Assembly (NCBI GenBank): GCA_013373325.1
Contig: JABXIA010000120.1
Location: 58,443 to 122,442 of the forward strand
Length of the DNA: 64,000 nucleotides
From: Paracoccaceae bacterium
GTDB taxonomy: Bacteria > Pseudomonadota > Alphaproteobacteria > Rhodobacterales > Rhodobacteraceae
Reading direction: 5' to 3'
Shown here: one piece after another, positions 1 through 64,000 of the stretch
Layout: each line of letters begins with the position of its first letter
Numbering within the stretch: the first letter of the stretch is position 1
Notes under the pieces: generated by a model
Database searches by the model: none
Seen by the model: the letters and a program-made list of their open reading frames with translations, nothing else
Told to the model about the DNA's origin: nothing
Position numbers and translations under genes: made by a program

Positions 1-336
1 GATCTCGAAGCCTTCCGTGTCGCCGGCGATGATCGAGCGGATGCTTTCGCCCTCGCCAAATTCGATGGTGGTCACGTGGGTGAGCGAGACGTTGAGGCGA
101 TAGACCTGGCCTTCCTGGTAGGTGGCCAAGCGCACGCGGCTGTCGTTGGGCCCGCCACGCGGGATGGCTTCGGCGAAGGCAACGACTGGCAGCAAAACGA
201 AAAGGACAACAACTGCAGTTCGTACGAGCAACAAACATGCGTTTCCGGAATAAGTAGTGTCACCGATACCCTGCCGCGCTGCGCGCTCTCGGCACATTGA
301 CGACAAGATAATTTGAAGTGAATTCCAGAAGCGCAT
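1..336 (-). CDS. virB9: VirB9-type T4SS outer-membrane-complex protein, N-terminal part (cut by window edge)
   Basis: VirB9 forms the periplasmic/outer-membrane core of type IV secretion systems with VirB7 and VirB10. Only 112 N-terminal codons are present and the reading frame is open to base 1. The segment after the hydrophobic stretch (LLVRTAVVVLFVLLPVVAFA) matches mature VirB9: RVRLATYQEGQVYRLNVS, then TTIEFGEGESIRSIIAGD. I chose the ATG at 336 because it overlaps the virB8 stop as TAATG and has GGAG about 6 bases upstream; the ATG at 297 has no ribosome site. The signal peptide then begins unusually late (about residue 36), which is odd. Gene order supports the call strongly. Confidence 0.85.
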   Translation of the reverse strand, partial: MRFWNSLQIILSSMCRERAARQGIGDTTYSGNACLLLVRTAVVVLFVLLPVVAFAEAIPRGGPNDSRVRLATYQEGQVYRLNVSLTHVTTIEFGEGESIRSIIAGDTEGFEI

Positions 337-989
337 TAATTCTCCAATCTGTCGGAGCGGATGGAATACTCGAGCACGGTGAAGCCGAATGGATTGGTCC
401 AGACCTCGTCGATGGAGCGGCGGGTCTCCGGGCGGAACTCGAAGAGAAGCGTGGCAGTGAAGAGGCCTGTCTGAACGCCATTGATAGACGTCAGGCGCTT
501 GCGCAGGCGGACCGTGGCGCGGTTGGTTCCGATCCGGTTGATGCTGAGGATTTCCACGTCGAGCCGGGCATTGGGGCCATAGACGGTCGGCGGGTAATTT
601 TCGTTGGCGCTGTTCCAGATCTGGCGCAGCCCGCTCTCGGCGGCCCCATCCGAGCGGCGCAGGACGCTGCGGATGCGCAGATCGTTGTCCAGCTGGTTAT
701 AGACCTCCCGGTCGGTCACATAGCGGAAGACCTCCGCCTCGATGATCGCCTGATTGGCGGTCACCGAGGAGGCGCCCACCGAGGCTTCGGGGAGAGCAAA
801 ACCGGTGGCGGGATCGTAGGGGACAACAACCGGGGGCGGGTCGACATCGAGGATCGAGACAGCCGCGGCACTCAGACAGCCGATGATACCGAAGAAAAGG
901 CCCATCAGGCCAAGGCGTTGCCAGAGCCGTTCGCGGCGTAAGGCACCATAGACCAGTTCTTCCTCGATGATTTCTTGTTCAGTCGCCAC
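336..989 (-). CDS. virB8: VirB8 inner-membrane T4SS protein
   Basis: The 217-residue protein has a short cytoplasmic N-terminus (MATEQEIIEEELVYGALRRE), one membrane segment at about residues 27-48, and a periplasmic VirB8 domain. Characteristic stretches are EAEVFRYVTDREVYN and the C-terminal WTNPFGFTVLEYSI. VirB8 is a bitopic assembly factor linking the inner-membrane complex with VirB9/VirB10. Its length is normal for the family. The stop codon overlaps the virB9 start (TAATG), so the two are probably translationally coupled. It follows virB5 by about 17 bases; there is no virB6 between them. Confidence 0.95.
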   Translation of the reverse strand: MATEQEIIEEELVYGALRRERLWQRLGLMGLFFGIIGCLSAAAVSILDVDPPPVVVPYDPATGFALPEASVGASSVTANQAIIEAEVFRYVTDREVYNQLDNDLRIRSVLRRSDGAAESGLRQIWNSANENYPPTVYGPNARLDVEILSINRIGTNRATVRLRKRLTSINGVQTGLFTATLLFEFRPETRRSIDEVWTNPFGFTVLEYSIRSDRLEN

Positions 990-1006
990 CCGTCATGCCC
1001 CCACGA

Positions 1007-1819
1007 TCAGTCTGCCCGGAGGTCTGGCAAGGTGAAATCCATGAAGCGCTGTTCTTCGGCGATGGTGGCGGCATCGATCACGCCGCCGGTGCCATCGCCC
1101 ACGGTCTGGATGGCTTCGAGTTGCCACATGGCGACCAGTGCAATGGCGAGCTCCGCGGTCACGCGCGTGTTGAGATCGATGCTTTCCTTGAGTTCGTCCA
1201 TGTCGTCGATGAGTCCGACAAGGCGGTCGACCCGCTCGAGCGATTGGCCGGCATCCTCATAGCTGTTCTGGGCCGCCGCCGAGACAAGGGCACCGGTGGT
1301 GGCCTGCGTCGCCACGCGGTTGGCTCCGGGATTTCCGCTCGTGGCCATTTCCGAGAGGGTGTCCTCGTCAAAGCCGAGGTCGGCCAGAACGCGGTCCATC
1401 TGGGTTTCGATCTCGCCTGCGCCGGAGCCCGAGAGGCCCGAGAAATCCCCAGTCTTGATCGCCTCAATCGTGGCGAGGATGTCGCCGAACTCTTGGTCGA
1501 GCAGGCCGTTCAACTCGTCTTCCATTTCCGTGCGGATGATTTCGGGAAGCTCGGCAAGTCGGGTGAGCGCTTCATAGGTTCTTTGCAGCTCCGCGAGTTG
1601 ATCCGTGAGTGTGGCAAGCTGTTCGCGGAGCTGCGTCAGCTGCTCGTTTTGCAGAATCTCGTCCTCGATCATCTGCCGCAGCTGCTGGATGTTTTGCGCG
1701 ATGTTCTGGGTGTCGACGACGGGCACGCCTTGCGCGAGGGCAGGGGATAGGGCGCCAAGATGCAGACCGATCCCAAGTGTCGTGGCCAAAGCTGTCCTCA
1801 AGAGCAGATGTCCCATCAT
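1007..1819 (-). CDS. virB5: VirB5-like minor pilus protein
   Basis: The 270-residue exported protein starts MMGHLLLRTALATT with a signal peptide ending near ALAQ (about residue 30). A long, Gln/Glu/Leu-rich helical region (IQQLRQMIEDEILQNEQL) and a C-terminal helical segment containing ESIDLNTRVTAEL fit the VirB5/TrbJ pilus-tip family. The ATG pair overlaps the stop of the upstream gene, and AGGGAG lies about 6 bases before it. The C-terminus ends FMDFTLPDLRAD, closely matching the last residues of the upstream transglycosylase-containing protein (FMDFTIREIE), so the two share a VirB5-like frame. Confidence 0.8.
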   Translation of the reverse strand: MMGHLLLRTALATTLGIGLHLGALSPALAQGVPVVDTQNIAQNIQQLRQMIEDEILQNEQLTQLREQLATLTDQLAELQRTYEALTRLAELPEIIRTEMEDELNGLLDQEFGDILATIEAIKTGDFSGLSGSGAGEIETQMDRVLADLGFDEDTLSEMATSGNPGANRVATQATTGALVSAAAQNSYEDAGQSLERVDRLVGLIDDMDELKESIDLNTRVTAELAIALVAMWQLEAIQTVGDGTGGVIDAATIAEEQRFMDFTLPDLRAD

Positions 1820-2970
1820 TCAATCTCCCTGATCGTAAAATCCATGAACGCGCCTTCGGTCATGCGAGCGCTGGCCTGGGCCAGCTCCTCGGCAGAAAGG
1901 ACGCGGGTGCGTGCCGCCTGAAGCCGGATGCGTGCAGCGACGAGGCGCACGAGTTCGGCGCGGGCATAGGTGTTGAGCGCCATGCTCTCCTGCACATCTT
2001 CTGTCTCGGAAATCCGCTCGACGATATCGCGGATGCGCAGGGCGGCTTGGCGGATCGCGGCGGGTGAGTTGCTGCCATAAAAGGCCGCCCCATGACCCGT
2101 GAGCGAGAGGTTGGCATTGGCGAGAAGCGCGGGGTCGATCGTGCCAAGCGCTTCGATCCCGCCGATACGGGTCAGATAGAGATTGTAGCGTTCGGGGATC
2201 ACCTGGACGTAGTGCTGGGTCTCGCGAAAGGGCGGAACGCCGCCATACTCGAAGACCCGGCCGGGTCCGGCGTTATAGGCCGCGAGGCCGTTGATGATGT
2301 TGCCATCGAATGTGTTGAGCTGGGTCGCGAGATAGCGCGCGCCGCCATGCACCTGCAGGTAAGGGCTGTCATAGTATTCCGGGTTAATGCCCAGATCGCT
2401 GGCGGTGCCCGGCATGATCTGGGTGAGACCATAGGCGCCGACGGGAGACCGTGCCCCAATCGTAAACCGGCTTTCCTGCCAGATGAGGGCCTGTAGAAGC
2501 GCGCGCCATTGGACGGGGGAAAGACCCGCGCGGCCAACACCCGCAAAGCCACTGGTCTCCTGAGCCACGCGGATGATGAGCTGCTCGATGGTCTCAGACG
2601 CATCCCCAAACATCTGTTCACCGCCGGGATTGGGATCGATCTCGCCCGTGCCATAGACCGCCTCGACTGACCGGGCCGGATCCCCGCTGCCGCTTTCCAG
2701 CCCCGAGACCATAGCTGGCAAGCCCTGACCGCCGAAGCTGGTCTGGGCATCAAGGATGCGTTGCAGGGTTTCCAGCTGCTCCCGTTCGATCTCGGCAATG
2801 AGTTCGCGCACGGCAAGCTTGTCCGACTGAACGGCCAAGTCAGCCTCGCGATCGCCGGTCTCGACGATGTCACGCGCGGTCAGCCCACTGTCATTGGTCG
2901 GCACGCCTTGCGCGACGCCGAGACCGGGCAGCAGGCAAAGTGCCAGGATATGAGGCAGGCTAGACTTCAA
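1816..2970 (-). CDS. VirB5-like protein with inserted lytic transglycosylase domain
   Basis: The predicted product of about 384 residues has a signal peptide (MKSSLPHILALCLLPGLGVAQ). An N-terminal helical region resembles VirB5. A soluble lytic transglycosylase (SLT) domain follows at about residues 145-255, with catalytic ES in IWQESRF, then GAYGLTQIMPGTA and NGLAAYNAGPGRV. The C-terminal helical region again resembles VirB5 (ESMALNTYARAELVRL against ESIDLNTRVTAEL in the next gene). A TTG start at 2970 is preferred because GGAGGG sits 6 bases upstream and the leader is then a clean signal peptide; a longer TTG start at 2991 is possible. It would open peptidoglycan locally for the pilus. It is a second transglycosylase, besides the one at 6050-6718. 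Confidence 0.85.
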   Translation of the reverse strand: MKSSLPHILALCLLPGLGVAQGVPTNDSGLTARDIVETGDREADLAVQSDKLAVRELIAEIEREQLETLQRILDAQTSFGGQGLPAMVSGLESGSGDPARSVEAVYGTGEIDPNPGGEQMFGDASETIEQLIIRVAQETSGFAGVGRAGLSPVQWRALLQALIWQESRFTIGARSPVGAYGLTQIMPGTASDLGINPEYYDSPYLQVHGGARYLATQLNTFDGNIINGLAAYNAGPGRVFEYGGVPPFRETQHYVQVIPERYNLYLTRIGGIEALGTIDPALLANANLSLTGHGAAFYGSNSPAAIRQAALRIRDIVERISETEDVQESMALNTYARAELVRLVAARIRLQAARTRVLSAEELAQASARMTEGAFMDFTIREIE

Positions 2971-3127
2971 TGTCGCCCTCCGGGGTGCCAAGGGGCGTGA
3001 AGTGGCAATCAGGCGCGACGGGTGCCGTTGACGCGAGGAATGTGAAGCAGTTCGCCTGCGGCTCCCGGTACTGGGTGCAGGAGGCCAAAGCGCCGAGCGC
3101 GGTGATAAGAAACAGGGTACGGATCAT
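2960..3127 (-). CDS. Small lipoprotein, VirB7-like
   Basis: This 55-residue protein, MIRTLFLITALGALASC followed by TQYREP, has a lipoprotein signal with lipobox LASC (lipidated Cys17). It starts inside the virB4 stop (ATGA overlap) and overlaps the beginning of the next gene, so it is embedded in the operon. Size, lipobox and location in a VirB operon fit VirB7, the small lipoprotein that stabilises VirB9, but the sequence after the Cys is not recognisable as VirB7 by itself. The usual VirB7 position is next to virB8, so the call rests on type and context. Confidence 0.6.
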   Translation of the reverse strand: MIRTLFLITALGALASCTQYREPQANCFTFLASTAPVAPDCHFTPLGTPEGDIEV

Positions 3128-5514
3128 GAAAGCCTCCAGAAGTCCGGGCGGTCGCGGTAATCGGCGCCGACAAGCGCTTCGCCCTTTTCCATGCCGCCAA
3201 GGATGGTGAGATTGGGTCCAAGCGCGCTCAGATCGGCATCGACGACGATCGAGCCCTGATCGTCGCGGATCAGCGCCAAACGGCTGTTGCTGCCCGTGTT
3301 GAGAAGGACGTCGAGCTCCTTCTCCGTGAGGTTCAGCATGGCGTAGTCCGCAGGCTGCGCGCGGATATTGGGCAGCAGGATCTGCGTCGGCACCGCCTCG
3401 ACGATGGTCTTGCCGGTCCGGGTGCGCTCGAGCTGGCTTGCGTATTGCGTCATCATCACCGCGACGGTGTTCTGCTTGCGCGCGGTCACCAGCCAGTTCG
3501 ACAGCCGCTCGGCGAAATACGCGTTGTCGAGCGCCTTCCAGGCCTCGTCGATCACGATGATGGTGGGGCGGCGGTCCTCGATTTCGCGTTCGACCCGGCG
3601 GAAAAGATAGGAGAGAACCGCCATCCGTTCCTTGTCGGCCTCGCTGTCGAGAATGCCGGTCAGATCGAAGCCCACGACATCGCCCCTGAGCGAGAAGGTG
3701 TCCTCGAGGCTCTGCCCGAAGATCCAGCCATAGCGACCGTCTTCGGTCCACTCGAGCAGGCGCTGGTGCAGATCGCCGCCATCATCGGTGGACACAAAAA
3801 GCGACGCGAAATCCCGCCAGTTCCGCAGGGCCGGATTGGAGGCCTGGGCATTCTGGCGCACGACCTCCTGGATGCGGTTGGTCTGTGCGGGCGTCAGGGG
3901 CTTGTCAGCGCGGTAGAGCAGGGCGGCAAGCCAATCCGACAGCCAGGCGGTGCCGCGCGCATCGGTCTCGGTCCAGAGCGGGTTGAGGCCCGTGGGCTGA
4001 CCGGCGTTCAGGGACGCGTAGCGCCCGCCATTCGCGCGGACCGCCATCTCCATACCGAGGCGGTAGTCGAAAACGAAGATCCGGGCGCCCGCGCGACGGG
4101 CCTGGGTCATCAGGAAGGCCGAAAGCACAGACTTACCTGACCCGGGCCGGCCCATGATCAGTGTATGCCCGCTGGTCGGTTCTTTGTCGGGCGATCCCTG
4201 CTCGTGATAGGAAAACCGGTAGGCGCTCTGCTCGGGCGTGGGCAAATAGGTGATGACCCGGCCCCATGGGGTAAGTGCTGCGGGTTTGCCGAGCTGCGTT
4301 CGGTGGAAGGCCGCGAAATCCGCGAAGTTGCGATTGGTGACGGCGCTGGCACGCACGCGCTTGGGCTGGTTGCCGGGATGCTGGCTGAGGTAATGGGCCT
4401 TTGCGGCGACCCGCTCACCGATCATCTTCACGCCTTCGGTCGCGGCGGCGTTCACGATTTCGGCGCTGAGCGTCTGCAGCTCATCCAGCGTTTCGCAGAA
4501 GAGCGTCACGACCATATGGTGTTCGCCGAAGCTTTGGCGCTTGGCCTCGAGATCATCGGCGGCGATATCGAGGGCTTCCAGGAGCGAGAGGGCCGCGTCC
4601 TGGCTGGCCTGCATCTGGCGCTTTTGCCGCTTGATGCGGCCCGCCATGAGGTTCGAATTGATCGGCGTGAAGGAGTGCGTCACGATCATGTCGACCGGCA
4701 GGTTCAGCATGTCGAACATGGTGCAGGAGGTGCCTTCCGAGTATTCCCCGATGGTGAAACTCTTGCCGTAGCGATGGCCCACGACGCCTTCGGAAAGCTC
4801 GAAATGGTCGCCCTGAAACGTCACGCGGGTATTGGCGACGTTGAAGGACAGAAAGCCGTAGGTGTTTGCCGGGTAGAGCGGCAGCTCGGTGCCCGTGTTC
4901 AGCGCGCCCAGAAACCCTACCAGTTCGCCTGATGTGGCTGACAGCAGGCGCGGCTTGAGCTCGGTGAGGCCCGAGAGGAATACATTCACGGCCTCGCCGA
5001 GGCGCTGCAGGCGCTTGCGAGTCTCCTCCCTCAGCCGGTCCGGTGCGCTGCGGCTGAGGAACGGCAGGAGGCTTTTCGGGGGCGGGCGGTGAATGACGGT
5101 GAGCGTCAGGGTCTTGTCTCGGAGCCCGCTGGTCTCGAGCTTGGTGCGCCAGCGCCGGTCCACCTCGCCCGCGAAGCTGTCCTCACGGATGGGGTCGAGA
5201 TCAGGTTTGATGGCCTTGGAGGCCTTGTGGACGTAATAGCTGAATTCCGGCCCGAGCTGCGCGACGATGCGGGCAAAAAGCGCCGTCACCTTGTCGAGAT
5301 AGGCATCGTCCGTCGTGTAGCTGTTGATCCCCTCGAGCCGGATGCAGCGGAAGAGTTCGTTCACCCGCGTCCGCACGGTCTGGTCATCGACGAGGCTCAC
5401 ATAGGGCAGCATATGCGCAAGGCGGGTCTCGCGCGCATACCAGTCCGGCGTCATTGTGCGGGGGTCGAGCGCAGCATCACGGGCGTCATCACGGGGCATA
5501 GCTGTCCCCGCCAT
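3124..5514 (-). CDS. virB4: VirB4 T4SS ATPase
   Basis: The 796-residue ATPase energises pilus assembly and substrate transfer at the inner membrane. The N-terminal CagE/TrbE/VirB domain (about residues 30-420) includes GYSEG-type stretches and LPVDMIVTHSFTPI. The C-terminal RecA-like domain has Walker A GRPGSGKS and Walker B PTIIVIDEAWKAL, followed by TARKQNTVAVMMTQ. Length is normal for VirB4. The start is ambiguous: the ATG at 5514 has no clear ribosome site, whereas the ATG at 5499 (MPRDDARD) has GGGGA about 6 bases upstream. Either way it overlaps the 3' end of virB3. The stop overlaps the lipoprotein start. Confidence 0.96.
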   Translation of the reverse strand: MAGTAMPRDDARDAALDPRTMTPDWYARETRLAHMLPYVSLVDDQTVRTRVNELFRCIRLEGINSYTTDDAYLDKVTALFARIVAQLGPEFSYYVHKASKAIKPDLDPIREDSFAGEVDRRWRTKLETSGLRDKTLTLTVIHRPPPKSLLPFLSRSAPDRLREETRKRLQRLGEAVNVFLSGLTELKPRLLSATSGELVGFLGALNTGTELPLYPANTYGFLSFNVANTRVTFQGDHFELSEGVVGHRYGKSFTIGEYSEGTSCTMFDMLNLPVDMIVTHSFTPINSNLMAGRIKRQKRQMQASQDAALSLLEALDIAADDLEAKRQSFGEHHMVVTLFCETLDELQTLSAEIVNAAATEGVKMIGERVAAKAHYLSQHPGNQPKRVRASAVTNRNFADFAAFHRTQLGKPAALTPWGRVITYLPTPEQSAYRFSYHEQGSPDKEPTSGHTLIMGRPGSGKSVLSAFLMTQARRAGARIFVFDYRLGMEMAVRANGGRYASLNAGQPTGLNPLWTETDARGTAWLSDWLAALLYRADKPLTPAQTNRIQEVVRQNAQASNPALRNWRDFASLFVSTDDGGDLHQRLLEWTEDGRYGWIFGQSLEDTFSLRGDVVGFDLTGILDSEADKERMAVLSYLFRRVEREIEDRRPTIIVIDEAWKALDNAYFAERLSNWLVTARKQNTVAVMMTQYASQLERTRTGKTIVEAVPTQILLPNIRAQPADYAMLNLTEKELDVLLNTGSNSRLALIRDDQGSIVVDADLSALGPNLTILGGMEKGEALVGADYRDRPDFWRLS

Positions 5515-5767
5515 GGATGCTGCGGTTTCGCGTGGGTGGCGTCTCCTGCAGCGCTGTCATCATCACGTCGATGAAGCGCGGGTCCCAATCCGCGGCCTTC
5601 CACAGTACCGGATAGAGTAGGGCGGCGACACCCAGTACCGCGATGTGCTGAACCCAGACGAACAAGAGCACCGAACCGAAGAGCCAGACCATCGCATACA
5701 TGATCGGCAGGCCCAGTAGCTTGGGCGGGCGCACGAGGCCGAGGAAGAGAGGCGAGCGCTCAGCCAC
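5489..5767 (-). CDS. virB3: VirB3 inner-membrane T4SS protein
   Basis: A small membrane protein of about 92 residues begins VAERSPLFLGLVRPPKLLGLP, the classic VirB3 opening, followed by two close hydrophobic helices (MYAMVWLFGSVLLFVW and IAVLGVAALLYPVLW). VirB3 associates with VirB4. I chose the GTG at 5767, which overlaps the virB2 stop (GTGGCTGA). An ATG at 5809 in the same frame would add a proline-rich leader overlapping virB2 by 50 bases and looks unlikely. The C-terminus overlaps the virB4 start. Confidence 0.88.
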   Translation of the reverse strand: MAERSPLFLGLVRPPKLLGLPIMYAMVWLFGSVLLFVWVQHIAVLGVAALLYPVLWKAADWDPRFIDVMMTALQETPPTRNRSIHGGDSYAP

Positions 5768-6053
5768 CGGCAAAGACCGCGGCAACGATGGTGGGGGCGG
5801 CCGCAACACCGGCGATGCCCACGAGGACCCAAAGCGCTTGGCGCAGGTCGATGATGTTGAAGAACCAGCTCAAGAAAACGCCGAGGACCGCGAGTGTGGC
5901 GATGACCACACCAAGAGGGCCGGTCAGCGCATCGACAATGCCCTGTAACAGGCTCTGGATCGGGGAGAGATCGATGCTCTGTGCAAGGGCGGGTTCGGCA
6001 ATCAGCAGGAATAGCGCCAGCGAGGCGACAAAGAGGTTTGAAATCTGTTTCAT
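5760..6053 (-). CDS. virB2: VirB2 major pilin
   Basis: The 97-residue protein has a signal peptide (MKQISNLFVASLALFLLIAEPALA) and two hydrophobic segments (about residues 45-64 and 73-94) ending in AAVFAGG. This is the size and architecture of VirB2/TrbC pilins. It lies between the virB1-like transglycosylase (overlap at 6050-6053) and virB3, the canonical order. The pilin is cleaved, inserted in the inner membrane and polymerised into the conjugative pilus. Confidence 0.9.
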   Translation of the reverse strand: MKQISNLFVASLALFLLIAEPALAQSIDLSPIQSLLQGIVDALTGPLGVVIATLAVLGVFLSWFFNIIDLRQALWVLVGIAGVAAAPTIVAAVFAGG

Positions 6054-6718
6054 GAATTTGATCCTTCCAATCGGGCCACGACGGCCATGACGCGGGCCAC
6101 GTGGTTCTGGGTTTCTCGGTAAGGGGGAATGCCACCGTGTTGGCGCACGGCATCCGGCCCCGCGTTGTAGGCCGCAAGCGCCAGGCGCGGATCGCCGAAC
6201 GTCTCCAGCATCATCGCGAGGTAGCGGGCGGAGCCGTCGAGGTTCTGCAACGGATCGCGCGGGTCGACGCCCAGATCAAGCGCCGTCGCTGGCATCAATT
6301 GACCAAGGCCAATGGCACCTGCACTTGAAATCGCATCCTGCCGGTAGGCGCTCTCAACCTCGACATTGGCCCGATAGAGAGCCAGCCAATCCGTCACGGA
6401 AAGCCCCGCGCGACGCAGGCCGGGATGGTCGGCATAGCGTAAGGCCGTGGTCTGAATCCCGGAGAGGACATCGGCGCGGGGCAGGGGAGTCGGGCGGGCA
6501 AGGGCCGCGACTTCGACGCCCTCTTGCTCGGTCTCTACCTCGCCGAAGATCGCGATCCCATCGGAGGCCGAACCCTGACCGATGCCGTCATTGTAGTTCC
6601 GGGCAAAACCGCTCTGAGACCGCGACGGGGTCAGAGAGCCGTCGCTCTCCATGACCAGGACCATTTGCGCTGAGGCAGGTGCTGCGACCAGCCAGAGGCA
6701 GACGAGGTTAGTTGTCAG
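6050..6718 (-). CDS. virB1: VirB1-like lytic transglycosylase
   Basis: The protein of about 222 residues has an SLT domain in its C-terminal half: VEVESAYRQDAISSAGAIGL (catalytic Glu in the first ES), GQLMPATALDLGV, and LALAAYNAGPDAV. It locally cleaves peptidoglycan for T4SS assembly. The mature region follows a good signal peptide (LTTNLVCLWLVAAPASAQ), but no ATG, GTG or TTG opens it. A CTG at 6718, overlapping the stop of the upstream gene, gives the only sensible leader. If CTG is not used, the first ATG falls after the signal cleavage site, so the start is uncertain though the family is not. Confidence 0.85.
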   Translation of the reverse strand: MTTNLVCLWLVAAPASAQMVLVMESDGSLTPSRSQSGFARNYNDGIGQGSASDGIAIFGEVETEQEGVEVAALARPTPLPRADVLSGIQTTALRYADHPGLRRAGLSVTDWLALYRANVEVESAYRQDAISSAGAIGLGQLMPATALDLGVDPRDPLQNLDGSARYLAMMLETFGDPRLALAAYNAGPDAVRQHGGIPPYRETQNHVARVMAVVARLEGSNS

Positions 6719-7088
6719 CGCCCTTGTCTGATGGGGCTTTGTCTGGCGGGGCGAGTTTGTGCGTACGGCTTGTCCCCGCCTCAAGCGGCAGATCGACATG
6801 CGCAAAGCCAAGGCCAATGAAGAATGACACCACGCCAGAGATCGTCTTGAACTCGCGGATCTTGATATCGTTGTAGGTCGTCCGCGTGCGGGCGGTGACG
6901 AGGAGCTTTTCCACCCCGTCATCAGAGACAACGCGCATGATCCAGACCCCGTAATAGCTGGGGCCTTTCTTATGTGCCGACTCCTGGCACAGGATTTCTG
7001 CGCTATAGCCGCTTTCCACGAGTTCGCGGAACCTGGCTTCCGTAACCACATTTGGTGCTTCGATGTCCCAGTTCATGGCCCGGCTCAC
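6708..7088 (-). CDS. Unrecognised first protein of the virB operon
   Basis: A 126-residue soluble protein is encoded from a GTG at 7088 with GGAGA five bases upstream (an internal ATG at 7076 lacks a ribosome site). I do not recognise a family. It has mixed alpha/beta composition with segments such as YYGVWIMRVVSDDGVEKLLV and IKIREFKTISGVVSFFIGLGF, no signal peptide, and a charged Pro/Lys-rich tail (APPDKAPSDKGADN). Being first in the T4SS operon, right after the palindrome at 7141, it could be regulatory or a transfer accessory protein; that is inference from position only. Confidence 0.75.
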   Translation of the reverse strand: MSRAMNWDIEAPNVVTEARFRELVESGYSAEILCQESAHKKGPSYYGVWIMRVVSDDGVEKLLVTARTRTTYNDIKIREFKTISGVVSFFIGLGFAHVDLPLEAGTSRTHKLAPPDKAPSDKGADN

Positions 7089-7140
7089 GCTTTCTCCAAT
7101 GGCGCGACCCCAGGCATTCCCACTTGAAGCCCAGAGTTAC

Positions 7141-7154
7141 GATAGTATACTATC
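7141..7154. promoter_or_regulatory. Perfect 14-bp palindrome, putative T4SS operator
   Basis: GATAGTATACTATC is a perfect palindrome in the divergent region between the virB operon (minus, starting 7088) and the small secreted gene (plus, starting about 7245). A near-identical copy (GATAATATACTATC) lies at 24913-24926, upstream of the minus-strand gene at 24179. The bases that follow are also similar in both places (CAACCGCAAGATGTAATA against CAACGCAAAATATAA). I infer a shared regulator site. Confidence 0.6.
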
Positions 7155-7244
7155 AACCGCAAGATGTAATATCGTGCTTTAGCTGTAGTTTGGTTACGCA
7201 AACACTAGTCACGGCCAGTGTCCGCGATCAAGGAGATAACAGGT

Positions 7245-7538
7245 TTGAGAAACCCAAGGTTGACATGCCTGCTCCCAATGCAAGCTATAGCTCTTCTGAT
7301 CTGCGTTCCCGGGCCGGTTTTGGCGGCATCCTGCTCTGCGCCATCCCGTCCTTTCCTGCCAAGCGATTCGCGGGCCGCGCGGGACTATGCGGATATCATC
7401 CGCGGCGACTTCGAAGATTACATCCAGGATATCCAGAGCTACTTCCGTTGCCTCGACAGCGAACGCGCCCGCGCTTTCGAAGAAGCGCGGGAAGTCAGCG
7501 AGGACTATGGCCGATTTCTACAATTGGTAGGGGATTGA
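7245..7538 (+). CDS. Small exported protein, divergent from the virB operon
   Basis: The product of about 97 residues has a hydrophobic leader (LLPMQAIALLICVPGPVLAA) and a charged mature part (RDYADIIRGDFEDYIQDIQ) with two Cys residues (SCSAPSRP and YFRCLDSERA), suggesting a small helical periplasmic protein. AAGGAG at 7230-7235 lies 9 bases before a TTG at 7245, which I prefer to the GTG at 7218. The family is not recognised; small secreted proteins of this kind occur beside alphaproteobacterial virB operons, so a transfer-related role is possible. It shares the palindrome region with the virB operon. Confidence 0.65.
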   Translation: MRNPRLTCLLPMQAIALLICVPGPVLAASCSAPSRPFLPSDSRAARDYADIIRGDFEDYIQDIQSYFRCLDSERARAFEEAREVSEDYGRFLQLVGD

Positions 7539-7602
7539 TGGGCAACCTCGGGAGCATCAGACTTGCAGCCCATGGAAACCAGACGCCGATAACACCCTCA
7601 AA

Positions 7603-7661
7603 TATCTACTTTTTAGATAACAGATTTCATCCGCTAGCGACGTCACAAAAGGTATGTGACG
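7603..7661 (+). promoter_or_regulatory. Two inverted repeats before the XRE gene, one over its ribosome site
   Basis: CGTCACA (7641-7647) and TGTGACG (7655-7661) form a perfect 7-base inverted repeat with a 7-base spacer. The repeat ends one base before the GTG start of the XRE gene, and its spacer contains the AAAGG ribosome site. A second inverted repeat, TATCT-N7-AGATA, lies at 7603-7619. Position suggests autoregulation, either as operator or as RNA hairpin. Confidence 0.5.
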
Positions 7662-7662
7662 C

Positions 7663-7920
7663 GTGGCAAAAACAATCAGAACAAATGGCCAGTTGGCGCT
7701 CGTCCGTGCGTTGGTTGAAGCACGTCAAAATGCGGGTCTCAGCCAGCAGCAGTTGGCGGCGAAGCTCAAACGCCACCAGTCATTTGTGGCACGTCTCGAA
7801 AGTGGCGAGCGTCGTATCGACGTCGTGGAGTTTACAGTTCTGGCGAGGGTCATTGGTTTTGACAAAGATGAAGTCCTGTCGATTGTCGAAGCCGCCACGG
7901 AGCCCGACCACAGGATTTGA
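7663..7920 (+). CDS. XRE-family HTH regulator
   Basis: The 85-residue protein is almost entirely a Cro/CI-type helix-turn-helix domain: LVEARQNAGLSQQQLAAKL, then RHQSFVARLESGERRIDVVEF, then ARVIGFD. This is the typical size of a plasmid-borne single-domain repressor or antitoxin-like regulator. It starts at a GTG whose ribosome site is inside the inverted repeat at 7641-7661. It is the only regulator close to the virB promoter region and is therefore the best candidate to bind the GATAGTATACTATC palindrome, but that link is inferred. No toxin partner is visible. Confidence 0.85.
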   Translation: MAKTIRTNGQLALVRALVEARQNAGLSQQQLAAKLKRHQSFVARLESGERRIDVVEFTVLARVIGFDKDEVLSIVEAATEPDHRI

Positions 7921-8089
7921 ACCAAATGAATTGTTGAGAACGCGGGAACCCATTTTCCCGGTCTGATGAATATTCCCTCATCGAGGACCAGGTAGCCAAA
8001 ATCAACGAAGTCCGGCGCGCGGTCGTAGCGAACGCTCTGCAACCCCACGCCGCAATTCGCAGCGCCACAGTGCAGGAAGTCAGTAAACA

Positions 8090-8317
8090 GTGAACGAAGA
8101 TGAGGTCGAAGGCGTCGCGATTGCGAATCTGATCGGGACGGACGAGCGTAGTGTTGTCGGTTGGGTGTATCGCTGGAATACGGGCGCGTTGGCGGTGATG
8201 TGGGACGTCCAAGGGCCCCAGCCGGTATCGGAAACCCGGCCGGATATAAATGACGAACAGAAGCAGGAAATCGACTTAGACGCACTCATGCGGATCGGAA
8301 AAAGTGATAGTGGATAA
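8090..8317 (+). CDS. Possible small hypothetical protein
   Basis: A 75-codon frame from GTG encodes a soluble acidic peptide (VEGVAIANLIGTDERSVVGW, then YRWNTGALAVMWDVQGP). In another frame, just upstream, about 7970-8090 also reads open without a start (YSLIEDQVAKINEVRRAVVA). The two may be remnants of one or two decayed genes. No family is recognised and there is no clear ribosome site. This stretch lies at the left boundary of the copper island, where gene decay is expected. Confidence 0.3.
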   Translation: MNEDEVEGVAIANLIGTDERSVVGWVYRWNTGALAVMWDVQGPQPVSETRPDINDEQKQEIDLDALMRIGKSDSG

Positions 8318-8853
8318 GCTTCTTAGGCAGCCGTCAGTTCATATTGATGGAAAGGGTCTGCGAGCGTACCGGCCATTGGAGTAGATGGCGGCGAAGGTCT
8401 CGAAGGAGCCCACACCGGACCTCTCAAATTCGTGCTGCGTGCGTTCATGGCGCCGATCTTGCCGCAACAGCATAAAATTTCACGCCGTCTCACAAGGAGA
8501 ACAGCAGCCGTTTGTGCATACCGCAGCAAGATCGAGGAGGGCAAAAACCGGGGCCAGGACTTTCCGGCCACTCGTCGCAGGCGCGGCAAAGAATGGCTGT
8601 CTCAGGCTCGACGGTCGGGAAGCGGACTTTTTACTGCCCACTTTACGTTGCCAGCTTTAAGTCGAAACCAGTCTTCTGAGCGCGGATGCATGCGTGGATA
8701 GCTCTCAATATCATGTTCGCTAGAATTGCTTCGATGGCTAGATCTTCACGGAAAATACGTCGGCTTGTAGAGAGACGGACAAAGGTTTCCGCCTTGCATT
8801 TTGCGGTCTTGGCGAGTGGCAGAGACAGTGTGATCTGCCACTCACCTTTCTTC
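8318..8853. other. About 535 bases without a supported gene
   Basis: Open frames exist on both strands but have low-complexity or Arg/Ser-rich products without a recognisable domain or ribosome site. The stretch separates the T4SS-linked genes from the copper island and is probably a decayed junction. Confidence 0.5.
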
Positions 8854-9198
8854 TTACTCAGGCATGATAGCGCCAATCTCGTACATTCCGTTGTCGTTCT
8901 TAATCAGCATCAGTGTGACCAAAGCGCCTTCTGATAAATCATCCGTGATTTGAAGACTTGAGGCTAGAGTGAGATCCATTGTCATTGCAGGCCAACCGAT
9001 TTCGGGGATCGGCTCGTGGCTGACGTTTGCAGAGTTTTCGCCAATCGAATTGATGGTTGCCTTCGCATGAACAGCACCTTCCATTTGAGCATCGCTCATC
9101 CCCATATTGGAATGGTCCATTGTGCTATGGCTCGTCTGAGCGGAAGCGATGGGTGCAGCCAAAAGCGAGGCAACTAGGGTTACAGCAAGTTTTTTCAT
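8854..9198 (-). CDS. cusF: CusF-like periplasmic copper-binding protein
   Basis: The 114-residue protein has a signal peptide (MKKLAVTLVASLLAAPIASA), a Met/His-rich linker (HSTMDHSNMGMSD) and one CusF-type beta-barrel with HEPIPEIGWPAMTMDL. The His, Trp and the two Met residues of WPAMTM correspond to the Cu(I)/Ag(I) ligands of CusF. It is the last gene of the cusB-cusA-cusF unit, 35 bases after cusA. Its barrel is closest to the second CusF-like module inside the neighbouring CusB (HEPIPELGWPAMQMDM), which suggests duplication between them. It would deliver Cu(I) to the CusBA pump. Confidence 0.92.
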   Translation of the reverse strand: MKKLAVTLVASLLAAPIASAQTSHSTMDHSNMGMSDAQMEGAVHAKATINSIGENSANVSHEPIPEIGWPAMTMDLTLASSLQITDDLSEGALVTLMLIKNDNGMYEIGAIMPE

Positions 9199-9233
9199 TG
9201 GATTGTCCTCTTAGGGTGATTTCACATTTCGGG

Positions 9234-12200
9234 CTATTCTGCCGGTACCGGTGATGCCTCTCGGCCGGGTTCCTGCAGCAGGGTTTGGTTGACACGGGTA
9301 AGAGCCAATCGCTTCCAGATCACGAAGATGGAAGGAATGACCAAAAGGGTTAGCAGCGTGGCAGTCGCCATCCCGCCTACCATCGGGGCTGCAATGCGCT
9401 GCATGATCTCCGAACCGGTGCCTTGGCCATACATGATCGGAATTAGGCCGGCGAAGATTGTCGCCACCGTCATCACTTTGGGGCGTACTCGTAGAAGTGC
9501 GCCTTCGAAGACTACCTCTTCGACATCATCGGTTGTCAATTTGCGCTGTGCCTCAGCCGCGAGGTTTTTTCGCTTTTCCCAGGCTAGATTGAGATACAGC
9601 AGCATAACAATCGCGGTTTCAACCGCGACACCGGCCAGTGCAATGAACCCCACCAGAACAGCGACAGAGATGTCGAAGCTTAAGTACCACAGGAACCAGA
9701 CACCTCCTGCGAGGGCAACCGGCAACGCGGCAAGGATGATCCCAACCTCGATTACTCGATTGAAGGCCAGAAAGAGCATCAGTGTGATGATAAGCAGCGT
9801 TGCCGGTGCAACCAGCTTCAGCCGCTCCTGCATGCGCTCAATGTACTCGTACTGACCGGACCATGTGATCGAGTAGCCAGGCGGCAATTCCACCTCTGCC
9901 GCAACCAGTTGACGGGCTTCGGTTACGTAGCCTCCCAGGTCCCGGCCCGCGATGTCGATGAAGACAAAACCAGTGCGGCGTGCGTTTTCGGACCGGATCA
10001 TACCGGGTCCGTCCACCACTTTGATCTCTGCCAGGTTGCCAAGGGGGATATGCGCACCGGACGGCGTGACCACCGGAAGGTCGCGCAGGCGTTCGGGGCT
10101 GTTCCGCCATTCCTGGGGGTAGCGCAGATTTATTGGAAACCGCTCAAGGCCTTCCACGGATTCCGAGACCTGCATCCCGCCGATTGCGGTCTGAACGACA
10201 TCCTGCACTTCACGTACGCTCATCATATAGCGCGCAGCGGCATCGCGGTTGACGTCGATCTCCACAAACCGCCCTCCTACAGGCCGCTCTGCATAGGCTG
10301 ATGCCGTACCGTCGATACCTGCAACCACGCGTTCGATATCGACACCAATCTGCTCGATGACGCTCAAATCAGCGCCGGAGATTTTGACACCGACGGGTGT
10401 CTTGATCCCTGTGGCAAGCATATCGATGCGGTTCTTAATCGGCTGAATCCAGACATTGGTCACACCAGGAATTTGCACAGCGCGGTCAAGCTCGTCGCGT
10501 ATGCCTTCCATCGTCATGCCCGCGCGCCATTCGGATTCAGGTTTCAGCTGAATCGTCGTCTCGATCATTGTGAGCGGAGCGGGATCCGTGGCGGTATCGG
10601 CGCGTCCAAGCTTGCCATGCACCGTCGCGACCTCAGGGACCGTAGCAATCAGCCGGTCGGATTGCTGCAGCACTTCGCGTGCCTTGCCGATGGAGACACC
10701 GGGGTACAGTGTCGGCATGTAAAGGAAATCGCCCTCGTTCAGCTCTGGCATGAACTCGGTCCCGATACGCTGCAGCGGCCACCACATCGAAGCGACCAGC
10801 ACACCGGCGAGCAACGTCGTGGCCCACGGCCACGCGACAGCAGCATCCAGAAAGGGCCGGTAAATCCAGATCACGATACGGTTCAGAGGGTTCTTGTGCT
10901 CCGAAAGAATCCGGCCGCGCACAAAGTATCCCATCAGAACTGGCACCAGCGTGATGGAAAGGATCGCCGCCGCTGCCATTGCGTAGGTCTTTGTGAAGGC
11001 CAGCGGCTTGAAAAGCCGCCCTTCCTGGCTTTCCAGAACAAAGACCGGCAAAAAGCTCACGGTGATGATTGCCAGGGAAAAGAAAAGTGCCGGTCCCACT
11101 TCGGTTGCGCATTCGGTGACGAGGCGCCAGCGGTTTTGATTGGTCAGCTTTTCCTTCTCTAGCCTTCGGTGCATGGCTTCGATCATCACGATAGCCGCGT
11201 CCACCATCGCGCCGATGGCGATGGCAATTCCGCCCAAACTCATGATGTTGGCATTCACCCCCTGCAGCTTCATGATGATGAAGGCTGCAAAGATGCCGAG
11301 AGGCAGTGACAGAAGGATCACGAGGGACGAGCGGATGTGCAGCAGAAAGGCTGCACAGACCAAAATGACAACGATAAATTCTTCGGTCAGCTTTGTTTCG
11401 AGATTCTCAATCGCGCGCTCGATAACACCCGCGCGGTTGTAAGTTGTGACTAGCTCAACGCCCTCAGGAAGGTTTGCCCGCAACTCTTCGATACGCGCCT
11501 CAACCGCTTTGATCGTGGCCAGGGCGTTCCCGCCCCAGCGTAGAATGACTACGCCGCCGACAGCATCACCCTCACCGTTGAACTCCCCAACTCCACGGCG
11601 CATTTCCGGCCCAAGGCGGATGTCTGCGACGTCGCCAACTGTAAGTGCCGCACCGCGTTCGTTGACCATGAGGGGTGCTTTGGCCAGGTCTGCCAGTTCA
11701 TCAACATAGCCAGTAGAGCGGATCATGAATTCCGCTTCGCCCATTTCAATCACGGAACCACCGGTCTCGCGGTTGGCGTTTTGAATGGCACTGCGGATCT
11801 GCGGCAGGGTGACGTCAAAGGCGCGCAGTTTGTTCGGGTCCACAACGACCTGATACTGTTTGACCATCCCGCCGATGGTTGCGACCTCGGACACGCCGTC
11901 GACGGTTTGCAGCTCATACTTCAGGAACCAGTCCTGGAGTGTCCGCAGTTGGGCCAGGTCGTGCCCGCCAGTCCGGTCAATAAGCGTGTACTGGTAGATC
12001 CAGCCGACACCGGTTGCATCCGGACCGAGTTGCGGGGAAACCCCTTCGGGAAGGTTTGCGGTTATCTGACCCAGATATTCGAGAACGCGGGTGCGAGCCC
12101 AGTAAAGGTCCGTGCCGTCCTCAAAAACGACGTAGACGTAACTATCGCCAAAAAAGGAAAAGCCTCTCACATCACTGGCTCCGGGCACAGCGAGCATGGC

Positions 12201-12413
12201 AGTGGCAATGGGGTAAGTGACCTGATCTTCAACGACCTGGGGGGCTTGCCCGGCATAAGGTGTGCGGACAATGACCTGAACATCCGACAAGTCGGGAATA
12301 GCATCTACGGGAGTTTCGCGGACCGCCCAGACACCGATCACGCCCATCATGACTGCAAGTGCTAGAACTACGAAGCGATTTGCAACAGAAGCCCGTATTA
12401 CAGAAGCGATCAT
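9234..12413 (-). CDS. cusA: CusA-type RND heavy-metal (Cu/Ag) efflux transporter
   Basis: The 1059-residue inner-membrane RND pump of the heavy-metal efflux group has full family length (about 1040-1060). The N-terminus MIASVIRASVANRFVVLALA opens TM1 and is followed by ETPVDAIPDLSDVQVIVRT, a signature of CusA/CzcA. The TM4 region contains GGIAIAIGAMVDAAIVMIEA, with the acidic residue of the proton relay. WIQPIKNRIDMLATGIKTPV is typical of the CusA porter domain, including Met residues. The ATG overlaps the cusB stop. No outer-membrane CusC/TolC gene is present in this window, so it probably uses a host or distant channel. Confidence 0.96.
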   Translation of the reverse strand: MIASVIRASVANRFVVLALAVMMGVIGVWAVRETPVDAIPDLSDVQVIVRTPYAGQAPQVVEDQVTYPIATAMLAVPGASDVRGFSFFGDSYVYVVFEDGTDLYWARTRVLEYLGQITANLPEGVSPQLGPDATGVGWIYQYTLIDRTGGHDLAQLRTLQDWFLKYELQTVDGVSEVATIGGMVKQYQVVVDPNKLRAFDVTLPQIRSAIQNANRETGGSVIEMGEAEFMIRSTGYVDELADLAKAPLMVNERGAALTVGDVADIRLGPEMRRGVGEFNGEGDAVGGVVILRWGGNALATIKAVEARIEELRANLPEGVELVTTYNRAGVIERAIENLETKLTEEFIVVILVCAAFLLHIRSSLVILLSLPLGIFAAFIIMKLQGVNANIMSLGGIAIAIGAMVDAAIVMIEAMHRRLEKEKLTNQNRWRLVTECATEVGPALFFSLAIITVSFLPVFVLESQEGRLFKPLAFTKTYAMAAAAILSITLVPVLMGYFVRGRILSEHKNPLNRIVIWIYRPFLDAAVAWPWATTLLAGVLVASMWWPLQRIGTEFMPELNEGDFLYMPTLYPGVSIGKAREVLQQSDRLIATVPEVATVHGKLGRADTATDPAPLTMIETTIQLKPESEWRAGMTMEGIRDELDRAVQIPGVTNVWIQPIKNRIDMLATGIKTPVGVKISGADLSVIEQIGVDIERVVAGIDGTASAYAERPVGGRFVEIDVNRDAAARYMMSVREVQDVVQTAIGGMQVSESVEGLERFPINLRYPQEWRNSPERLRDLPVVTPSGAHIPLGNLAEIKVVDGPGMIRSENARRTGFVFIDIAGRDLGGYVTEARQLVAAEVELPPGYSITWSGQYEYIERMQERLKLVAPATLLIITLMLFLAFNRVIEVGIILAALPVALAGGVWFLWYLSFDISVAVLVGFIALAGVAVETAIVMLLYLNLAWEKRKNLAAEAQRKLTTDDVEEVVFEGALLRVRPKVMTVATIFAGLIPIMYGQGTGSEIMQRIAAPMVGGMATATLLTLLVIPSIFVIWKRLALTRVNQTLLQEPGREASPVPAE

Positions 12414-14611
12414 TGAGTCACCTCAACCGGCTTTGTGCCTACCAGGGTCATTGAGAAGTCTGCATTCTGGGTGAAAAGCAGAGTCACTTCTTGTCCATCC
12501 GGCAATCCAGTTAAGTCGAGGGCTGGATCAATCGAGAAGTCCATGGTCATACCGGGCATGCCAATCTGCGTCACTGGACCGTGGGTGATGTTCACCGTCC
12601 GCGTTGCGGAGTCGACACTATTGATCTTGCCCAACACCTCCATCGGCGGTGAGACCGTTTCTACCCCGGTGAGCACCATGGTCATGCCGTCCGGCCGCGC
12701 AAAGGTCAGCGCCACTTCTTTGCCGACCGGAAGGCTGGTAATTTCCAGCTCTTCACCCACTTGGAAATTCATGGTCATGCCTGGCATGCCAATTTCCATG
12801 ATAGGGCCGTGAGTTATCGTGACCATGCGGGTTTCCGCGTCGACCTGGTCAATGGTTCCTGAAACGAGAACCTCTGAAGCTCCCTCGGAGGTGTTTGGCT
12901 CATTGGTTTCTGGAGGTGTGTCTGCAATGGGCTGGGAGCCTGCAGCCCGGACAGCGGTAATGGTGAACATCCCGTCATCACTTTTTGAGAGATCGAACTC
13001 GACTGGCACATCCATGGGTACTTCGGCAGTGTCTAGGCCTGCCACTGGCATATCCATTTGCATAGCAGGCCAGCCGAGTTCAGGGATTGGCTCATGTGAG
13101 AGCGACAGCTTTCCGTCCGTTGTCACGCCACTCACAATGCCGGTGCCTGTAGCAGCAACACCGTCGTCTGGACCAAGCTCAATGAGCCCGAGCAGGCCAT
13201 CTGCTCCACGAGACAGCCGAAACGACACCTGTTGACCTTCAGCCAAACGCGAAAGAGAAACATCAGCCCGGATCGGGAAACTAGACGTCATTTCCGGCCA
13301 GTCGAGGCTGTCCAGGGCTCCGTGCCGGATCTGTGCGGTCCGGGCCTCAGGATCCAGCGCAACCAGCTCGCCTGACCCACGTGCAGGGGCCTCATCAGTC
13401 GGCGCCATGCGCATGAGCCCGGCGCTTAGTGCGCTTTCGCTGTCGATCAGGAATTGGGCCGAGGCAACAACCTCTTCCCCCGGCGCCAGCCCCTGTGCGA
13501 CTTCTGTCCGCCCGCCGCCGCCGAAATTGTCACGCAGCCCCGCGGTGATGAGGCGGGGTTTGAAAGTGCCGTCGCCGGTTTTCAGTATCACCCGTTCTGC
13601 GGCGCCGGTTCGGATAACAGCCTCGGTCGGGACCGTGAGCGCCATGCGGTTTTCTGACGGGATCAGGCTGACCGTGCCGAACATGTTCGGGCGTAGCAGC
13701 ATGTCGGAGTTGTCAAATTGCAAGCGAACGGGAAGAGTCCGGGTCACTGCGTCAAGTTCAGGATAGATGTAGTCAACTGAACCATTGAAGACACGACCGG
13801 GCAAATGTTCAAACCGCGCTTCAGCAAGCATATTGTCAGTCAGCTTTGCAATGTCGCGCTCAAAAACATCGACAATTAGCCAAACGGTTGAAAGTTCTGT
13901 TAGCGATGCAGCGCGTGTACCGGGCTGCAGAAACATACCGTCCGCAGCCTCAAGTGAAATCACAACGCCGTCCTGAGGAGCCTCGACTTCAATATTGCGC
14001 TCGGGAATGCCGCTGGTTTCAATACGCTTGATTTGCCTGTCAGACATGCCGTGACTGCGCAGTTTGTTACGCGCGGCATCAATGATCTGCGATTTGCCTG
14101 CTTCAATAGCGCGAACCAGGTCACCAGCTGATGAGCCGATCTGAGGGGAGAACATCTCAAATAAGACGTCGCCCTTTTGAACGGGGTCTCCGACAGCGCG
14201 CACATTCAGCTTTTCAATCCAACCGTCCACGCGAGTGTGAACATGGCTTGTCCGGTGCTCGTCATAGCCAACAAAGCCAACGGTTTCGATCTTGCCGGAA
14301 ACCTCGGACATCCGTGAAATCGCGGTGCGGACGCCAATGGCGTTAATCTCTGCCGCTGATAGCTGCACTTCTGCAGGATCCCCGGAAGGCTCTTGGCCTG
14401 CATATACAGGAACAAGATCCATGCCCATGGGGGATTTACCCGGCCCTGGTTGCCGGAAGTTCGGATCCATCGGTGCAACCCAATACAAGATCTCGGCCTC
14501 GTTCGCCCCTGTCATTGATGCCGGGTTGAGGAAAAGTCTTTCGAGAGAGATGCCTCCCGCAACTCCTGCAGCAAGCGCAAGAATACCGAGAGCAAAATAG
14601 CGTCCACGCAT
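12410..14611 (-). CDS. cusB: CusB-type membrane-fusion protein with four C-terminal CusF-like modules
   Basis: The 733-residue periplasmic adaptor is far longer than usual CusB (about 400). In order: membrane anchor (about 1-25); a heavy-metal-binding domain (YWVAPMDPNFRQPGPGKSPM); the MFP core with barrel-sandwich and hairpin (about 80-400); then four CusF-like barrels at about 413-489, 490-582, 583-658 and 659-733. Their metal motifs are DWPEM, GWPAMQMDM, GMPGMTMNF and GMPGMTMDF. Modules 3 and 4 replace the capping Trp by Met. The adaptor links CusA to an outer-membrane channel and here would also carry its own copper relay. The inverted repeat at 14627-14645 lies in its leader. Confidence 0.95.
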   Translation of the reverse strand: MRGRYFALGILALAAGVAGGISLERLFLNPASMTGANEAEILYWVAPMDPNFRQPGPGKSPMGMDLVPVYAGQEPSGDPAEVQLSAAEINAIGVRTAISRMSEVSGKIETVGFVGYDEHRTSHVHTRVDGWIEKLNVRAVGDPVQKGDVLFEMFSPQIGSSAGDLVRAIEAGKSQIIDAARNKLRSHGMSDRQIKRIETSGIPERNIEVEAPQDGVVISLEAADGMFLQPGTRAASLTELSTVWLIVDVFERDIAKLTDNMLAEARFEHLPGRVFNGSVDYIYPELDAVTRTLPVRLQFDNSDMLLRPNMFGTVSLIPSENRMALTVPTEAVIRTGAAERVILKTGDGTFKPRLITAGLRDNFGGGGRTEVAQGLAPGEEVVASAQFLIDSESALSAGLMRMAPTDEAPARGSGELVALDPEARTAQIRHGALDSLDWPEMTSSFPIRADVSLSRLAEGQQVSFRLSRGADGLLGLIELGPDDGVAATGTGIVSGVTTDGKLSLSHEPIPELGWPAMQMDMPVAGLDTAEVPMDVPVEFDLSKSDDGMFTITAVRAAGSQPIADTPPETNEPNTSEGASEVLVSGTIDQVDAETRMVTITHGPIMEIGMPGMTMNFQVGEELEITSLPVGKEVALTFARPDGMTMVLTGVETVSPPMEVLGKINSVDSATRTVNITHGPVTQIGMPGMTMDFSIDPALDLTGLPDGQEVTLLFTQNADFSMTLVGTKPVEVTQ

Positions 14612-14626
14612 GGAAAACCTCGTTTT

Positions 14627-14645
14627 GGCTTGCGGGATGCAAGCC
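14627..14645. promoter_or_regulatory. Perfect inverted repeat in the cusB leader
   Basis: GGCTTGC-N5-GCAAGCC is a perfect 7-base inverted repeat 16 bases upstream of the cusB ATG, just before its purine-rich ribosome site. It could be an operator or an mRNA hairpin setting the level of cusB relative to the preceding gene. There is no T-run on the transcript, so it is not a classic terminator. Confidence 0.4.
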
Positions 14646-14697
14646 TTGTCTGATCAGAAACAGATGGCGCACTCGATTGGGCGCCAAGCGAATTCAA

Positions 14698-15126
14698 TCA
14701 GATTGAACGGGGAGGACGATCATGCGGGAGTTCTGACCTGGAAATTACTCCGGCCGAGCTCGCTATCACAAGTTGAACAGTTACCAGGCGGCGCTCAACA
14801 GACGGAATTGGAGCTGCGTTGAACTCGTGAAAACAGCAAACGGCCACCGAACAAGTGGCATACCGTTCTTCATCAGGGATTTCGCAGGTGCCCTTTTGAT
14901 GATGCCTGTGCGGCATTCTTTTTGCCGCTTTGTGCAAAGTGCATGTCTCGTGCTGTACGTCAGAAACAGCGACGGTGGAATTTGCGTGAGGCGATGCATG
15001 AGCAGAAATTGCCGCAAGCGTGTTCAAGAAAACCACAGCAAGAAGTAGGGTTGACGCACCGGCGCGTATCAACCGACCAAAGTCACTCCTGAACCCAGTA
15101 ACTGCCATAGCGTGGCACATAATCAA
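14698..15126 (-). CDS. Small exported His/Cys-containing protein upstream of cusB
   Basis: A 142-residue frame with an N-terminal membrane or signal segment (IRAGASTLLLAVVFLNTLAA) and a short mature region carrying Cys and His clusters (HETCTLHKAAKRMPHRHHQK and YATCSVAVCCFHEF). No family is recognised with certainty; small secreted metal-region proteins of this kind commonly precede cus genes. ATG codons at 15126, 15120 and 15108 are all possible, and none has a strong ribosome site. It lies 86 bases upstream of cusB on the same strand, so it is probably co-transcribed and may bind metal in the periplasm. Confidence 0.65.
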   Translation of the reverse strand: MIMCHAMAVTGFRSDFGRLIRAGASTLLLAVVFLNTLAAISAHASPHANSTVAVSDVQHETCTLHKAAKRMPHRHHQKGTCEIPDEERYATCSVAVCCFHEFNAAPIPSVERRLVTVQLVIASSAGVISRSELPHDRPPRSI

Positions 15127-15379
15127 AATTTTTTCCGGCGCAACCCCTTCCGGTGCGAAATGAAGGCCATCAGGCTCCCTGGTCCCTAGCTGGTGAAACT
15201 GGGGTCATGCGTTGGGCGCGTTGTCTGCCAAGCTTGGGCAACGGCTTCCCCGCGCATCGTTTGGGATCTCCTCAGCCCTTCTGTTTCTAGAAGCACTGAT
15301 GATCGCTCTCTGCTCAGAAAGGCCGTAAAAGTGCAGAACGTTTTGCGGCGAACTAACAAAAGCGCACCCGGTTCGCAAA

Positions 15380-15396
15380 TGTATCAAAACGTATCC
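15380..15396 (+). promoter_or_regulatory. TGTATC-type direct repeat, putative response-regulator site
   Basis: TGTATC and CGTATC lie exactly 10 bases apart, about 60-75 bases upstream of the small gene at 15455 and in the divergent region to the cus operon. A matching 10-base-spaced repeat occurs at 21073 (before the cytochrome c gene), and a weaker one at 23252 (before the response-regulator gene). Helical-turn spacing of direct repeats is typical of OmpR-family sites. Confidence 0.5.
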
Positions 15397-15454
15397 TTGA
15401 GTTGGAGACCCACACTGGCTAGCTAGATAGAGCTAAGGGAAACGGAGCTGTTTT

Positions 15455-15778
15455 ATGCGCTCAAAAGCGGGCAAATTGTGGACATCGTTGACGCTGGCGT
15501 TGTTGCTGGCGCTGTCCGCACTTTTCGCGCCCCTGACTGCAGAAGTAGAAAATCAGGCTGAGGCCGCTCCTGTTGCCCAGCATGAAACGGCAGACGGGCA
15601 CAGCCATTCCGGCCCCGGCCCATGCCACAAGGCTGCGGCCTGTGAAGTCCCGGTTGCACTGCAGCCCTGGCAGCAAGTTTCCATCACCGAAAAAGCAGGA
15701 AAGCTGGCGGTCGTCCTGAATGATTCCGGCTTGGCTTCTGTGGCGCCTGAAGCGCACCTTCCACCTCCCAAAACGTGA
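15455..15778 (+). CDS. Small exported His-containing protein before the multicopper oxidase
   Basis: The 107-residue protein has a signal peptide (LTLALLLALSALFAPLTAE) and a short mature region with a His/Cys-bearing stretch (HETADGHSHSGPGPCHKAAA) followed by CEVPVAL. GGAG lies 9 bases before the ATG. I do not recognise a family. The layout resembles that of the minus-strand gene at 14698 (leader, then a Cys/His stretch, then CE-[VI]-P), so the two divergent genes may be distant relatives. Probably a periplasmic copper-binding or sensing accessory; this is inferred from context. Confidence 0.7.
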   Translation: MRSKAGKLWTSLTLALLLALSALFAPLTAEVENQAEAAPVAQHETADGHSHSGPGPCHKAAACEVPVALQPWQQVSITEKAGKLAVVLNDSGLASVAPEAHLPPPKT

Positions 15779-15955
15779 TCCCAAGCACCTGAGCCCACTG
15801 CTTGCCATTCCCTTCGCTTGAGGACTGCAGCAGCGTGCAATTGCACCGTTCTATGAGTGACTGCTGCTTCGGCTGATTCCGGCGCGCAAAAACTGCGCTT
15901 GCGGATGCCTGCAGGGGCCAACTGATCAACATCTCAACAGACCAAAGGACTGACG

Positions 15956-17788
15956 ATGCCACCCATCGCACCTTGGCGCACGGCCATTGCCGGCGCTGCC
16001 CTTGCCCTGTCCGCGACTGCCGCGGCCCAGGCCGGGACCTATGACATCACAGTGGACAAGATCGGCATCAACGCCGGGGACTTCCGCAAGTCCGGTGTCG
16101 GCTACAACAACAGCCAGACCCCGACGATCCTGCGCTTAAAGGAAGGCGAAGAGGTCACGCTCAATGTGACAAACAACCTGCGCGAGGACACCTCGATTCA
16201 CTGGCACGGGCTGATCCTCCCCTTCGACCAGGACGGGGTGCCGGAGATCAGCTTTGACGGCATCAAGCCGGGTGAAACCTTCACCTACAAGTTTCCGATC
16301 GCGCAGGCGGGCACCTACTGGTTCCACAGCCATTCCGGCTTTCAAGAGCCGGACGGGGCCTATGGCGCCATCGTCATCGAACCGAAGCGCGGTGAAACGG
16401 TGCGGGCGGACCGCGACTATGTGGTGCAACTGACGGACACCCACCCGCACCGCGGCAAGCGGATCATGCGCAATCTCAAGATGTCGGCAGATTACTACAA
16501 CCGCTCGCAGCGCACGCTGCAGGACCTGATCCAGGATTCCGGCAGCATGGGCCTGAAGGCGGCGCTGGAAGACCGCAAGATGTGGGGCCGGATGCGAATG
16601 ATGCCGACTGACATCGAGGATGTTCAGGGCTTTGCTCCGATGATTAACGGCCAGAGCACAGCGCAGAACTGGACTGGCCTGTTCAAGCCAGGCGAGAAAG
16701 TCCGGCTGCGGCTGATCAACTCCTCCGCCATGGCCTATTTTGATGTGCGGCTGCCCGGTCTGAAAATGACTGTGGTGCAGGCTGACGGCAATGACGTGAA
16801 ACCGGTCACCGTGGATGAGCTGCGCATTGCGGTGGCTGAGACCTATGACGTGATCGTGCAGCCCAAGGAAAACCGCGCCTATAGTATTCTGGCGGAATCC
16901 ATGGGCCGCACCGCGATGGTGCGCGGCACCCTGGCGCCGCGCGAGGGGCTGGCTGGGCCAGTTCCGCAAATGCGACCCAAGCCGCGGCTGACGATGGCCG
17001 ATATGGCCGGCATGATGGGTGACATGGGCATGGAAGGCCATGTGATGCGCAGTGACACCGGCATGTCCGATAGTGTCATGATGATGCCCGGCATGGATCA
17101 CAGCCAGCACCAGATGCCGGCCGCCTCTGACAGCCCGTCCATGGCTGGAATGGACCACAGTCAGCACAACATGGCTGCGTCGGCCAAAGCTGAACCGACG
17201 GCTGAAATGGACCATAGCCAGCACAATGTGAGCGGCGCCAAGACATCCAAAGGCGGCGCAATGGCAGGGATGAACCACAACGGGCATCAGATGGTGATGG
17301 CCGGCGAACAGGAGGGTTTTTACGCGGCGGGCAGCGGGCTGACTCCCAGCGCGGCCAACGGTGGAAAATTCCTCTCCTATGATGATCTCAGCGCCCGCCG
17401 GCCGCTCTACAGGGACCGTCCGGCGACACGCGAGATCGAGCTGCGCCTCACTGGCAACATGGAGCGCTACATCTGGTCGATCAATGGCAAGAAGCTGTCC
17501 GAGGCCGAGCCGCTGCGGCTGAAGTACGGCGAACGGGTCCGGTTCAAATTCGTCAATGAAACCATGATGGCCCACCCGATGCACCTGCATGGCATGTGGA
17601 CGATCCTGGATACCGGCAAGGGCCGCAGGGATCCCATCAAGCACACTGTCAGCATCGCGCCGGGCACCACCGTCTACACTGAAACCGAAGTCGATGCGAC
17701 AGGCCAGTGGGCCTTTCACTGCCACCTCTCTTACCACGCTGACGCGGGTATGTTCCGCAAAGTGATCGTCGAAGGCGGCCCCGCTTGA
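15956..17788 (+). CDS. copA: PcoA/CopA-type multicopper oxidase
   Basis: The 610-residue periplasmic copper oxidase of the copper-resistance family oxidises Cu(I) to Cu(II). Copper sites are clear: HWHG (His82, His84), WFHSHSG, HPMHLHGMW, and the type 1/3 site HCHLSYHADAGM near residue 590. A Met/His-rich insert with three MDHSQH units sits at about residues 380-425, as in PcoA. The leader (MPPIAPWRTAIAGAALALSA) lacks the twin-arginine motif usual in this family, and no in-frame upstream start restores it because there is a stop 12 codons before. It is followed 28 bases later by copB, the standard order. Confidence 0.95.
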   Translation: MPPIAPWRTAIAGAALALSATAAAQAGTYDITVDKIGINAGDFRKSGVGYNNSQTPTILRLKEGEEVTLNVTNNLREDTSIHWHGLILPFDQDGVPEISFDGIKPGETFTYKFPIAQAGTYWFHSHSGFQEPDGAYGAIVIEPKRGETVRADRDYVVQLTDTHPHRGKRIMRNLKMSADYYNRSQRTLQDLIQDSGSMGLKAALEDRKMWGRMRMMPTDIEDVQGFAPMINGQSTAQNWTGLFKPGEKVRLRLINSSAMAYFDVRLPGLKMTVVQADGNDVKPVTVDELRIAVAETYDVIVQPKENRAYSILAESMGRTAMVRGTLAPREGLAGPVPQMRPKPRLTMADMAGMMGDMGMEGHVMRSDTGMSDSVMMMPGMDHSQHQMPAASDSPSMAGMDHSQHNMAASAKAEPTAEMDHSQHNVSGAKTSKGGAMAGMNHNGHQMVMAGEQEGFYAAGSGLTPSAANGGKFLSYDDLSARRPLYRDRPATREIELRLTGNMERYIWSINGKKLSEAEPLRLKYGERVRFKFVNETMMAHPMHLHGMWTILDTGKGRRDPIKHTVSIAPGTTVYTETEVDATGQWAFHCHLSYHADAGMFRKVIVEGGPA

Positions 17789-17816
17789 CCCTGCAAGATC
17801 AGAAAGAGACGCAAAC

Positions 17817-18524
17817 ATGAGTAAAACACGCAACGCGGCCTTTGCCGCTGCCGGCGCGGCGGCACTTTGTTCCGCCCCTGCCAGGGCAGAGCAGCTGATC
17901 TACGGCTTTCAGGCAGAGCAGCTAGAATACAGGCAAAGCGACGGTGAGGACGCCTTTGTTTGGGATTTCGATGCCATGATCGGCACCGATGAGCTGAAAC
18001 TTGTCTGGCGCAGTGAAGGGGAAAGGGTTCAGGGATCGGGCGAGCTTGAAGCCCTGGAAAACCAGCTGAGGCTGCAGTTCCCGGTGTCTACCTTTTTTGA
18101 TGCAGTGGTTGGGGTGCAGGCCAGCACGCCAGACGGCTTGCCTGATCGCTACAACGCGGTGCTGGGCCTCAAGGGGCTGGCGCCGCAGTGGTTCGAAATC
18201 GACGCCGACCTGTACCTGTCGGACAACTCATTCTTCCGGTTCGAGGGAGAGTATGAGGCTGCGCTGACCAACCGCCTGATCCTGACTCCGAACCTAGAGC
18301 TGACAGTGCCGCTGCAGGATGATCCAGCCTACGATCAAGCAGCAGGCGGCGCCACGGTCGAAGCAGGTCTGCGGCTGAGCTACGACCTGATTGACCGGGC
18401 GGTCTCTCCCTACATCGGCGTAAACTACGAGGAATCCTTTGGCGGCACAGCGGATCTGCTGCGCGCCAGCGGTGAAGAGAACGGTGTGTTCTCGGTCGTC
18501 TTCGGAACCCGCCTGATGTTCTGA
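17817..18524 (+). CDS. copB: CopB outer-membrane copper resistance protein
   Basis: The 235-residue protein has a signal peptide ending at APARA and then the CopB beta-barrel: EQLIYGFQAEQLEYR, a central FEIDADLYLSDNSFFRFEGE, and a C-terminus GVFSVVFGTRLMF with a terminal aromatic as in outer-membrane proteins. It lacks the long Met/His-rich N-terminal extension found in PcoB/CopB of gamma-proteobacteria. It forms a unit with the multicopper oxidase. Confidence 0.93.
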   Translation: MSKTRNAAFAAAGAAALCSAPARAEQLIYGFQAEQLEYRQSDGEDAFVWDFDAMIGTDELKLVWRSEGERVQGSGELEALENQLRLQFPVSTFFDAVVGVQASTPDGLPDRYNAVLGLKGLAPQWFEIDADLYLSDNSFFRFEGEYEAALTNRLILTPNLELTVPLQDDPAYDQAAGGATVEAGLRLSYDLIDRAVSPYIGVNYEESFGGTADLLRASGEENGVFSVVFGTRLMF

Positions 18525-18562
18525 ACTCTGACGCCAGGCTGGGACAGCCCGGTCTGGTGGAT

Positions 18563-18595
18563 CCCCTTTCCGCCATAGTTCCGGCGGCGGAAGGG
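18563..18595 (+). terminator. Imperfect hairpin after copB
   Basis: CCCTTTCCGCC can pair, with one bulge, with GGCGGCGGAAGGG after an 8-base loop. It lies 39 bases after the copB stop and is followed only by TAATTT, so it may attenuate rather than terminate. The cupredoxin gene begins 33 bases later. Confidence 0.3.
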
Positions 18596-18627
18596 TAATT
18601 TCCCCTCTCGAAATCATGGAGATACCA

Positions 18628-19122
18628 ATGAAGAAGCTTTTCATTTCCGCGGCGCTGGCTGCTCTGACCAGCACACCTGTTCTGGCCGGTGTTTCGGGCC
18701 ACGGCGACGGCCAAGGCGCCCATGGCAGCCACGGCGAGCAGATGGCGGCCGGCATGCCCGGAAACCGCAGCAAGGTTAGCCGCACAGTGAAAGTGATTAT
18801 GAAAGAAACCGACGACGGAGAAATGATTTTCTCCCCCTCATCCATGGAGTTCAAGCAGGGTGAGACCATCCGCTTCATGGTGGTGAACAAAGGTGAACTG
18901 GACCACGAATTCGTTCTGGATACCCAAGAACGAAACGCCATGCACAAGCAGGCAATGGCTGGCGGGATGGAAATGCACAATACGCCGAATGCCGTCACCC
19001 TGGCTCCTGGCAAACGCGGCGAAGTCATCTGGAACTTCAGCAATGGCGGTACATTCGAATTCGCCTGCCTGATCCCGGGTCACTATGAATCCGGCATGTA
19101 TGGAAAAGTCGCTATAGAGTAA
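18628..19122 (+). CDS. Periplasmic cupredoxin-family copper protein
   Basis: The protein of about 164 residues starts MKKLFISAALAAL with GGAG 5 bases upstream (an ATG at 18616 is less good). After a signal peptide and a His/Gly-rich linker (GHGDGQGAHGSHGE) comes a plastocyanin-like domain with type 1 copper ligands: His in GELDHEFVL, and Cys, His and Met in FACLIPGHYESGM. It matches the cupredoxins found in copper clusters of marine alphaproteobacteria. It would bind copper or shuttle electrons, perhaps with the multicopper oxidase or the cytochrome c at 20522. A strong terminator follows. Confidence 0.92.
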   Translation: MKKLFISAALAALTSTPVLAGVSGHGDGQGAHGSHGEQMAAGMPGNRSKVSRTVKVIMKETDDGEMIFSPSSMEFKQGETIRFMVVNKGELDHEFVLDTQERNAMHKQAMAGGMEMHNTPNAVTLAPGKRGEVIWNFSNGGTFEFACLIPGHYESGMYGKVAIE

Positions 19123-19170
19123 CACTCCCGGGCGCCATACCACTCACGAAAATGCAGCTGGCGCCCCACT

Positions 19171-19216
19171 GCGCGGTAAATCTTTTGATTTGCCGCGCCT
19201 TTTCTTTCCTTTTGCC
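19171..19216 (+). terminator. Rho-independent terminator of the cop operon
   Basis: GCGCGGTAAATC and GATTTGCCGCGC pair almost perfectly (12 bases, one mismatch) around a TTTT loop, and the stem is followed by CTTTTCTTTCCTTTT. It ends the copA-copB-cupredoxin unit just before the ABC-domain gene. Confidence 0.75.
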
Positions 19217-19227
19217 AACTGTGTTCA

Positions 19228-20457
19228 ATGCCTGCCGAGCAATCTTTTCCAGAACTCTTCTCTTTCGTCCATGGCGTCGCGAATTGGCTGGGCTTCAGAC
19301 TTAATGAAGCCTCGCCGGAATGGCTGCATCCAGCAATGCATCTGGTTCTACTGCTGGCCCCGGCGCTGCTGGCAGTCTCTGCGGCTGCGCTGCTCGGCCG
19401 GGCGCTCCATTTGCGGCTTGCGCGTTCCTCCGCCAGCCTTGCGACCGCGTTGACCGTGTCCGTCGCCGGTCTTGACCGGAACCTAGTTACCCACATTGCC
19501 CGGACCACGCGCCGGCAGCAGTTTTTCCTACTGCTTCTGAGCCTGTCTTTATTGCCTGTGTTGTATCTATCGTTGGAACTGCCCAAGCAGATCGTGAATA
19601 ACGTATTGAGCAAATCGCACGCACCGCTGAGCCTGCTGGGATATGATCTGACTGCTACGCAGCATCTGGCAGTTCTAAGCGGTGTTTTTCTGCTGGCAAT
19701 CACGCTGAACGGTGTCGGGAAGTACTTGCTGAATGTGCTGAAAGGGCGGCTTGCCGAACGCTGTCTCAGACGTCTCCGGCTGCTCATCTATTGTCGTTGG
19801 CGCAAACAAGCCGGCCGCCCGCGAAAAAGCGAGCTTCCGCAAATTCTGGGGCAGGAAGCAGAGCCGATTGGCGGCTTTGCAGCGGATCTGGTTGCGCTTC
19901 CGGTGACCCAGGGCGGAACGTTGCTTACAATCCTGCTGTTCATGTTCATTCAGGATCCGATCCTGGGTGCTTCGGCACTGACTGTTCTGCCGCTGCAACT
20001 GTTTCTGCTGCCCTATTTGCAGCGTATCGTAAACCGGCTGAGCCGGGAACGTATTCAGGAGATGCGGAGACTTACCCGCGGTCTAACGGAACAGCTGAAC
20101 CCTGAACAGGACCGCCCCAGAGATGTGCTGCTTACAATGGCCTCGTTGCGGCAGTTGGAAGCGATCCGCAGACGGATCCACCGGGTGAAGTTCTTTGCCA
20201 AGGCGTTGAACAATTTCCTGACCGCTCTGACACCGTTCCTCTTTTATTCGCTAGGCGGGTACTTTGTGCTTGAGGAACGCATCACTCTGGGCGCTCTGAT
20301 CGCGGTATTGGCGGCGCATAAGGATTTCTCAGCTCCGCTGAAAGAGCTGTTCCGCTTTTATCAGCAGCTCGAAGATACCCGGATACGCTACAAGGAGATC
20401 CTGGGGTTTCTGTTGGAACCTCAGAAAGCGGATTTAATGCCGGCAGTGAAATGCTGA
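19228..20457 (+). CDS. ABC exporter transmembrane domain without an ATPase domain
   Basis: The 409-residue membrane protein has helices at about 38-60, 98-118 and 145-165, and pairs further on, in the arrangement of a type I ABC exporter domain. After LYLSLELPKQIVNNVL come coupling-helix-like segments, and it ends FRFYQQLEDTRIRYKEILGF, exactly where such proteins normally continue into the ATPase. There is no Walker A, signature or Walker B, and none follows in any frame before 20522. The substrate is unknown. It may use a separate ATPase or be a truncated but retained gene. It starts 12 bases after the cop terminator without a clear ribosome site. Confidence 0.8.
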   Translation: MPAEQSFPELFSFVHGVANWLGFRLNEASPEWLHPAMHLVLLLAPALLAVSAAALLGRALHLRLARSSASLATALTVSVAGLDRNLVTHIARTTRRQQFFLLLLSLSLLPVLYLSLELPKQIVNNVLSKSHAPLSLLGYDLTATQHLAVLSGVFLLAITLNGVGKYLLNVLKGRLAERCLRRLRLLIYCRWRKQAGRPRKSELPQILGQEAEPIGGFAADLVALPVTQGGTLLTILLFMFIQDPILGASALTVLPLQLFLLPYLQRIVNRLSRERIQEMRRLTRGLTEQLNPEQDRPRDVLLTMASLRQLEAIRRRIHRVKFFAKALNNFLTALTPFLFYSLGGYFVLEERITLGALIAVLAAHKDFSAPLKELFRFYQQLEDTRIRYKEILGFLLEPQKADLMPAVKC

Positions 20458-20521
20458 CATCCAGCAGCGCTGCAGCCCAGCCTTCTGGCGGAAGAAGCTA
20501 TGCTGGCAAGTCCGTCCGATC

Positions 20522-20962
20522 TCATTGGATCCCGTTTGCGCGCTGCAGCTCGCGCACGTAGCGTGTCACCAGGTTGACTTCGCCATCAGTCACTCCCGGC
20601 ACTGGCGGCATGTTTCCGAACCGCCAGTGATGTGCTCGTACGCCGTTTTTAGCAGCCAGCAGGAATGCGGTATCGGAGTGGTGGCTTGGCTCATAGATCT
20701 TGTGAACCAGCGGCGGGGCAACCCCTTCCTGACCAGCTGCGTTTTCGCCATGGCAGGATGCGCATTTGGCTTCAAAGATGCGTTTTCCGATCTGCGCGTT
20801 TTCAGAAAGGGTCTTGGGCAACTTCACCTCAACAATAGCCACGCCCTCCAATATGGCTTCCGCTGCTTCCGGGTTCTGCTCTGTTGGTCGGGAAACGCCC
20901 CACATGGCAAATCCGCCGATGGCAATCAGCGCTGTTGCAAGCAAAAGGCCCGTTCTGTTCAT
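20522..20962 (-). CDS. Monohaem cytochrome c
   Basis: The 146-residue protein has an N-terminal signal/anchor (MNRTGLLLATALIAIGGFAM), one c-type haem site CASCHG and a downstream Met ligand in FGNMPPVPGV. This is a class I cytochrome c fold (GKRIFEAKCASCHGENAAGQ). The ATG at 20962 has a GGGAAAAC ribosome site; a longer frame upstream is not needed. A TGTATC direct repeat lies about 110-125 bases upstream. Small cytochromes of this type often accompany multicopper oxidases and cupredoxins in copper islands, probably accepting or donating electrons. Confidence 0.9.
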   Translation of the reverse strand: MNRTGLLLATALIAIGGFAMWGVSRPTEQNPEAAEAILEGVAIVEVKLPKTLSENAQIGKRIFEAKCASCHGENAAGQEGVAPPLVHKIYEPSHHSDTAFLLAAKNGVRAHHWRFGNMPPVPGVTDGEVNLVTRYVRELQRANGIQ

Positions 20963-21072
20963 GTTTTCCCATCCAATTGTCAAAGCCGCCACCGTTGCGG
21001 GAGCTGTCCTAGCGGCCAATAGATTTGCGGCCTTCCAGCGCAGGAAGGTCAACGCCTGTACGGCCGGTGATT

Positions 21073-21089
21073 TGTATCGGTATGTATCC
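21073..21089 (+). promoter_or_regulatory. TGTATC direct repeat before the cytochrome c gene
   Basis: TGTATC-N4-TGTATC has a 10-base period, in the gap between the cytochrome c gene (minus, ATG at 20962) and the histidine kinase stop (21104). It is the best-matching copy of the repeat at 15380-15396. I infer a binding site for the adjacent OmpR-family regulator. Confidence 0.5.
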
Positions 21090-21103
21090 GAATATAGCCG
21101 GTC

Positions 21104-22483
21104 TCACTGTCCAAGCGGCAGCTTCAGCACGGCGCAGAGACCGCCCTCCGTCTGGTTGCGCAATGTGAGGCTGCCGCCATGCGCGCGCAGGATGGTGCGG
21201 GCAATCGACAGCCCCAGCCCGTGCCCGCCCGTTTCAAGCGAGCGAGAGTCTTCCAATCGCGTGAAGGGATCGAATACACGCTCCAAGTCAGTTTCCGGAA
21301 TACCCGGTCCTGGGTCCGACACAGTGATTACGGCGCCACCGTCCTGTAATCGATATTCAACCTGCGCCGCGCCGCCATACCTCAGCGCGTTTTCAATCAC
21401 ATTGCGCAGAGCCCTGCGCATGGCGTTCTGCCGCAGGCAGATCTGGACGGGATCCCCAGGCAGCAGTTCAAAACCGTTCAGCATGTCGCTTCGTAAAGCC
21501 TGGAGAAAACTGCCCAGCTCGCAATCTTCAGGCTTTTCTGCGTCCGCCAAACCACGGGCAAAGGAGAGTGTTGTTTCGACCATGCTCTGCATCTCCCCGA
21601 TAAGGGATATCATGCTACTGCGGGTTTCATCGTCTTCCACAAACTCTGCCCGCACCCGCATTGCTGTCAGCGGCGAGCGCAGGTCGTGGCCTAAGGCGGC
21701 CAGCATCCGGGTGCGCTCGGCAACGAGGCTGGTTATTCGATGCTGCATCCTGTTGAACGCATGGATGAGTTCTTGTACCTCCAGAGGCCCGTCTGCGGGA
21801 AGCGGTTCAGTAGCTTCCTCACCCCCCAGGTTTTCAGCCGCTGAGGAAAGCATGCGCAGCGGAGCCGTGACACGGGTCAGCACAAACAGAAAAATTGCAG
21901 CCAGGATGAAGCCTGCGCTGAGGGCAAAGGTGATCGTCGGCTGTAAGGACCATTGCAGCGGTGGCCGCTCGAACAATGTCTCTGCGTTCAGCCATTGGCC
22001 ATCGCTCAGCGCAATTGACAGGTTCAATTCAATTGCCAGCATCTGGCCGCGCATCATTTCCCGATGGATCTCAGCCATCTCTGGTTCCAGATAGGGAAGT
22101 GGCAGTCCAGCACTATCAGTCTCGTGCAGTTCAGCCCGGATCTCCCGGTTGGTGTCTCCACCCAGAAGTGCGCGAACCCGTGCCTCGGCAGCACCATCAG
22201 TGTCATGTGAAGTGTGCGTTACGGCCGGGCTGCCGCTAAGTTCGAAACGCACCAGGGGAGAATTGGCAGCCCGGACAATCGAGGGATGGAGGGACGGGGG
22301 AGCTTCTTCAATCAGCCTCGCGACATTGGCTGCCCTGCCGGCTGCCTCGGTGCTCATCGCAGCCCGGATCGCTAGGCTGCGTTCCCCAGACAAGAAAAAC
22401 AGGCTTACGCCTTGTGCGGCGGCCAGCGCCAGCACGACCAAAAGCACTAACTGCGACCGCAATCTGCGCGGAACAAAACTCAT
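21104..22483 (-). CDS. Sensor histidine kinase of the copper island
   Basis: The 459-residue kinase has TM1 at about 10-30, a periplasmic sensor region of about 120 residues, TM2 near 170-195, then HAMP, HisKA with GHDLRSPLTAM (phospho-His), and HATPase with NVIENALRYGG, SDPGPGIPETD and GHGLGLSIAR. It is EnvZ/CusS-like in architecture. The ATG overlaps the stop of the response regulator gene, so they form one pair. Location beside cus and cop genes suggests copper sensing; I see no obvious Met/His metal cluster in the sensor region, so the signal is inferred. Confidence 0.93.
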   Translation of the reverse strand: MSFVPRRLRSQLVLLVVLALAAAQGVSLFFLSGERSLAIRAAMSTEAAGRAANVARLIEEAPPSLHPSIVRAANSPLVRFELSGSPAVTHTSHDTDGAAEARVRALLGGDTNREIRAELHETDSAGLPLPYLEPEMAEIHREMMRGQMLAIELNLSIALSDGQWLNAETLFERPPLQWSLQPTITFALSAGFILAAIFLFVLTRVTAPLRMLSSAAENLGGEEATEPLPADGPLEVQELIHAFNRMQHRITSLVAERTRMLAALGHDLRSPLTAMRVRAEFVEDDETRSSMISLIGEMQSMVETTLSFARGLADAEKPEDCELGSFLQALRSDMLNGFELLPGDPVQICLRQNAMRRALRNVIENALRYGGAAQVEYRLQDGGAVITVSDPGPGIPETDLERVFDPFTRLEDSRSLETGGHGLGLSIARTILRAHGGSLTLRNQTEGGLCAVLKLPLGQ

Positions 22484-23205
22484 TGATCCAAAACCTCAAT
22501 ATCCACGGACAGGCAGTATCCGCCATTGCGAACCGTGGTAATCAGGCGCGGGCGCAAGAGATCACTCTCTATCTTGCGGCGGAGGCGGCTGATCTGGTTG
22601 TCAATTGTCCGATCCATTGGCGCCGCTGCCCGGCCAGCGGTCAGATCCATCAACTGATCGCGGCTCAGTACCAGGCGGTTACGCTCTAGCAGCGCGACCA
22701 GCAGCTTGAATTCGGAGCCGGTCAAAGCCGTCTCTTGTCCTGCGCTGTCGAGGATCACCCGCCTGTCGCTATCCAAGACCCATTGCCCGAATTTCACACG
22801 TTTTCCTGCTAATCGGCCTGCGGGTGGTTCTTCCTTTGCTGTACGGCGCAGGATTGCCCGGATGCGAGCCAGCAGCTCGCGCGGGTTAAAGGGTTTGGCC
22901 AAGTAATCGTCTGCACCGGTCTCCAGCCCGGTGATCCGATCGTGCTCCTCGCCCAAGGCGGTCAACAGCAGCACAGGCAATTGCCCTTCTTGAGACAAGC
23001 GTTTGCAAACAGACAGCCCGTCCTCACCTGGCATCATCACATCCAGAACAACCAGATCGAAGCTTCCGGAAGTGAGCATCGCGTCCATTTCTTCGGCGTC
23101 TTTGGCGGCGGAGGACCGCATGCCGTTTTTCTCCAGGTAACGTGTGACCGCAGACCGGATTTCGCGGTGATCGTCGACCACCAGAATATGGGGTGTGTTG
23201 CTCAT
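22480..23205 (-). CDS. OmpR-family response regulator
   Basis: The 241-residue regulator has a receiver domain (phospho-acceptor Asp in LVVLDVMMPGEDGLS, Lys in DDYLAKPF) and a C-terminal winged helix (TGSEFKLLVALLERNRLVLS, then TIDNQISRLRRKIE). It overlaps the kinase gene. It probably controls the copper island; the TGTATC direct repeats before 15455 and 20962 and the weaker TGTCGC-N4-TGTATC at 23252 (47-62 bases upstream of its own start) are candidate sites. Confidence 0.94.
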   Translation of the reverse strand: MSNTPHILVVDDHREIRSAVTRYLEKNGMRSSAAKDAEEMDAMLTSGSFDLVVLDVMMPGEDGLSVCKRLSQEGQLPVLLLTALGEEHDRITGLETGADDYLAKPFNPRELLARIRAILRRTAKEEPPAGRLAGKRVKFGQWVLDSDRRVILDSAGQETALTGSEFKLLVALLERNRLVLSRDQLMDLTAGRAAAPMDRTIDNQISRLRRKIESDLLRPRLITTVRNGGYCLSVDIEVLDQ

Positions 23206-23251
23206 ATTTGTTTGAAATATACCAACACTGCGGCAAGGTTCGAGAGAGATT

Positions 23252-23267
23252 TGTCGCGAAGTGTATC
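23252..23267 (+). promoter_or_regulatory. Degenerate TGTATC repeat before the response regulator gene
   Basis: TGTCGC and TGTATC are 10 bases apart, the same period as the two better copies at 15380 and 21073, and lie just upstream of the regulator gene. They may mediate autoregulation. Confidence 0.35.
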
Positions 23268-23408
23268 AGAGGCAGCTTCGCTTGCTTCTCTGCTTGCGCA
23301 GAAATGGAAACGCACAGCAGCGAGCGAGCAGTGTTGTCCGTCGTCAGGGATTTTGGGACAGATGGCGGCCTCATCTAAGAGAGGGTCTGGCTCATCTGGT
23401 AGCTGTGA

Positions 23409-23792
23409 TTATGCGGCGGATTTGTGGTAAAGCAAGCGCCGGTTTTCGATGGTCTTCCGTTTGATCCTCTCTCGTTGTTTCAGAATGCTTTCGCCGCGTC
23501 CGAAGTAGACACCGACCGGGGTGAAGTTTTGCAGGCTCTCGTGATAGCGCCGGTGGTTGTAATGATCGATAAAGCTGTCGATCTGCTGACGGAGGTCACC
23601 TGGTAGGTAGTAGTTTTCCAGCAGGAGGCGGTTTTGAGGGTCTGATGCCATCGCTCGATCTTACCCTGAGGCTACAGGAGATATCGCGCGCCGCGCACAT
23701 GGTCCAACTGCTGGTCTTCCAGCCAGTCAGCCAGTTCACTGGAGATGTAACTGGCACCATTATCCGAGAGCAGGCGCGGTTAGTGCAGAACC
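23409..23792 (-). pseudogene. Decayed IS3-family transposase, C-terminal integrase fragment
   Basis: On the minus strand, about 23792 to 23695 reads RLLSDNGASYISSELADWLE, then LDHVRGARYLL and a stop; it resumes as PQGKIERWHQTLK and then shifts frame into LLLENYYLPGDLRQQIDSFI, HYNHRRYHESLQNFTPVGVY and FGRGESILKQRERI. These are the integrase-core motifs of IS3-family OrfB (DNG, and the final Glu in KIERWHQ). One in-frame stop, a frameshift and the missing 5' two thirds make it non-functional. No terminal repeats were seen. It marks the right edge of the copper island. Confidence 0.85.
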
Positions 23793-24178
23793 ATCGCCTG
23801 ATTACAACCCGAAGCCTGCAGTACCAATGTCGGCTTCCTGCAGCACTGCTGCCGTTCCTGGCTGTCCTTCCTGCGCTCGCGGCGAAGGACACCTCCGTCC
23901 GGCTCCTCGTTAGCAGGCCATGACCGCAGCGAAAGGGCGGTTCGAATTCCGCCCCTCGGACTGACTTTCAACGACCGGTTTGGCGACACATGCTGCTTCA
24001 CAGCGAAAACAACGCCGCACCCCCGAGCGAATGCTGCGTCAGCAAACACAGAGAAAGGCAACGGCAGCAAAGTCCCGCTCTCCGAACATACGCACCGAAA
24101 GCAGCGAAGGGCCGGTGCTTGAGCAACTCAGCGCGCTCAATTTCTCGCAGCATGATGGCAAAGCTGTCTTTGTCAGCG
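23793..24178. other. About 385 bases without a supported gene
   Basis: Short open frames on both strands are Arg/Ser/Gln-rich without a recognisable domain. The stretch lies between the transposase remnant and the T4SS-type secreted gene and is probably junction debris. Confidence 0.5.
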
Positions 24179-24874
24179 CTAGTAGTTCACCTGTTCGAAG
24201 CCATAGTTGCCCTCATAGTCACGCCAATCGACGAAGACAGATCGGTGATAGATACCCGGGCAATTCTGGCCCCAACGTTCAAGTCCCACATGGGCCTCGG
24301 GCAGGGCAGTTATGGAAGATCGCTGCCATGAGAAATCGCCTTGGGTCCCGTAGGTGCCGAGGACCACGGTCGCGCTTCGGTTACAATCCCCATCGCGCCC
24401 GGACTCGTGCTGTCGTGCATACCGTACATCGAAGACGCGGATGGACCGCACGAAATTGAACTCTGGCCCGCTGATATCGATGTCCGCGCGGTCCTGAACA
24501 AGCCGCAGGGTGAAGTCTGTGGGAACGAGATTATCTACTGGCAAGGATTGGAGCGGTCGACGGCTGTCGGTCCGGTACAAGGCTTCAATTATGCGGTCAG
24601 CGTTGTTTGATTGCCGATCGCTCTCATAGGACGCGCCCATGGGACAGCGCCAGATTTGCAGCGGCGGTTCCACTGGCCAAGGCGTAATCCGCCGGATGAA
24701 CTCGGCGCGGGCTCGGGCGCAAGGGACGGAAGCGGGCCAGCCGCCAGACAGACACAAGAGGATCGCGCAATCGATCGGGTAGGTCTGCGCGCGGGCGGGT
24801 GCCGGCAGCGAAAAGCTTGTCACGGCCAAAGCGACTGCGACCGAGGGGAGGAGCTTCTTGAGTAAATGGCGCAT
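24179..24874 (-). CDS. Exported hypothetical protein controlled by the virB-type palindrome
   Basis: The 231-residue protein starts at the ATG at 24874, chosen because GGAGG lies 9 bases upstream and gives a good signal peptide (KKLLPSVAVALAVTSFSLPA). The mature part is Cys- and Trp-containing (PIDCAILLCLSGGWPASVPC, then AEFIRRITPWPVEPPLQIWR) with no recognised domain. The stretch upstream carries a near copy (24913-24926) of the palindrome of the virB operon, so the gene probably belongs to the transfer region and would be co-regulated with it. I infer a periplasmic transfer-associated role; biochemical function is unknown. Confidence 0.75.
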   Translation of the reverse strand: MRHLLKKLLPSVAVALAVTSFSLPAPARAQTYPIDCAILLCLSGGWPASVPCARARAEFIRRITPWPVEPPLQIWRCPMGASYESDRQSNNADRIIEALYRTDSRRPLQSLPVDNLVPTDFTLRLVQDRADIDISGPEFNFVRSIRVFDVRYARQHESGRDGDCNRSATVVLGTYGTQGDFSWQRSSITALPEAHVGLERWGQNCPGIYHRSVFVDWRDYEGNYGFEQVNY

Positions 24875-24912
24875 ACTGGGGGACCTCCGTGAGAGGAGTT
24901 CAGCATACATAC

Positions 24913-24926
24913 GATAATATACTATC
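24913..24926. promoter_or_regulatory. Second copy of the T4SS palindrome
   Basis: GATAATATACTATC differs by one base from the perfect palindrome at 7141-7154, and the flank CAACGCAAAATATAA resembles the flank there. It lies 39 bases upstream of the ATG at 24874. Confidence 0.55.
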
Positions 24927-25206
24927 GCAACGCAAAATATAAAACGCATAATGAAGTTTATGTTAATTATGGTGGTGAACGCCCAGATATCTGAGAGTCG
25001 TTCTTTTATTAATTTTTGGAGAGTTTCTGTCGCCGAAACTTCCAGAAAGCGACCAATTTCAACATTGGCTTTCCCGCGAAGCAGGATCGGTCAACAGGCG
25101 CTGCAATAACGCGCAATACAATGCCTCCCACATCGCCCAATAGCCCGAGCCTCCAAAAATGGCTGATCCTAGTTTATCTTGACGCATTGGGTCATAACCC
25201 ATTCTC

Positions 25207-25689
25207 GTGCCGACAAGATCAAGAGAGAGATCACAGTTGTTAGTTTCGATAGCCATATCTGTCGCACTCTTTGTCGCAACAGCCTATCTGCATTTGGTAT
25301 CCCTGCGCTTCTGCTCCGGCCACATGGCATCCATTCCGATGTGGCCGCATACGCGCGTTCTGTCTATCGTGAGTCTGTTGTTTGTCACCCATCTGTTCCA
25401 GATCGGGCTCTTCGCAGGCGGCTTCTGGATTGCGGGGGCGTGGTTCGGGATCGGTGGCTTTGAGGGACCCGATATGGCACACCCGCTCGACTATCTATAT
25501 TTCTCGGCTGTCATGTACACATCGCTCGGGATTGGCGATATCGTCCCAACCGGACATATGAGGTTTATCGCCGGTGTCGAGGCCCTCAACGGGCTCCTGC
25601 TGATTGCCTGGTCCGCATCCTTCCTGTTTGCGATGATGAACCGCCTGTGGGACTGGGAGCCTTGTGTCGAGCCCAAAGACGAGGAGTGA
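25207..25689 (+). CDS. Two-TM potassium-channel-like membrane protein
   Basis: The product of up to 160 residues has hydrophobic segments at about 11-30, 48-75 and 120-142, and a pore-loop-like stretch YLYFSAVMYTSLGIGDIVPTG between the last two. TSLGIGD sits where K+ channels have TVGYGD, and the following helix (FIAGVEALNGLLLIAWSASF) matches the inner helix of Ion_trans_2 proteins. The filter deviates from consensus, so ion selectivity is uncertain. The start is unclear: GTG at 25207 or TTG at 25237. It converges with nhaA, another cation-handling gene. Confidence 0.75.
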   Translation: MPTRSRERSQLLVSIAISVALFVATAYLHLVSLRFCSGHMASIPMWPHTRVLSIVSLLFVTHLFQIGLFAGGFWIAGAWFGIGGFEGPDMAHPLDYLYFSAVMYTSLGIGDIVPTGHMRFIAGVEALNGLLLIAWSASFLFAMMNRLWDWEPCVEPKDEE

Positions 25690-25715
25690 GGCATCCGTTC
25701 TAGGGGCTCAACCAA

Positions 25716-26858
25716 TCAGCGCATCTTGAACGCAATGATGCCGAGCAATGCGGCGAAAGCTGAACTGCTCACAACGGCGAGTTTTGCCGTTGCGGCGATC
25801 GGAGTTGCATCGAATGCCGCACCGACGATGAACAAGCTCATGGTGAAACCGACGCCAGCCAGCAGTGAGACCCTAATGACGTCCCGCATCGAGGTGCCGG
25901 GCGGGAGTGTTCCGATGCCGAGGCGAAGCGCCAGAAGTGTTCCGCCGAGAATTCCCAAAGGCTTACCGACAATCAAAGCAATCGCAATGCCGATTGCGAC
26001 AGACCATGCCTGTGGGTCAGCAGGAGCAAAATCCATCATGACGCCGCCGTTGAAGAATGTGAAGATTGGCACAACAAAGAGCAGAGCAACTGGCGAAACG
26101 CGCCGCTCGGCGCGCGCTGTCGCTCTTGGCGGAAACGACGACAGCGGCAATGAAAACCCGACAATTGCCCCTGCAATGGCTCCTTCGAGACCGGTCAGTA
26201 TAAGTCCTGCCCAGAGAACGCAGCCGAAGGCGAGGTAAGGCAAGAGAGATGCCCTTCGGGTTCGATTGAGCAGAAATAGACCTGCTAAGCCGCCAACCAC
26301 CACCCAAAGCGGCCAAAACTGATCGAACGCTCCGTAGAACAATGCGATGACAATTACTGCGCCAAGGTCGTCGAAAATCGCTGCGGCTGTGGCAAAGGCG
26401 ATGACCGCAGGGTCAACCCGGCCCGAAAACAGCGAGAGGACGCCAAGGACCAAGACGATGTCTGTCGCAATCGGGATTGCCCAGCCACGCAGGGCGACGG
26501 CATCTCCGGCATTGAGCCCGAAGTAGATCGCTGCCGGCACAATCATGCCCCCAAGCGCCGCACTTGCCGGAAGCATGGCCGCACCGGGTTCGGTCAGCGC
26601 CCCACGGGTCAGCTCAAGATTTGTGTGAAGACCGATGAGAAAGAAGAAGACCGTCAGAAGGCCCTGATTGATCCACTCGATCAGAGGGGCTTCGATTGCC
26701 CAGTCGCCCGCCCCAACCCGCAGAGGCAGGTGATGCACAATCGCGTAGATGTCCGCCAGCGGCGAGTTCGCGGCCACTATACCCAGAGCAAGACCGACGA
26801 GCATGGCGAACCCCGCGCGCCGCCCGTCGCGAACCGATTGCGTGGCAACATCCGTCAA
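25716..26858 (-). CDS. nhaA: NhaA Na+/H+ antiporter
   Basis: The 380-residue antiporter exchanges Na+ for H+ across the inner membrane. NhaA signatures are present: NQGLLTVFFFLIGLHTNLEL, WAIPIATDIVLVLGVLSLF, and the essential paired Asp in AAAIFDDLGAVIVIALFYG. Length is typical. Its start overlaps the end of the APC permease gene (26855-26858), so both belong to one minus-strand unit that begins at 29266. Second copies of nhaA are common on plasmids of marine bacteria; a role in pH/Na+ homeostasis is expected. Confidence 0.95.
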   Translation of the reverse strand: MTDVATQSVRDGRRAGFAMLVGLALGIVAANSPLADIYAIVHHLPLRVGAGDWAIEAPLIEWINQGLLTVFFFLIGLHTNLELTRGALTEPGAAMLPASAALGGMIVPAAIYFGLNAGDAVALRGWAIPIATDIVLVLGVLSLFSGRVDPAVIAFATAAAIFDDLGAVIVIALFYGAFDQFWPLWVVVGGLAGLFLLNRTRRASLLPYLAFGCVLWAGLILTGLEGAIAGAIVGFSLPLSSFPPRATARAERRVSPVALLFVVPIFTFFNGGVMMDFAPADPQAWSVAIGIAIALIVGKPLGILGGTLLALRLGIGTLPPGTSMRDVIRVSLLAGVGFTMSLFIVGAAFDATPIAATAKLAVVSSSAFAALLGIIAFKMR

Positions 26859-28189
26859 CTGTGGGCGGGCTCATCTTGCGGCGCCAGCCAGCGCGACAGG
26901 TAGGCGCGTTCGAACAGAAAGACTCCCGCGATCGTAAGGGCCGCGTAGGCGACAATCGCGGGATCGCTTTGTAATTTCATGGCAGTGAACGCGACCAGAA
27001 CGATCGCATCAAACCCGAGTGCTGCAAGAATGATGACACCCGAGGCACCGATCTCTGCCCTGCGGTAGCGCCAGACACCCCAATGCACGGCCATATCCAT
27101 CATCAGATAGAAGAACGCACCCAACGACGCGATGCGGCTCAGATCGAAAAACACAGCAAGGAAGGATGCGATCACCACGGTGTAAACCAGCGTATGCCGC
27201 TGGATCGGACCGGACATGCCGAAGTGACTATGCGGGATCATCTTCATATCCGTCAGCATCGCAAGCATCCGCGAGACCGCAAAGACACTCGCCAGCACGG
27301 CAGACGCCGTGGCGACGACGGCCAGCAGGACCGTCAGCAGGAAGCCTACCTGCCCCAATGCCGGTTCCGCCGCCTCGGCCAGCGAATAGTCCTTGGCGGC
27401 AATGATCTCGTCTATGGTCAGGCTGGACCCGACACCGAAGGCCACGAGCAGATAGACGACGACGCACAGCGCAATCGAAATCATGATCGCGCGCCCCACG
27501 TTGCGGTTGGGATCGGTGATCTCGGCGCCGCTGTTGGTGATCGTCGTGAACCCCTTGAACGCAAGAATGGCAAGCGCGACCGAGGCGACGAAACCCATCG
27601 GGCCGAAATCCACAGCGTCCCGCGACGCGGCTGCAAATTCAAACCCGCTCGACCACAGGGCCGCGATCCCGAAGAGCGCGATGCCCCCGATCTTGATTGC
27701 GGCCATGACCATCGAGAACAGCCCAATTGACCGGTTGCCCGCGATGTTTACGACGAAGGCGAAAAGGATTACCCCAACGGCCAGGATGGGCACCAGCGGC
27801 CCGCCCTCGATATCGAACGGACGCAAAAGATAGGTGGCAAAGGTCCTTGCGACGAGGCTTTCCGCGATCACCATGCTGAGCGCCATTAGAAGCGCCGCCC
27901 CAGCCGCAACTGCCCCCGGTCCGTAGCATTTTTGCAGGATCATCCCGATCCCCCCTGCCGAGGGCCAGGCGTTGGACATCTTGATGTAGCTGTAGGAACT
28001 GAACCCGGTGACGATCGCGCCGATGATGAACGCAATGGGAAAGAACGGCCCGGCCAGTTCGGCGATCTGCCCGGTCAGAGCAAAGATCCCTGCCCCGATC
28101 ATCACGCCCGTGCCCATGGCAACCGCGCCGCCCAAAGTAATGGAGTTCTTCTTGTAGCCGTCGCCGCCGTGGTCGTGCTCATGGTTCAT
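26855..28189 (-). CDS. APC-family amino acid permease
   Basis: The 444-residue transporter has about 12 hydrophobic segments and the APC TM1 motif GTGVMIGAGIFALTGQIAEL (GAGIF helix break). A His-rich cytoplasmic N-terminus (MNHEHDHGGDGYKKN) precedes it. Substrate is not predictable from sequence. It overlaps nhaA downstream by 4 bases and follows the saccharopine-dehydrogenase-like gene by 24 bases, suggesting one operon. Confidence 0.88.
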   Translation of the reverse strand: MNHEHDHGGDGYKKNSITLGGAVAMGTGVMIGAGIFALTGQIAELAGPFFPIAFIIGAIVTGFSSYSYIKMSNAWPSAGGIGMILQKCYGPGAVAAGAALLMALSMVIAESLVARTFATYLLRPFDIEGGPLVPILAVGVILFAFVVNIAGNRSIGLFSMVMAAIKIGGIALFGIAALWSSGFEFAAASRDAVDFGPMGFVASVALAILAFKGFTTITNSGAEITDPNRNVGRAIMISIALCVVVYLLVAFGVGSSLTIDEIIAAKDYSLAEAAEPALGQVGFLLTVLLAVVATASAVLASVFAVSRMLAMLTDMKMIPHSHFGMSGPIQRHTLVYTVVIASFLAVFFDLSRIASLGAFFYLMMDMAVHWGVWRYRRAEIGASGVIILAALGFDAIVLVAFTAMKLQSDPAIVAYAALTIAGVFLFERAYLSRWLAPQDEPAHS

Positions 28190-28213
28190 GATTTGCCCCG
28201 TCTTTCCTGTTTC

Positions 28214-29266
28214 TTAGTTCGGCCTTTGCCAAGCGTTTGTGTGTATGGCCACTCCGCCTGCTAAGTGGCGACGCAAACCGCTCAGCGCCTGCTCCAGATC
28301 AAGGTGATCAACAATGGAATTGGCCCCTGCGTGTCGTGCATCGCTGGACCGCATTGCCTCAAGTGTCACCAATATCATCGCAGCCGTCAAATCAGCCTGA
28401 TCGCCACCTTCGAACAGGTTCGCGGCGATCTCTTTGCCTTCGCAATCGAACGCAACCGCCGCAATCCGTGTTCGTAATTGCCCGAATTGCGGCAGCCACT
28501 GTGAAAGCTTTGTCATTTGCCGGGGATGCTCTGACATCCAACGTCCGAGCCTAAGCCGTTGTGCCACTGCAAACAGGCGTGTGACAAATGGCGGATCGAC
28601 GGCCAGGTAATGGTGAACACGGAGTTCGAGTCCGCCAGGATGAATACCCTCATCGGGAAACGCCACATCGAGCGCCAGTCTCGGCGCCTCGTTCTGTGCG
28701 AAACTGAACCTCCAGGGGTGCGTGCCTGGAAACACAGACCGGCCCGTCACCGGATCGTCATAAGGCTGTCCAAGCGTCCGAAAGAACCACTCGGCCGCCG
28801 CCTGTCCATAGTGACGGCCCATACCAAGCTCGACTCCGATACGCAGCGTCTCTACCCGTTTGTCGCTTGCCAGAGCTGCCGCCATCAATGTGCTGAGACC
28901 CGGAGCAGTTCCAACACCCGTCACAAGACACCCGTTTGTCCCGTCCGCCGCCCGGATCAGGGCGTGGACATAGCTCGGCGTCGCCGATGTATCGAGCACC
29001 GTACCGCCTCTTGCGAGAATTTCAGCGACCAGCCCCGGCGGTGTCGCTTCGGTCAGATTTACGACCATGGCGTCGTCGGGAAGTGAATGGGCCGCGTCGG
29101 GGCGCGCCACGTCGAGGGCTGTGTAAACCACGTTTTCATGCGCCGTTTCAACCGCACGGTTTCGCCTGGAAACCGCCCAAACCTTCCATTCCTGATGGTC
29201 GGAAAGGAGGCGAACAAGCCGCGACCCGACATCACCGGATCCTCCGAGGATCACCAGATTGCTCAC
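28214..29266 (-). CDS. Saccharopine-dehydrogenase-like NAD(P)-binding protein
   Basis: The protein of about 350 residues has an N-terminal Rossmann motif, NLVILGGSGDVGSRLVRLLS, then VVNLTEATPPGLVAEILARG and TGVGTAPGLSTLMAAAL, as in the saccharopine dehydrogenase NADP-binding family. The GTG at 29266 places the Rossmann strand at the N-terminus (AGAGG 9 bases upstream); an upstream GTG or ATG would add up to 13 residues. The substrate is unknown; many relatives are uncharacterised membrane-associated reductases. It heads the unit with the APC permease and NhaA. Confidence 0.8.
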   Translation of the reverse strand: MSNLVILGGSGDVGSRLVRLLSDHQEWKVWAVSRRNRAVETAHENVVYTALDVARPDAAHSLPDDAMVVNLTEATPPGLVAEILARGGTVLDTSATPSYVHALIRAADGTNGCLVTGVGTAPGLSTLMAAALASDKRVETLRIGVELGMGRHYGQAAAEWFFRTLGQPYDDPVTGRSVFPGTHPWRFSFAQNEAPRLALDVAFPDEGIHPGGLELRVHHYLAVDPPFVTRLFAVAQRLRLGRWMSEHPRQMTKLSQWLPQFGQLRTRIAAVAFDCEGKEIAANLFEGGDQADLTAAMILVTLEAMRSSDARHAGANSIVDHLDLEQALSGLRRHLAGGVAIHTNAWQRPN

Positions 29267-29446
29267 TCCGTTCACCCTCTTGGTCTCGGCGCTTCTAAAT
29301 CGCAAATCCGTCTTGCATTTCCGATATCAAACTCAATCTTCGATCAATTCGCAGGCGAGCGCTCGATCGTCGGCAAAAACTGACGCCGCTCCGGTTTCCC
29401 GATAGCCAGCTTGCGCTCTGCAAAAAACGGAACAGAACGCTTGCGT

Positions 29447-30097
29447 TCATTGCGCGGCAACTTCCCGGAATCGAGGCAGAAACGCCGGAACATTCTCTGC
29501 ATATCTCTCCCATGCCTCGCCAAACCGGGCCCGACTGTCGGCCTCCTCGCTCTTGGCAAGTCGCGCATACATCCAGACCAGAACCGGGAACATTGCAAGC
29601 GTGAGGATTGTCGGCCATTGCACGAGGAACCCTGCCATGATGAGAGCGAACCCCACATATTGCGGATGCCGTATCCGGGCGTAGGGACCCGTGACCGCCA
29701 GTCGCCCGGCCCGCTGTGCTGCCCAGAGATGGTGCCAGGCCACCGAGATCAGCCAGAAGCCCCCACCGATGAATGCAAAGCTGAGGAAATGGAACGGCCC
29801 GAAATGCGGGTTCGCTTCCCAGCCGAACATCATTTCCAGAAGGTGCCCGCTGTCATGGGCGAACCAGTCAATCCCCGGCCAGTTGGATTGGAGCCAACCC
29901 GACAGGAAAAAGATCGTCAGCGGAAACCCGTACATCTCGACAAAAAGTGCCACGATGAAAGCACTGAATGCGCCGAAGCTGCGCCAGTCACGCGATGTCT
30001 GTGGCTTGAAGAAACTGAACGCGAACAGAATGAAGACCGCCGAATTGATGAACACGAGCAGCCAAAGCCCGTATGACGATCCCGGGTCGCTCGTCAT
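29447..30097 (-). CDS. Isoprenylcysteine-carboxyl-methyltransferase-like membrane protein
   Basis: The 216-residue protein has five or six membrane helices and the C-terminal PEMT/ICMT signature: GPYARIRHPQYVGFALIMAG, then the acidic motif EEADSRARFGEAWERYAENV and PAFLPR. Proteins of this group use S-adenosylmethionine to methylate lipids or membrane substrates. The substrate here is unknown. It overlaps the DUF2933 gene upstream by 4 bases (translational coupling), a common pair in metal- and stress-related clusters. It may modify membrane lipids, in line with the other lipid genes nearby. Confidence 0.88.
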   Translation of the reverse strand: MTSDPGSSYGLWLLVFINSAVFILFAFSFFKPQTSRDWRSFGAFSAFIVALFVEMYGFPLTIFFLSGWLQSNWPGIDWFAHDSGHLLEMMFGWEANPHFGPFHFLSFAFIGGGFWLISVAWHHLWAAQRAGRLAVTGPYARIRHPQYVGFALIMAGFLVQWPTILTLAMFPVLVWMYARLAKSEEADSRARFGEAWERYAENVPAFLPRFREVAAQ

Positions 30098-30360
30098 TTG
30101 TCATCACCCGATCCGCGGCCGCCATGTCCGCCGTGGCCACCATGACCGCCATGCATGAAGAAATGCATGCCAACACAAAGCAGCAAAGGGAGCCAGATCA
30201 GCAACCCGCTGCCCAGAATGTGCACCCGATGCTCGTAACCCAGCAGTAGTCCACCAAGGATGAGCGCAAAGATCAGGTAGATGCCCGCGCGTGATTTCCA
30301 GAACGAGGGCGGCCTCGGCGGATTGTCATTATCCAAATGTTTTTCGTGATGTCTTGTCAT
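30094..30360 (-). CDS. DUF2933 small membrane protein
   Basis: The 88-residue protein has a soluble N-terminus, two membrane helices (AGIYLIFALILGGLLLGYEH and ILGSGLLIWLPLLLCVGMHF) and a His/Gly-rich tail (MHGGHGGHGGHGGRGSGDDK) that could bind metal. It is characteristic of DUF2933, often found in heavy-metal resistance regions. It is co-translated with the methyltransferase gene. Function is unknown. No TGTAAY-N16-CGTC element was found upstream; it lies 108 bases after the phosphoketolase gene on the same strand and could be reached by read-through. Confidence 0.85.
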   Translation of the reverse strand: MTRHHEKHLDNDNPPRPPSFWKSRAGIYLIFALILGGLLLGYEHRVHILGSGLLIWLPLLLCVGMHFFMHGGHGGHGGHGGRGSGDDK

Positions 30361-30467
30361 AACACATTCCCGTAGTCAGTTGTGGATCGAGGGGACATGA
30401 AACCAGCCCCCACGCGTCGGAGCCATTCGCGCAGTTTCTGCAAGGTTATGGCCAGTCTTTTTTCGCG

Positions 30468-32948
30468 TCATACGTCATGTCCCTTGAAAAGAACTCCTGC
30501 GGGCGCGCGACGTCCCTGAACCGCATCGAATTCGGCTTCTGTCAGAAAATCAAGCGCCCGCCGCCCCGTGACATCCGCCGCAGCCGCAAGAACATGCGCC
30601 CAGCTTGATCGGTTGGCGAACAGCATCCCGTTGGTATCGAGTGTACCGCCGCGACCGCAAAACCCGAGGAATTTCGACTTCCGCAATCCGGTATCAAGGC
30701 GGCGGAGGAGACCGCAGAGCGGCTCCGGCCTGGTATGCGCGACAAAAACCCGGGCGCCTGCCGTTTCGGGAAAGAATATTTCGAGCGTCGCGTCGGAGGC
30801 GGTCATCTTCGCCTCATGATCGTCGCGGGGGCTGCGGAACCGTCCCGGCTCGACCATCACGATGACACGGTGCCGCACGCTCTTTTCTTTCAGGCGATCC
30901 GACGCCGTGAGAGTTTCGGCCAGTTGGTAAGCGCCAATGGCGACCAAGATCAATTCCGGGTCATCGCCACCGACATCGCGCAGGCAGACCGCGCCGTCGG
31001 CCAGCGCCCGTTGCGCCAGTTCGGGAGATAGCACGTCTGGAACTTCGCGCTTGGGAACCACCATCGTCCAGATCGCCCCGTGTGATCGAAAGACATCCCG
31101 CAGGCATGCGACGGCACTGTTCCAGTCCACAGGAAACACGACGCGAGAGAGATCGGACATCTCCGCCCACATCGTTTCGGCGGCGGTCGTGTCCTGATGC
31201 GACAGCTCGTTCTTGCCATTTTCCCACGTATGCGAGGTGAGGACAACCGGCAGGCCAAGCCAATAGGGTTGGCGACCTGCGGCGATCAATTGCCGCGTGA
31301 AGATCAAATCCTGGCGCAAAGCGCCAAGCATTTTCGTGGCGAAGGCTTCGTAGGAGACTGCCAGATTGAGACCGCTCTTGTTTCCCAGAACGGCGCATAT
31401 GACGGCTTCTTCGTTAAGGGCTGTTATCACGCCACCGGTCTCGGATTCCGGCATCCCGGGCTCGGGGGCGGTCACACGATGCTTCAGCAGATCTAGGGTC
31501 GCGTTCATCCTGTTGCTGCGCATTTCATCAGGGTTGCCGACGCGGGCGCGCAGGCCGGGATTGGCGAGGACAAGCGCTTCGAAGTATTGGTCGAGACCTT
31601 CCATCGGCGAGACGTTTCTGCGACCCTCAGAGGCGTGCCACGGCGGTTCGGGCAGGCTGGGCGTCACCGCCGGGCGCGAGATCAGGGGATGGGCCCGCTC
31701 CTTGGGACGTCCCGAGGCGTCATGGTTGTTGAGCGCAAGCACCGCATCCGACAGGTCTTTTGGCGGCACCCAGAGGTTCGCGGCACCTTCGTTGAAGTCA
31801 CGGCGGGCGGCCGCGTCGGTTCGCGGATTGCCCTCGAGCGGCAGGTTATGCGCACGGTTCGTGCCGGCGCCGGGAAATCCGAAACCTTTGACCGTCTCCG
31901 CGATGCCGTAGTGTAGACGGATCGCAGGTGCTTCGTCCTTTTCCCGAACGGCCAGGGCATCGGCGGCGAGACGTTCCTCGATCTCAAAGATCGCCCAAGC
32001 GAAGGCTGCCGGATCGCGCCCGTCCAGATCGATCGGATCGAAACCGTTCAGCCGCAGGTGCCGACGGAACCAGTCCACGCCGCCGGATTGCGCCATTGTC
32101 GTGCGCTGGTCGATCCGTCGACCGTTCGCGATCATGATCGGGGCGACCGGCCCGGTGTCTTTCGAACGCCACCAGCGCGGTGCCCAGTCGCTTCCGCGCT
32201 GTTCTTCGAAAGCACCGTCACTCATGAACGCCACAAGATGTTCACCGGGCTGAGGCATGTGCCCGTAGAGCAGTCCGGCAAAGCCGAGATAGCCGCCTTC
32301 GATGAGACCGCCGGCGGTATGCGCGTTCACATGGCTGCCGAGCGCAGATGCGGGGCGTCCCTCGGCGGTGATCTCGTAGGAATAGAAATCCCGAACGAAG
32401 CGCGTCAGGCCGGGATCGGAAAACGAGTATCGGTTCTCCTGTTCGGACGACATGTTGTTGACGATGAGGTTCACCGCGTCGATCGCGGCAACGCAATGCC
32501 CCTGTCCCATCAGCCAGGATCGTGTCATGCCGCCAAGCGCGTTTGCAGCCAGATAGCCGACATAGGCTGGAACCATGTTGAGCGACCCGCCGGTATGACC
32601 ATCGGGACCGGCTTTGAAATCCTCGGCGTCAAGCGGTGTCCCGTCCGTGCGCACGTTTCGCGCATAGGTCATATGCACCACGAGCCACATTGCCGCCTTC
32701 GTGATGCGATCTGCTGCGGCGAGGATACGCCAGGCTTCGGCCCTGTCGCGCACTCGCCCGCGACGCTCGAGAATATCGACCATGTCGTGGACCCGCACCT
32801 GTGTCAGGTCGTCATGGGCCGCAAGACCCGCGCCAAGCACCCAATCCGCAAAGGCCGGTTCGTTGCCACGATAGAGAGCGGCCCGATCCCTTGTCCGCAC
32901 TTGCCCGGCGGCCGGCGTCTCCAAGTGCCTGTTGTGGTTTTCGGACAT
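30468..32948 (-). CDS. xfp: Phosphoketolase family protein (XFP-like, divergent)
   Basis: The 826-residue thiamine-diphosphate enzyme of the xylulose-5-P/fructose-6-P phosphoketolase family would cleave sugar phosphates to acetyl-phosphate and an aldose phosphate. Family features include KAGPDGHTGGSLNMVPAYVG, the substrate-site HTAGGLIEGGYLGFA and a TPP-site stretch MSDGAFEEQRGSDW, then LALNNHDASGRPKERAHPLI and SHQDTTAAETMW. Around the TPP site it differs from standard enzymes, which have GDGEAETG, so substrate preference may differ. It is 18 bases after the PRPP-synthetase-like gene and is last of that operon. Acetyl-phosphate would give ATP without respiration. Confidence 0.88.
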   Translation of the reverse strand: MSENHNRHLETPAAGQVRTRDRAALYRGNEPAFADWVLGAGLAAHDDLTQVRVHDMVDILERRGRVRDRAEAWRILAAADRITKAAMWLVVHMTYARNVRTDGTPLDAEDFKAGPDGHTGGSLNMVPAYVGYLAANALGGMTRSWLMGQGHCVAAIDAVNLIVNNMSSEQENRYSFSDPGLTRFVRDFYSYEITAEGRPASALGSHVNAHTAGGLIEGGYLGFAGLLYGHMPQPGEHLVAFMSDGAFEEQRGSDWAPRWWRSKDTGPVAPIMIANGRRIDQRTTMAQSGGVDWFRRHLRLNGFDPIDLDGRDPAAFAWAIFEIEERLAADALAVREKDEAPAIRLHYGIAETVKGFGFPGAGTNRAHNLPLEGNPRTDAAARRDFNEGAANLWVPPKDLSDAVLALNNHDASGRPKERAHPLISRPAVTPSLPEPPWHASEGRRNVSPMEGLDQYFEALVLANPGLRARVGNPDEMRSNRMNATLDLLKHRVTAPEPGMPESETGGVITALNEEAVICAVLGNKSGLNLAVSYEAFATKMLGALRQDLIFTRQLIAAGRQPYWLGLPVVLTSHTWENGKNELSHQDTTAAETMWAEMSDLSRVVFPVDWNSAVACLRDVFRSHGAIWTMVVPKREVPDVLSPELAQRALADGAVCLRDVGGDDPELILVAIGAYQLAETLTASDRLKEKSVRHRVIVMVEPGRFRSPRDDHEAKMTASDATLEIFFPETAGARVFVAHTRPEPLCGLLRRLDTGLRKSKFLGFCGRGGTLDTNGMLFANRSSWAHVLAAAADVTGRRALDFLTEAEFDAVQGRRAPAGVLFKGHDV

Positions 32949-32966
32949 CCTGATTTCCCTGCTTCT

Positions 32967-33869
32967 CTAGTCGATGCTTGTGCCCGCTCGCACCCCAAGC
33001 GACCCGAATGCTTCAGCCAGAACGTCGGCGATTCCGATCGCATTCGATGGATGCGGTATGGTGTCGGTGGTGATGATCCTTGCGGCACCGGCTGCCAGAA
33101 TGTCATCATGTGCGGAACCGGCGAAAACCGCGTGGATCACGAGGCACACCGGCGCGCGGCTGCCCGCCGCAACGAGCCGTTCAATGGTGCGCACCAAGGT
33201 CCGTCCCGAAGAGGCGATATCGTCCAGGATCACGGGCGTGCCATCGCGCAACACGGCACTTTCCGGCACGCTGACCTCGACCTGACGGTCGCCGGTCCGG
33301 ACCTTGCGCAGCACTTCATAGGGCCGTCCGGCCAGCCGGGCCACCTCGGCCACCCATTGCTGGCTTTCGCTATCGGGGCCCAAAAGAACAGCGTCGGGCA
33401 GGTTAGTCTTGATCCAGTTTGCAAGCAGTGGGGCGGAAACGGCGCGCACCGCTGGGATCGGGAAAACCTCCTCCAGCCGAGCGATCCGGTGCAGATGCGG
33501 ATCGACCGTCACCAGCCAGTCGAAACTTTCACCCAGGAAGTGCGCGAAAAGCCGCGCGCTGACCGCCTGCCCAGCCTCGAAACGGCTGTCCTGCCGCATG
33601 TAACCGAGATAGGGTGCGATCAATCCGACGCGGCGCGCGCCCATCTCGCGGGCCGTCGCCGCGGCGAAGCGCAACGGCAGCGCATGATGGTCTGGATTGC
33701 GTAATGTCGCCAGGAGCGCCACGTCGGCCCCGTCCAGATCGCCCGGCAAGGTCATCAGGCTTTCGCCATCGGGGAAATGGTGCCAGTCGAGCGTGCGCAA
33801 TTCCGCCCCCATCGCGAGTGCCAGAGTTTCGGTCAGTAGCTTCATTTCGGGAAACGGTATGAGGATCAT
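32967..33869 (-). CDS. prs: Ribose-phosphate pyrophosphokinase-like protein
   Basis: The 300-residue PRPP synthetase family protein has LAPYLGYMRQD-type ATP-site residues (IAPYLGYMRQDSRFEAGQAV), the metal-binding VTVDPHLHR, and the PRPP loop VILDDIASSGRTLV. It is slightly shorter than housekeeping Prs (about 310) and divergent, so it is likely a second, specialised copy. The start overlaps the phosphorylase stop (ATGA). Together with the phosphorylase upstream and the phosphoketolase downstream it would move ribose phosphate between nucleotides and central carbon metabolism. Confidence 0.9.
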   Translation of the reverse strand: MILIPFPEMKLLTETLALAMGAELRTLDWHHFPDGESLMTLPGDLDGADVALLATLRNPDHHALPLRFAAATAREMGARRVGLIAPYLGYMRQDSRFEAGQAVSARLFAHFLGESFDWLVTVDPHLHRIARLEEVFPIPAVRAVSAPLLANWIKTNLPDAVLLGPDSESQQWVAEVARLAGRPYEVLRKVRTGDRQVEVSVPESAVLRDGTPVILDDIASSGRTLVRTIERLVAAGSRAPVCLVIHAVFAGSAHDDILAAGAARIITTDTIPHPSNAIGIADVLAEAFGSLGVRAGTSID

Positions 33870-35374
33870 GGGCCCTCCTCGGACAGCGTGAGAACCCCGG
33901 TTTGGGATTCGGCATAGGCCAGGGCATAGGCCAGTTCGCCCGCTGTCTCGGCATGGAGTTCATAGAGCGGCTGGCCCTCGTCCACCCGGTCGCCCAACCG
34001 CACCAGCAAGCGAATGCCTGCGCATTTCTGACGCGGCGCGCCTGCCAGCTTGGCGATGCGGGCGATCCGGCGGTTATCCACGGATGTCAAAAGGCCCGCG
34101 TGGGGGGCGTGTATCTCGATCCGCTGCGCCGCCGTTCCGGGTTCCCGGAACCCGCCCTGCGCCTCACAGATCGCCATGAACCTGGCCTCAGCCGCGCCGC
34201 TATCCAGCAGAGCCCGGGCCCGGTCTCGTCCCTGCCCCGCCACGCCGTCGGGAGCGAGGTCCAGAAGATGCCCGGCCAGATCCAGCGCCCTTTCGCGCAG
34301 GTCCGCAGGCGCATCGGGCGCGCGTCGCAGGACCGCCAGCACGTCGATGGCTTCCAGCGTCGGGCCGATGCCGCGCCCGACCGGAGCGATGCCGTCGCTG
34401 ATATGCAGCGCCAGGTTCAGACCCAACGCATTGCTGACCGCTGACACACGGACGCCGAGTGCCTCGGCAGCCTTCTCAGAGCGCACCTTGGCCGTGGGTC
34501 CGACCGGCATGTCGATCAGGACATGCGTGGCACCCGCCGCGGCCTTCTTCGACAGTACGCTTGCCACCAACTGACCGGTCGAGTCGAAATCAAGCGGGCG
34601 TTCGACACGAATGAAATGATCGTCGGCGGGGCTGAGGGCGAGCCCGCCACCCCAGACGATGCACCCGCCTTCTGCTTCGACTACCCTGCGCAGCGCGGCG
34701 GCGTCGAGCGCAACGGGTGCCATGGCCTCCATCGTGTCGGCCGTCCCTGCCGGCGACGTGATCGCACGGCTGGACGTCTTGGGAATCAGGTGCCCCGCTG
34801 CGGCGATGATAGCAACCACGATCGGCGTCGTTCGATTGCCCGGCAAACCGCCGACGCAATGCTTGTCGAGAATGGTCCGCCCTCCCCAGTCGAGCGTCTG
34901 CCCGGCGCCCTGCATGGCGCGGGTCAGTGCCACGGTCTCGGGCTCATCCAGCCGCTCACCCGCACAGGCGGTGACGAAAGCGGCAAGCTCGAGATCGGAC
35001 AGCCGGCTGTCGAGCGTGTCGCTCACGATTGCCGCGAACCCAGCCTGATCCAGCCTGTCGCCATAGGCTTTCGACCGGATCATCGACGCGGAAACGGGCG
35101 GTTCGGGATGAGAAAACGCTCCCTTGTCCCCTGCTCGCGCACCAAGCGCCGCCCAAGCCGAGGCGGACAGCGCCGCCTGATCCACGTCAAGCCACGCTCC
35201 GCGGCCAACGACATTCAGGGTTGCGATGATCCAACGGTCCTCCAGGTCGATCCGCACACGGGTCTGGGCCGCGAACCCGTCGGAGCGACAGATGTGGCAG
35301 TCTTCGTTCATATAGACGACCGGTTGCCGGTAGGTGTCGATCCCGGCGGGGACAAGAGCAAGCGTATCGGTCAT
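33866..35374 (-). CDS. deoA: Thymidine/AMP phosphorylase family enzyme
   Basis: The 502-residue enzyme phosphorolyses nucleosides or nucleoside monophosphates. Core motifs are VALTRAMQGAGQTLDWGG, DKHCVGGLPGNRTTPIVVAI, TSSRAITSPAGTADTMEA and the C-terminal domain with APHAGLLTSVDNR. Length (about 500) and the added N-terminal domain of some 80 residues correspond to the AMP-phosphorylase-like branch known from archaea rather than the 440-residue bacterial DeoA; the exact substrate cannot be settled by eye. It overlaps the beta-CASP nuclease gene upstream and the prs gene downstream by 4 bases each. Confidence 0.88.
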   Translation of the reverse strand: MTDTLALVPAGIDTYRQPVVYMNEDCHICRSDGFAAQTRVRIDLEDRWIIATLNVVGRGAWLDVDQAALSASAWAALGARAGDKGAFSHPEPPVSASMIRSKAYGDRLDQAGFAAIVSDTLDSRLSDLELAAFVTACAGERLDEPETVALTRAMQGAGQTLDWGGRTILDKHCVGGLPGNRTTPIVVAIIAAAGHLIPKTSSRAITSPAGTADTMEAMAPVALDAAALRRVVEAEGGCIVWGGGLALSPADDHFIRVERPLDFDSTGQLVASVLSKKAAAGATHVLIDMPVGPTAKVRSEKAAEALGVRVSAVSNALGLNLALHISDGIAPVGRGIGPTLEAIDVLAVLRRAPDAPADLRERALDLAGHLLDLAPDGVAGQGRDRARALLDSGAAEARFMAICEAQGGFREPGTAAQRIEIHAPHAGLLTSVDNRRIARIAKLAGAPRQKCAGIRLLVRLGDRVDEGQPLYELHAETAGELAYALAYAESQTGVLTLSEEGP

Positions 35375-36753
35375 CGCGGCCGGTCCAGATAGACGGATTC
35401 GAGGTGCTCCGGGACGCGCACGGATCGTCCAAGCTCGTGTTTGACGCGAAATCTCAGGGTGTCCGCAGCCGAAGGTTCCCCGTGGGTCAGATAGGTCATC
35501 GTGGGTGCGGGACCGGCGGACATCCAGCGCAGGATTTCGTCGGCATCGGCATGCCCGGAAAAGGACTGGAGCTGAACCACTTCGGCCTCGATCGGGAACT
35601 CTCGTCCGAACATGCGCAAGGTTCGCGCGCCATCGGCCAGCACCGCGCCACGTGTTCCGCCGGCCTGAAAGCCGGACAGCAGGATCGTGTTCCGCCTGTC
35701 GCCGCCAAAGCTTGCCAGATGGTGCAGGATGCGCCCGCCGGTCAGCATTCCGCTGGCGGAGACGATGATCATCGGGCCCTGGCGCGTGTTCAGATCCTTC
35801 GATTGCTCGACCGTGTTGACGCGCTTGGCAATCTCGAACATCGCGACGCAGTCTTCGCGGCTGACGTGATGCTCTGCGTGGTGGCGGTGATAGATATCGG
35901 TCGCATCCACGGCCATCGGGCTGTTGAGGAACACCGGTACATAGGGAATGTCCCCCCGCGCCATGAGCCGCGCGATATGCAGCATCACCCCCTGCGCCCG
36001 TCCGACCGCAAATGACGGGATCAGTACCGTGCCGCCACGGGCAAACGTGCGCTTCAGGACTGGGGCCAGTTCGGCCTCGGGGTCGGTATCGGGATGGGAG
36101 CGATTGCCGTAGGTGGATTCGCAGACCAGCACATCGGCTCCACCGAACGGTTTCGGCGGCCGCATCAGCGGATCGGGATCATGGCCCAGATCGCCGCTGA
36201 AATGGACGACCCTGTCGCCGATCTCGAAACGGATCTGGGCGGCGCCCAGAAGGTGCCCGGCCGGGATGAAACGGGCGGCGACCCCGTCGCCGAGGTCGAT
36301 CCTCTGATCGAAGCCATGCGGCCGAAGGCGTTCCAGCGCCGCCTCTGCATCCTTGAGCGTATAGAGCGGTTTGGGGTTCTTGTGTTTGGAAAACCCCCTC
36401 CGGGCGGCAAAGCGCGCCTCTTCTTCCTGAATGTGTCCGCTGTCGGGCAGGATAAGCCCGCAAAGGTCTGCTGTCGCCTCGGTGCAGTGGACCCGGCCGC
36501 CGAACCCCGCCCGGATCAGCGCCGGCAGGTATCCCGAATGGTCGAGATGTGCATGTGTGAGCAGCACAGTGTCGATCGTGTTCGGACGCACGGGAAACGT
36601 TTTGCGGTTGCGTTCTCGCAGGTTCTTGAACCCCTGGAACAGGCCGCAATCCACGAGAATGCGCCGTCCCATGGCCTCGATCAGATAACGCGATCCCGTC
36701 ACGGTCCCGGCGGCACCCAGAAAGCGTAGTTTCGGACGTGTGATTTGTGTCAT
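35371..36753 (-). CDS. Beta-CASP metallo-beta-lactamase-fold RNA-processing nuclease
   Basis: The 460-residue protein of the MBL/beta-CASP group related to CPSF/YsiA-type RNA nucleases. The zinc site is clear: HAHLDHSGYLP, then AGHLLGAAQIRFE, SGDLGHDPDP and the C-terminal SFSGHADADEILRW. STYGNRSH and SASGMLTGGRILHHL are family signatures. It probably degrades RNA, feeding nucleotides to the phosphorylase encoded immediately downstream (4-base overlap). The unit probably starts at the promoter element at 37446. Confidence 0.92.
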   Translation of the reverse strand: MTQITRPKLRFLGAAGTVTGSRYLIEAMGRRILVDCGLFQGFKNLRERNRKTFPVRPNTIDTVLLTHAHLDHSGYLPALIRAGFGGRVHCTEATADLCGLILPDSGHIQEEEARFAARRGFSKHKNPKPLYTLKDAEAALERLRPHGFDQRIDLGDGVAARFIPAGHLLGAAQIRFEIGDRVVHFSGDLGHDPDPLMRPPKPFGGADVLVCESTYGNRSHPDTDPEAELAPVLKRTFARGGTVLIPSFAVGRAQGVMLHIARLMARGDIPYVPVFLNSPMAVDATDIYHRHHAEHHVSREDCVAMFEIAKRVNTVEQSKDLNTRQGPMIIVSASGMLTGGRILHHLASFGGDRRNTILLSGFQAGGTRGAVLADGARTLRMFGREFPIEAEVVQLQSFSGHADADEILRWMSAGPAPTMTYLTHGEPSAADTLRFRVKHELGRSVRVPEHLESVYLDRPR

Positions 36754-36755
36754 GC

Positions 36756-37115
36756 CTAAGTCTCCCTATTCGCGATGGCGTTGAAGAGCCCGCCGAAGAT
36801 CAACGCGGCATACCAGCCATAGAGAAAGCTCTCGACCAGACCGACGATGAAGCCAAGCGGTGTCAGCCAGACGAACCCTGGCAGCAGGCCGGACCAGGTC
36901 TGGTACATCGCATAGCCGGGAAAGATCAGATCGAACGCGATGCAGACCAGATAGGTCACCGCCAGAAACAGGCTCAGCGCCCAGCCCAGCGGCACAAGTG
37001 GCAGGCGCGCGCGCCCCGTCGCGGTATCCGCGCCCATGACACATGCCCCGCACGTCATGCGCAGGGCCAGGAAAAGGATCGCCGCGACTGCGGTGAAATA
37101 GATGATAGGCATCAT
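36756..37115 (-). CDS. DUF5676-like membrane protein
   Basis: The 119-residue protein has three hydrophobic segments: IYFTAVAAILFLALRMTCGA, LPLVPLGWALSLFLAVTYLV and a C-terminal FIVGLVESFLYGWYAALIFG. It matches small membrane proteins of the DUF5676 type, which are frequent near metal-resistance and stress genes. The call is from memory of the pattern. It stops 2 bases before the beta-CASP gene and is probably in the same operon. Function is unknown. Confidence 0.75.
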   Translation of the reverse strand: MMPIIYFTAVAAILFLALRMTCGACVMGADTATGRARLPLVPLGWALSLFLAVTYLVCIAFDLIFPGYAMYQTWSGLLPGFVWLTPLGFIVGLVESFLYGWYAALIFGGLFNAIANRET

Positions 37116-37224
37116 GGCTTGTTCCCTCCTCGCCGCCGGTGGGACCGGTCCGCAAGAGCCTTGCTATCCGGCGCCGCCGTGCCGTGGCTCGCGCGGGACG
37201 CAGATCCCGCGCGGGGGTGTCGTG

Positions 37225-37389
37225 TCAGTGGCCGCAGCAGCAGCCGGATTTGGCCGGCGTCTCCTTGGCGGATTCCGTGACGCGCGGCTCGGGCTTGGCT
37301 TGGCCCTGCGCGTCGGATTTGCCGCCGCAACATCCGGTCGATTTCTCGGCGGCGCTGGCTTGCTTCGGGGTATTGGAAAGACTGTCCAT
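37225..37389 (-). CDS. 54-residue Cys-rich protein, first gene of the nucleotide/phosphoketolase operon
   Basis: A small frame encodes MDSLSNTPKQASAAEKSTGC, CGGKSDAQGQAKPEPR and a tail ending SGCCCGH. Cys pairs or triplets with Gly near the middle (GCCGG) and at the very end (GCCCGH) would suit metal or redox binding. The ribosome site GAGGAGG, 5 bases before the ATG, is near perfect, and the promoter element at 37421-37446 lies 32 bases upstream, both supporting a real gene. The family is not recognised. It precedes the DUF5676 gene by about 110 bases. Confidence 0.8.
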   Translation of the reverse strand: MDSLSNTPKQASAAEKSTGCCGGKSDAQGQAKPEPRVTESAKETPAKSGCCCGH

Positions 37390-37420
37390 CTGGACCTCCT
37401 CTTGTTGCCTTCGTTCTATA

Positions 37421-37446
37421 GACGCGGCTCGACGGACAGCATTACA
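37421..37446 (-). promoter_or_regulatory. ECF-type promoter element TGTAAT-N16-CGTC
   Basis: Read on the minus strand, TGTAAT (37446-37441) and CGTC (37424-37421) are separated by 16 bases, 32 bases upstream of the 54-residue Cys-rich gene. It is one of eight strict copies of this motif in the window. It would drive the operon down to the phosphoketolase. Confidence 0.75.
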
Positions 37447-37572
37447 GGAATTCGGACATTGGCGCGTTTGCAGTGTGAGGATGCGGGCGGTCTCGCAGGC
37501 CGGAGGCAGTCGTTTGGCAGCTCCGACCGGGACGCCCGATCCGGGCTGGCATGGGTCGAGCGGTTCTGACAG

Positions 37573-38769
37573 CTACAGCAGTCGTCGCGCGGCCCAGCCA
37601 ATCGCCTCCAGGCCACGCGCGCGCAAGCCGCGGCGGTGCCACGCCGGCTGGGTGATTTCAGCGGCCTCTGCGAGGTCGCCCAGATACTGCGCCTGCAGTT
37701 GCTCGGCCAGGGTCCGATCCCGAGCGATCAACACGAGCTCCTGGTTGATGAACAGGCTTCGGTAGTCGAGGTTTGCCGAGCCCACGATCGACCAAGCCGC
37801 GTCGATGACCGAAGTCTTGGCATGCAGTTGGCGCGGCAGGTATTCATAGACCCTCACGCCCGCCGACAGAAGGTGCGCATATGCAGCCCGAGTCGCCCAG
37901 CCGGCGACCGGCGGATCGCTCCGGCGGGGGACCAGCAAACGTGCGTCCACGCCGCGCCGGGCGGCGGCCTGAAGCGCGCGGTCGACCACGGTTCCAGGAC
38001 TGAAATATGGTGAGGTCAGATAAACGTGGGTTTGCGCCATTTCGATCAGCCCCGCATGCAGACAGGCAAGCCGCTTGCGGCACAGGCGCGAGTAGCTCGG
38101 CACCAGCAACCCCTCGATCCCCTTGGTATCATCGGGAATCGCGCTGGCCGGAAGCTGGCCAGCGTCAAGCCAGAGTCGCTCGAAATGCCTGACAGCGAGC
38201 TCCACCAGCGGGCCCGCGACGCGCACATGGGTGTCTCGCTGACGGGTCTCGCCGTGAAGTCGGCGCGAGTTCAGTCGGCGTATGTTGAAACCGCCCAGGA
38301 ATGCTTCCCGGCCATCGACGACCAGAAGCTTGCGGTGGTTGCGTTGCAGATATCTCAGCGGGTGCAGCAGGCTGAAGGGGCGAAACCAGCGGAACCGGAC
38401 CCCGGCCTGTTTCAATTCGTGTCGCAGCCTGCGAAAGTTTCTCTGGCCGGCACCGAAGGCGTCGAGGTGCAGCCGCACGTCAAGGCCGGCGCGCGCTTTT
38501 TCCGCGAGCGCGGCCACGAAACGCGCGCCGACCTCGTCGGCCGCAAAGATATAGGACTCCATGCGGATATCGCGCGTCGCGCGCTCAATCGCGGCGATCA
38601 TCTCGTCGAAAAGCACATCGCCTTCGACGAAAAGCCGGAACGTGCCCTCGCCCTCGCCGAGGTCCGGCACACACATCGCAGCGCGCGCATGTTTGCTCGA
38701 CCGCGAGACGCCCGTTGCTTTGCGGCTGATACCGTCCGCCCGAATAAAATTTCTGTCAAAGACGCGCAT
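37573..38769 (-). CDS. Phospholipase D/cardiolipin synthase family protein
   Basis: The 398-residue protein has two HKD motifs: RNHRKLLVVDGREAFLGGFN at about residues 143-162 and LHAKTSVIDAAWSIVGSANL near 325-345, followed by DYRSLFINQEL. These define the PLD superfamily; the arrangement matches ClsB-type cardiolipin synthases that lack the N-terminal membrane helices. It is expected to transfer phosphatidyl groups to make cardiolipin. A ribosome site GGGAA precedes the ATG. It follows the FAD reductase gene by 124 bases on the same strand. Confidence 0.9.
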   Translation of the reverse strand: MRVFDRNFIRADGISRKATGVSRSSKHARAAMCVPDLGEGEGTFRLFVEGDVLFDEMIAAIERATRDIRMESYIFAADEVGARFVAALAEKARAGLDVRLHLDAFGAGQRNFRRLRHELKQAGVRFRWFRPFSLLHPLRYLQRNHRKLLVVDGREAFLGGFNIRRLNSRRLHGETRQRDTHVRVAGPLVELAVRHFERLWLDAGQLPASAIPDDTKGIEGLLVPSYSRLCRKRLACLHAGLIEMAQTHVYLTSPYFSPGTVVDRALQAAARRGVDARLLVPRRSDPPVAGWATRAAYAHLLSAGVRVYEYLPRQLHAKTSVIDAAWSIVGSANLDYRSLFINQELVLIARDRTLAEQLQAQYLGDLAEAAEITQPAWHRRGLRARGLEAIGWAARRLL

Positions 38770-38893
38770 GGTTCCCGCTTAGCGCATCGTGAATCTGGCA
38801 GCAACGTCAGGGTCGTCGACTGGTGCGCCGCTTCCTGATATGATGGCGCGAGAACCTGCTTTGATCTCGATGGTGGCGCGATGGCCAGGGCGG

Positions 38894-40054
38894 TCAGACA
38901 CCGGACGGATCATGGAGACCGTGCTGGCACCAGACGCAATCGCAAGCGACATGGTCGCAACTGCGGTCTTTGAGAGGTTCGCGATAGCGAAACCGGGCGA
39001 GCGGCAGCACGAGGCGCTTGGTAAACGACAGCCGATAGGCCGTCGCCAATACCGAGCGGGTGTCGTTGGCACCGAGTTTTCCGATCAGATAATCCAATCC
39101 GCGCGCGCCGGTCCGGTTGAACATGAACCGGTTGACCACGCCGGCACTCAGGCCCGGCTGCAAACTCTGCCGCCAGGCCCTGGAGTAGTCGGTGCCGCGT
39201 ACCAGGCTCTCTGCCGCCAGTTGGCCCGTTCGCATCGCATAGCGCAACCCGAATCCTGCCAGCGCGTCCTGAAAACCCGCGTGCTCGCCGATCACCGGGT
39301 TTCCGCCCTGCATCGCTGTGCGTGGCAATCTGACATTCCCGAAACCGCCGAAGCCGCGCGCATTCTGCATTTGCAGCCCGGCGTGACGTTCGAAATACGA
39401 CACCGTCGCTGCAAGATAGTGCGCCTGATCGCGAAAGCCCGTGAAGATGCAACTTGCCACCGTTCCGCGTCCTTCGTTCACGAGCAGATAGGCGTAGCCC
39501 TTCGGGGCAAGTTCCGGCCCAAACGCAAGCCAGGCACCATCGGGCATGGCCGTGTCAAAGACGTAGCCGACCGCGATGATATCAGCACGGCGCGGTCCGC
39601 CTGCCAGTATCATGTTCCCCGACGTGGCCGTGACCCGATCGTTGAACCGCACCTCGACACCGGCCGCCTGGGCCTGAGCCAGCAGGGCGCGGTCCAGCGT
39701 CCCCACGGCGTTGCCCCGCCGCAACAGATAGAACAGGGGCTTTGAATCATGAACCCGGTGCGCCGTGGCGCGGCTGTCAAAGACGACGCCTTCGGTGATA
39801 CCGCGATGATCGAGATCGGCGGCGATTCCGACCGCAGCGAGTTCGTCCAGAACGTCCTGCGCGTCGGTCCAGTTCTCCAGACCCTGAAAATCGTCATGGA
39901 AACGGTGACCGACATCCTTGTGCCATTCACGCACCGTGACCCGGCGGTTGGCCTTGGCCAGAACTATCGCGCAGACGAGGCCCGCGGGCCCGGCTCCAAC
40001 AATTTCAATCTGGTCATCGCTGGCGGCGGAATGGTCGGGCACAGGTGCCATCAT
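38894..40054 (-). CDS. FAD-dependent oxidoreductase (geranylgeranyl-reductase-like)
   Basis: The protein of about 386 residues has an N-terminal FAD motif (IEIVGAGPAGLVCAIVLAKA) followed by a flavoprotein hydroxylase/reductase body with GNPVIGEHAGFQDALAGFGL, the second FAD-contact region of the geranylgeranyl reductase/lycopene cyclase group. I take the ATG at 40054 (GGCGGG upstream) rather than a TTG 18 codons earlier. Such enzymes reduce isoprenoid or lipid double bonds; the actual substrate is unknown. Neighbouring PLD, Cfa, FabI and patatin genes suggest a membrane-lipid role. Confidence 0.8.
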   Translation of the reverse strand: MMAPVPDHSAASDDQIEIVGAGPAGLVCAIVLAKANRRVTVREWHKDVGHRFHDDFQGLENWTDAQDVLDELAAVGIAADLDHRGITEGVVFDSRATAHRVHDSKPLFYLLRRGNAVGTLDRALLAQAQAAGVEVRFNDRVTATSGNMILAGGPRRADIIAVGYVFDTAMPDGAWLAFGPELAPKGYAYLLVNEGRGTVASCIFTGFRDQAHYLAATVSYFERHAGLQMQNARGFGGFGNVRLPRTAMQGGNPVIGEHAGFQDALAGFGLRYAMRTGQLAAESLVRGTDYSRAWRQSLQPGLSAGVVNRFMFNRTGARGLDYLIGKLGANDTRSVLATAYRLSFTKRLVLPLARFRYREPLKDRSCDHVACDCVWCQHGLHDPSGV

Positions 40055-40346
40055 CCCGCCGCTTTCCGGCACCCGGTACCCTCGTGCCTTCTGGAGTCCA
40101 GAGTGCAACCGCAGGATCCACCGACCGGTACCATGCGGCAGAGGACAAGCCGGTCAACCAGTTTATGCGACGATGCCAGGCATCCTTCCCCTGCCGAAAC
40201 TTGTGTAAACACCTGCGAGGTCCGATTCCCCCGCAGGCCATTTCTCCGTGATCTTCTGCACCACATCGGGGCCTTTCGAACATGCAGGAAACTTTTCCGG
40301 CCCGCAGGCCATGCAAATGGTGCGGAGCCTTGGCCGACAGTATTGA

Positions 40347-41042
40347 TCATATGCCGTAGGACCAAGCCGGAAGTCGGCCCATATGGATGTCGACGCTGCG
40401 GACACCAGACACGTTTTCCACCGCGACGCGAATGGCGTTCTCTTCGAAATCGCTGTCGGCAACGCCCCAGACCGCCACATTGCCGTTATCAACTGTGTAG
40501 TTAACCAGATTGACCGCTGCACCGGGCACCTCTTTGAGCGCCTCGTCAATCTTGGCGCGCAGCACCCGATCATCGTTTGAGGGCTTGGAAAGTGCCCCGT
40601 CCGGAATTGCCGACAAGGCATGTAGCAAGTTTGCCCGACTGACGATTCCGACCACGCGCCCCGCGCGCAGCACCGGCACCCGTTTGATCCGGTGCTTTTC
40701 CAGAAGGCGCGCGATCTCGGCGACCGCCGTGTCCTCCTCGACCGAAACGACATCGCGGGTCATCACGTCAGTAACATGGTGGCTGTTGAGCTTGACAAAG
40801 TCGTGGGCGGAATCGCCCGACCCGCCCAGCAGTTCGAGCCACCAGGATCGGCGTGGGCCGTCGGTGTCGCGGACGCGCCGCATCAGGTCTCCTTCGCTGA
40901 CCACTCCCTTGAGGGCGCCGTCCGCGTCTACGACGGGTAGCGCGCTGACGTGATGGTCGAGCATCAGTCGCACGGCGTCCTCGATTTTTCCGTCCTGCGG
41001 GACGGAGATCACGGACGTCGTCATAATATCCTTGGTTTGCAT
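40347..41042 (-). CDS. CBS-pair protein with C-terminal BON domain
   Basis: The protein of about 231 residues has two CBS motifs (MQTKDIMTTSVISVPQDGKI and VTDVMTRDVVSVEEDTAVAE) with ALPVVDADGALKGVVSEGDL, followed by a BON domain (LRAKIDEALKEVPGAAVNLV, then NVAVWGVADSDFEENAIRVA). The ATG at 41042 has GGAGG 7 bases upstream. CBS pairs bind adenine nucleotides and usually signal energy state; CBS-BON proteins are common in low-oxygen or stress regulons. It comes 39 bases after the Rieske gene and is the last gene of the operon driven from 44861. Confidence 0.92.
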   Translation of the reverse strand: MQTKDIMTTSVISVPQDGKIEDAVRLMLDHHVSALPVVDADGALKGVVSEGDLMRRVRDTDGPRRSWWLELLGGSGDSAHDFVKLNSHHVTDVMTRDVVSVEEDTAVAEIARLLEKHRIKRVPVLRAGRVVGIVSRANLLHALSAIPDGALSKPSNDDRVLRAKIDEALKEVPGAAVNLVNYTVDNGNVAVWGVADSDFEENAIRVAVENVSGVRSVDIHMGRLPAWSYGI

Positions 41043-41081
41043 GTCGTTGCCTCCTTCGCAAGTAATGGGTCGATGCACCGA

Positions 41082-41681
41082 TCAGGTGCCGATCACCAGT
41101 TGCAGGTCATCGCCCAAATCATAGGGTGGGATGTCAAGGTTGCGTGGTGCTGGTCCTTTCCGTATCCGCCCCGACGTGTCGTAATGCGATCCGTGACATG
41201 GGCAGAACCAGCCGCCGAATTCTCCGACTGCGGATCCGTCCTGACCCAGCGGTATACAGCCGAGATGGGTGCAGACACCGATAACGATCAGCCACTCACC
41301 AGCTTCGTCCGCCGTTCGGTTCTCGTCTCGCGCGGGAACGTCGCCACTCAGGTTCGGGTTCTCGCGCGCACTGTCGACAGTGTCGACAAGATCGTCGAGT
41401 TCGACCGCGCGCGCCGCCTCGATAGCCGCAACAGACCGGCGCCAGACGAAGACCGGGCGCCCCCGCCACTTGACGGTAATGCGCTGGCCCGGTTCGACGC
41501 CGGACAGATCGACCCTGACCGTACCGGAGGCGGTCACGTCGGCTGAGGGGTTCATCGAGTCAATCAACGGCCAGACCGCAGCCCCGACGGCAACTGCGCC
41601 TGTGGATGCCGTTGCATAATAGAGAAAATCGCGGCGTTCCTTTGCGGTTGCAGGAACAGGGTCGTCTTCGGCATGGGTCAT
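41082..41681 (-). CDS. petA: Rieske iron-sulfur protein of cytochrome bc1 type
   Basis: The 199-residue protein has an N-terminal twin-arginine-like stretch ([20 protein letters not shown]) and one membrane anchor, then the Rieske domain with both cluster motifs, [10 protein letters not shown] and [12 protein letters not shown]. It matches ubiquinol-cytochrome c reductase PetA. No cytochrome b or c1 gene is near, so it is an orphan copy that could exchange into the host bc1 complex. It overlaps fabI by 4 bases. Confidence 0.94.
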
Positions 41682-42523
41682 TGTGAATCCTCCCGATTGG
41701 CGTTCATCTCGGATGCGACAACAGGGCTTTCGATGTGAACACCCGCGTCTACATGCAATACTTCGCCGGTGATGCCGCTGGTATAATCGCTAGCGAAAAG
41801 CAGCGCCGTGCGGCCCACCTCGTCGGCTTCTATGTTGCGCAGCAAGGGTGCTGCGCGCTTGGTCGCCTCTAGAAGGCCCGAAAAGCCGGTCAGCCCCGAT
41901 GCCGCACGGGTCAGCACCGGACCCGCCGAAATAGCGTTGACACGGATGTTTGACGGCCCGAGTTCATGCGCGAGATAGCGCACCGTGGCTTCGAGCGCCG
42001 CCTTGACCGGCCCCATGACGTTGTAGTTTTCCACCACGCGTTCGCCGCCGAGATAACTCAGCGTGATCACGCTGCCACCATCGGTCATCAGCGGTTCGGA
42101 AAGATGCGCCATACGGATCAATGAATGAACCGAAACGGCCATCGCTTCCGAGAACCCCGCGGCAGAGCAGTCTGTCAGACGACCGTGCAGGTCGGCGGGG
42201 GGCACACTGCCAATGGCATGAAGAATGAAATCCAGCTTTCCCCAGCGTTCTGCGATGGCATCGAAAACGGCATCGAGTTCCTGTGGCGCCTTCACATCGC
42301 AAGGCAGGACGATGGGCGCTTCAAGCCGCGCGGCCAACGGTGTCACGTGGGTCTTGGTGCGCTCATTAACATAAGTGATGGCCAGCTCGGCACCCGCCTG
42401 CCGGAAGTGCAGAGCGGCGGGCCACGCCAGACTGCGTTCATTCGCGATGCCGATGACCAAGCCCTTGCGACCGGACAGGTCCAAAAGCTCCACGGGATCG
42501 CAGCATTCGGGGAAGTCAGGCAT
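41678..42523 (-). CDS. fabI: Enoyl-ACP reductase (FabI-type)
   Basis: The protein of about 281 residues is a short-chain reductase of the FabI type: [14 protein letters not shown] (the nucleotide site of FabI), [20 protein letters not shown] and the catalytic [12 protein letters not shown] (Tyr-x6-Lys). It would reduce trans-2-enoyl-ACP in fatty acid synthesis. The ATG at 42523 overlaps the end of the 59-residue gene. Compared with housekeeping FabI the N-terminal extension ([20 protein letters not shown]) is longer. As a second copy in this operon it may serve membrane or PHA-related lipid metabolism. Confidence 0.92.
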
Positions 42524-42695
42524 CTTCCGATTGAACCCGGGTATCGGCGGAGGCGTCCGGCACCTTCTTCTGTGCAGTTTGACGCTTCGCGGTCTTGCCG
42601 TGCTTATGCCCGCCGTGTCCATGCCCGAAGAGATGCAATGCAGCCATCCCGCCGATCACGAGGACCAGAACCCAGTTTTCGATAATCCATTCCAT
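42516..42695 (-). CDS. 59-residue His-rich single-span membrane protein
   Basis: A small gene with AAGGA 2-7 bases before the ATG encodes one membrane segment (IENWVLVLVIGGMAALHLFG), a His/Gly-rich stretch (HGHGGHKHGK) and a charged tail. It resembles DUF2933-type small proteins (compare 30094-30360) and could bind metal. It lies 6 bases after the PHA-synthase-like gene and overlaps fabI by 8 bases, so it is part of the operon. Confidence 0.75.
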   Translation of the reverse strand: MEWIIENWVLVLVIGGMAALHLFGHGHGGHKHGKTAKRQTAQKKVPDASADTRVQSEDA

Positions 42696-42701
42696 GATCC
42701 T

Positions 42702-44465
42702 TCACTCCTTGTTTGGTATGGCGGTCGGTTGGCCCGCTTGTGTGGTGGTGGCGATGGGGAAACTGCCGTACATCGCGCCAAAGACATGTGTGAGCCATGC
42801 ATCGCGCGCTTTGCGCAAGGCACCGAGGTTTTCGCCGGTACGCGCGAACAACGCGCGTTCGGCAAGGATGGCGGGATGGTCTTTCGGCAGAGGATCCCGC
42901 GTCTCACGCACGGAGTCGGCTGTGGATTTCACCAGCGCCATCCAAGGGTTCACACGCTCGGAAAACATCGTTCTGGTCCATCGCATCGGATGCAGGGCGC
43001 GCAGCATCTCGGCACTGGCAGGGGACGTCGCGGCCTTGATCCAAGGGCTAACAAATGTCGAATAAGCCGCCTCGTTGATCCGTGACATCTGCGCGACCTG
43101 GGCCAGCGCTCCATGGTCTGACCCAAAACCGAGATCGTCGACGTCGCGCGGCTCGAAACGCACGTCGTAGTCGTCGGTCTTGCGCTTTGCGCCCCCGGAA
43201 GGATTATCGATGACCATCTCATAAAGCCCGGGCGCCAGCGCCTCGACCGCCTCCAGGCTTTCCAGGATCGCCCGATGCTGAAGCCGCGCGACGGACCCGG
43301 AGACGAAGATGCCCAGATGCCCGACAGTCTCGTGCGTCATGTAGACGATGCGCTGTCCGGCAGCCTTGAGCGCATCGGTGTCAGGATATAGCTTGGCAAT
43401 CCAGCCCAACGCCTGCTGCGGCGGGGTGATGTTGTCGCCCTCCGAGGCAAAGACGATGATCGGGTTGCGGATCCGTTTCAGATCGATGGTACAATGCGCG
43501 TCCAGTTGCATCTCGCCCTGCTCCAGTCGATTGCCGATGAAAAGGTTCTGAGTGATGCCGAGAATTTCCTCGCGGCTCAGCGTATAGTAGCCATTCCACC
43601 AGCGTTCGAAGTCGAGGAACCGTTCACGTTCGGTATCGGCATGGGAAAAGAGGTTGGCGTATTTCTCCCAGATCGCCTTTTCAGGTTGCAGGGTCTCGAA
43701 GTTCTGCGCCAGCCACGCGCCGTCGAACCGCCCGTCGCCCAGATCGGCGATCATGTGCGCCGCCCAGGATCCGCCCGAGAGCGCGCCGAGCATCCGCATC
43801 GGGCTGGTGGCCGCGTCGCCCGACCAATAACTGAGCGGAGAGCCGTTCAACACGATGGGCCCGGTCAGACCGTCGCAATCGGCGGCCAGCAGGGCGGCGG
43901 CCCAACCGGCCTGACAATTGCCGTAGAGCACGGGTGCCGCGTTCGGGTGACGGCGGGCGACTTCGGTGACGAAGTCACGCAGTGCATAGTGTACGTCAGC
44001 CAGCGTCTGGCCGGGCATGGGTTCTGGAAAGAAGATCACGAAATAGACCGGATGGCCCTCGTGCATCGCCATGCCGACTTCGCTGTCATGCTTGAAGCCG
44101 CCGATACCCGGCCCATGTCCCGCGCGCGGATCAATGACGATGACCGGCGGCTTTGCCTCGTCCACGCAATCGTCCCAGCAATCTTCGCCTGCCCGCGTGA
44201 TCCGGAGCAGTGCATAATTGGCGGGCCGTTCAAAAGTGCGGGCATCCAGCAGAAGCTCATAGTCGAAATCCAGAAGCGGCGGCATGCCCTGACGTTCATG
44301 TGCGATCATGTTGTCGGCGCGTTCGCGTAACGTGTCGAGGAACAGCACCCAGCGTTCAAAGGCGTCCTGAGCGTAGGGCACATTGGCACCAGCGGAGGGC
44401 CGTTTAGTCTCAGGTGCCGTAAGTTGCTCCGGCGTCACAGTCGCAAGGCGCAAGCTCTTATTCAT
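42702..44465 (-). CDS. DUF3141 / PHA-synthase-like alpha/beta hydrolase
   Basis: The protein of about 587 residues is related to poly(3-hydroxyalkanoate) polymerases. The lipase-like box has Cys as nucleophile (VLYGNCQAGWAAALLAADCD); the acid is in IVFASEGDNITPPQQAL and the His in THETVGHLGIFVSG. The region PPVIVIDPRAGHGPGIGGFK is typical of DUF3141. From memory, DUF3141 proteins are usually some 150-200 residues longer, so the C-terminus may be truncated or naturally short. The ATG at 44465 with AAGGAAG upstream overlaps the stop of the CxC gene. It may make or handle short hydroxyalkanoate polymers; this is not demonstrated. Confidence 0.85.
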   Translation of the reverse strand: MNKSLRLATVTPEQLTAPETKRPSAGANVPYAQDAFERWVLFLDTLRERADNMIAHERQGMPPLLDFDYELLLDARTFERPANYALLRITRAGEDCWDDCVDEAKPPVIVIDPRAGHGPGIGGFKHDSEVGMAMHEGHPVYFVIFFPEPMPGQTLADVHYALRDFVTEVARRHPNAAPVLYGNCQAGWAAALLAADCDGLTGPIVLNGSPLSYWSGDAATSPMRMLGALSGGSWAAHMIADLGDGRFDGAWLAQNFETLQPEKAIWEKYANLFSHADTERERFLDFERWWNGYYTLSREEILGITQNLFIGNRLEQGEMQLDAHCTIDLKRIRNPIIVFASEGDNITPPQQALGWIAKLYPDTDALKAAGQRIVYMTHETVGHLGIFVSGSVARLQHRAILESLEAVEALAPGLYEMVIDNPSGGAKRKTDDYDVRFEPRDVDDLGFGSDHGALAQVAQMSRINEAAYSTFVSPWIKAATSPASAEMLRALHPMRWTRTMFSERVNPWMALVKSTADSVRETRDPLPKDHPAILAERALFARTGENLGALRKARDAWLTHVFGAMYGSFPIATTTQAGQPTAIPNKE

Positions 44466-44787
44466 TGTTGGCTTCCTTCTGTTCATAGATTTCTCTGGAT
44501 GGCCGCCCTGCAAGAAGCGCAAGTGCGAGGTTCTTTGCGACATCCTCGCGCAGACCGGTCAACAGGTAGGCCGCATCACCGGGCTTGAGGCCCAGTGCGC
44601 GCGCCGCTAATTCCGGGGGTTGCTTCAAGATTTCCATGCGCTGGAACAACGCCAATGCCATCGGGGCGTCTGGATGCGCGGAGGCCTCTGCACAATTGCA
44701 TATCATCCGCGACATGAACTCCGGAACGGCGGCATTCCGCGACGGTTCCGTTGCTCCCGAACGAAAATTCGTCGTCTCCCGTGGCAT
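44458..44787 (-). CDS. Small CxC-motif protein (family shared with 61596-61904)
   Basis: The protein of about 109 residues has a polar N-terminus, the motif MICNCAEAS, and a helical C-terminal half (ELAARALGLKPGDAAYLLTG, then REDVAKNLALALLAG) resembling a helix-turn-helix. It aligns with the broken gene at 61596-61904 (VFCECRST, then SAADAVGLSTGDAKTVLFLF and RQMASALVASVL). Both lie just downstream of a Cys-tailed ECF sigma gene with a TGTAAY-N16-CGTC element between. The family is unknown to me. It could be a DNA-binding or sigma-interacting partner, with the CxC as metal or redox site. GGGA precedes the ATG at 44787. Confidence 0.75.
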   Translation of the reverse strand: MPRETTNFRSGATEPSRNAAVPEFMSRMICNCAEASAHPDAPMALALFQRMEILKQPPELAARALGLKPGDAAYLLTGLREDVAKNLALALLAGRPSREIYEQKEANNE

Positions 44788-44835
44788 GATCCCAGTCCTC
44801 CTGCTGTGCTGGCCCAAGGCGTAGTCACAAAAGAA

Positions 44836-44861
44836 GACGTCGATTGGCGAAAAACGTTACA
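44836..44861 (-). promoter_or_regulatory. ECF-type promoter element TGTAAC-N16-CGTC
   Basis: On the minus strand TGTAAC (44861-44856) and CGTC (44839-44836) are 16 bases apart, between the sigma gene stop at 44880 and the CxC gene at 44787. It would drive CxC protein, PHA-synthase-like, small membrane protein, fabI, petA and CBS-BON as one operon. Confidence 0.75.
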
Positions 44862-44879
44862 GAACCGACCGCGTTTCGA

Positions 44880-45506
44880 TCAGGAATTCTGCTGCCCTGC
44901 TTCGCAATCGGTTTCGTGCTCGGCGTTCTTGCAACCCTCAGGCTGACAATAGCAATCGTCACGGTCATCCCGGCAGCAAGCGCCACAATGATTTGTCAGC
45001 GCCTCGCGCAGAGCCGTGCGCGCCCGGTGTAGCCTAACGCCAAGCGCGTTGCGGGTTAGTCCAAGGTCGCGCGCCACATGCTCACGGTCTTCTTCGCCGA
45101 AGTCGATGCGCCGGATCAGTTCCGAATCCGCCGGGCGCAGTTCGGAAATCAGACCGCCATGACAGGTGCAGAGCCGTGCCATCTGAGTCGGCGCATCAGC
45201 GGTCCAGTCTTCCGGCTCGCGCGCCACCGCCGCGGCCAGTTGGTCACGGCGCGTGCCTTTGCGGAAATGGTCATTCAACGTGGAGCGCAGGATCGCATAG
45301 AGCCAGGCATCCATCCGTTCGACGTCTCTGAGTTGGTCCTTGCGCTGCAGCACGCGGATGCTGAAATCCTGCAGGACATCCTCTGCATCCGCCCGGTTGC
45401 CAAGCCGTTTGATCAGGAACCCCAGAAATGCGCCACGTCCATCGAGCAACGCACGTTCCGTCGAGGTGTTAGGTACCTTCGGTTTTTCGGTGTCGAGCGA
45501 TGCCAT
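44880..45506 (-). CDS. ECF sigma factor with Cys-rich C-terminal tail (sigma 1)
   Basis: The 208-residue sigma-70 family protein has region 2 (AFLGFLIKRLGNRADAEDVL, then DFSIRVLQRKDQLRD and MDAWLYAILRSTLNDHFRKG) and region 4 (DREHVARDLGLTRNALGVRL, then HRARTALREALTNH). It is followed by about 35 residues with a Cys cluster: HCGACC, DDCYCQ, EGCKN and TDCEAG. There is no anti-sigma gene next to it. ECF factors with a C-terminal Cys-rich domain (CorE-like, ECF44) are known to sense metals directly, so metal or redox control is plausible here. It is very similar to the factor at 61968, and both are followed by the same promoter element and a CxC protein. Confidence 0.92.
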   Translation of the reverse strand: MASLDTEKPKVPNTSTERALLDGRGAFLGFLIKRLGNRADAEDVLQDFSIRVLQRKDQLRDVERMDAWLYAILRSTLNDHFRKGTRRDQLAAAVAREPEDWTADAPTQMARLCTCHGGLISELRPADSELIRRIDFGEEDREHVARDLGLTRNALGVRLHRARTALREALTNHCGACCRDDRDDCYCQPEGCKNAEHETDCEAGQQNS

Positions 45507-45731
45507 GACATTCCTGTCCTAATTTTCCGATATTTGCACTGTTGTCGACATGATCATCGCGTCGAGCGTGTTCAATGCTTGCAGGCGTTCACACAGATCA
45601 AATTCGCCATGCTCCGTCCCGCCGTATCGAAGGCCAAGACCCACTCTTCCCCTCTGCTAGGAAGCCTCTCACCAACCTTGTCCACAGTCACCAGGCCACA
45701 TCAATCTATTGATTTAGCGAATTATATCCTA

Positions 45732-46628
45732 TTATGCTCCGCTTTTCTGGCTTTGCGTTCTACCGCTGAGATTGACGAGAACTATACCCGCAATGACCAA
45801 TACGATCCCGGAAAACTGCACGGCGGAAAGACGCTCGCCAAAGAACAGTGCCCCGATGGTGAGACCGAATATCGGCACCAGGAAGCTGAACACAATCGCC
45901 CGGTTCAGTTCCACTTCCTCCAGTACCGAAAACCACAGCCAGTAAACCAGTGCAGAGCCAAACAAGGCCAAGCCCAACAGCGACATTACGAAAACAGATG
46001 TCCATTGGATGGCCGTCTGATCTTCAAGGAGAAGCGCCGCCACGGCAAGAGGCACGCTGCCGATCAGCATCTGAAAGCCCATTGCAAAAAGTCCATCGAC
46101 CTGACCTGCGATGGATTTGATCGCCACGTTGCTGACAGTCACTCCAACCGCAGCCAGAACGATGTAGGCAAAACCGATGGCCGTCCCGTCTCGCGCTCCA
46201 TCGCCCAATTGTGGCAAGGCGATCACAAGTATTCCCGCGAAACCGATCAATAGGCCACCCCAACCGACCCTCGCCAGTCGCTCTCCAAGCCATGCAACGC
46301 CCAACATTGTCGCAAGCAGCGGCTGAGCGTTGGCGATAACCGTGGCGAGCCCGGGAGATACAAATTCTGCCGCATGAAACATGCCGAGAAATCCCAGACT
46401 GGTCGCGCCAAGGCCGACGACACCCAGTGTCACCCACGTGCGCCAACCACGCGGAAACGGCCGCTGCAGCCACACCGCAACAAACACCAGGGTGGCCGCA
46501 GCCAGAATTGCCCGCAGTGTCGCAAAGGTCAAATGCGGCGAATATTGCAGCCCTGCCGTGATCAGCGGAAAGCACGCCGCCCACAAGAGCATGGCCAGAA
46601 CGATCTTGGTTATTGTCGTCGGCGACAT
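45732..46628 (-). CDS. EamA-family (drug/metabolite) transporter
   Basis: The 298-residue protein has ten predicted membrane helices in two EamA repeats: IVLAMLLWAACFPLITAGLQ opening the first, and IGFAYIVLAAVGVTVSNVAI opening the second. It ends with a basic tail (SGRTQSQKSGA). This group exports metabolites such as amino acids or is of unknown specificity. It stands alone on the minus strand between two sigma genes; no TGTAAY-N16-CGTC element precedes it, so it is probably not part of that regulon. Confidence 0.9.
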   Translation of the reverse strand: MSPTTITKIVLAMLLWAACFPLITAGLQYSPHLTFATLRAILAAATLVFVAVWLQRPFPRGWRTWVTLGVVGLGATSLGFLGMFHAAEFVSPGLATVIANAQPLLATMLGVAWLGERLARVGWGGLLIGFAGILVIALPQLGDGARDGTAIGFAYIVLAAVGVTVSNVAIKSIAGQVDGLFAMGFQMLIGSVPLAVAALLLEDQTAIQWTSVFVMSLLGLALFGSALVYWLWFSVLEEVELNRAIVFSFLVPIFGLTIGALFFGERLSAVQFSGIVLVIAGIVLVNLSGRTQSQKSGA

Positions 46629-46909
46629 CGGGATTTCCTTTTTTCAGGTCAGAACCGGCTGGAATTGCGGAGATCTTCCGGCGTGCCAAGTCAGTGTAGA
46701 ATGATAAGTTTTTCTCGTAGTTGATGATCGCAGTCGCAAGTGTCAACAATTGCGGTGCGGCGGCTTGGCGACAGTGATTGGACGAACCAAACAGACGTTT
46801 CAGCGACTGAAACCTTACTGGTTATTAAGACAAACGTCTGATGACCTGTGCTTTATGAGTTCCAGGATGCACGTATAATGAAAGAAACGCAGACGTTTGT
46901 GGCAGACGG

Positions 46910-46935
46910 TGTAACGCATCCGACTTACGAGCGTC
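46910..46935 (+). promoter_or_regulatory. ECF-type promoter element TGTAAC-N16-CGTC before sigma 2
   Basis: TGTAAC (46910-46915) and CGTC (46932-46935) lie 16 bases apart and end 20 bases before the ATG at 46956, leaving just room for a transcription start and the GAGGTG ribosome site. It indicates that this sigma gene is itself a target, possibly autoregulated. Confidence 0.75.
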
Positions 46936-46955
46936 GTATTTTGCAGAGGTGTGTG

Positions 46956-47612
46956 ATGAAAAATGACCAAGGCGACAAATTTTCCTTAGTTGACCAGTCC
47001 GACGTCGCTGCAAAATCCACCGACGCGGCCGTTCGCCACGCGTTGGTGGAAGGCAGACATCAAATTCTGAAATTCCTGCGTCGGCGACTGGGTGATCCAG
47101 AGGCGGCAGAGGATGTCCTGCAAACATTTATGCTGCGGGCCATCGACCGCTCAGAGCAACTTCGTGATGTGCGCGCCGTTCGCGGCTGGCTCAGTCAGAT
47201 CCTTGCGTCGTCCATAGCGGACCATGGCCGCAAGGTTTCGCGACAGCGACAGAGGGAGGTGGTCATGGCCCCGACCGACCTGGAAGGCGTCCATCACGAT
47301 TTTGACGAAGAACTGGACGAGGTTATCTGCAATTGTCTCTACAAGTTGTTGCCAACGCTCAAACCGGAATATGCCGAAGTCATCTGGCGGGTCGATCTTC
47401 AGGAACAACCGCGAGAGGACGTCGCCAAAGACCTTGGGATCACGTTGAACAACCTCAACGTCCGCGTTCACCGGGGCAGGCAGGCATTGAAGACAAGGTT
47501 GCAGCAGATGTGCCTGACCTGCCCGGTTCACGGCTTTCTTGATTGCGATTGCGACGCGGCAGAGAAGGTCCGCGCCCGCCTCGAAGGCCTTGCGGACGAA
47601 AGCGAAATCTGA
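46956..47612 (+). CDS. ECF sigma factor with Cys-rich C-terminal tail (sigma 2)
   Basis: The protein of about 218 residues has sigma region 2 (ILKFLRRRLGDPEAAEDVLQ, then RSEQLRDVRAVRGWLSQILA) and region 4 (PREDVAKDLGITLNNLNVRV, then HRGRQALKTRLQQ), followed by CLTCPVHGFLDCDC. This Cys pattern matches the other two sigma tails. The ATG at 46956 is chosen over ATGs at 46848 and 46878 because the promoter element ends just upstream and GAGGTG lies 7 bases before it. It is the most divergent of the three and has no CxC partner gene nearby. It is followed by about 240 bases and then the cfa promoter element. Confidence 0.92.
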   Translation: MKNDQGDKFSLVDQSDVAAKSTDAAVRHALVEGRHQILKFLRRRLGDPEAAEDVLQTFMLRAIDRSEQLRDVRAVRGWLSQILASSIADHGRKVSRQRQREVVMAPTDLEGVHHDFDEELDEVICNCLYKLLPTLKPEYAEVIWRVDLQEQPREDVAKDLGITLNNLNVRVHRGRQALKTRLQQMCLTCPVHGFLDCDCDAAEKVRARLEGLADESEI

Positions 47613-47849
47613 AGAACACGCAGAACCGCGGAGCGATCCTCGGAGCTTTAATGCTGCTGCCTTACACGCGTGCCTGAGACCGAAGCCGCAATCGAAAGAT
47701 GATCACGATCGCGTTTGATAAGTCGTGGGCTCATGTCCTTCGGCGAACAATAGGCTGCAATCGGGCAAATGTGTACCGAAAGCGCTTGGACCGATACGCC
47801 CAATCGGCGCTTTCCTGCTTTCAGGTGCCGACGCAATATGGCTGCGCGC

Positions 47850-47875
47850 TGTAACAAACACTAGCGCCGGTCGTC
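47850..47875 (+). promoter_or_regulatory. ECF-type promoter element TGTAAC-N16-CGTC before cfa
   Basis: TGTAAC (47850-47855) and CGTC (47872-47875) are separated by 16 bases, 63 bases before the cfa ATG. Otherwise the 326-base gap from the sigma 2 stop to cfa shows nothing recognisable. Confidence 0.75.
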
Positions 47876-47938
47876 TTTTTGAGAGCCGGGGTCGTTCGAT
47901 GCCCCTTCCAAACTCAGACAAACGCGGAGGCACCGATC

Positions 47939-49279
47939 ATGTCCAACAGCGAAATCCCACCTGATGAGCAGTTTGAATTGCATGACGGCGCGAGGCAGCT
48001 TCCACGCCTTGGACCCGGAAGGGCCGCGATGTGGTTACTTGCCAAATTGCTCAGCCGTCTGGTTCGGAACGGTCACCTGACTGTTATCGACCCCTGTTGT
48101 GGGACTTGGCGTTTCGGTGGCGGTGACGGCCCTGCCGTTTCAGTCCGATTGACCGACAAGGCGCTGCCTGCGCAACTTCTTGCAAACCCCAGTCTGGCGC
48201 TTGGCGAGGCCTATATGGATGGAACGCTCCGCATCGAGACCGGCAGCCTGCGCGACCTTCTTTCGATTTGCATGGCTGACCTCGACGCCGTCGACGCTTT
48301 GCCCGGGAAACGGATCAGGCAAGGGCTGGACGCTTTTTTGAGCCGCAGGTTGCATCACAACCCGATCAACCGGGCCCGCTGCAACGTGGCGCACCACTAT
48401 GATCTCTCGACCGAACTCTACGACCTCTTTCTTGACGCGGACCGACAGTATTCATGCGCCTACTTCGCCACAGGCAATGAAACTTTGGACGAGGCGCAAG
48501 CCCTCAAGAAACGACACATCGCTGCAAAGCTGCTGCTGCGGCCCGGCCTTGACGTTCTCGATATCGGCTCGGGCTGGGGGGGCTTGGCGCTGGAGCTTGC
48601 CCAACAGCATCAGGCCCGCGTGACCGGTCTGAGCCTGTCTACCGAACAGATCGTGGCCGCCCGCGCCAGCGCAACGCAGTCCGGCCTGTCCGAACAGGTC
48701 GCCTTTAAACTCCGCGACTACCGGCAAGAGAAAGGCCAGTATGACCGTGTCGTTTCGGTGGGCATGTTCGAGCATGTGGGCCGCAGTGGATTTGATGACT
48801 ATTTCAGCACGATCCGAAGGGTTCTCAAGCCGGATGGAGTCGCGCTTGTACATGCGATCGGTACGATGGCACCCAAAGGTGGCAGCGATGCGTGGATCAG
48901 GAAATACATTTTCCCCGGTGGCTATCTTCCGTCACTGTCCGAAACGATCTCGGCGGCGGAACGTTCTGGGCTTTGGGTCACCGATGTCGAGGTCCTGCGC
49001 CTGCATTATGCAGAGACCCTGCGGCACTGGTCCGAACGCTTCGCAGCCGAGCGCGGGACCGCGCGGAGGCTTTACGACGAACGGTTCTGCCGCATTTGGG
49101 AATTCTATCTGGCTGTCTGCGAAATGGCATTCCGGCATGGCCGGTTGATGGTGTTCCAGCTCCAGTTGGCCAAACGCCGCGACACCGTTCCGTTGACGCG
49201 GAATTACATCGCGGACGCTGAGGCAGATCACCACTGCCACATCAGGGCACTCGGCAAACAAATAGGGAGAGCAAGATGA
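47939..49279 (+). CDS. cfa: Cyclopropane-fatty-acyl-phospholipid synthase
   Basis: The protein of about 446 residues methylenates unsaturated acyl chains of phospholipids using S-adenosylmethionine. Features: the N-terminal Cfa domain with LANPSLALGEAYMDGTLRIE, NVAHHYDLSTELYDLFLD, CAYFATGNETLDEAQALKKR, the SAM site VLDIGSGWGGLALELAQQH, and the C-terminal LHYAETLRHWSERFAAER with RIWEFYLAVCEMAFRHG. It is longer than E. coli Cfa (382). The ATG at 47939 has GGAGG 9 bases upstream. Its end overlaps the GAPDH gene. Cyclopropane lipids protect membranes under acid, copper and stationary-phase stress. Confidence 0.96.
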   Translation: MSNSEIPPDEQFELHDGARQLPRLGPGRAAMWLLAKLLSRLVRNGHLTVIDPCCGTWRFGGGDGPAVSVRLTDKALPAQLLANPSLALGEAYMDGTLRIETGSLRDLLSICMADLDAVDALPGKRIRQGLDAFLSRRLHHNPINRARCNVAHHYDLSTELYDLFLDADRQYSCAYFATGNETLDEAQALKKRHIAAKLLLRPGLDVLDIGSGWGGLALELAQQHQARVTGLSLSTEQIVAARASATQSGLSEQVAFKLRDYRQEKGQYDRVVSVGMFEHVGRSGFDDYFSTIRRVLKPDGVALVHAIGTMAPKGGSDAWIRKYIFPGGYLPSLSETISAAERSGLWVTDVEVLRLHYAETLRHWSERFAAERGTARRLYDERFCRIWEFYLAVCEMAFRHGRLMVFQLQLAKRRDTVPLTRNYIADAEADHHCHIRALGKQIGRAR

Positions 49280-50331
49280 CAGGCAAAGGGCAAATCAAGG
49301 TCGCCGTGAACGGATACGGTGTGATCGGCAAGCGCGTAGCCGACGCGGTGGCCGTGCAGGCCGACATGGACCTGATCGGCGTGGCGGATGTCGTGGCCGA
49401 CTGGCGCGCCCGGATGCCGGCAACCAAGGGCTTTGCCCTCTACGCTGCAGACCCGGAACGGGAATCCGCGATACAAAAGGCCGGCCTGAACCTCGCCGGC
49501 GGCTTGGACGATCTGTTGGCCGCCGCCGACATCGTGATCGATTGCACGCCGAAAAAGATCGCCGCTCAGAATGTGGAAACATACCGCGACAAAGGCATCC
49601 GTTTCATCGTTCACGGCGGCGAAAAACACAGCGTAACGGGCCATTCCTTTGTCGCCGAAGCGAATTATGAAACGGCGCTCGGGCGCGACAGCACCCGTGT
49701 CGTGTCCTGCAACACGACCTCGATCGTCCGCACGCTGAGCGCACTCAAACGGTCCGGCCTGCTTGGCTCGGCGCGCGGAACGCTGCTTCGGCGCGCCACT
49801 GATCCATGGGAAAGCCATCTGGGCGGGATCATGAACACGCTCGTTCCCGAACCCGAAATCCCTAGCCACCAAGGCCCCGATGCGCAAAGCGTCGATCCCG
49901 ACCTTGACGTGATCACGATGGCCGTCAAGGTGCCCCAGACCCTTGCGCATTTGCACTACTGGTCCGTGAGGATGCCGCGCAAGGCATCAAAGGATGAGGT
50001 GCTGGACGCATTCTGCGCGTCGTCCCGCATTGCTCTGATCCGGATGTCGGACGGGCTGGGTGCAATCAACGCAGTCAAGGAGATGATGGCCGATCTCGGG
50101 CGCCCCAACGACAGCCTCTACGAGGTGGCCCTGTGGGAGGACATGCTCAGGGTAGAGGGCGACGAGTTGTTCTATGCCTATATGGTCGACAACCAGGCTA
50201 TCGTGATCCCCGAGACCATCGACGCGATCCGTGCCCTAACCCAAGCTGAGCCAGACGGAGCCGCATCGATTGCGCGCACGAATGCGGCGCTGGGTGTCGG
50301 TGCGTTTGCGGCCAACACACCGACGCGTTAG
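49276..50331 (+). CDS. gap: Type II (archaeal-type) glyceraldehyde-3-phosphate dehydrogenase
   Basis: The 351-residue enzyme starts IKVAVNGYGVIGKRVADAVA and has the active-site Cys in VVSCNTTSIVRTLSAL, with KVPQTLAHLHYWSVRM and IPETIDAIRAL downstream: the signature of the archaeal type II GAPDH, not the common bacterial GapA (SNASCTTNC). It would oxidise glyceraldehyde-3-phosphate, possibly that produced by the phosphoketolase. It overlaps cfa by 4 bases with GGGAGAG as ribosome site, so both share the element at 47850. Rare in Proteobacteria, it suggests lateral origin. Confidence 0.93.
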   Translation: MTGKGQIKVAVNGYGVIGKRVADAVAVQADMDLIGVADVVADWRARMPATKGFALYAADPERESAIQKAGLNLAGGLDDLLAAADIVIDCTPKKIAAQNVETYRDKGIRFIVHGGEKHSVTGHSFVAEANYETALGRDSTRVVSCNTTSIVRTLSALKRSGLLGSARGTLLRRATDPWESHLGGIMNTLVPEPEIPSHQGPDAQSVDPDLDVITMAVKVPQTLAHLHYWSVRMPRKASKDEVLDAFCASSRIALIRMSDGLGAINAVKEMMADLGRPNDSLYEVALWEDMLRVEGDELFYAYMVDNQAIVIPETIDAIRALTQAEPDGAASIARTNAALGVGAFAANTPTR

Positions 50332-50365
50332 CAAGAGGCACTGAGGACTGAATTGGCGTGACTGA

Positions 50366-51136
50366 TCAGCCCGCCGCCATGCCCCCGTCGACGGGATATT
50401 GCGCTCCGGTGATGAACGCGGAATCGTCGGAGGCGAGGAAGAGGACGAGGTTGGCGATATCGAGGCTTTCGCCATAGCGACCCAGCGGGATCGTATCGGA
50501 AAGCTGCTGCTTTACTTCATCGCCGCGACCGGGATTGAAGCCTTCCTCCAGCGACCGCATCATCCGGGTGTTGACCGGCGATGGATGCACGGAATTGACC
50601 CGCACGTTGTGGCCCGCCGCCTCGATCGCAGCCGCGCGCGTCAGGCCGACTACGGCATGTTTCGACGTGATATAGGGCGCGACGTTTGGGCTGCCTTTGA
50701 GACCCGCAATGGACGACATGTTGATAACGCTTCCCGATTTCCGTCCGATCATCACCGGCAAGACATGCTGCAATCCAAGGAATGCGCCGCGCACGTTGAC
50801 TGCCATCACGCGGTCGAAATCCTTGATCTTCTGATCGATCAGTGGCGCGACCTTGCCCTCGATCCCGGCGTTGTTGAAGAACACGTCGATGCGTCCGAAT
50901 TTCTCGACGGTCTGCGCGACATATCGTTCGCAATCCTCGACCGACGATACGTCGGCCGCGATTGTCAGCACATCGCCCGAATTTCCAAGATCCCTCGCGG
51001 TATCCGACAGATCACTTTCCCTGAGGTCGACAAGCGCGACCTTGGCACCTTCGCTGAGAAAGAGCCGCGCGGTTTCCAGACCGATACCAGCTGCGCCCCC
51101 GGTGATCAGGGCGACTTTGTCGGCGAGACGTTTCAT
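50366..51136 (-). CDS. Short-chain dehydrogenase/reductase
   Basis: The 256-residue SDR has a nucleotide site (ALITGGAAGIGLETARLFLS), NNAG in DVFFNNAGIEG, and catalytic Ser and Tyr-x3-Lys in NMSSIAGLKGSPNVAPYITSK. Near the C-terminus FITGAQYPVDGGMAAG closes the fold. Substrate is unknown. It is the last gene of the arginine deiminase operon (4-base overlap with arcC), so it may help balance NAD(P)H there. Confidence 0.92.
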   Translation of the reverse strand: MKRLADKVALITGGAAGIGLETARLFLSEGAKVALVDLRESDLSDTARDLGNSGDVLTIAADVSSVEDCERYVAQTVEKFGRIDVFFNNAGIEGKVAPLIDQKIKDFDRVMAVNVRGAFLGLQHVLPVMIGRKSGSVINMSSIAGLKGSPNVAPYITSKHAVVGLTRAAAIEAAGHNVRVNSVHPSPVNTRMMRSLEEGFNPGRGDEVKQQLSDTIPLGRYGESLDIANLVLFLASDDSAFITGAQYPVDGGMAAG

Positions 51137-52071
51137 CGAGAATCTCCTTTTGATGATTTTGGGGGTGACGAACGAACCTGCGTCCCGGCCGTTCCATCCA
51201 GAAGCGCCAGCGCATCCTCAAGCTGACCGATACCAGCGAGGCCTCCTGCCTCCGCGAAATCGGCCGCTGCCGCCATCTTGGGGCCCATAGAGCCCGCCGC
51301 CAGGTCGAGCGCCCGCGCCTCTGGCGGGGTGAGATGTCGGATGGGCGCCGCATCATCCGTTCCGAAATCCCGGTAGGCCGCATCCACGTCAGTGAGCAGA
51401 AGCAGCGCATCCGCCCCGAGCCGTTGCGCAAGCAGCGCGCTGGCGGCATCCTTGTCGATCACGGCCTCGATCCCGGTCATGCTGCCGTCGGGCAGGCGCA
51501 GCACGGGAATGCCCCCGCCTCCGGTGCAGATCACGATCACACCCTGATCCAGCAGCAGGCGCAGCACACGCAGATCCGGAATGTCCTGCGGCTTTGGCGA
51601 AGGCACGACGCGCCGCCATTTGTCCCCGTCCTGCGCGATGCTCCAACCGGCGGCGGTGGCGCGTGTTTCGGCCTCGTCGCGGGAATAGACCGGGCCGATG
51701 AACTTGCTGGGCGCCTGAAACGCGGGGTCGTCCGCGTGGACCACAACCTGCGTCAGAAGCGTGGCGACCGGAAGCGCATGATCCAGCGCATTCTCCAGTT
51801 CCTGCTCGATCATGTAGCCGATCATGCCGACGGTTTCCGCACCCAGCACGTCGAGAGGAAATGCCTCGTCGGGTTTGTACACCGCCCCCTGAAGCGCCAG
51901 CAGCCCGACCTGCGGACCGTTGCCGTGGGTCACGACCAGTGTGTGCCCGGCGCGCACGATATTTGCCAGCGCAGCGGACGCAGTCCGGACGTTGGCGCGT
52001 TGATTGTCTGCCGTCAGGGGTTGACCCCGCTGCAGCAGGGCGTTCCCGCCAAGCGCTGCGACCACCAGCAC
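51133..52071 (-). CDS. arcC: Carbamate kinase
   Basis: The 312-residue enzyme makes ATP from carbamoyl phosphate and ADP, the last step of the arginine deiminase pathway. Motifs: VVAALGGNALLQRGQPLTAD at the N-terminus, VVTHGNGPQVGLLALQ, CTGGGGIPVLR, VIDKDAASALLAQRLGADAL and GSMGPKMAAAADFAEAGG. Length is typical. It lies 2 bases after arcB and overlaps the SDR gene. Confidence 0.96.
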   Translation of the reverse strand: MLVVAALGGNALLQRGQPLTADNQRANVRTASAALANIVRAGHTLVVTHGNGPQVGLLALQGAVYKPDEAFPLDVLGAETVGMIGYMIEQELENALDHALPVATLLTQVVVHADDPAFQAPSKFIGPVYSRDEAETRATAAGWSIAQDGDKWRRVVPSPKPQDIPDLRVLRLLLDQGVIVICTGGGGIPVLRLPDGSMTGIEAVIDKDAASALLAQRLGADALLLLTDVDAAYRDFGTDDAAPIRHLTPPEARALDLAAGSMGPKMAAAADFAEAGGLAGIGQLEDALALLDGTAGTQVRSSPPKSSKGDSR

Positions 52072-52073
52072 GG

Positions 52074-53075
52074 CTAGTTAGCCAATGTGGCGACAAGGAT
52101 CGCCTTGATGGTGTGTAGCCGGTTCTCGGCCTGATCAAAGACTATGGAGGCCGGGCTTTCGAACACCTCTTCGGTCACTTCCATCGCCGTGATGTCGAAA
52201 TGTTTTGCGATGTCGGCACCGACCTCAGTCTCGGCGTTGTGGAAGGCGGGCAGGCAGTGCATGAACTTGGTCTGCGGATTGCCGGTCTGCGCCATCACGT
52301 CCGAGTTGACCTGATAGGGCAGAAGTTGGCGGATACGTTCTTCCCATTTGTCCTTGGATTCACCCATCGACAGCCAGACATCGGTGTAGATGAAATCGGC
52401 CCCTTTCACCGCCTCGCCCACCTCTTCGGTGATGGTGATGCGCGCGCCGGTGGTCTCTGCGATCCGGTGCGCTTCGTCCTGAATGGCTGGATCGGGCCAA
52501 CAGGCCTTTGGCCCGCACAGACGCACGTCCATACCCATTTTGGCGCCGCCGATCAGCAGGCTGTCGCCCATGTTGTTGCCCGCATCCCCCAGAAACGCAT
52601 AGGCAATCTGACCCAGCGGTTTGTCGGAATGCTCTGACATGGTGAGGAAATCGGCGAGGATCTGCGTGGGGTGGAATTCGTCCGTCAGACCGTTATAGAC
52701 CGGCACCCCGGCATACTGCGCCAGCGTCTCGACGATGGGATGACCGAAGCCGCGATATTCGATCGCGTCATAGACCCGGCCCAGCACGCGGGCGGTGTCC
52801 TTCACGGTCTCCTTCTTGCCCAGATGCGACCCCGACGGCCCCAGATAGGTGACATGGGCGCCCTGATCGTGGGCGGCCACCTCGAAGCCGACGCGCGTGC
52901 GGGTGCTGTCCTTTTCAAAGATCAGCGCGATTTCCTTGCCGGTCAGGCGCGGCACTTCGTAGCCACCGTATTTCGCCGCCTTCAGGTCGGCGGAGAGTTT
53001 CAGCAGAAAGCCGATTTCCTGCGGGCTGAAGTCGCGCAGCGCAAGAAAATGGCGGTTTCGTAGATTGTAGGACAT
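52074..53075 (-). CDS. arcB: Catabolic ornithine carbamoyltransferase
   Basis: The protein of about 333 residues begins [20 protein letters not shown]. It has the carbamoyl-phosphate site [40 protein letters not shown], and the ornithine-site [14 protein letters not shown]. It converts citrulline and phosphate to ornithine and carbamoyl phosphate in the arginine deiminase pathway. The ATG at 53075 follows a purine-rich stretch; a longer frame start at 53126 overlaps arcA and is unlikely. Confidence 0.96.
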
Positions 53076-53089
53076 GGGGTTTCCTTTTG

Positions 53090-54316
53090 TCAGATTGCGT
53101 CGCGGATGGTGGGGCAGCTCATGCAATGGCTTCCACCCCTGCCCCGGCCCAGTTCGGCACCGGGAATGGCCAGAACTTCGATCCCGGCGTCCTTCAGCGC
53201 GGCGTTGGTGTCATCATTGCGGTCATAGCCGATGACAACACCGGGCCGCAGCGCCAGCACGTTGTTGCCGTCATTCCACTGCTCGCGCGACTGCTCGGCC
53301 AGATCGCTGCCGCCGGTCGGGACCAGATGCAGTTTCTTGAAACCCAATATCTCGGCGGTGATTTCGAAAAGATGCCGGGCGTCGCGCCGGATATCGAGCG
53401 CGGCACCGGCCGACCCGGGACGCAGGTCATAGCAGGTGATCGCGTCAGCCACCTCCTTGAACGTCGTCACGACATCGTTGCCGCAATGGGTGAATACCGT
53501 GTCCAGATGCATTGCCGCCCGCGACCGGGGCATCTGGCAGGCGATGACGCGCGTCACGTCACCCCCCAGAAACAACGCCTCGGCCAACTGACCCACCGCC
53601 TGCGGAGACGAGCGTTCGCCCATACCGACCATCACGACGCCATGGCCGATGGGCATGATATCGCCCCCTTCCAGCGTAGCCGCGCCAAATTCGCGCGTCG
53701 GATCGCCGAACCAGACACGCGCATCTGCGAACTTGGGGTGGAACCGATAAACGGCGGCCATCAACAGCGTTTCGGGCCGCCGTGCCGGCCAGTACATCGG
53801 GTTCAGAGAGACGCCGCCATAGACCCAGGCGGAATTGTCCCGCGTGAAGATGAAATTGGGCAGCGGTGGCAAAACAAAGCCGTTGAGGCCGAGATAGCTG
53901 CCGAACATGCCCGACGGGGTGAAAGGAAGATCGTCGACGGTGATCCCACCAACGAGAAAACGGGCGAGTTCCACGCCCGGCAGTGCCTCCATCCAGGCGC
54001 GCAGGTCGTCACGCATCCCCACGCCCACATCATTGCGGGTGATCCGGTGGTCGAGCACCCAGGTGCGCGCCTCCTTGATGTCCAGCGTCTCGGCGAGCAG
54101 CGCCATGGCATCCAGGACCTCGATGCCCTCGCCGCGCATGATGTCGGCAAAGACGGCATGGTCCTTGATCGCCTGCTTGACCCAAAACACATCATCGAAC
54201 AGTAGATCGGCGCAGTTTTCGGGGGTCAGGCGGCGGTGGGCAAGTCCGGGCGGCGACACGATCACCTGCCGCAATTGCCCTGTTTCCGAATGTACGCCGA
54301 GTTTCAGTTCAGACAT
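53090..54316 (-). CDS. arcA: Arginine deiminase
   Basis: The 408-residue enzyme hydrolyses arginine to citrulline and ammonia. Motifs: [36 protein letters not shown] (FTRD), [13 protein letters not shown] and the catalytic Cys loop near the end, [17 protein letters not shown]. It is full length for the family. First enzyme of the arc set; the pathway yields one ATP per arginine without oxygen and also produces ammonia against acid stress. Confidence 0.97.
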
Positions 54317-54340
54317 CTGCGGTAACTCCTATGTATTCAG

Positions 54341-55789
54341 TCAAAGAATGGCGGCCAAGCTGATGCTGGCCGAGATGAAGACGACGAGGATCAGCAGTAA
54401 TGGCCATACGAAGACAACCCACCGATCAAACGATACGCGTCCGATCGCCAGACCGCCGATCACCACTGCGGATGTGGGCGTGATCAGGTTCACCAGCCCG
54501 CTTGCGGATTGATAGGCCGTCACCACAAGGTCGCGACCGACGCCCGCAAAATCCCCCAGTGGGGCGAGGATGGGCATCGACAGAACCGCCAGTCCGGAAG
54601 ATGAAGGTACGAGGAAGCTCATCCCGATCTCAATCCAGAGCATCAGGTTGATGAACGCGATTTCCGGCAGGCCGCCGAGGGTGTCGGCCGCGCTGTTGAG
54701 GATGGTATCGGCGATCAGGCCCTGTTCCATGATGACGACGATGCCGCGCGCCAGCCCGATCACCAGCGCCACGCCCAGCAGATCCCTGGCGCCGTCGACA
54801 AAGGCCGAGGTCAGTTTCTTCTCGCCCAATCGCGCGACAACCCCGACGACGATGGCCATGCCGAAGAACAGCGCCCCCATCCGGGCCATCCACCAGCCCT
54901 GGCTCGACACGCCCCAGATCATGACGGCAAAGGTGGCGAAGAACAGGAGCAGAACCAGCTTCTGGGTGCCGGTCAGCTTCGGCTCGCTGAATTCCGCGTC
55001 CGTCTCTTTCAGGAAAAACCGCCGGTCGCTTTCGCGTTGCGCCGCGACGACGGATCGCGCCGGGTCCGCCTTGACCCTGGAGGCGTAGCGCATGACATAG
55101 GCAATGCAGATCGCGAGGCCGCCCAGCAGGATGACCAGCCGCAAGGCGATGCCTTCGGTGAACGGAATGCCCGCCGCGTTGGAGGCGATCACCGTGGCGA
55201 AAGGGTTGATCGTCGAGCCCAGCGTGCCGATGCCCGCGCCGATCAGGATGATCGCCACGCCGGTCACGGAATCGTATCCCGCGGCGATGACCACCGGGAT
55301 CAGCAGCGCGTAGAAGGCCAGCGTTTCCTCGGCCATGCCGTAGGTCGTTCCGCCCAGGGCGAAGAGCGACATAAGGATCGGGATCATCCAGATCTCGCGG
55401 CCCTTCAGGCGGACCATCGCCGCCTGGATCCCCGTGTCGATCGCATTTGTCGCGTTTACCACCCCCAGAAAACCGCCCAGGAGCAGCACGAACAGCGCCA
55501 CGTCGATGGCATTGGCGGCATAGCTGTCGGGGTCATAGAACCCGGCGACAGGTGCCAGCATGACATCCACGAAGCCCTGCGGATTGGCTTCGACCGTCTG
55601 ATAGGTGCCCGGCACCGCGATCTCGCGCCCGACCTCTTCATTCATCGCGCGGTCGTACTGCCCGGCAGGGATGATCCAGGTCAGGGCCGCAACGGCGATG
55701 ATCAGCAGAAAAAGGATGGAATAGGCGGTGGGAAATCGTGCTGCCAGTCCGCTCCCGTCGGGCTTCTTGTCTGTAGATGTATCAGTCAT
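54341..55789 (-). CDS. arcD: YfcC/ArcD-like arginine-ornithine or related antiporter
   Basis: The protein of about 482 residues has 12 hydrophobic segments and the signatures of the YfcC/C4-dicarboxylate anaerobic carrier group: LTWIIPAGQYDRAMNEEVGR, GVVNATNAIDTGIQAAMVRL and LVPSSSGLAVLSMPILAPLG, then LVNLITPTSAVVIGGLA. Placed directly before arcA, it is expected to exchange arginine for ornithine. The ATG at 55789 has GGGGAGG about 6 bases upstream. It starts 18 bases after the P-type ATPase gene. Confidence 0.9.
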   Translation of the reverse strand: MTDTSTDKKPDGSGLAARFPTAYSILFLLIIAVAALTWIIPAGQYDRAMNEEVGREIAVPGTYQTVEANPQGFVDVMLAPVAGFYDPDSYAANAIDVALFVLLLGGFLGVVNATNAIDTGIQAAMVRLKGREIWMIPILMSLFALGGTTYGMAEETLAFYALLIPVVIAAGYDSVTGVAIILIGAGIGTLGSTINPFATVIASNAAGIPFTEGIALRLVILLGGLAICIAYVMRYASRVKADPARSVVAAQRESDRRFFLKETDAEFSEPKLTGTQKLVLLLFFATFAVMIWGVSSQGWWMARMGALFFGMAIVVGVVARLGEKKLTSAFVDGARDLLGVALVIGLARGIVVIMEQGLIADTILNSAADTLGGLPEIAFINLMLWIEIGMSFLVPSSSGLAVLSMPILAPLGDFAGVGRDLVVTAYQSASGLVNLITPTSAVVIGGLAIGRVSFDRWVVFVWPLLLILVVFISASISLAAIL

Positions 55790-55806
55790 CGTGGCCTCCC
55801 CTTCAT

Positions 55807-58191
55807 TCAATGCGTTTGGTGTGTTTGTGGTGTGGAACCCGGCTCCAGGATGGTTTCAGAATCCACCGGGTTCCGCCGATCACCTGCGCCGCCTTGGCCT
55901 TCGCTGATCCCTTCCAGCCGCGTCCGCTTGAGCAGCAGCGCGTTGACCGCGACCAGCGCCGAGCTGCCCGACATGGCAATTGCGGCGACGGCAGGGCTGA
56001 TGATCAGCGGGTAGAACACGCCCGCTGCAGCGGGGAAGGCGATCACGTTGTAGGCCACCGCCCAGAACAGGTTCTGGTGCATCTTGCGCAGGGTGGCGCG
56101 CGACAGCTCGATCGCGCCCACGACATCGTAGGGATCGCTTTTCATCAGCACGACATCGGCGCTTTCCATCGCCACATCCGTGCCCGCGCCGATGGCAAAG
56201 CCGACATCGGCCTGGGTCAGCGCGGGCGCGTCATTGACGCCGTCGCCGACCATGCCCACCTTCTTGCCCTTGGCCTGAAGCTCCTTGACCTTCTCGGCCT
56301 TCTGACCGGGCAGCACGTCGGCCAGCACCATGTCGATGCCCAACTCGGCCGCGATCCGCCGCGCCGTGCCCTCGTTGTCGCCGGTCAGCATCGCCACCTC
56401 GACGCCGCGTTCGCGCAGCTTGGCCACGGCGGCCATGGCGCTTGGGCGCGGTGCATCGGCGATGGCGATCAGCCCGAGCATCCGCCCGCCCTTCGCCACA
56501 TGCACCACGGTGCGGCCCTCGCCCTTCAGGCGCTCGGCTTCGGCATCCAGCGCGCCAAGGTCGATGCCTTGCTCGTCCATCAGCCGGCGGTTGCCGACCA
56601 GCACTGGCTCGCCCGCGATCTCGGCGCGTGCGCCGCGGCCTTCAAGGTTCTCGAAGCCGGCCATCTGCGGCACATCGAGCCCCTCGGCGCGCTGGACGAT
56701 GGCCAGCGCCAAGGGGTGATCCGATCCGCGATCGACAGAGGCCGCGGCGCGCAGCGCATCATCCTCGGTACTCCCGTCGGCCGCGACGAGTTCGACAACG
56801 CGCGGCTCGCCCATCGTCAGCGTGCCGGTCTTGTCGAAGACGATCACGTCGAGCTTGGTCGCATCCTCGAGCGCCCCGGCATTCTTGAACAGGATGCCGT
56901 GCTGCGCCCCCAACCCGGTGCCCACCATGACAGCCATTGGCGTGGCCAGCCCAAGCGCATCCGGGCAGGCGATGACGAAAACGGTGATCGTCAGTGTAAG
57001 CGCGAACAGCAGCGGCGATCCGATCCACCAGAACCAGACCGCGAAGGTGGCCAGCCCGATCACGATGGCGATGAGGACCAGCCATTGCGACGCCCGGTCG
57101 GCCAGAAGCTGTGCCGGTGCCTTCGAGTTCTGCGCCTCCTGCACCAGCTTGACGATCTGAGCCAGCGCGGTGTCGGCGCCGACCTTGGTGGCGCGGTAGC
57201 GGAACGTGCCGGTCTTATTGATCGTGGCGCCGATGACGGTATCGCCCAAGCTCTTGTTCACCGGCATCGACTCGCCCGTCAGCATCGACTCGTCGACCAG
57301 CGAAGATCCTTCCAAAACCTCGCCGTCCACCGGAATCTTGTTTCCCGGGCGGATCACCACCGTTTCGCCCTGAAGCACTTCGGAGGTCGGCACCTCGGTC
57401 TCCTGCCCGTCGCGGATCACCGTGGCCATCGGCGGCGCGAGATCGAGCAGCGCCCGGATCGCCGCAGAGGCACCGGCGCGCGCCCGCATTTCCAGCCAGT
57501 GGCCCAACAGGATGAAGACCAGCAGCACCGCGACCGCCTCGTAGAACTGCACGCCGGGAAAGAAGAAGGTCGAGCCGACGCTGAACACATATCCGGTGCC
57601 GACCGACAGCACGACGAGCACGGCCATGTTGAGGATGCCGTTCTTCAGCGCCCGCCAAGCGGCTACGAAAAACGGCCAACTGGGCCAGACGATGCCCGCG
57701 CTGCCGAGGAAGAACAGCCAAAGGTCCAGCCTCAGGCCGAAAGGCGGCACCGGGGGCGTGAACATGCCGCCCATCGGCGAGTAGATGAAGATCGGGATGG
57801 TAAAGAGCAGCGCCACCCAGAACCGGTTGCGCATGTCGCGGACCATGTCGGCCATCTCCATGCCGCCGCCGTGACCCATCTCATGGGCCATCGCGTCCTT
57901 GGCAACGGGCCCTGTCGCGCCATGCGCCGCGTGGTCTTCATGGCCGGTGTGGTCCATCTGGCAGATATGGTTCGGCATACGCTCTCCGGCGCAGTGAAAG
58001 CCGCAGGCGTCGATCGCCTTGCGCAGCGCCTCCTCGTTCACCACCGTTTCGTCGTACTGCACTGTCACACTGGCAGACGCAGGGTTCGCTTCCGCCCGGT
58101 GAACGCCGTCGAGGGCGGATACATGACGTTCGACCGCGAGATGATCGAGTTCCTCGAACAATCCGCGGACCTCAAGGGTCAAGGTTTTCAA
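55807..58191 (-). CDS. Heavy-metal (copper-type) P1B ATPase with a CPD motif
   Basis: The 794-residue metal-exporting ATPase has an N-terminal HMA-like fold that lacks the usual CxxC ([14 protein letters not shown]), then a His/Met-rich stretch ([20 protein letters not shown]). Eight membrane helices follow. The catalytic set is complete: LTGES, phosphorylation DKTGT in [13 protein letters not shown], the P1B His-Pro in [11 protein letters not shown] and [10 protein letters not shown]. The TM6 metal motif reads [11 protein letters not shown], i.e. CPD where Cu ATPases have CPC or CPH. The His-rich N-terminus is CopB-like. It heads the arc operon, downstream of the element at 58245. Confidence 0.92.
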
Positions 58192-58244
58192 TGCTGGCTC
58201 CTGTCGATTAATCCTTGCGGTCGCGAAGGACCGTCAGGGGAATA

Positions 58245-58270
58245 GACGTTGCCAGGCATCGGACGTTACA
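58245..58270 (-). promoter_or_regulatory. ECF-type promoter element TGTAAC-N16-CGTC before the P1B ATPase
   Basis: On the minus strand TGTAAC (58270-58265) and CGTC (58248-58245) are 16 bases apart, 54 bases upstream of the ATPase ATG. It would drive the ATPase-arcD-arcA-arcB-arcC-SDR operon. Confidence 0.75.
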
Positions 58271-58321
58271 GTGTCCGGCGAAAATCTTCGCAGGCACTGC
58301 CGCTGGTGTCACCCATGAGAC

Positions 58322-58347
58322 GGTAACGCTTTACGTCCACTCGCGTC
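58322..58347 (+). promoter_or_regulatory. Variant element GGTAAC-N16-CGTC before the patatin gene
   Basis: GGTAAC (58322-58327) and CGTC (58344-58347) have the same 16-base spacing, one base different from the consensus, 56 bases upstream of the patatin start at 58403. It is divergent from the element at 58245. Confidence 0.5.
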
Positions 58348-58402
58348 AGTATTTCCGTATGGCGCGCACTGGCGCAGGGTCGGGCAGCCTGGGACCAACC
58401 AA

Positions 58403-59302
58403 TTGACGAAAAGCCAAATTGCGGAGTTTGAATTGAGCAGCATGACCAAAGCGAGCACTGCAACCCACAAGTGCTTTGCCCTCGTGCTAAGTGGCGGCGG
58501 GGCAAGGGGCCTCTCGCATGCTGGCGTACTCAGAGCTTTGATCGCCAGGGGCTACATCCCAAGCGCCGTCGTGGGCGTGTCGATGGGCGCGGTTGTCGGT
58601 GCTACGTATGCTCTTAATGACAAATGGTACGACGCACTCGTGGGCATGGATACCAGCGGGTTTCCGGCAACACCGGACTTTCGCGTGCCTGGAATGGCTG
58701 CAAGGATCAGGGGAATGCGGCTTGCTTTGCTTGCCGCGCGGGACATGTATTTTGGCTGGGGATCAGGCGCGCGCACCGAGACCTGGGGCCGCAGTGTCCT
58801 GTCCGGCCTGACCAAGGGCAAGAACCTGCAGGACGGCCGCATCCCGGCTTTTGTCTGTGCAACCGACATGCTGTCTGGCCAACGCGTGGTATTCGGCAAG
58901 GGAGATGCCACTGATTATGTCTATTCAAGCGCGGCGCTGGCCGGAATACTGCCGCCCCTTGTCGATGATCCGTATGTACTGATGGACGGAGCCTATTCCG
59001 ATATCGCGCCGGTGGACGTCGCCAGGGCCACCGGCGCGGAAGTCGTGATCGCTGTGGATCCCAGCCAGCGCGAAAACGCGACTGGCCCGAAAAACGGCTT
59101 GCAGGCGATGATGCGATCCATCGAGGTCTGCCAGTATGAACATGCGCGACTGCGTTTTGAGCAAGCGGATTTTGTGATCCGACCCGCTTTCAGCCAGACC
59201 ATCGGCACACTGGAATTCCGGCAAAAGCGTCATTGTATTGCGGCAGGCGCCGTGGCGACCCGCCGCGCATATAACGACATCAGCATGCTGCTCGCCCCCT
59301 GA
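58403..59302 (+). CDS. Patatin-like phospholipase
   Basis: The protein of up to 299 residues has the patatin oxyanion motif (ALVLSGGGARGLSHAGVLRA), the nucleophile Ser in VVGVSMGAVVGATYAL, and the catalytic Asp in LMDGAYSDIAPVDVARATGA (DGA). It would release acyl chains from phospholipids, and adds to the membrane-lipid genes of the region. The start is either TTG at 58403 or ATG at 58442 (MTKASTATHK); neither has a strong ribosome site. No signal peptide is visible. Confidence 0.92.
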   Translation: MTKSQIAEFELSSMTKASTATHKCFALVLSGGGARGLSHAGVLRALIARGYIPSAVVGVSMGAVVGATYALNDKWYDALVGMDTSGFPATPDFRVPGMAARIRGMRLALLAARDMYFGWGSGARTETWGRSVLSGLTKGKNLQDGRIPAFVCATDMLSGQRVVFGKGDATDYVYSSAALAGILPPLVDDPYVLMDGAYSDIAPVDVARATGAEVVIAVDPSQRENATGPKNGLQAMMRSIEVCQYEHARLRFEQADFVIRPAFSQTIGTLEFRQKRHCIAAGAVATRRAYNDISMLLAP

Positions 59303-59367
59303 TCGGCGAGTTGCCCCCGACGTGCGATTGCGCTCAGTTGCAGTCACCCAGGAAACATCCCTGCAAG

Positions 59368-60216
59368 CTACCCCATGAGCAGCGTGATCGGCGCGGTCGC
59401 GCCCAACACGATCATCAGCGGCGGCGCCGGGGCGGCGCTGTCCTGTCCGGACTCTCGCGGCTGACACATCGGCACCACGATGCGCAGGTAGGCCGCCAGC
59501 GCCAGCACGCTGTTGAGAATGCCGATCACCGCCAGCCACAGATAGCCCGCCTCGATCGCCGTACCGAAGAGCAGCACCTTGCCGAAAAAGCAGAAAAGCG
59601 GCGGAATGCCCGTCATTGACAGCAGGAACACCACCATCGCTACGCCGATCACAGGGCGCGCGCGGCCGAAGCCCCGGAAGTCGTCAAGGCTGCGTCCGGC
59701 GACCATGATCACCGCGAAGGCGCCGAGATTCATCGCCACATAGGCCGCGCTGAACACGATCACCGAGGGCAGCGCCAGCAAGCCTGGCCCCAGATCCACG
59801 ATCCCCATCATGAAATAACCCGCCTGCGCCATCGACGAATAGGCCAGCAGGCGCACCTCGTTGCTTTGCACCAGCGCCGCCAGGTAGCCGCACGTCATCG
59901 TCATGGCGGCGATTAGCGCGACCACCATCGGCCAGCTGGTACCGACCGGTAGGTCGCGCAAGATCTGCGCGAAGGCGAAGATTGCCGCGACCTTGGTAAT
60001 TACCGACAGATAGGCGGCCACGGACACCGGCGCGCCGTCATAGGCGTCGGGTGCCCAAAACTGGAACGGCACCAGCGCCGCCTTGTAGCCCAGCCCGATC
60101 AGCACCGCGGTCAGCCCGGCCAGCGCGATCAGCGTCCTGCCCGCCAGCCGGCCCAGCTCGGAAAAGAGCGTCGAGCCGGCACCGCCGTACGAGATGGACC
60201 AGCCGGAGACCCGGCG
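59368..60216 (-). pseudogene. nuoN: 5'-truncated nuoN (NADH-quinone oxidoreductase subunit N)
   Basis: The frame reads GLGYKAALVPFQFWAPDAYD, GAPVSVAAYLSVITKVAAIF, LLAYSSMAQAGYFMMGIVDL and MTGIPPLFCFFGKVLLF: the C-terminal half of NuoN, a proton-pumping antiporter-like subunit of complex I. Homology extends upstream of the first ATG to about 60190 (YGGAGSTLFSELGRL) and then stops, so roughly the first 200 residues are missing. The C-terminus is complete. It points away from nuoA at 62981, so a complex I operon has been rearranged here. Confidence 0.85.
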
Positions 60217-60399
60217 TTCAATCGTGCCGCTTTAGCCTCTGCGCCCGCGTGACTGCCGCGGCGACGCGGAGCAGGCCTTCCGCCTCCTGTTTTTGGGGGG
60301 AGCCGGACCAATCCTGCGGCTGACGATTTGCATTCTTTTCAAGGCTGTAGAAGTCGCTTACGTTTGGAAACAGAGAGTAGGCCTGAAAAGGAAAATGCC

Positions 60400-61086
60400 A
60401 TGTGCCTGTCGGCCCAAGTCAGTTTTGCTGCAAGCGTTTTCCTTGTCGGGGGTGGGGCCGCCATTTCAATCGTGGCCTTCCAGCGCAACAAACGCTATCT
60501 CCCGCTTGCATTGATGCCGCTTTTCGCAGGTCTTCAGCAATTCACTGAGGGTTTCGTGTGGGTTGGCATGAACGGAAATGATCCCCTGACGGTCTTGTGG
60601 GGGGCAATGGGGTTCATCTTCTTCACGTGGTTCATGTGGCCGATATGGGTTCCCTTCTCGGTTTATGTGCTGGAGCCGGACGACAGTCCGCGCAAGCGAT
60701 TGTTCCGCCTCATGGCGCTGATCGGACTGGCCTTCGGCCTGCTGCTATACATCCCGCACGGGCTCAACAGCGACATGGTTGTGGTAGAGATCAACAACCA
60801 GTCGCTGGCCTATGAAAAATCCATGTGGCTCGATTTCATGATGCCGCGGTGGTTGACCAACACGATCTACGTGACCCTCATCACCCTGCCGCCGGCCCTG
60901 TCGCACTACAAACATGTGCGCCATTTCGCCTTGACGCTGGTGGCGGTGATCGTGGTCGATATTGCTTTCCTGCAATATGCCTACATCTCTTTCTTCTGCC
61001 TGCTGGCAGGACTTGCGACGCTGCATCTGGTCTACATCATCCTGACAAATAAGTGCGCCCGTGAATGTCCTGAACTGTTTGCCTAA
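60400..61086 (+). CDS. DUF6629-like multi-span membrane protein
   Basis: The protein of about 228 residues starts MCLSAQVSFAASVFLVGGGA and has seven hydrophobic segments. LALMPLFAGLQQFTEGFVWV and the N-terminal MC-[LF]-SA pattern match the DUF6629 membrane family, whose function is unknown. The ATG at 60400 has AAGGA 8 bases upstream; an ATG 24 codons earlier adds an Arg-rich leader and is unlikely. No strict TGTAAY-N16-CGTC element precedes it (TGTAGA at 60346 has no CGTC partner). A Cys pair lies near the C-terminus (NKCARECPELFA). Confidence 0.85.
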   Translation: MCLSAQVSFAASVFLVGGGAAISIVAFQRNKRYLPLALMPLFAGLQQFTEGFVWVGMNGNDPLTVLWGAMGFIFFTWFMWPIWVPFSVYVLEPDDSPRKRLFRLMALIGLAFGLLLYIPHGLNSDMVVVEINNQSLAYEKSMWLDFMMPRWLTNTIYVTLITLPPALSHYKHVRHFALTLVAVIVVDIAFLQYAYISFFCLLAGLATLHLVYIILTNKCARECPELFA

Positions 61087-61343
61087 ATCCGACAAGTAAA
61101 TGGCGCGCTCTACGGAATCACAACGGCGATTCTCTGTATTTTTTACCGGCCTGTCCAAGGGGTCGTCGTAGGCTGAACGTCAGGGCTTCCGGGACGCTGC
61201 CTTGGTACCGGCGCGTGAATGGCAGGGCGGGCTGTCTGGTCGGTCATTGATTATTGCGCTTCGTCTTGCGGGCTTAGACTGTGTTGGTTGGTTTGGTCAC
61301 TGTGGCGTCATGTGGTCTGCGGGCGGCCTTCCCTGCCTTGCGC

Positions 61344-61490
61344 CTAGCGTCGGTTCCTGTCTTGAGGGCTTTTTACAGGGATGGCCACGAGCGCTTCTTC
61401 GACAACAATGCCGTCACGATGTGCTTCGACTATTCTGCTGGCGAGCAAAACCGAAACGAGGATACCAACCAGAATGAGAGGTCCGAACAT
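61344..61490 (-). CDS. 48-residue single-span membrane protein with its own promoter element
   Basis: The small frame encodes MFGPLILVGILVSVLLASRI, a membrane segment, followed by a charged tail (VEAHRDGIVVEEALVAIPVK, then SPQDRNRR). AAGGAAG lies 7 bases before the ATG, and a TGTAAC-N16-CGTC element ends 49 bases upstream, which together make a gene likely. No family is recognised. It could be a membrane stress peptide or a partner of another regulon product. Confidence 0.65.
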   Translation of the reverse strand: MFGPLILVGILVSVLLASRIVEAHRDGIVVEEALVAIPVKSPQDRNRR

Positions 61491-61538
61491 GTCTGTCTTC
61501 CTTACTGATGAACGCTGATTGCGCGGTTCATAAGGGTA

Positions 61539-61564
61539 GACGCCGGCTCTGTCCTTTCGTTACA
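61539..61564 (-). promoter_or_regulatory. ECF-type promoter element TGTAAC-N16-CGTC before the 48-residue gene
   Basis: On the minus strand TGTAAC (61564-61559) and CGTC (61542-61539) are 16 bases apart. It lies in the short gap after the broken CxC gene and points to 61490-61344. Confidence 0.7.
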
Positions 61565-61595
61565 CACATTGGGGTGCGGTCCGTGAGCCGACCAC

Positions 61596-61904
61596 TCAAT
61601 GGGTCCTCTTTCCCCTCCCTTCCCCGCGTGTTTGATCTGCGTCCGACGCCGGTACTGTGAGGACTGACGCTACCAAAGCACTGGCCATCTGGCGGCGGAA
61701 CAGAAAAAGAACTGTTTTGGCGTCACCTGTGCTGAGCCCGACCGCGTCTGCCGCAGACCGAAGGCTTCGCCCTTCGACATCGACTTTCAGAAACAACTCG
61801 CCCGACAACCTTCAAACATCGGCTTGAACAGTGCTTCGACACTCGCAGAACACATCCGATATCAAGTCTGCGACTGCCTGCGCATCTGCCGGTTCCGTGG
61901 GCAT
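61596..61904 (-). pseudogene. CxC-motif protein gene interrupted by an in-frame TGA
   Basis: From the ATG at 61904 (GGGAGG 5 bases upstream) the frame reads PTEPADAQAVADLISDVFCE, then CRSTVQADV, then TGA at 61814, and continues in the same frame as RLSGELFLKVDVEGRSLRSA, ADAVGLSTGDAKTVLFLFRR and QMASALVASVL to a stop at 61596. The whole (about 102 residues with the TGA read through) aligns with the intact CxC protein at 44458, including CxC and the helical half. It is either a pseudogene, two coupled products, or a recoded stop; a TTG three codons after the stop could restart translation. A strong promoter element precedes it, so it may still be expressed. Confidence 0.6.
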
Positions 61905-61933
61905 ACGATCCTCCCGAGCGGCTTCTGCATGAA

Positions 61934-61959
61934 GACGCCGTTTGAAGCGCAGCATTACA
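61934..61959 (-). promoter_or_regulatory. ECF-type promoter element TGTAAT-N16-CGTC before the broken CxC gene
   Basis: On the minus strand TGTAAT (61959-61954) and CGTC (61937-61934) are 16 bases apart, starting 9 bases after the sigma 3 stop and 30 bases before the CxC ATG. This is the same sigma-element-CxC order as at 45506-44458. Confidence 0.75.
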
Positions 61960-61967
61960 AAATCGCC

Positions 61968-62609
61968 TCAAGACGCGGTGTGTTGGTCCTCGCAATCGGT
62001 CTCTTCAACCGGATGCTCGCAGCCGTCCGGCGGACAGGAACAATCGTCAAAGCCATGACGGCAACAAGGGCCGCAGTGGGCCATCAACGCGTCACCAAAA
62101 GCAGCGCGGGCGCGGTGGAGACGCACATTCAATGTCCCGGACTTGAGCCCGAGGTCAGCTGCCACAATGCCGCGATCCTCGTCGTCGATGTCAATTCGGC
62201 GGATCAGGTCTGCATCACCCGGGCGCAGTTCGGTGACCAACCCTTTGACGCAGTTGCAGATCACGTCCATATCTTCGACCGGGTCATCCGTGACAACGGC
62301 AGACTGAGCCTCCAGTGCAACAGCCTCCTTTAGACGCCTGGACCGTCCCGACTTGCGATAGTGATCATTTAGCGCTGACCGCAACACCGCGTAAAGCCAG
62401 GCATCCATGCGGTCCGCCTCGCGCAGCTGATCCTTACGTGCCAGAACGCGGATGCAAAATTCCTGCAGCACGTCCTCAGCATCGGCTCGGTTTCCCAGCC
62501 GTTTGACTAGGAAGCCCAAAAACGCGTTTCTGTTCACCGACAGAGTTGCTTCAAGGCCGGGCTGACCGGCGCCGCTGCCCTTTGCGATATGGTTTTTAGT
62601 TTCCGACAT
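61968..62609 (-). CDS. ECF sigma factor with Cys-rich C-terminal tail (sigma 3)
   Basis: The protein of about 213 residues has region 2 (AFLGFLVKRLGNRADAEDVL, then EFCIRVLARKDQLREADRMD, AWLYAVLRSALNDHYRK) and region 4 (DRGIVAADLGLKSGTLNVRL, then HRARAAFGDALMAH), followed by a Cys-rich tail: HCGPCCRHGFDDCSC, DGCEH and TDCED. It is a close paralogue of sigma 1 at 44880, sharing FLGFL-[IV]-KRLGNRADAEDVLQ almost exactly. The ATG at 62609 has AAGGGCGG 9 bases upstream. No anti-sigma gene is adjacent. The Cys tail suggests direct metal or redox sensing as in CorE-like factors (inferred). Confidence 0.92.
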   Translation of the reverse strand: MSETKNHIAKGSGAGQPGLEATLSVNRNAFLGFLVKRLGNRADAEDVLQEFCIRVLARKDQLREADRMDAWLYAVLRSALNDHYRKSGRSRRLKEAVALEAQSAVVTDDPVEDMDVICNCVKGLVTELRPGDADLIRRIDIDDEDRGIVAADLGLKSGTLNVRLHRARAAFGDALMAHCGPCCRHGFDDCSCPPDGCEHPVEETDCEDQHTAS

Positions 62610-62855
62610 GGTTGCACGCCGCCCTTGCATAGAAAGTCCGATCCAACCCGGCAGGCGCAGTCATCAAACATGTCGCCATGGGCAGATACCATGAACCTAT
62701 CCATTCCAAGGCGAAATTCCAATATCAATGATTTTGAAGTCGGCAATCCATCGCGCCATTGAAATTTATCTGAATGGTTGCGGAAGACAATAGCACAATG
62801 TTTTTCACAGTCTCGACGTCTCGCGTAACATCTTCAGCTTCGAGAAGAAATTTCT

Positions 62856-62881
62856 TGTAATCGTTTTTCTTTTTGGGCGTC
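62856..62881 (+). promoter_or_regulatory. ECF-type promoter element TGTAAT-N16-CGTC before nuoA
   Basis: TGTAAT (62856-62861) and CGTC (62878-62881) are 16 bases apart, 99 bases before the nuoA ATG. It lies in the 371-base divergent gap between sigma 3 and nuoA; nothing else recognisable is seen there. Confidence 0.72.
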
Positions 62882-62980
62882 TTCGACTAAACGTGGTCAA
62901 AAACGGACGGCGCGCACCTGATTGGGGCGCAGCACCCGAACGGGAAAAACCGGCCAAGCACGACAGGAGCCAGGGCGGAC

Positions 62981-63343
62981 ATGAGTGAACTGACGCAATA
63001 CGCCATTCTGCTCGGCCTGACGCTTGGCACGGTCGGGCTGGTCCTGAGCCTCTATGCCCTCGCCCGTGCGATCGGGCGGGCGCGGGCGGAACCGGCCAAG
63101 GATGTGCCCGCAACCGCCGGCACTTTGGCGCGCGATCCGGTCTGGGTCCGATACCACGCCAAGTATTACGGCTATGCGCTCCTGTTTCTGGCCTTCGATA
63201 TGGAGATGGCCTTCATGTACCCTTGGGCGGTCGTTTACCGCGAAGAGGGGCTGGTCGCCCTGCTCGACATGGGCGTTTTTCTCGCGATCCTGTTTCTCGG
63301 CCTGCTCTATGGATGGAGCCAGGGCGCGCTGAGGCGGCAATGA
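62981..63343 (+). CDS. nuoA: NADH-quinone oxidoreductase subunit A
   Basis: The 120-residue membrane subunit of complex I has three helices: [20 protein letters not shown], the middle [20 protein letters not shown] with the conserved FDMEM acidic motif, and the last [20 protein letters not shown]. It is a second-copy type, differing from the mitochondrial-like NuoA of the host group by lacking the Cys-loop region in its usual form ([13 protein letters not shown]). It overlaps the next gene (ATGA) and is preceded by the element at 62856. Confidence 0.92.
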
Positions 63344-64000
63344 TGGATTTGTCCGGGGCACGTCAGGGTCTGTTGCGCGGTTTCCGCGGGTTGGTCGCCG
63401 GGGCCATGGCGCGGGATTTGCGCGCGTTCGTGGTGCCTGGAGAGGACGTCGCGAATGCGCTTGGTCTCGATCTGGACGCCGCAGGGCTGATCCGCGCGGT
63501 GACGCCGCGCCACGCGAACGTCTTGCTGATCGCGGGGCCCTTGCCCACTGCGCTGGCCGATGCGGCCAGCGTCGTCTGGGCCCAGATGCCGCGACCCCGG
63601 TGCATTCTCGCGCTTGGTGAGGCCGATCTTGGCCCTCTGCCCACTGCCGACGTGACGGCGGAGATGTCGCAGGCGGGCCTGATCTCCGGACTGGAGGATC
63701 TGCGCAAACTGCTCTGCAATGGGGCTTTTGCACCAGACATCGCGGAATTTGATGCGCCTGCCCTGTCGGAGCGGATCGAATACACCTGCCCCATGCATCC
63801 GGAAGTCATTTCGGACGAACCCGGCAAATGCCCGAAATGCGGGATGTTCCTTGTGGAACGCCGCGTTTCCGGCGCGGCGTCGCACGGCCATGAGGGCCAT
63901 GAGGGCCATGAGGGCCATGAGGGCCATGAGGGCCATGAGGGCCATGAGGGCCATGAGGGCCATGAGGGCCATGAGGGCCATGAGGGCCATGAGGGCCATG
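63340..64000 (+). CDS. NuoB-like protein fused to a heavy-metal-binding domain and His-Glu-Gly repeat (cut by window edge)
   Basis: The frame is open to the window end (220 codons). About residues 20-95 resemble NuoB ([20 protein letters not shown], then [14 protein letters not shown]), but none of the four cluster-binding Cys of NuoB is visible at the expected places. A YHS-like heavy-metal-binding domain follows at about 149-172 ([20 protein letters not shown], then [10 protein letters not shown]), then about a dozen HEG repeats. The gene overlaps nuoA, where nuoB belongs. It may be a metal-handling variant of the subunit, or continue into further complex I domains beyond the window. Confidence 0.75.
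63886..64000 (+). repeat. 9-base tandem repeat (GGCCATGAG) coding for Gly-His-Glu units
   Basis: About 12.8 perfect copies of GGCCATGAG run to the window end without a single mismatch. They stay in frame and add one His and one Glu per unit. Perfect identity suggests recent expansion and likely length variation between strains. Confidence 0.95.

Follow-up and report, generated by a model that had tools for sequence, protein, structure and literature searches.

A conserved ECF-type promoter before a CorE-like sigma factor gene on a copper-resistance island points to probable control by a sister sigma factor

Results

An ECF-type promoter precedes the sigma 2 gene

The gene encoding sigma 2, one of three ECF sigma factors in the 64,000-nucleotide stretch of DNA that we analyzed (the window), is preceded by a genuine ECF-type promoter and is probably switched on by a sister sigma factor. 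The element, TGTAACGCATCCGACTTACGAGCGTC (46910–46935, + strand), matches exactly a −35 TGTAAC, a 16-nt spacer and a −10 CGTC, and a gap of 20 nt (46936–46955) separates it from the ATG at 46956. A previous reading made from the letters of this DNA (the sequence-only reading) had placed the element here, 20 bases 5′ of that ATG, and its sequence, clustering and conservation bear this out. In a whole-genome pattern search, six exact copies of TGTAAC-N16-CGTC were found in 4,513,919 bases, five of them inside 17 kb of the window (Poisson P ∼2 × 10−8 for at least five copies in 17 kb); as a control, the reversed pattern was counted 21 times across the genome. The exact copies in the window are at 44861 (−), 46910 (+), 47850 (+), 58270 (−) and 61564 (−), with a GGTAAC variant at 58322 (+), and spacers of 14, 15, 17 or 18 nt between TGTAAC and CGTC gave no exact matches within the window. 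Since five of the six genomic copies fall in 17 kb and the element is conserved at sigma 2 loci, we reject a chance match.

The other copies also stand before genes. One (44836–44861, −) lies 21 nt 3′ of the sigma 1 stop codon, before a small ORF described below and a DUF3141 (PHA synthase-like) gene (42702–44543, −; PF11339, E = 3 × 10−208). A second (47850–47875, +) precedes a gene identified by domain search as a cyclopropane fatty acid synthase (cfa; 47939–49279, +), a probable target, and a third (58245–58270, −) precedes a gene for a copper-type heavy-metal P-ATPase of the CopA type (55807–58191, −; NCBIfam TIGR01525/TIGR01511 above cut-off), also a probable target. Divergent from the latter is the variant GGTAAC-N16-CGTC (58322–58347, +), before a probable target encoding a patatin-like phospholipase (58403–59302, +; PF01734). 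The remaining exact copy (61539–61564, −) is downstream of sigma 3, before a hypothetical ORF of 48 amino acids (61344–61490). There is good support for placing the sigma 2 element in one promoter class with those before cfa, the CopA-type ATPase gene and the DUF3141 operon. The sequence-only reading also held that the sigma 1 and sigma 3 genes have no such element, and indeed their 350-nt upstream regions contain nothing nearer to it than three mismatches.

The window also encodes CusAB-like, multicopper oxidase and CopA-type proteins, and the three sigma factors reside on a transferable copper-resistance island. One-mismatch sites, TGTAAT-N16-CGTCT, occur at 61959 (−), just 3′ of the sigma 3 stop codon, at 62856 (+), towards nuoA, and at 37446 (−), upstream of a DUF5676-like ORF. 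The interval separating sigma 2 from the EamA gene (46785–46900) contains three copies of CAGACGTTT (46792, +; 46840, −; 46890, +), the only ones in the window and possibly the operator of another regulator. At the end of the window (about 63880–63999) is a short tandem repeat that reads MALMALMAL in one frame.

The element is retained across sigma 2 loci

For comparison, the sequences upstream of sigma 2 in the window and 22 other loci were reduced to 12 distinct sequences and aligned without gaps. The consensus is tGTAACG....Cg........GCGTC.T..T....AGAgGTG....ATG, with most positions free in the spacer and in the 40 bases before the element. GTAACG-N15-CGTC keeps its position, at a constant distance from the sigma 2 ATG, in all 22 other loci, with diverged flanks. 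A 13th distinct upstream sequence (L124) has a TGTAACA variant at the element, and L029 has CGTAACG. Sigma 2 is encoded in 21 GTDB loci at 77–100% identity, to which G049, G154, G209 and G253 add or which they repeat. Beyond Rhodobacterales, an exact copy of the element stands directly before sigma 2 in Croceicoccus, and a TGTAAG-N16-CGTC variant does so in Indioceanicola and G620; these genomes or replicons also carry another CRD sigma factor. The sigma 2 proteins of Pontibrevibacter, Paracoccus, Lutimaribacter and Sulfitobacter (L025–L027, L113) show 100% identity. Such identity across genera reflects recent transfer of the island, which is plasmid-borne in several records.

The three sigma factors are CorE-like

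Sigma 1 (208 amino acids; 44880–45506, −), sigma 2 (218 amino acids; 46956–47612, +) and sigma 3 (61968–62630, −), a paralogue of sigma 1, all match Pfam Sigma70_r2 and Sigma70_r4_2, with region 4 of sigmas 1 and 3 scoring under the curated cut-off, and all have the ECF architecture of regions 2 and 4 only. Their C termini, including the Cys-rich tail of sigma 2, CLTCPVHGFLDCDC, contain C-x2-C-x7-C-x-C, as do 69 of 75 distinct sequences, and the linker carries a CxC motif (CTC in sigma 1, CNC in sigmas 2 and 3) that is present in 73 of the 75. Since the spacing in the tail is that of the four invariant cysteines of CorE (C181, C184, C192 and C194; PMC3107203), we classify the three proteins, by domains, CRD cysteine spacing and linker CxC, as CorE-like (ECF44/ECF238). 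None of the 69 homologues with the CRD spacing has a cysteine at the position of C189, the residue mainly responsible for copper activation of CorE, so the metal sensed here may differ from that sensed by CorE. In a tree, the sigma 2 clade is apart from the sigma 1/3 clade.

Scanned neighbors of the sigma genes included no member of an anti-sigma family; a small CxC/sigma-4-like protein is linked to sigmas 1 and 3. The 2011 list of CRD sigma factors (PMC3107203) includes proteins of Roseovarius 217 and TM1035, of R. litoralis and of P. zucineum (PHZ_p0174). From the spacing of Roseovarius 217 tags 03265 and 03275, we infer the same order of sigma 1, EamA and sigma 2 genes as in locus L034. Degraded copies also occur: a broken sigma 1 lies beside an intact sigma 2 in L035, L041 and L127, and a sigma 2 remnant lies beside an intact sigma 1 in L064 (9390–9524).

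Which sigma factor reads the element?

The sequence-only reading had left two options, that one sigma lies downstream of another in a cascade or that sigma 2 is autoregulated. Comparison of loci with and without partner sigma factors lends better support to the cascade. Twenty-two loci that have sigma 1/3-type genes and lack sigma 2 contain 25 element sites, against 0.6 expected from dinucleotide shuffling, with at least one site in 15 of them; nine loci with both sigma 1 and sigma 2 contain 21 sites (0.15 expected by the same procedure). Among the loci without sigma 2, some, including those of R. litoralis and S. mediterraneus, have element sites behind sigma 1, and another, G072 (L062), keeps the CopA element within the same divergent CopA/patatin promoter pair. 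Conversely, no element site was found in five sigma 2 loci for which no CorE-like partner was found (Ancylobacter, Pseudorhizobium, R. rosettiformans, Phenylobacterium and G285), a result that covers about 18 kb of each sigma-2-only plasmid. The search for CRD sigma factors covered these plasmids, each of which encodes one, and for G285 the whole genome, which has one match. Since the element occurs near sigma 1/3-type genes in the absence of sigma 2 and is missing where sigma 2 has no partner, a cascade is favored over autoregulation, as an association across replicons that are related rather than independent.

What, then, precedes sigma 2 where the element is missing? Scoring 250-nt upstream regions for TTGAT-N4-ATCAA with up to two mismatches revealed an FNR-like box before sigma 2 in four of the five partnerless loci, in three of which a Crp/Fnr gene is annotated nearby. 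No such box was found in the 250-nt upstream regions of element-bearing sigma 2 genes. At about −90 to −102, such a box is present in 9 of the 21 distinct sigma 1 upstream sequences; in the window the box, TTGATCTGTGTGAA (45588–45601, −), has two mismatches and lies 95 nt before the sigma 1 ATG, and relatives have closer matches there. These sequence patterns would be explained most simply if the FNR-type input acted on whichever sigma gene stands uppermost, with sigma 2 using the ECF element in the presence of a partner.

We therefore favor, with fair confidence, a cascade, under an FNR-type input, in which the sigma 2 element is read by a CorE-like sister, namely sigma 1 and possibly also sigma 3; the identity of the reader, the metal, the FNR input and the direction of flow are our interpretation. 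In such a cascade, an FNR/Crp-type input would set the level of sigma 1, and a metal would activate it, its Cys-rich tail and linker CxC making its activity metal-dependent. Sigma 1 holoenzyme would then transcribe sigma 2 together with the cfa, CopA-type ATPase, DUF3141 and patatin genes. Sigma 2 would form the second tier, its transcript starting a few bases 3′ of the element and having a very short leader.

It is also possible that all three CorE-like sigma factors read one element with overlapping specificity, so that several metal signals feed a single shared regulon in which sigma 2 is a reader as well as a target. We place this reading somewhat short of even; it is compatible with the cascade, and our confidences in the two overlap and do not sum to one. 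At the residues aligned with the −35 contacts of E. coli RpoE (positions 171, 172, 175 and 176), sigmas 1, 2 and 3 have variable-V-H-R, as do all clades; sigmas 2 and 3 are identical there and sigma 1 differs at one residue. Given the shared V-H-R, the sigmas may overlap in reading the element, as would also fit a single motif class before all targets and three CorE-like sigmas on one island. However, the segments for −10 recognition differ, being DQLR..ERMDAW in sigmas 1 and 3 and EQLRDVRAVRGW in sigma 2. Copies of TGTAAC-N16-CGTC near distant CRD sigma factors (42–47%; L132–L134) indicate that the class is not specific to the sigma 1/3 clade.

Autoregulation, in which sigma 2 holoenzyme would recognize the shared elements along with its own promoter, and other or overlapping promoters would fall to sigmas 1 and 3, appears unlikely. 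ECF sigma factors are usually autoregulated, as M. xanthus CorE is in part (PMC3107203), the −35 contacts of sigma 2 are those of sigma 3, with the one difference in sigma 1, and in Heliomarina, Phaeobacter 22II1-1F12B and G395 the element and sigma 2 survive alongside a broken sigma 1. But the element class flourishes in loci without sigma 2, and the five partnerless sigma 2 genes lack it, four having an FNR-like box. Rhizobial sigma 2 may have shifted in specificity, which would also explain the absence of the element there. Autoregulation may instead be a loop added to the cascade.

It is very improbable that the reader is an ECF sigma factor encoded elsewhere than on the island, such as one of the ECF16/SigF type. 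Caulobacter SigF promoters have the sequence GTAACC-N16-CGAA, and their −35 is similar; here, however, the −10 is CGTC and the motif hardly occurs off the island. A search for NrsF (PF06532) gave no match in the bacterium's own genome and found the Caulobacter control, a result on which we reject an ECF16/NrsF reader.

Sigma 2 starts at the ATG behind the element

The sequence-only reading had the element decide the start of sigma 2 over two upstream ATGs. The start at 46956 stood, since Mesobacterium L028 has an in-frame TAG between the element and the sigma 2 ATG. The two ATGs did not: only that at 46878 is in frame, with an in-frame stop upstream of it at 46842, and those at 46841, 46855 and 46867 are out of frame. 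Other in-frame start codons upstream of 46956 are GTG at 46848, 46899 and 46953 and TTG at 46941. The short leader, AGAGGTG-N4-ATG with the Shine-Dalgarno sequence AGAGGTG, is itself conserved.

RefSeq annotation is divided. In Roseovarius AK1035 and P. aerodenitrificans the annotated start corresponds to 46956; in Sulfitobacter dubius and S. faviae it corresponds to 46878, so that the promoter comes to lie inside the ORF. On the plasmid records NZ_CP136699.1 and NZ_CP116426.1 (L113 and L138), the annotated start is 78 nt too early. Although two orthologues thus begin at the upstream ATG, it is hardly credible that the element is a chance match or conserved coding sequence from the N terminus of a longer sigma 2 ORF, given its clustering and conservation and the TAG in L028. 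Further homologues have in-frame stops farther upstream and the upstream frame is not conserved as protein, which rules out a longer sigma 2 protein.

Discussion

The sigma family is known; its wiring here and the promoter sequence appear new within the literature that we searched. The nearest described counterparts are CorE and CorE2 of Myxococcus xanthus (formerly ECF44, now ECF238), which likewise have regions 2 and 4 only, a linker CxC, the four invariant CRD cysteines at +0, +3, +11 and +13, a copper-gene neighborhood and, as far as the neighbors scanned on the island show, no adjacent classical anti-sigma factor. The spacing from AAC to G in the element also agrees with the CorE promoter rule of AAC followed by a conserved G at 16–18 nt (PMC3107203). 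Unlike CorE, the island homologues lack the C189-position cysteine, occur as three paralogues on a single island, include a gene that stands behind an element of the shared class, and are accompanied by ORFs with sigma region 4 only.

Transcription of one ECF sigma gene can be raised by a paralogue, as in the alphaproteobacterial general stress response, where EcfG2 induces transcription of ecfG1 (PMC8103513). EcfG1 and EcfG2 differ from the island proteins in belonging to another sigma group and in being controlled by a partner switch (PhyR/NepR) instead of a metal-binding tail. The Caulobacter ECF16 pair SigF-NrsF has a similar −35, GTAAC, but its −10 is CGAA rather than CGTC, the island sigmas are CRD-type and their own genome lacks NrsF.

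If the cascade is right, one CorE-like sigma factor controls another on plasmids and islands that move between genera with copper-resistance genes; we know of no earlier case of such control. Control of sigma 2 would be a small, previously undescribed two-step switch, and the analysis would predict the promoter sequence used in one branch of the Alphaproteobacteria and correct the start codon. Whether the sensors act in series or in parallel would become a question of wiring that reporters can address.

The small ORF behind the element at 44836–44861 (44458–44787, −; 109 amino acids) has a CxC motif and a sigma-region-4-like domain and no region 2. By hhalign it resembles the CRD-sigma family (probability 92.6, E = 4.6 × 10−7), and one relative matches PF08281 with E = 0.0016, under the curated cut-off; a fold model is unreliable (pLDDT 51). 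The 21-nt distance from the sigma 1 stop to the element is retained in most relatives. As split sigma proteins such as SigO/RsoA of B. subtilis are known (PMC8103513), this CxC/sigma-4 protein could possibly be a co- or anti-sigma factor. A more speculative picture, which we regard as doubtful, is a mobile multi-tier CorE-like switch in which FNR input acts on sigma 1, metal-loaded sigma 1 acts on sigma 2 through its dedicated element, the free-standing CxC/sigma-4 protein, made from the same promoter class, provides metal-responsive co- or anti-sigma feedback, and the sigma 2 promoter type, ECF element or FNR-like box, is exchanged with the presence of a partner.

Companion ORFs of the CxC/sigma-4 type also follow sigma 1/3-type genes in homologous loci. 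The one after sigma 3 in the window (about 61596–61910, −) is broken by a TGA near 61821 and is intact in L109, L116 and L118. In rhizobial plasmids with a lone sigma 2 (L100 and L101), NrsF-family genes lie beside cfa and may encode an anti-sigma factor there.
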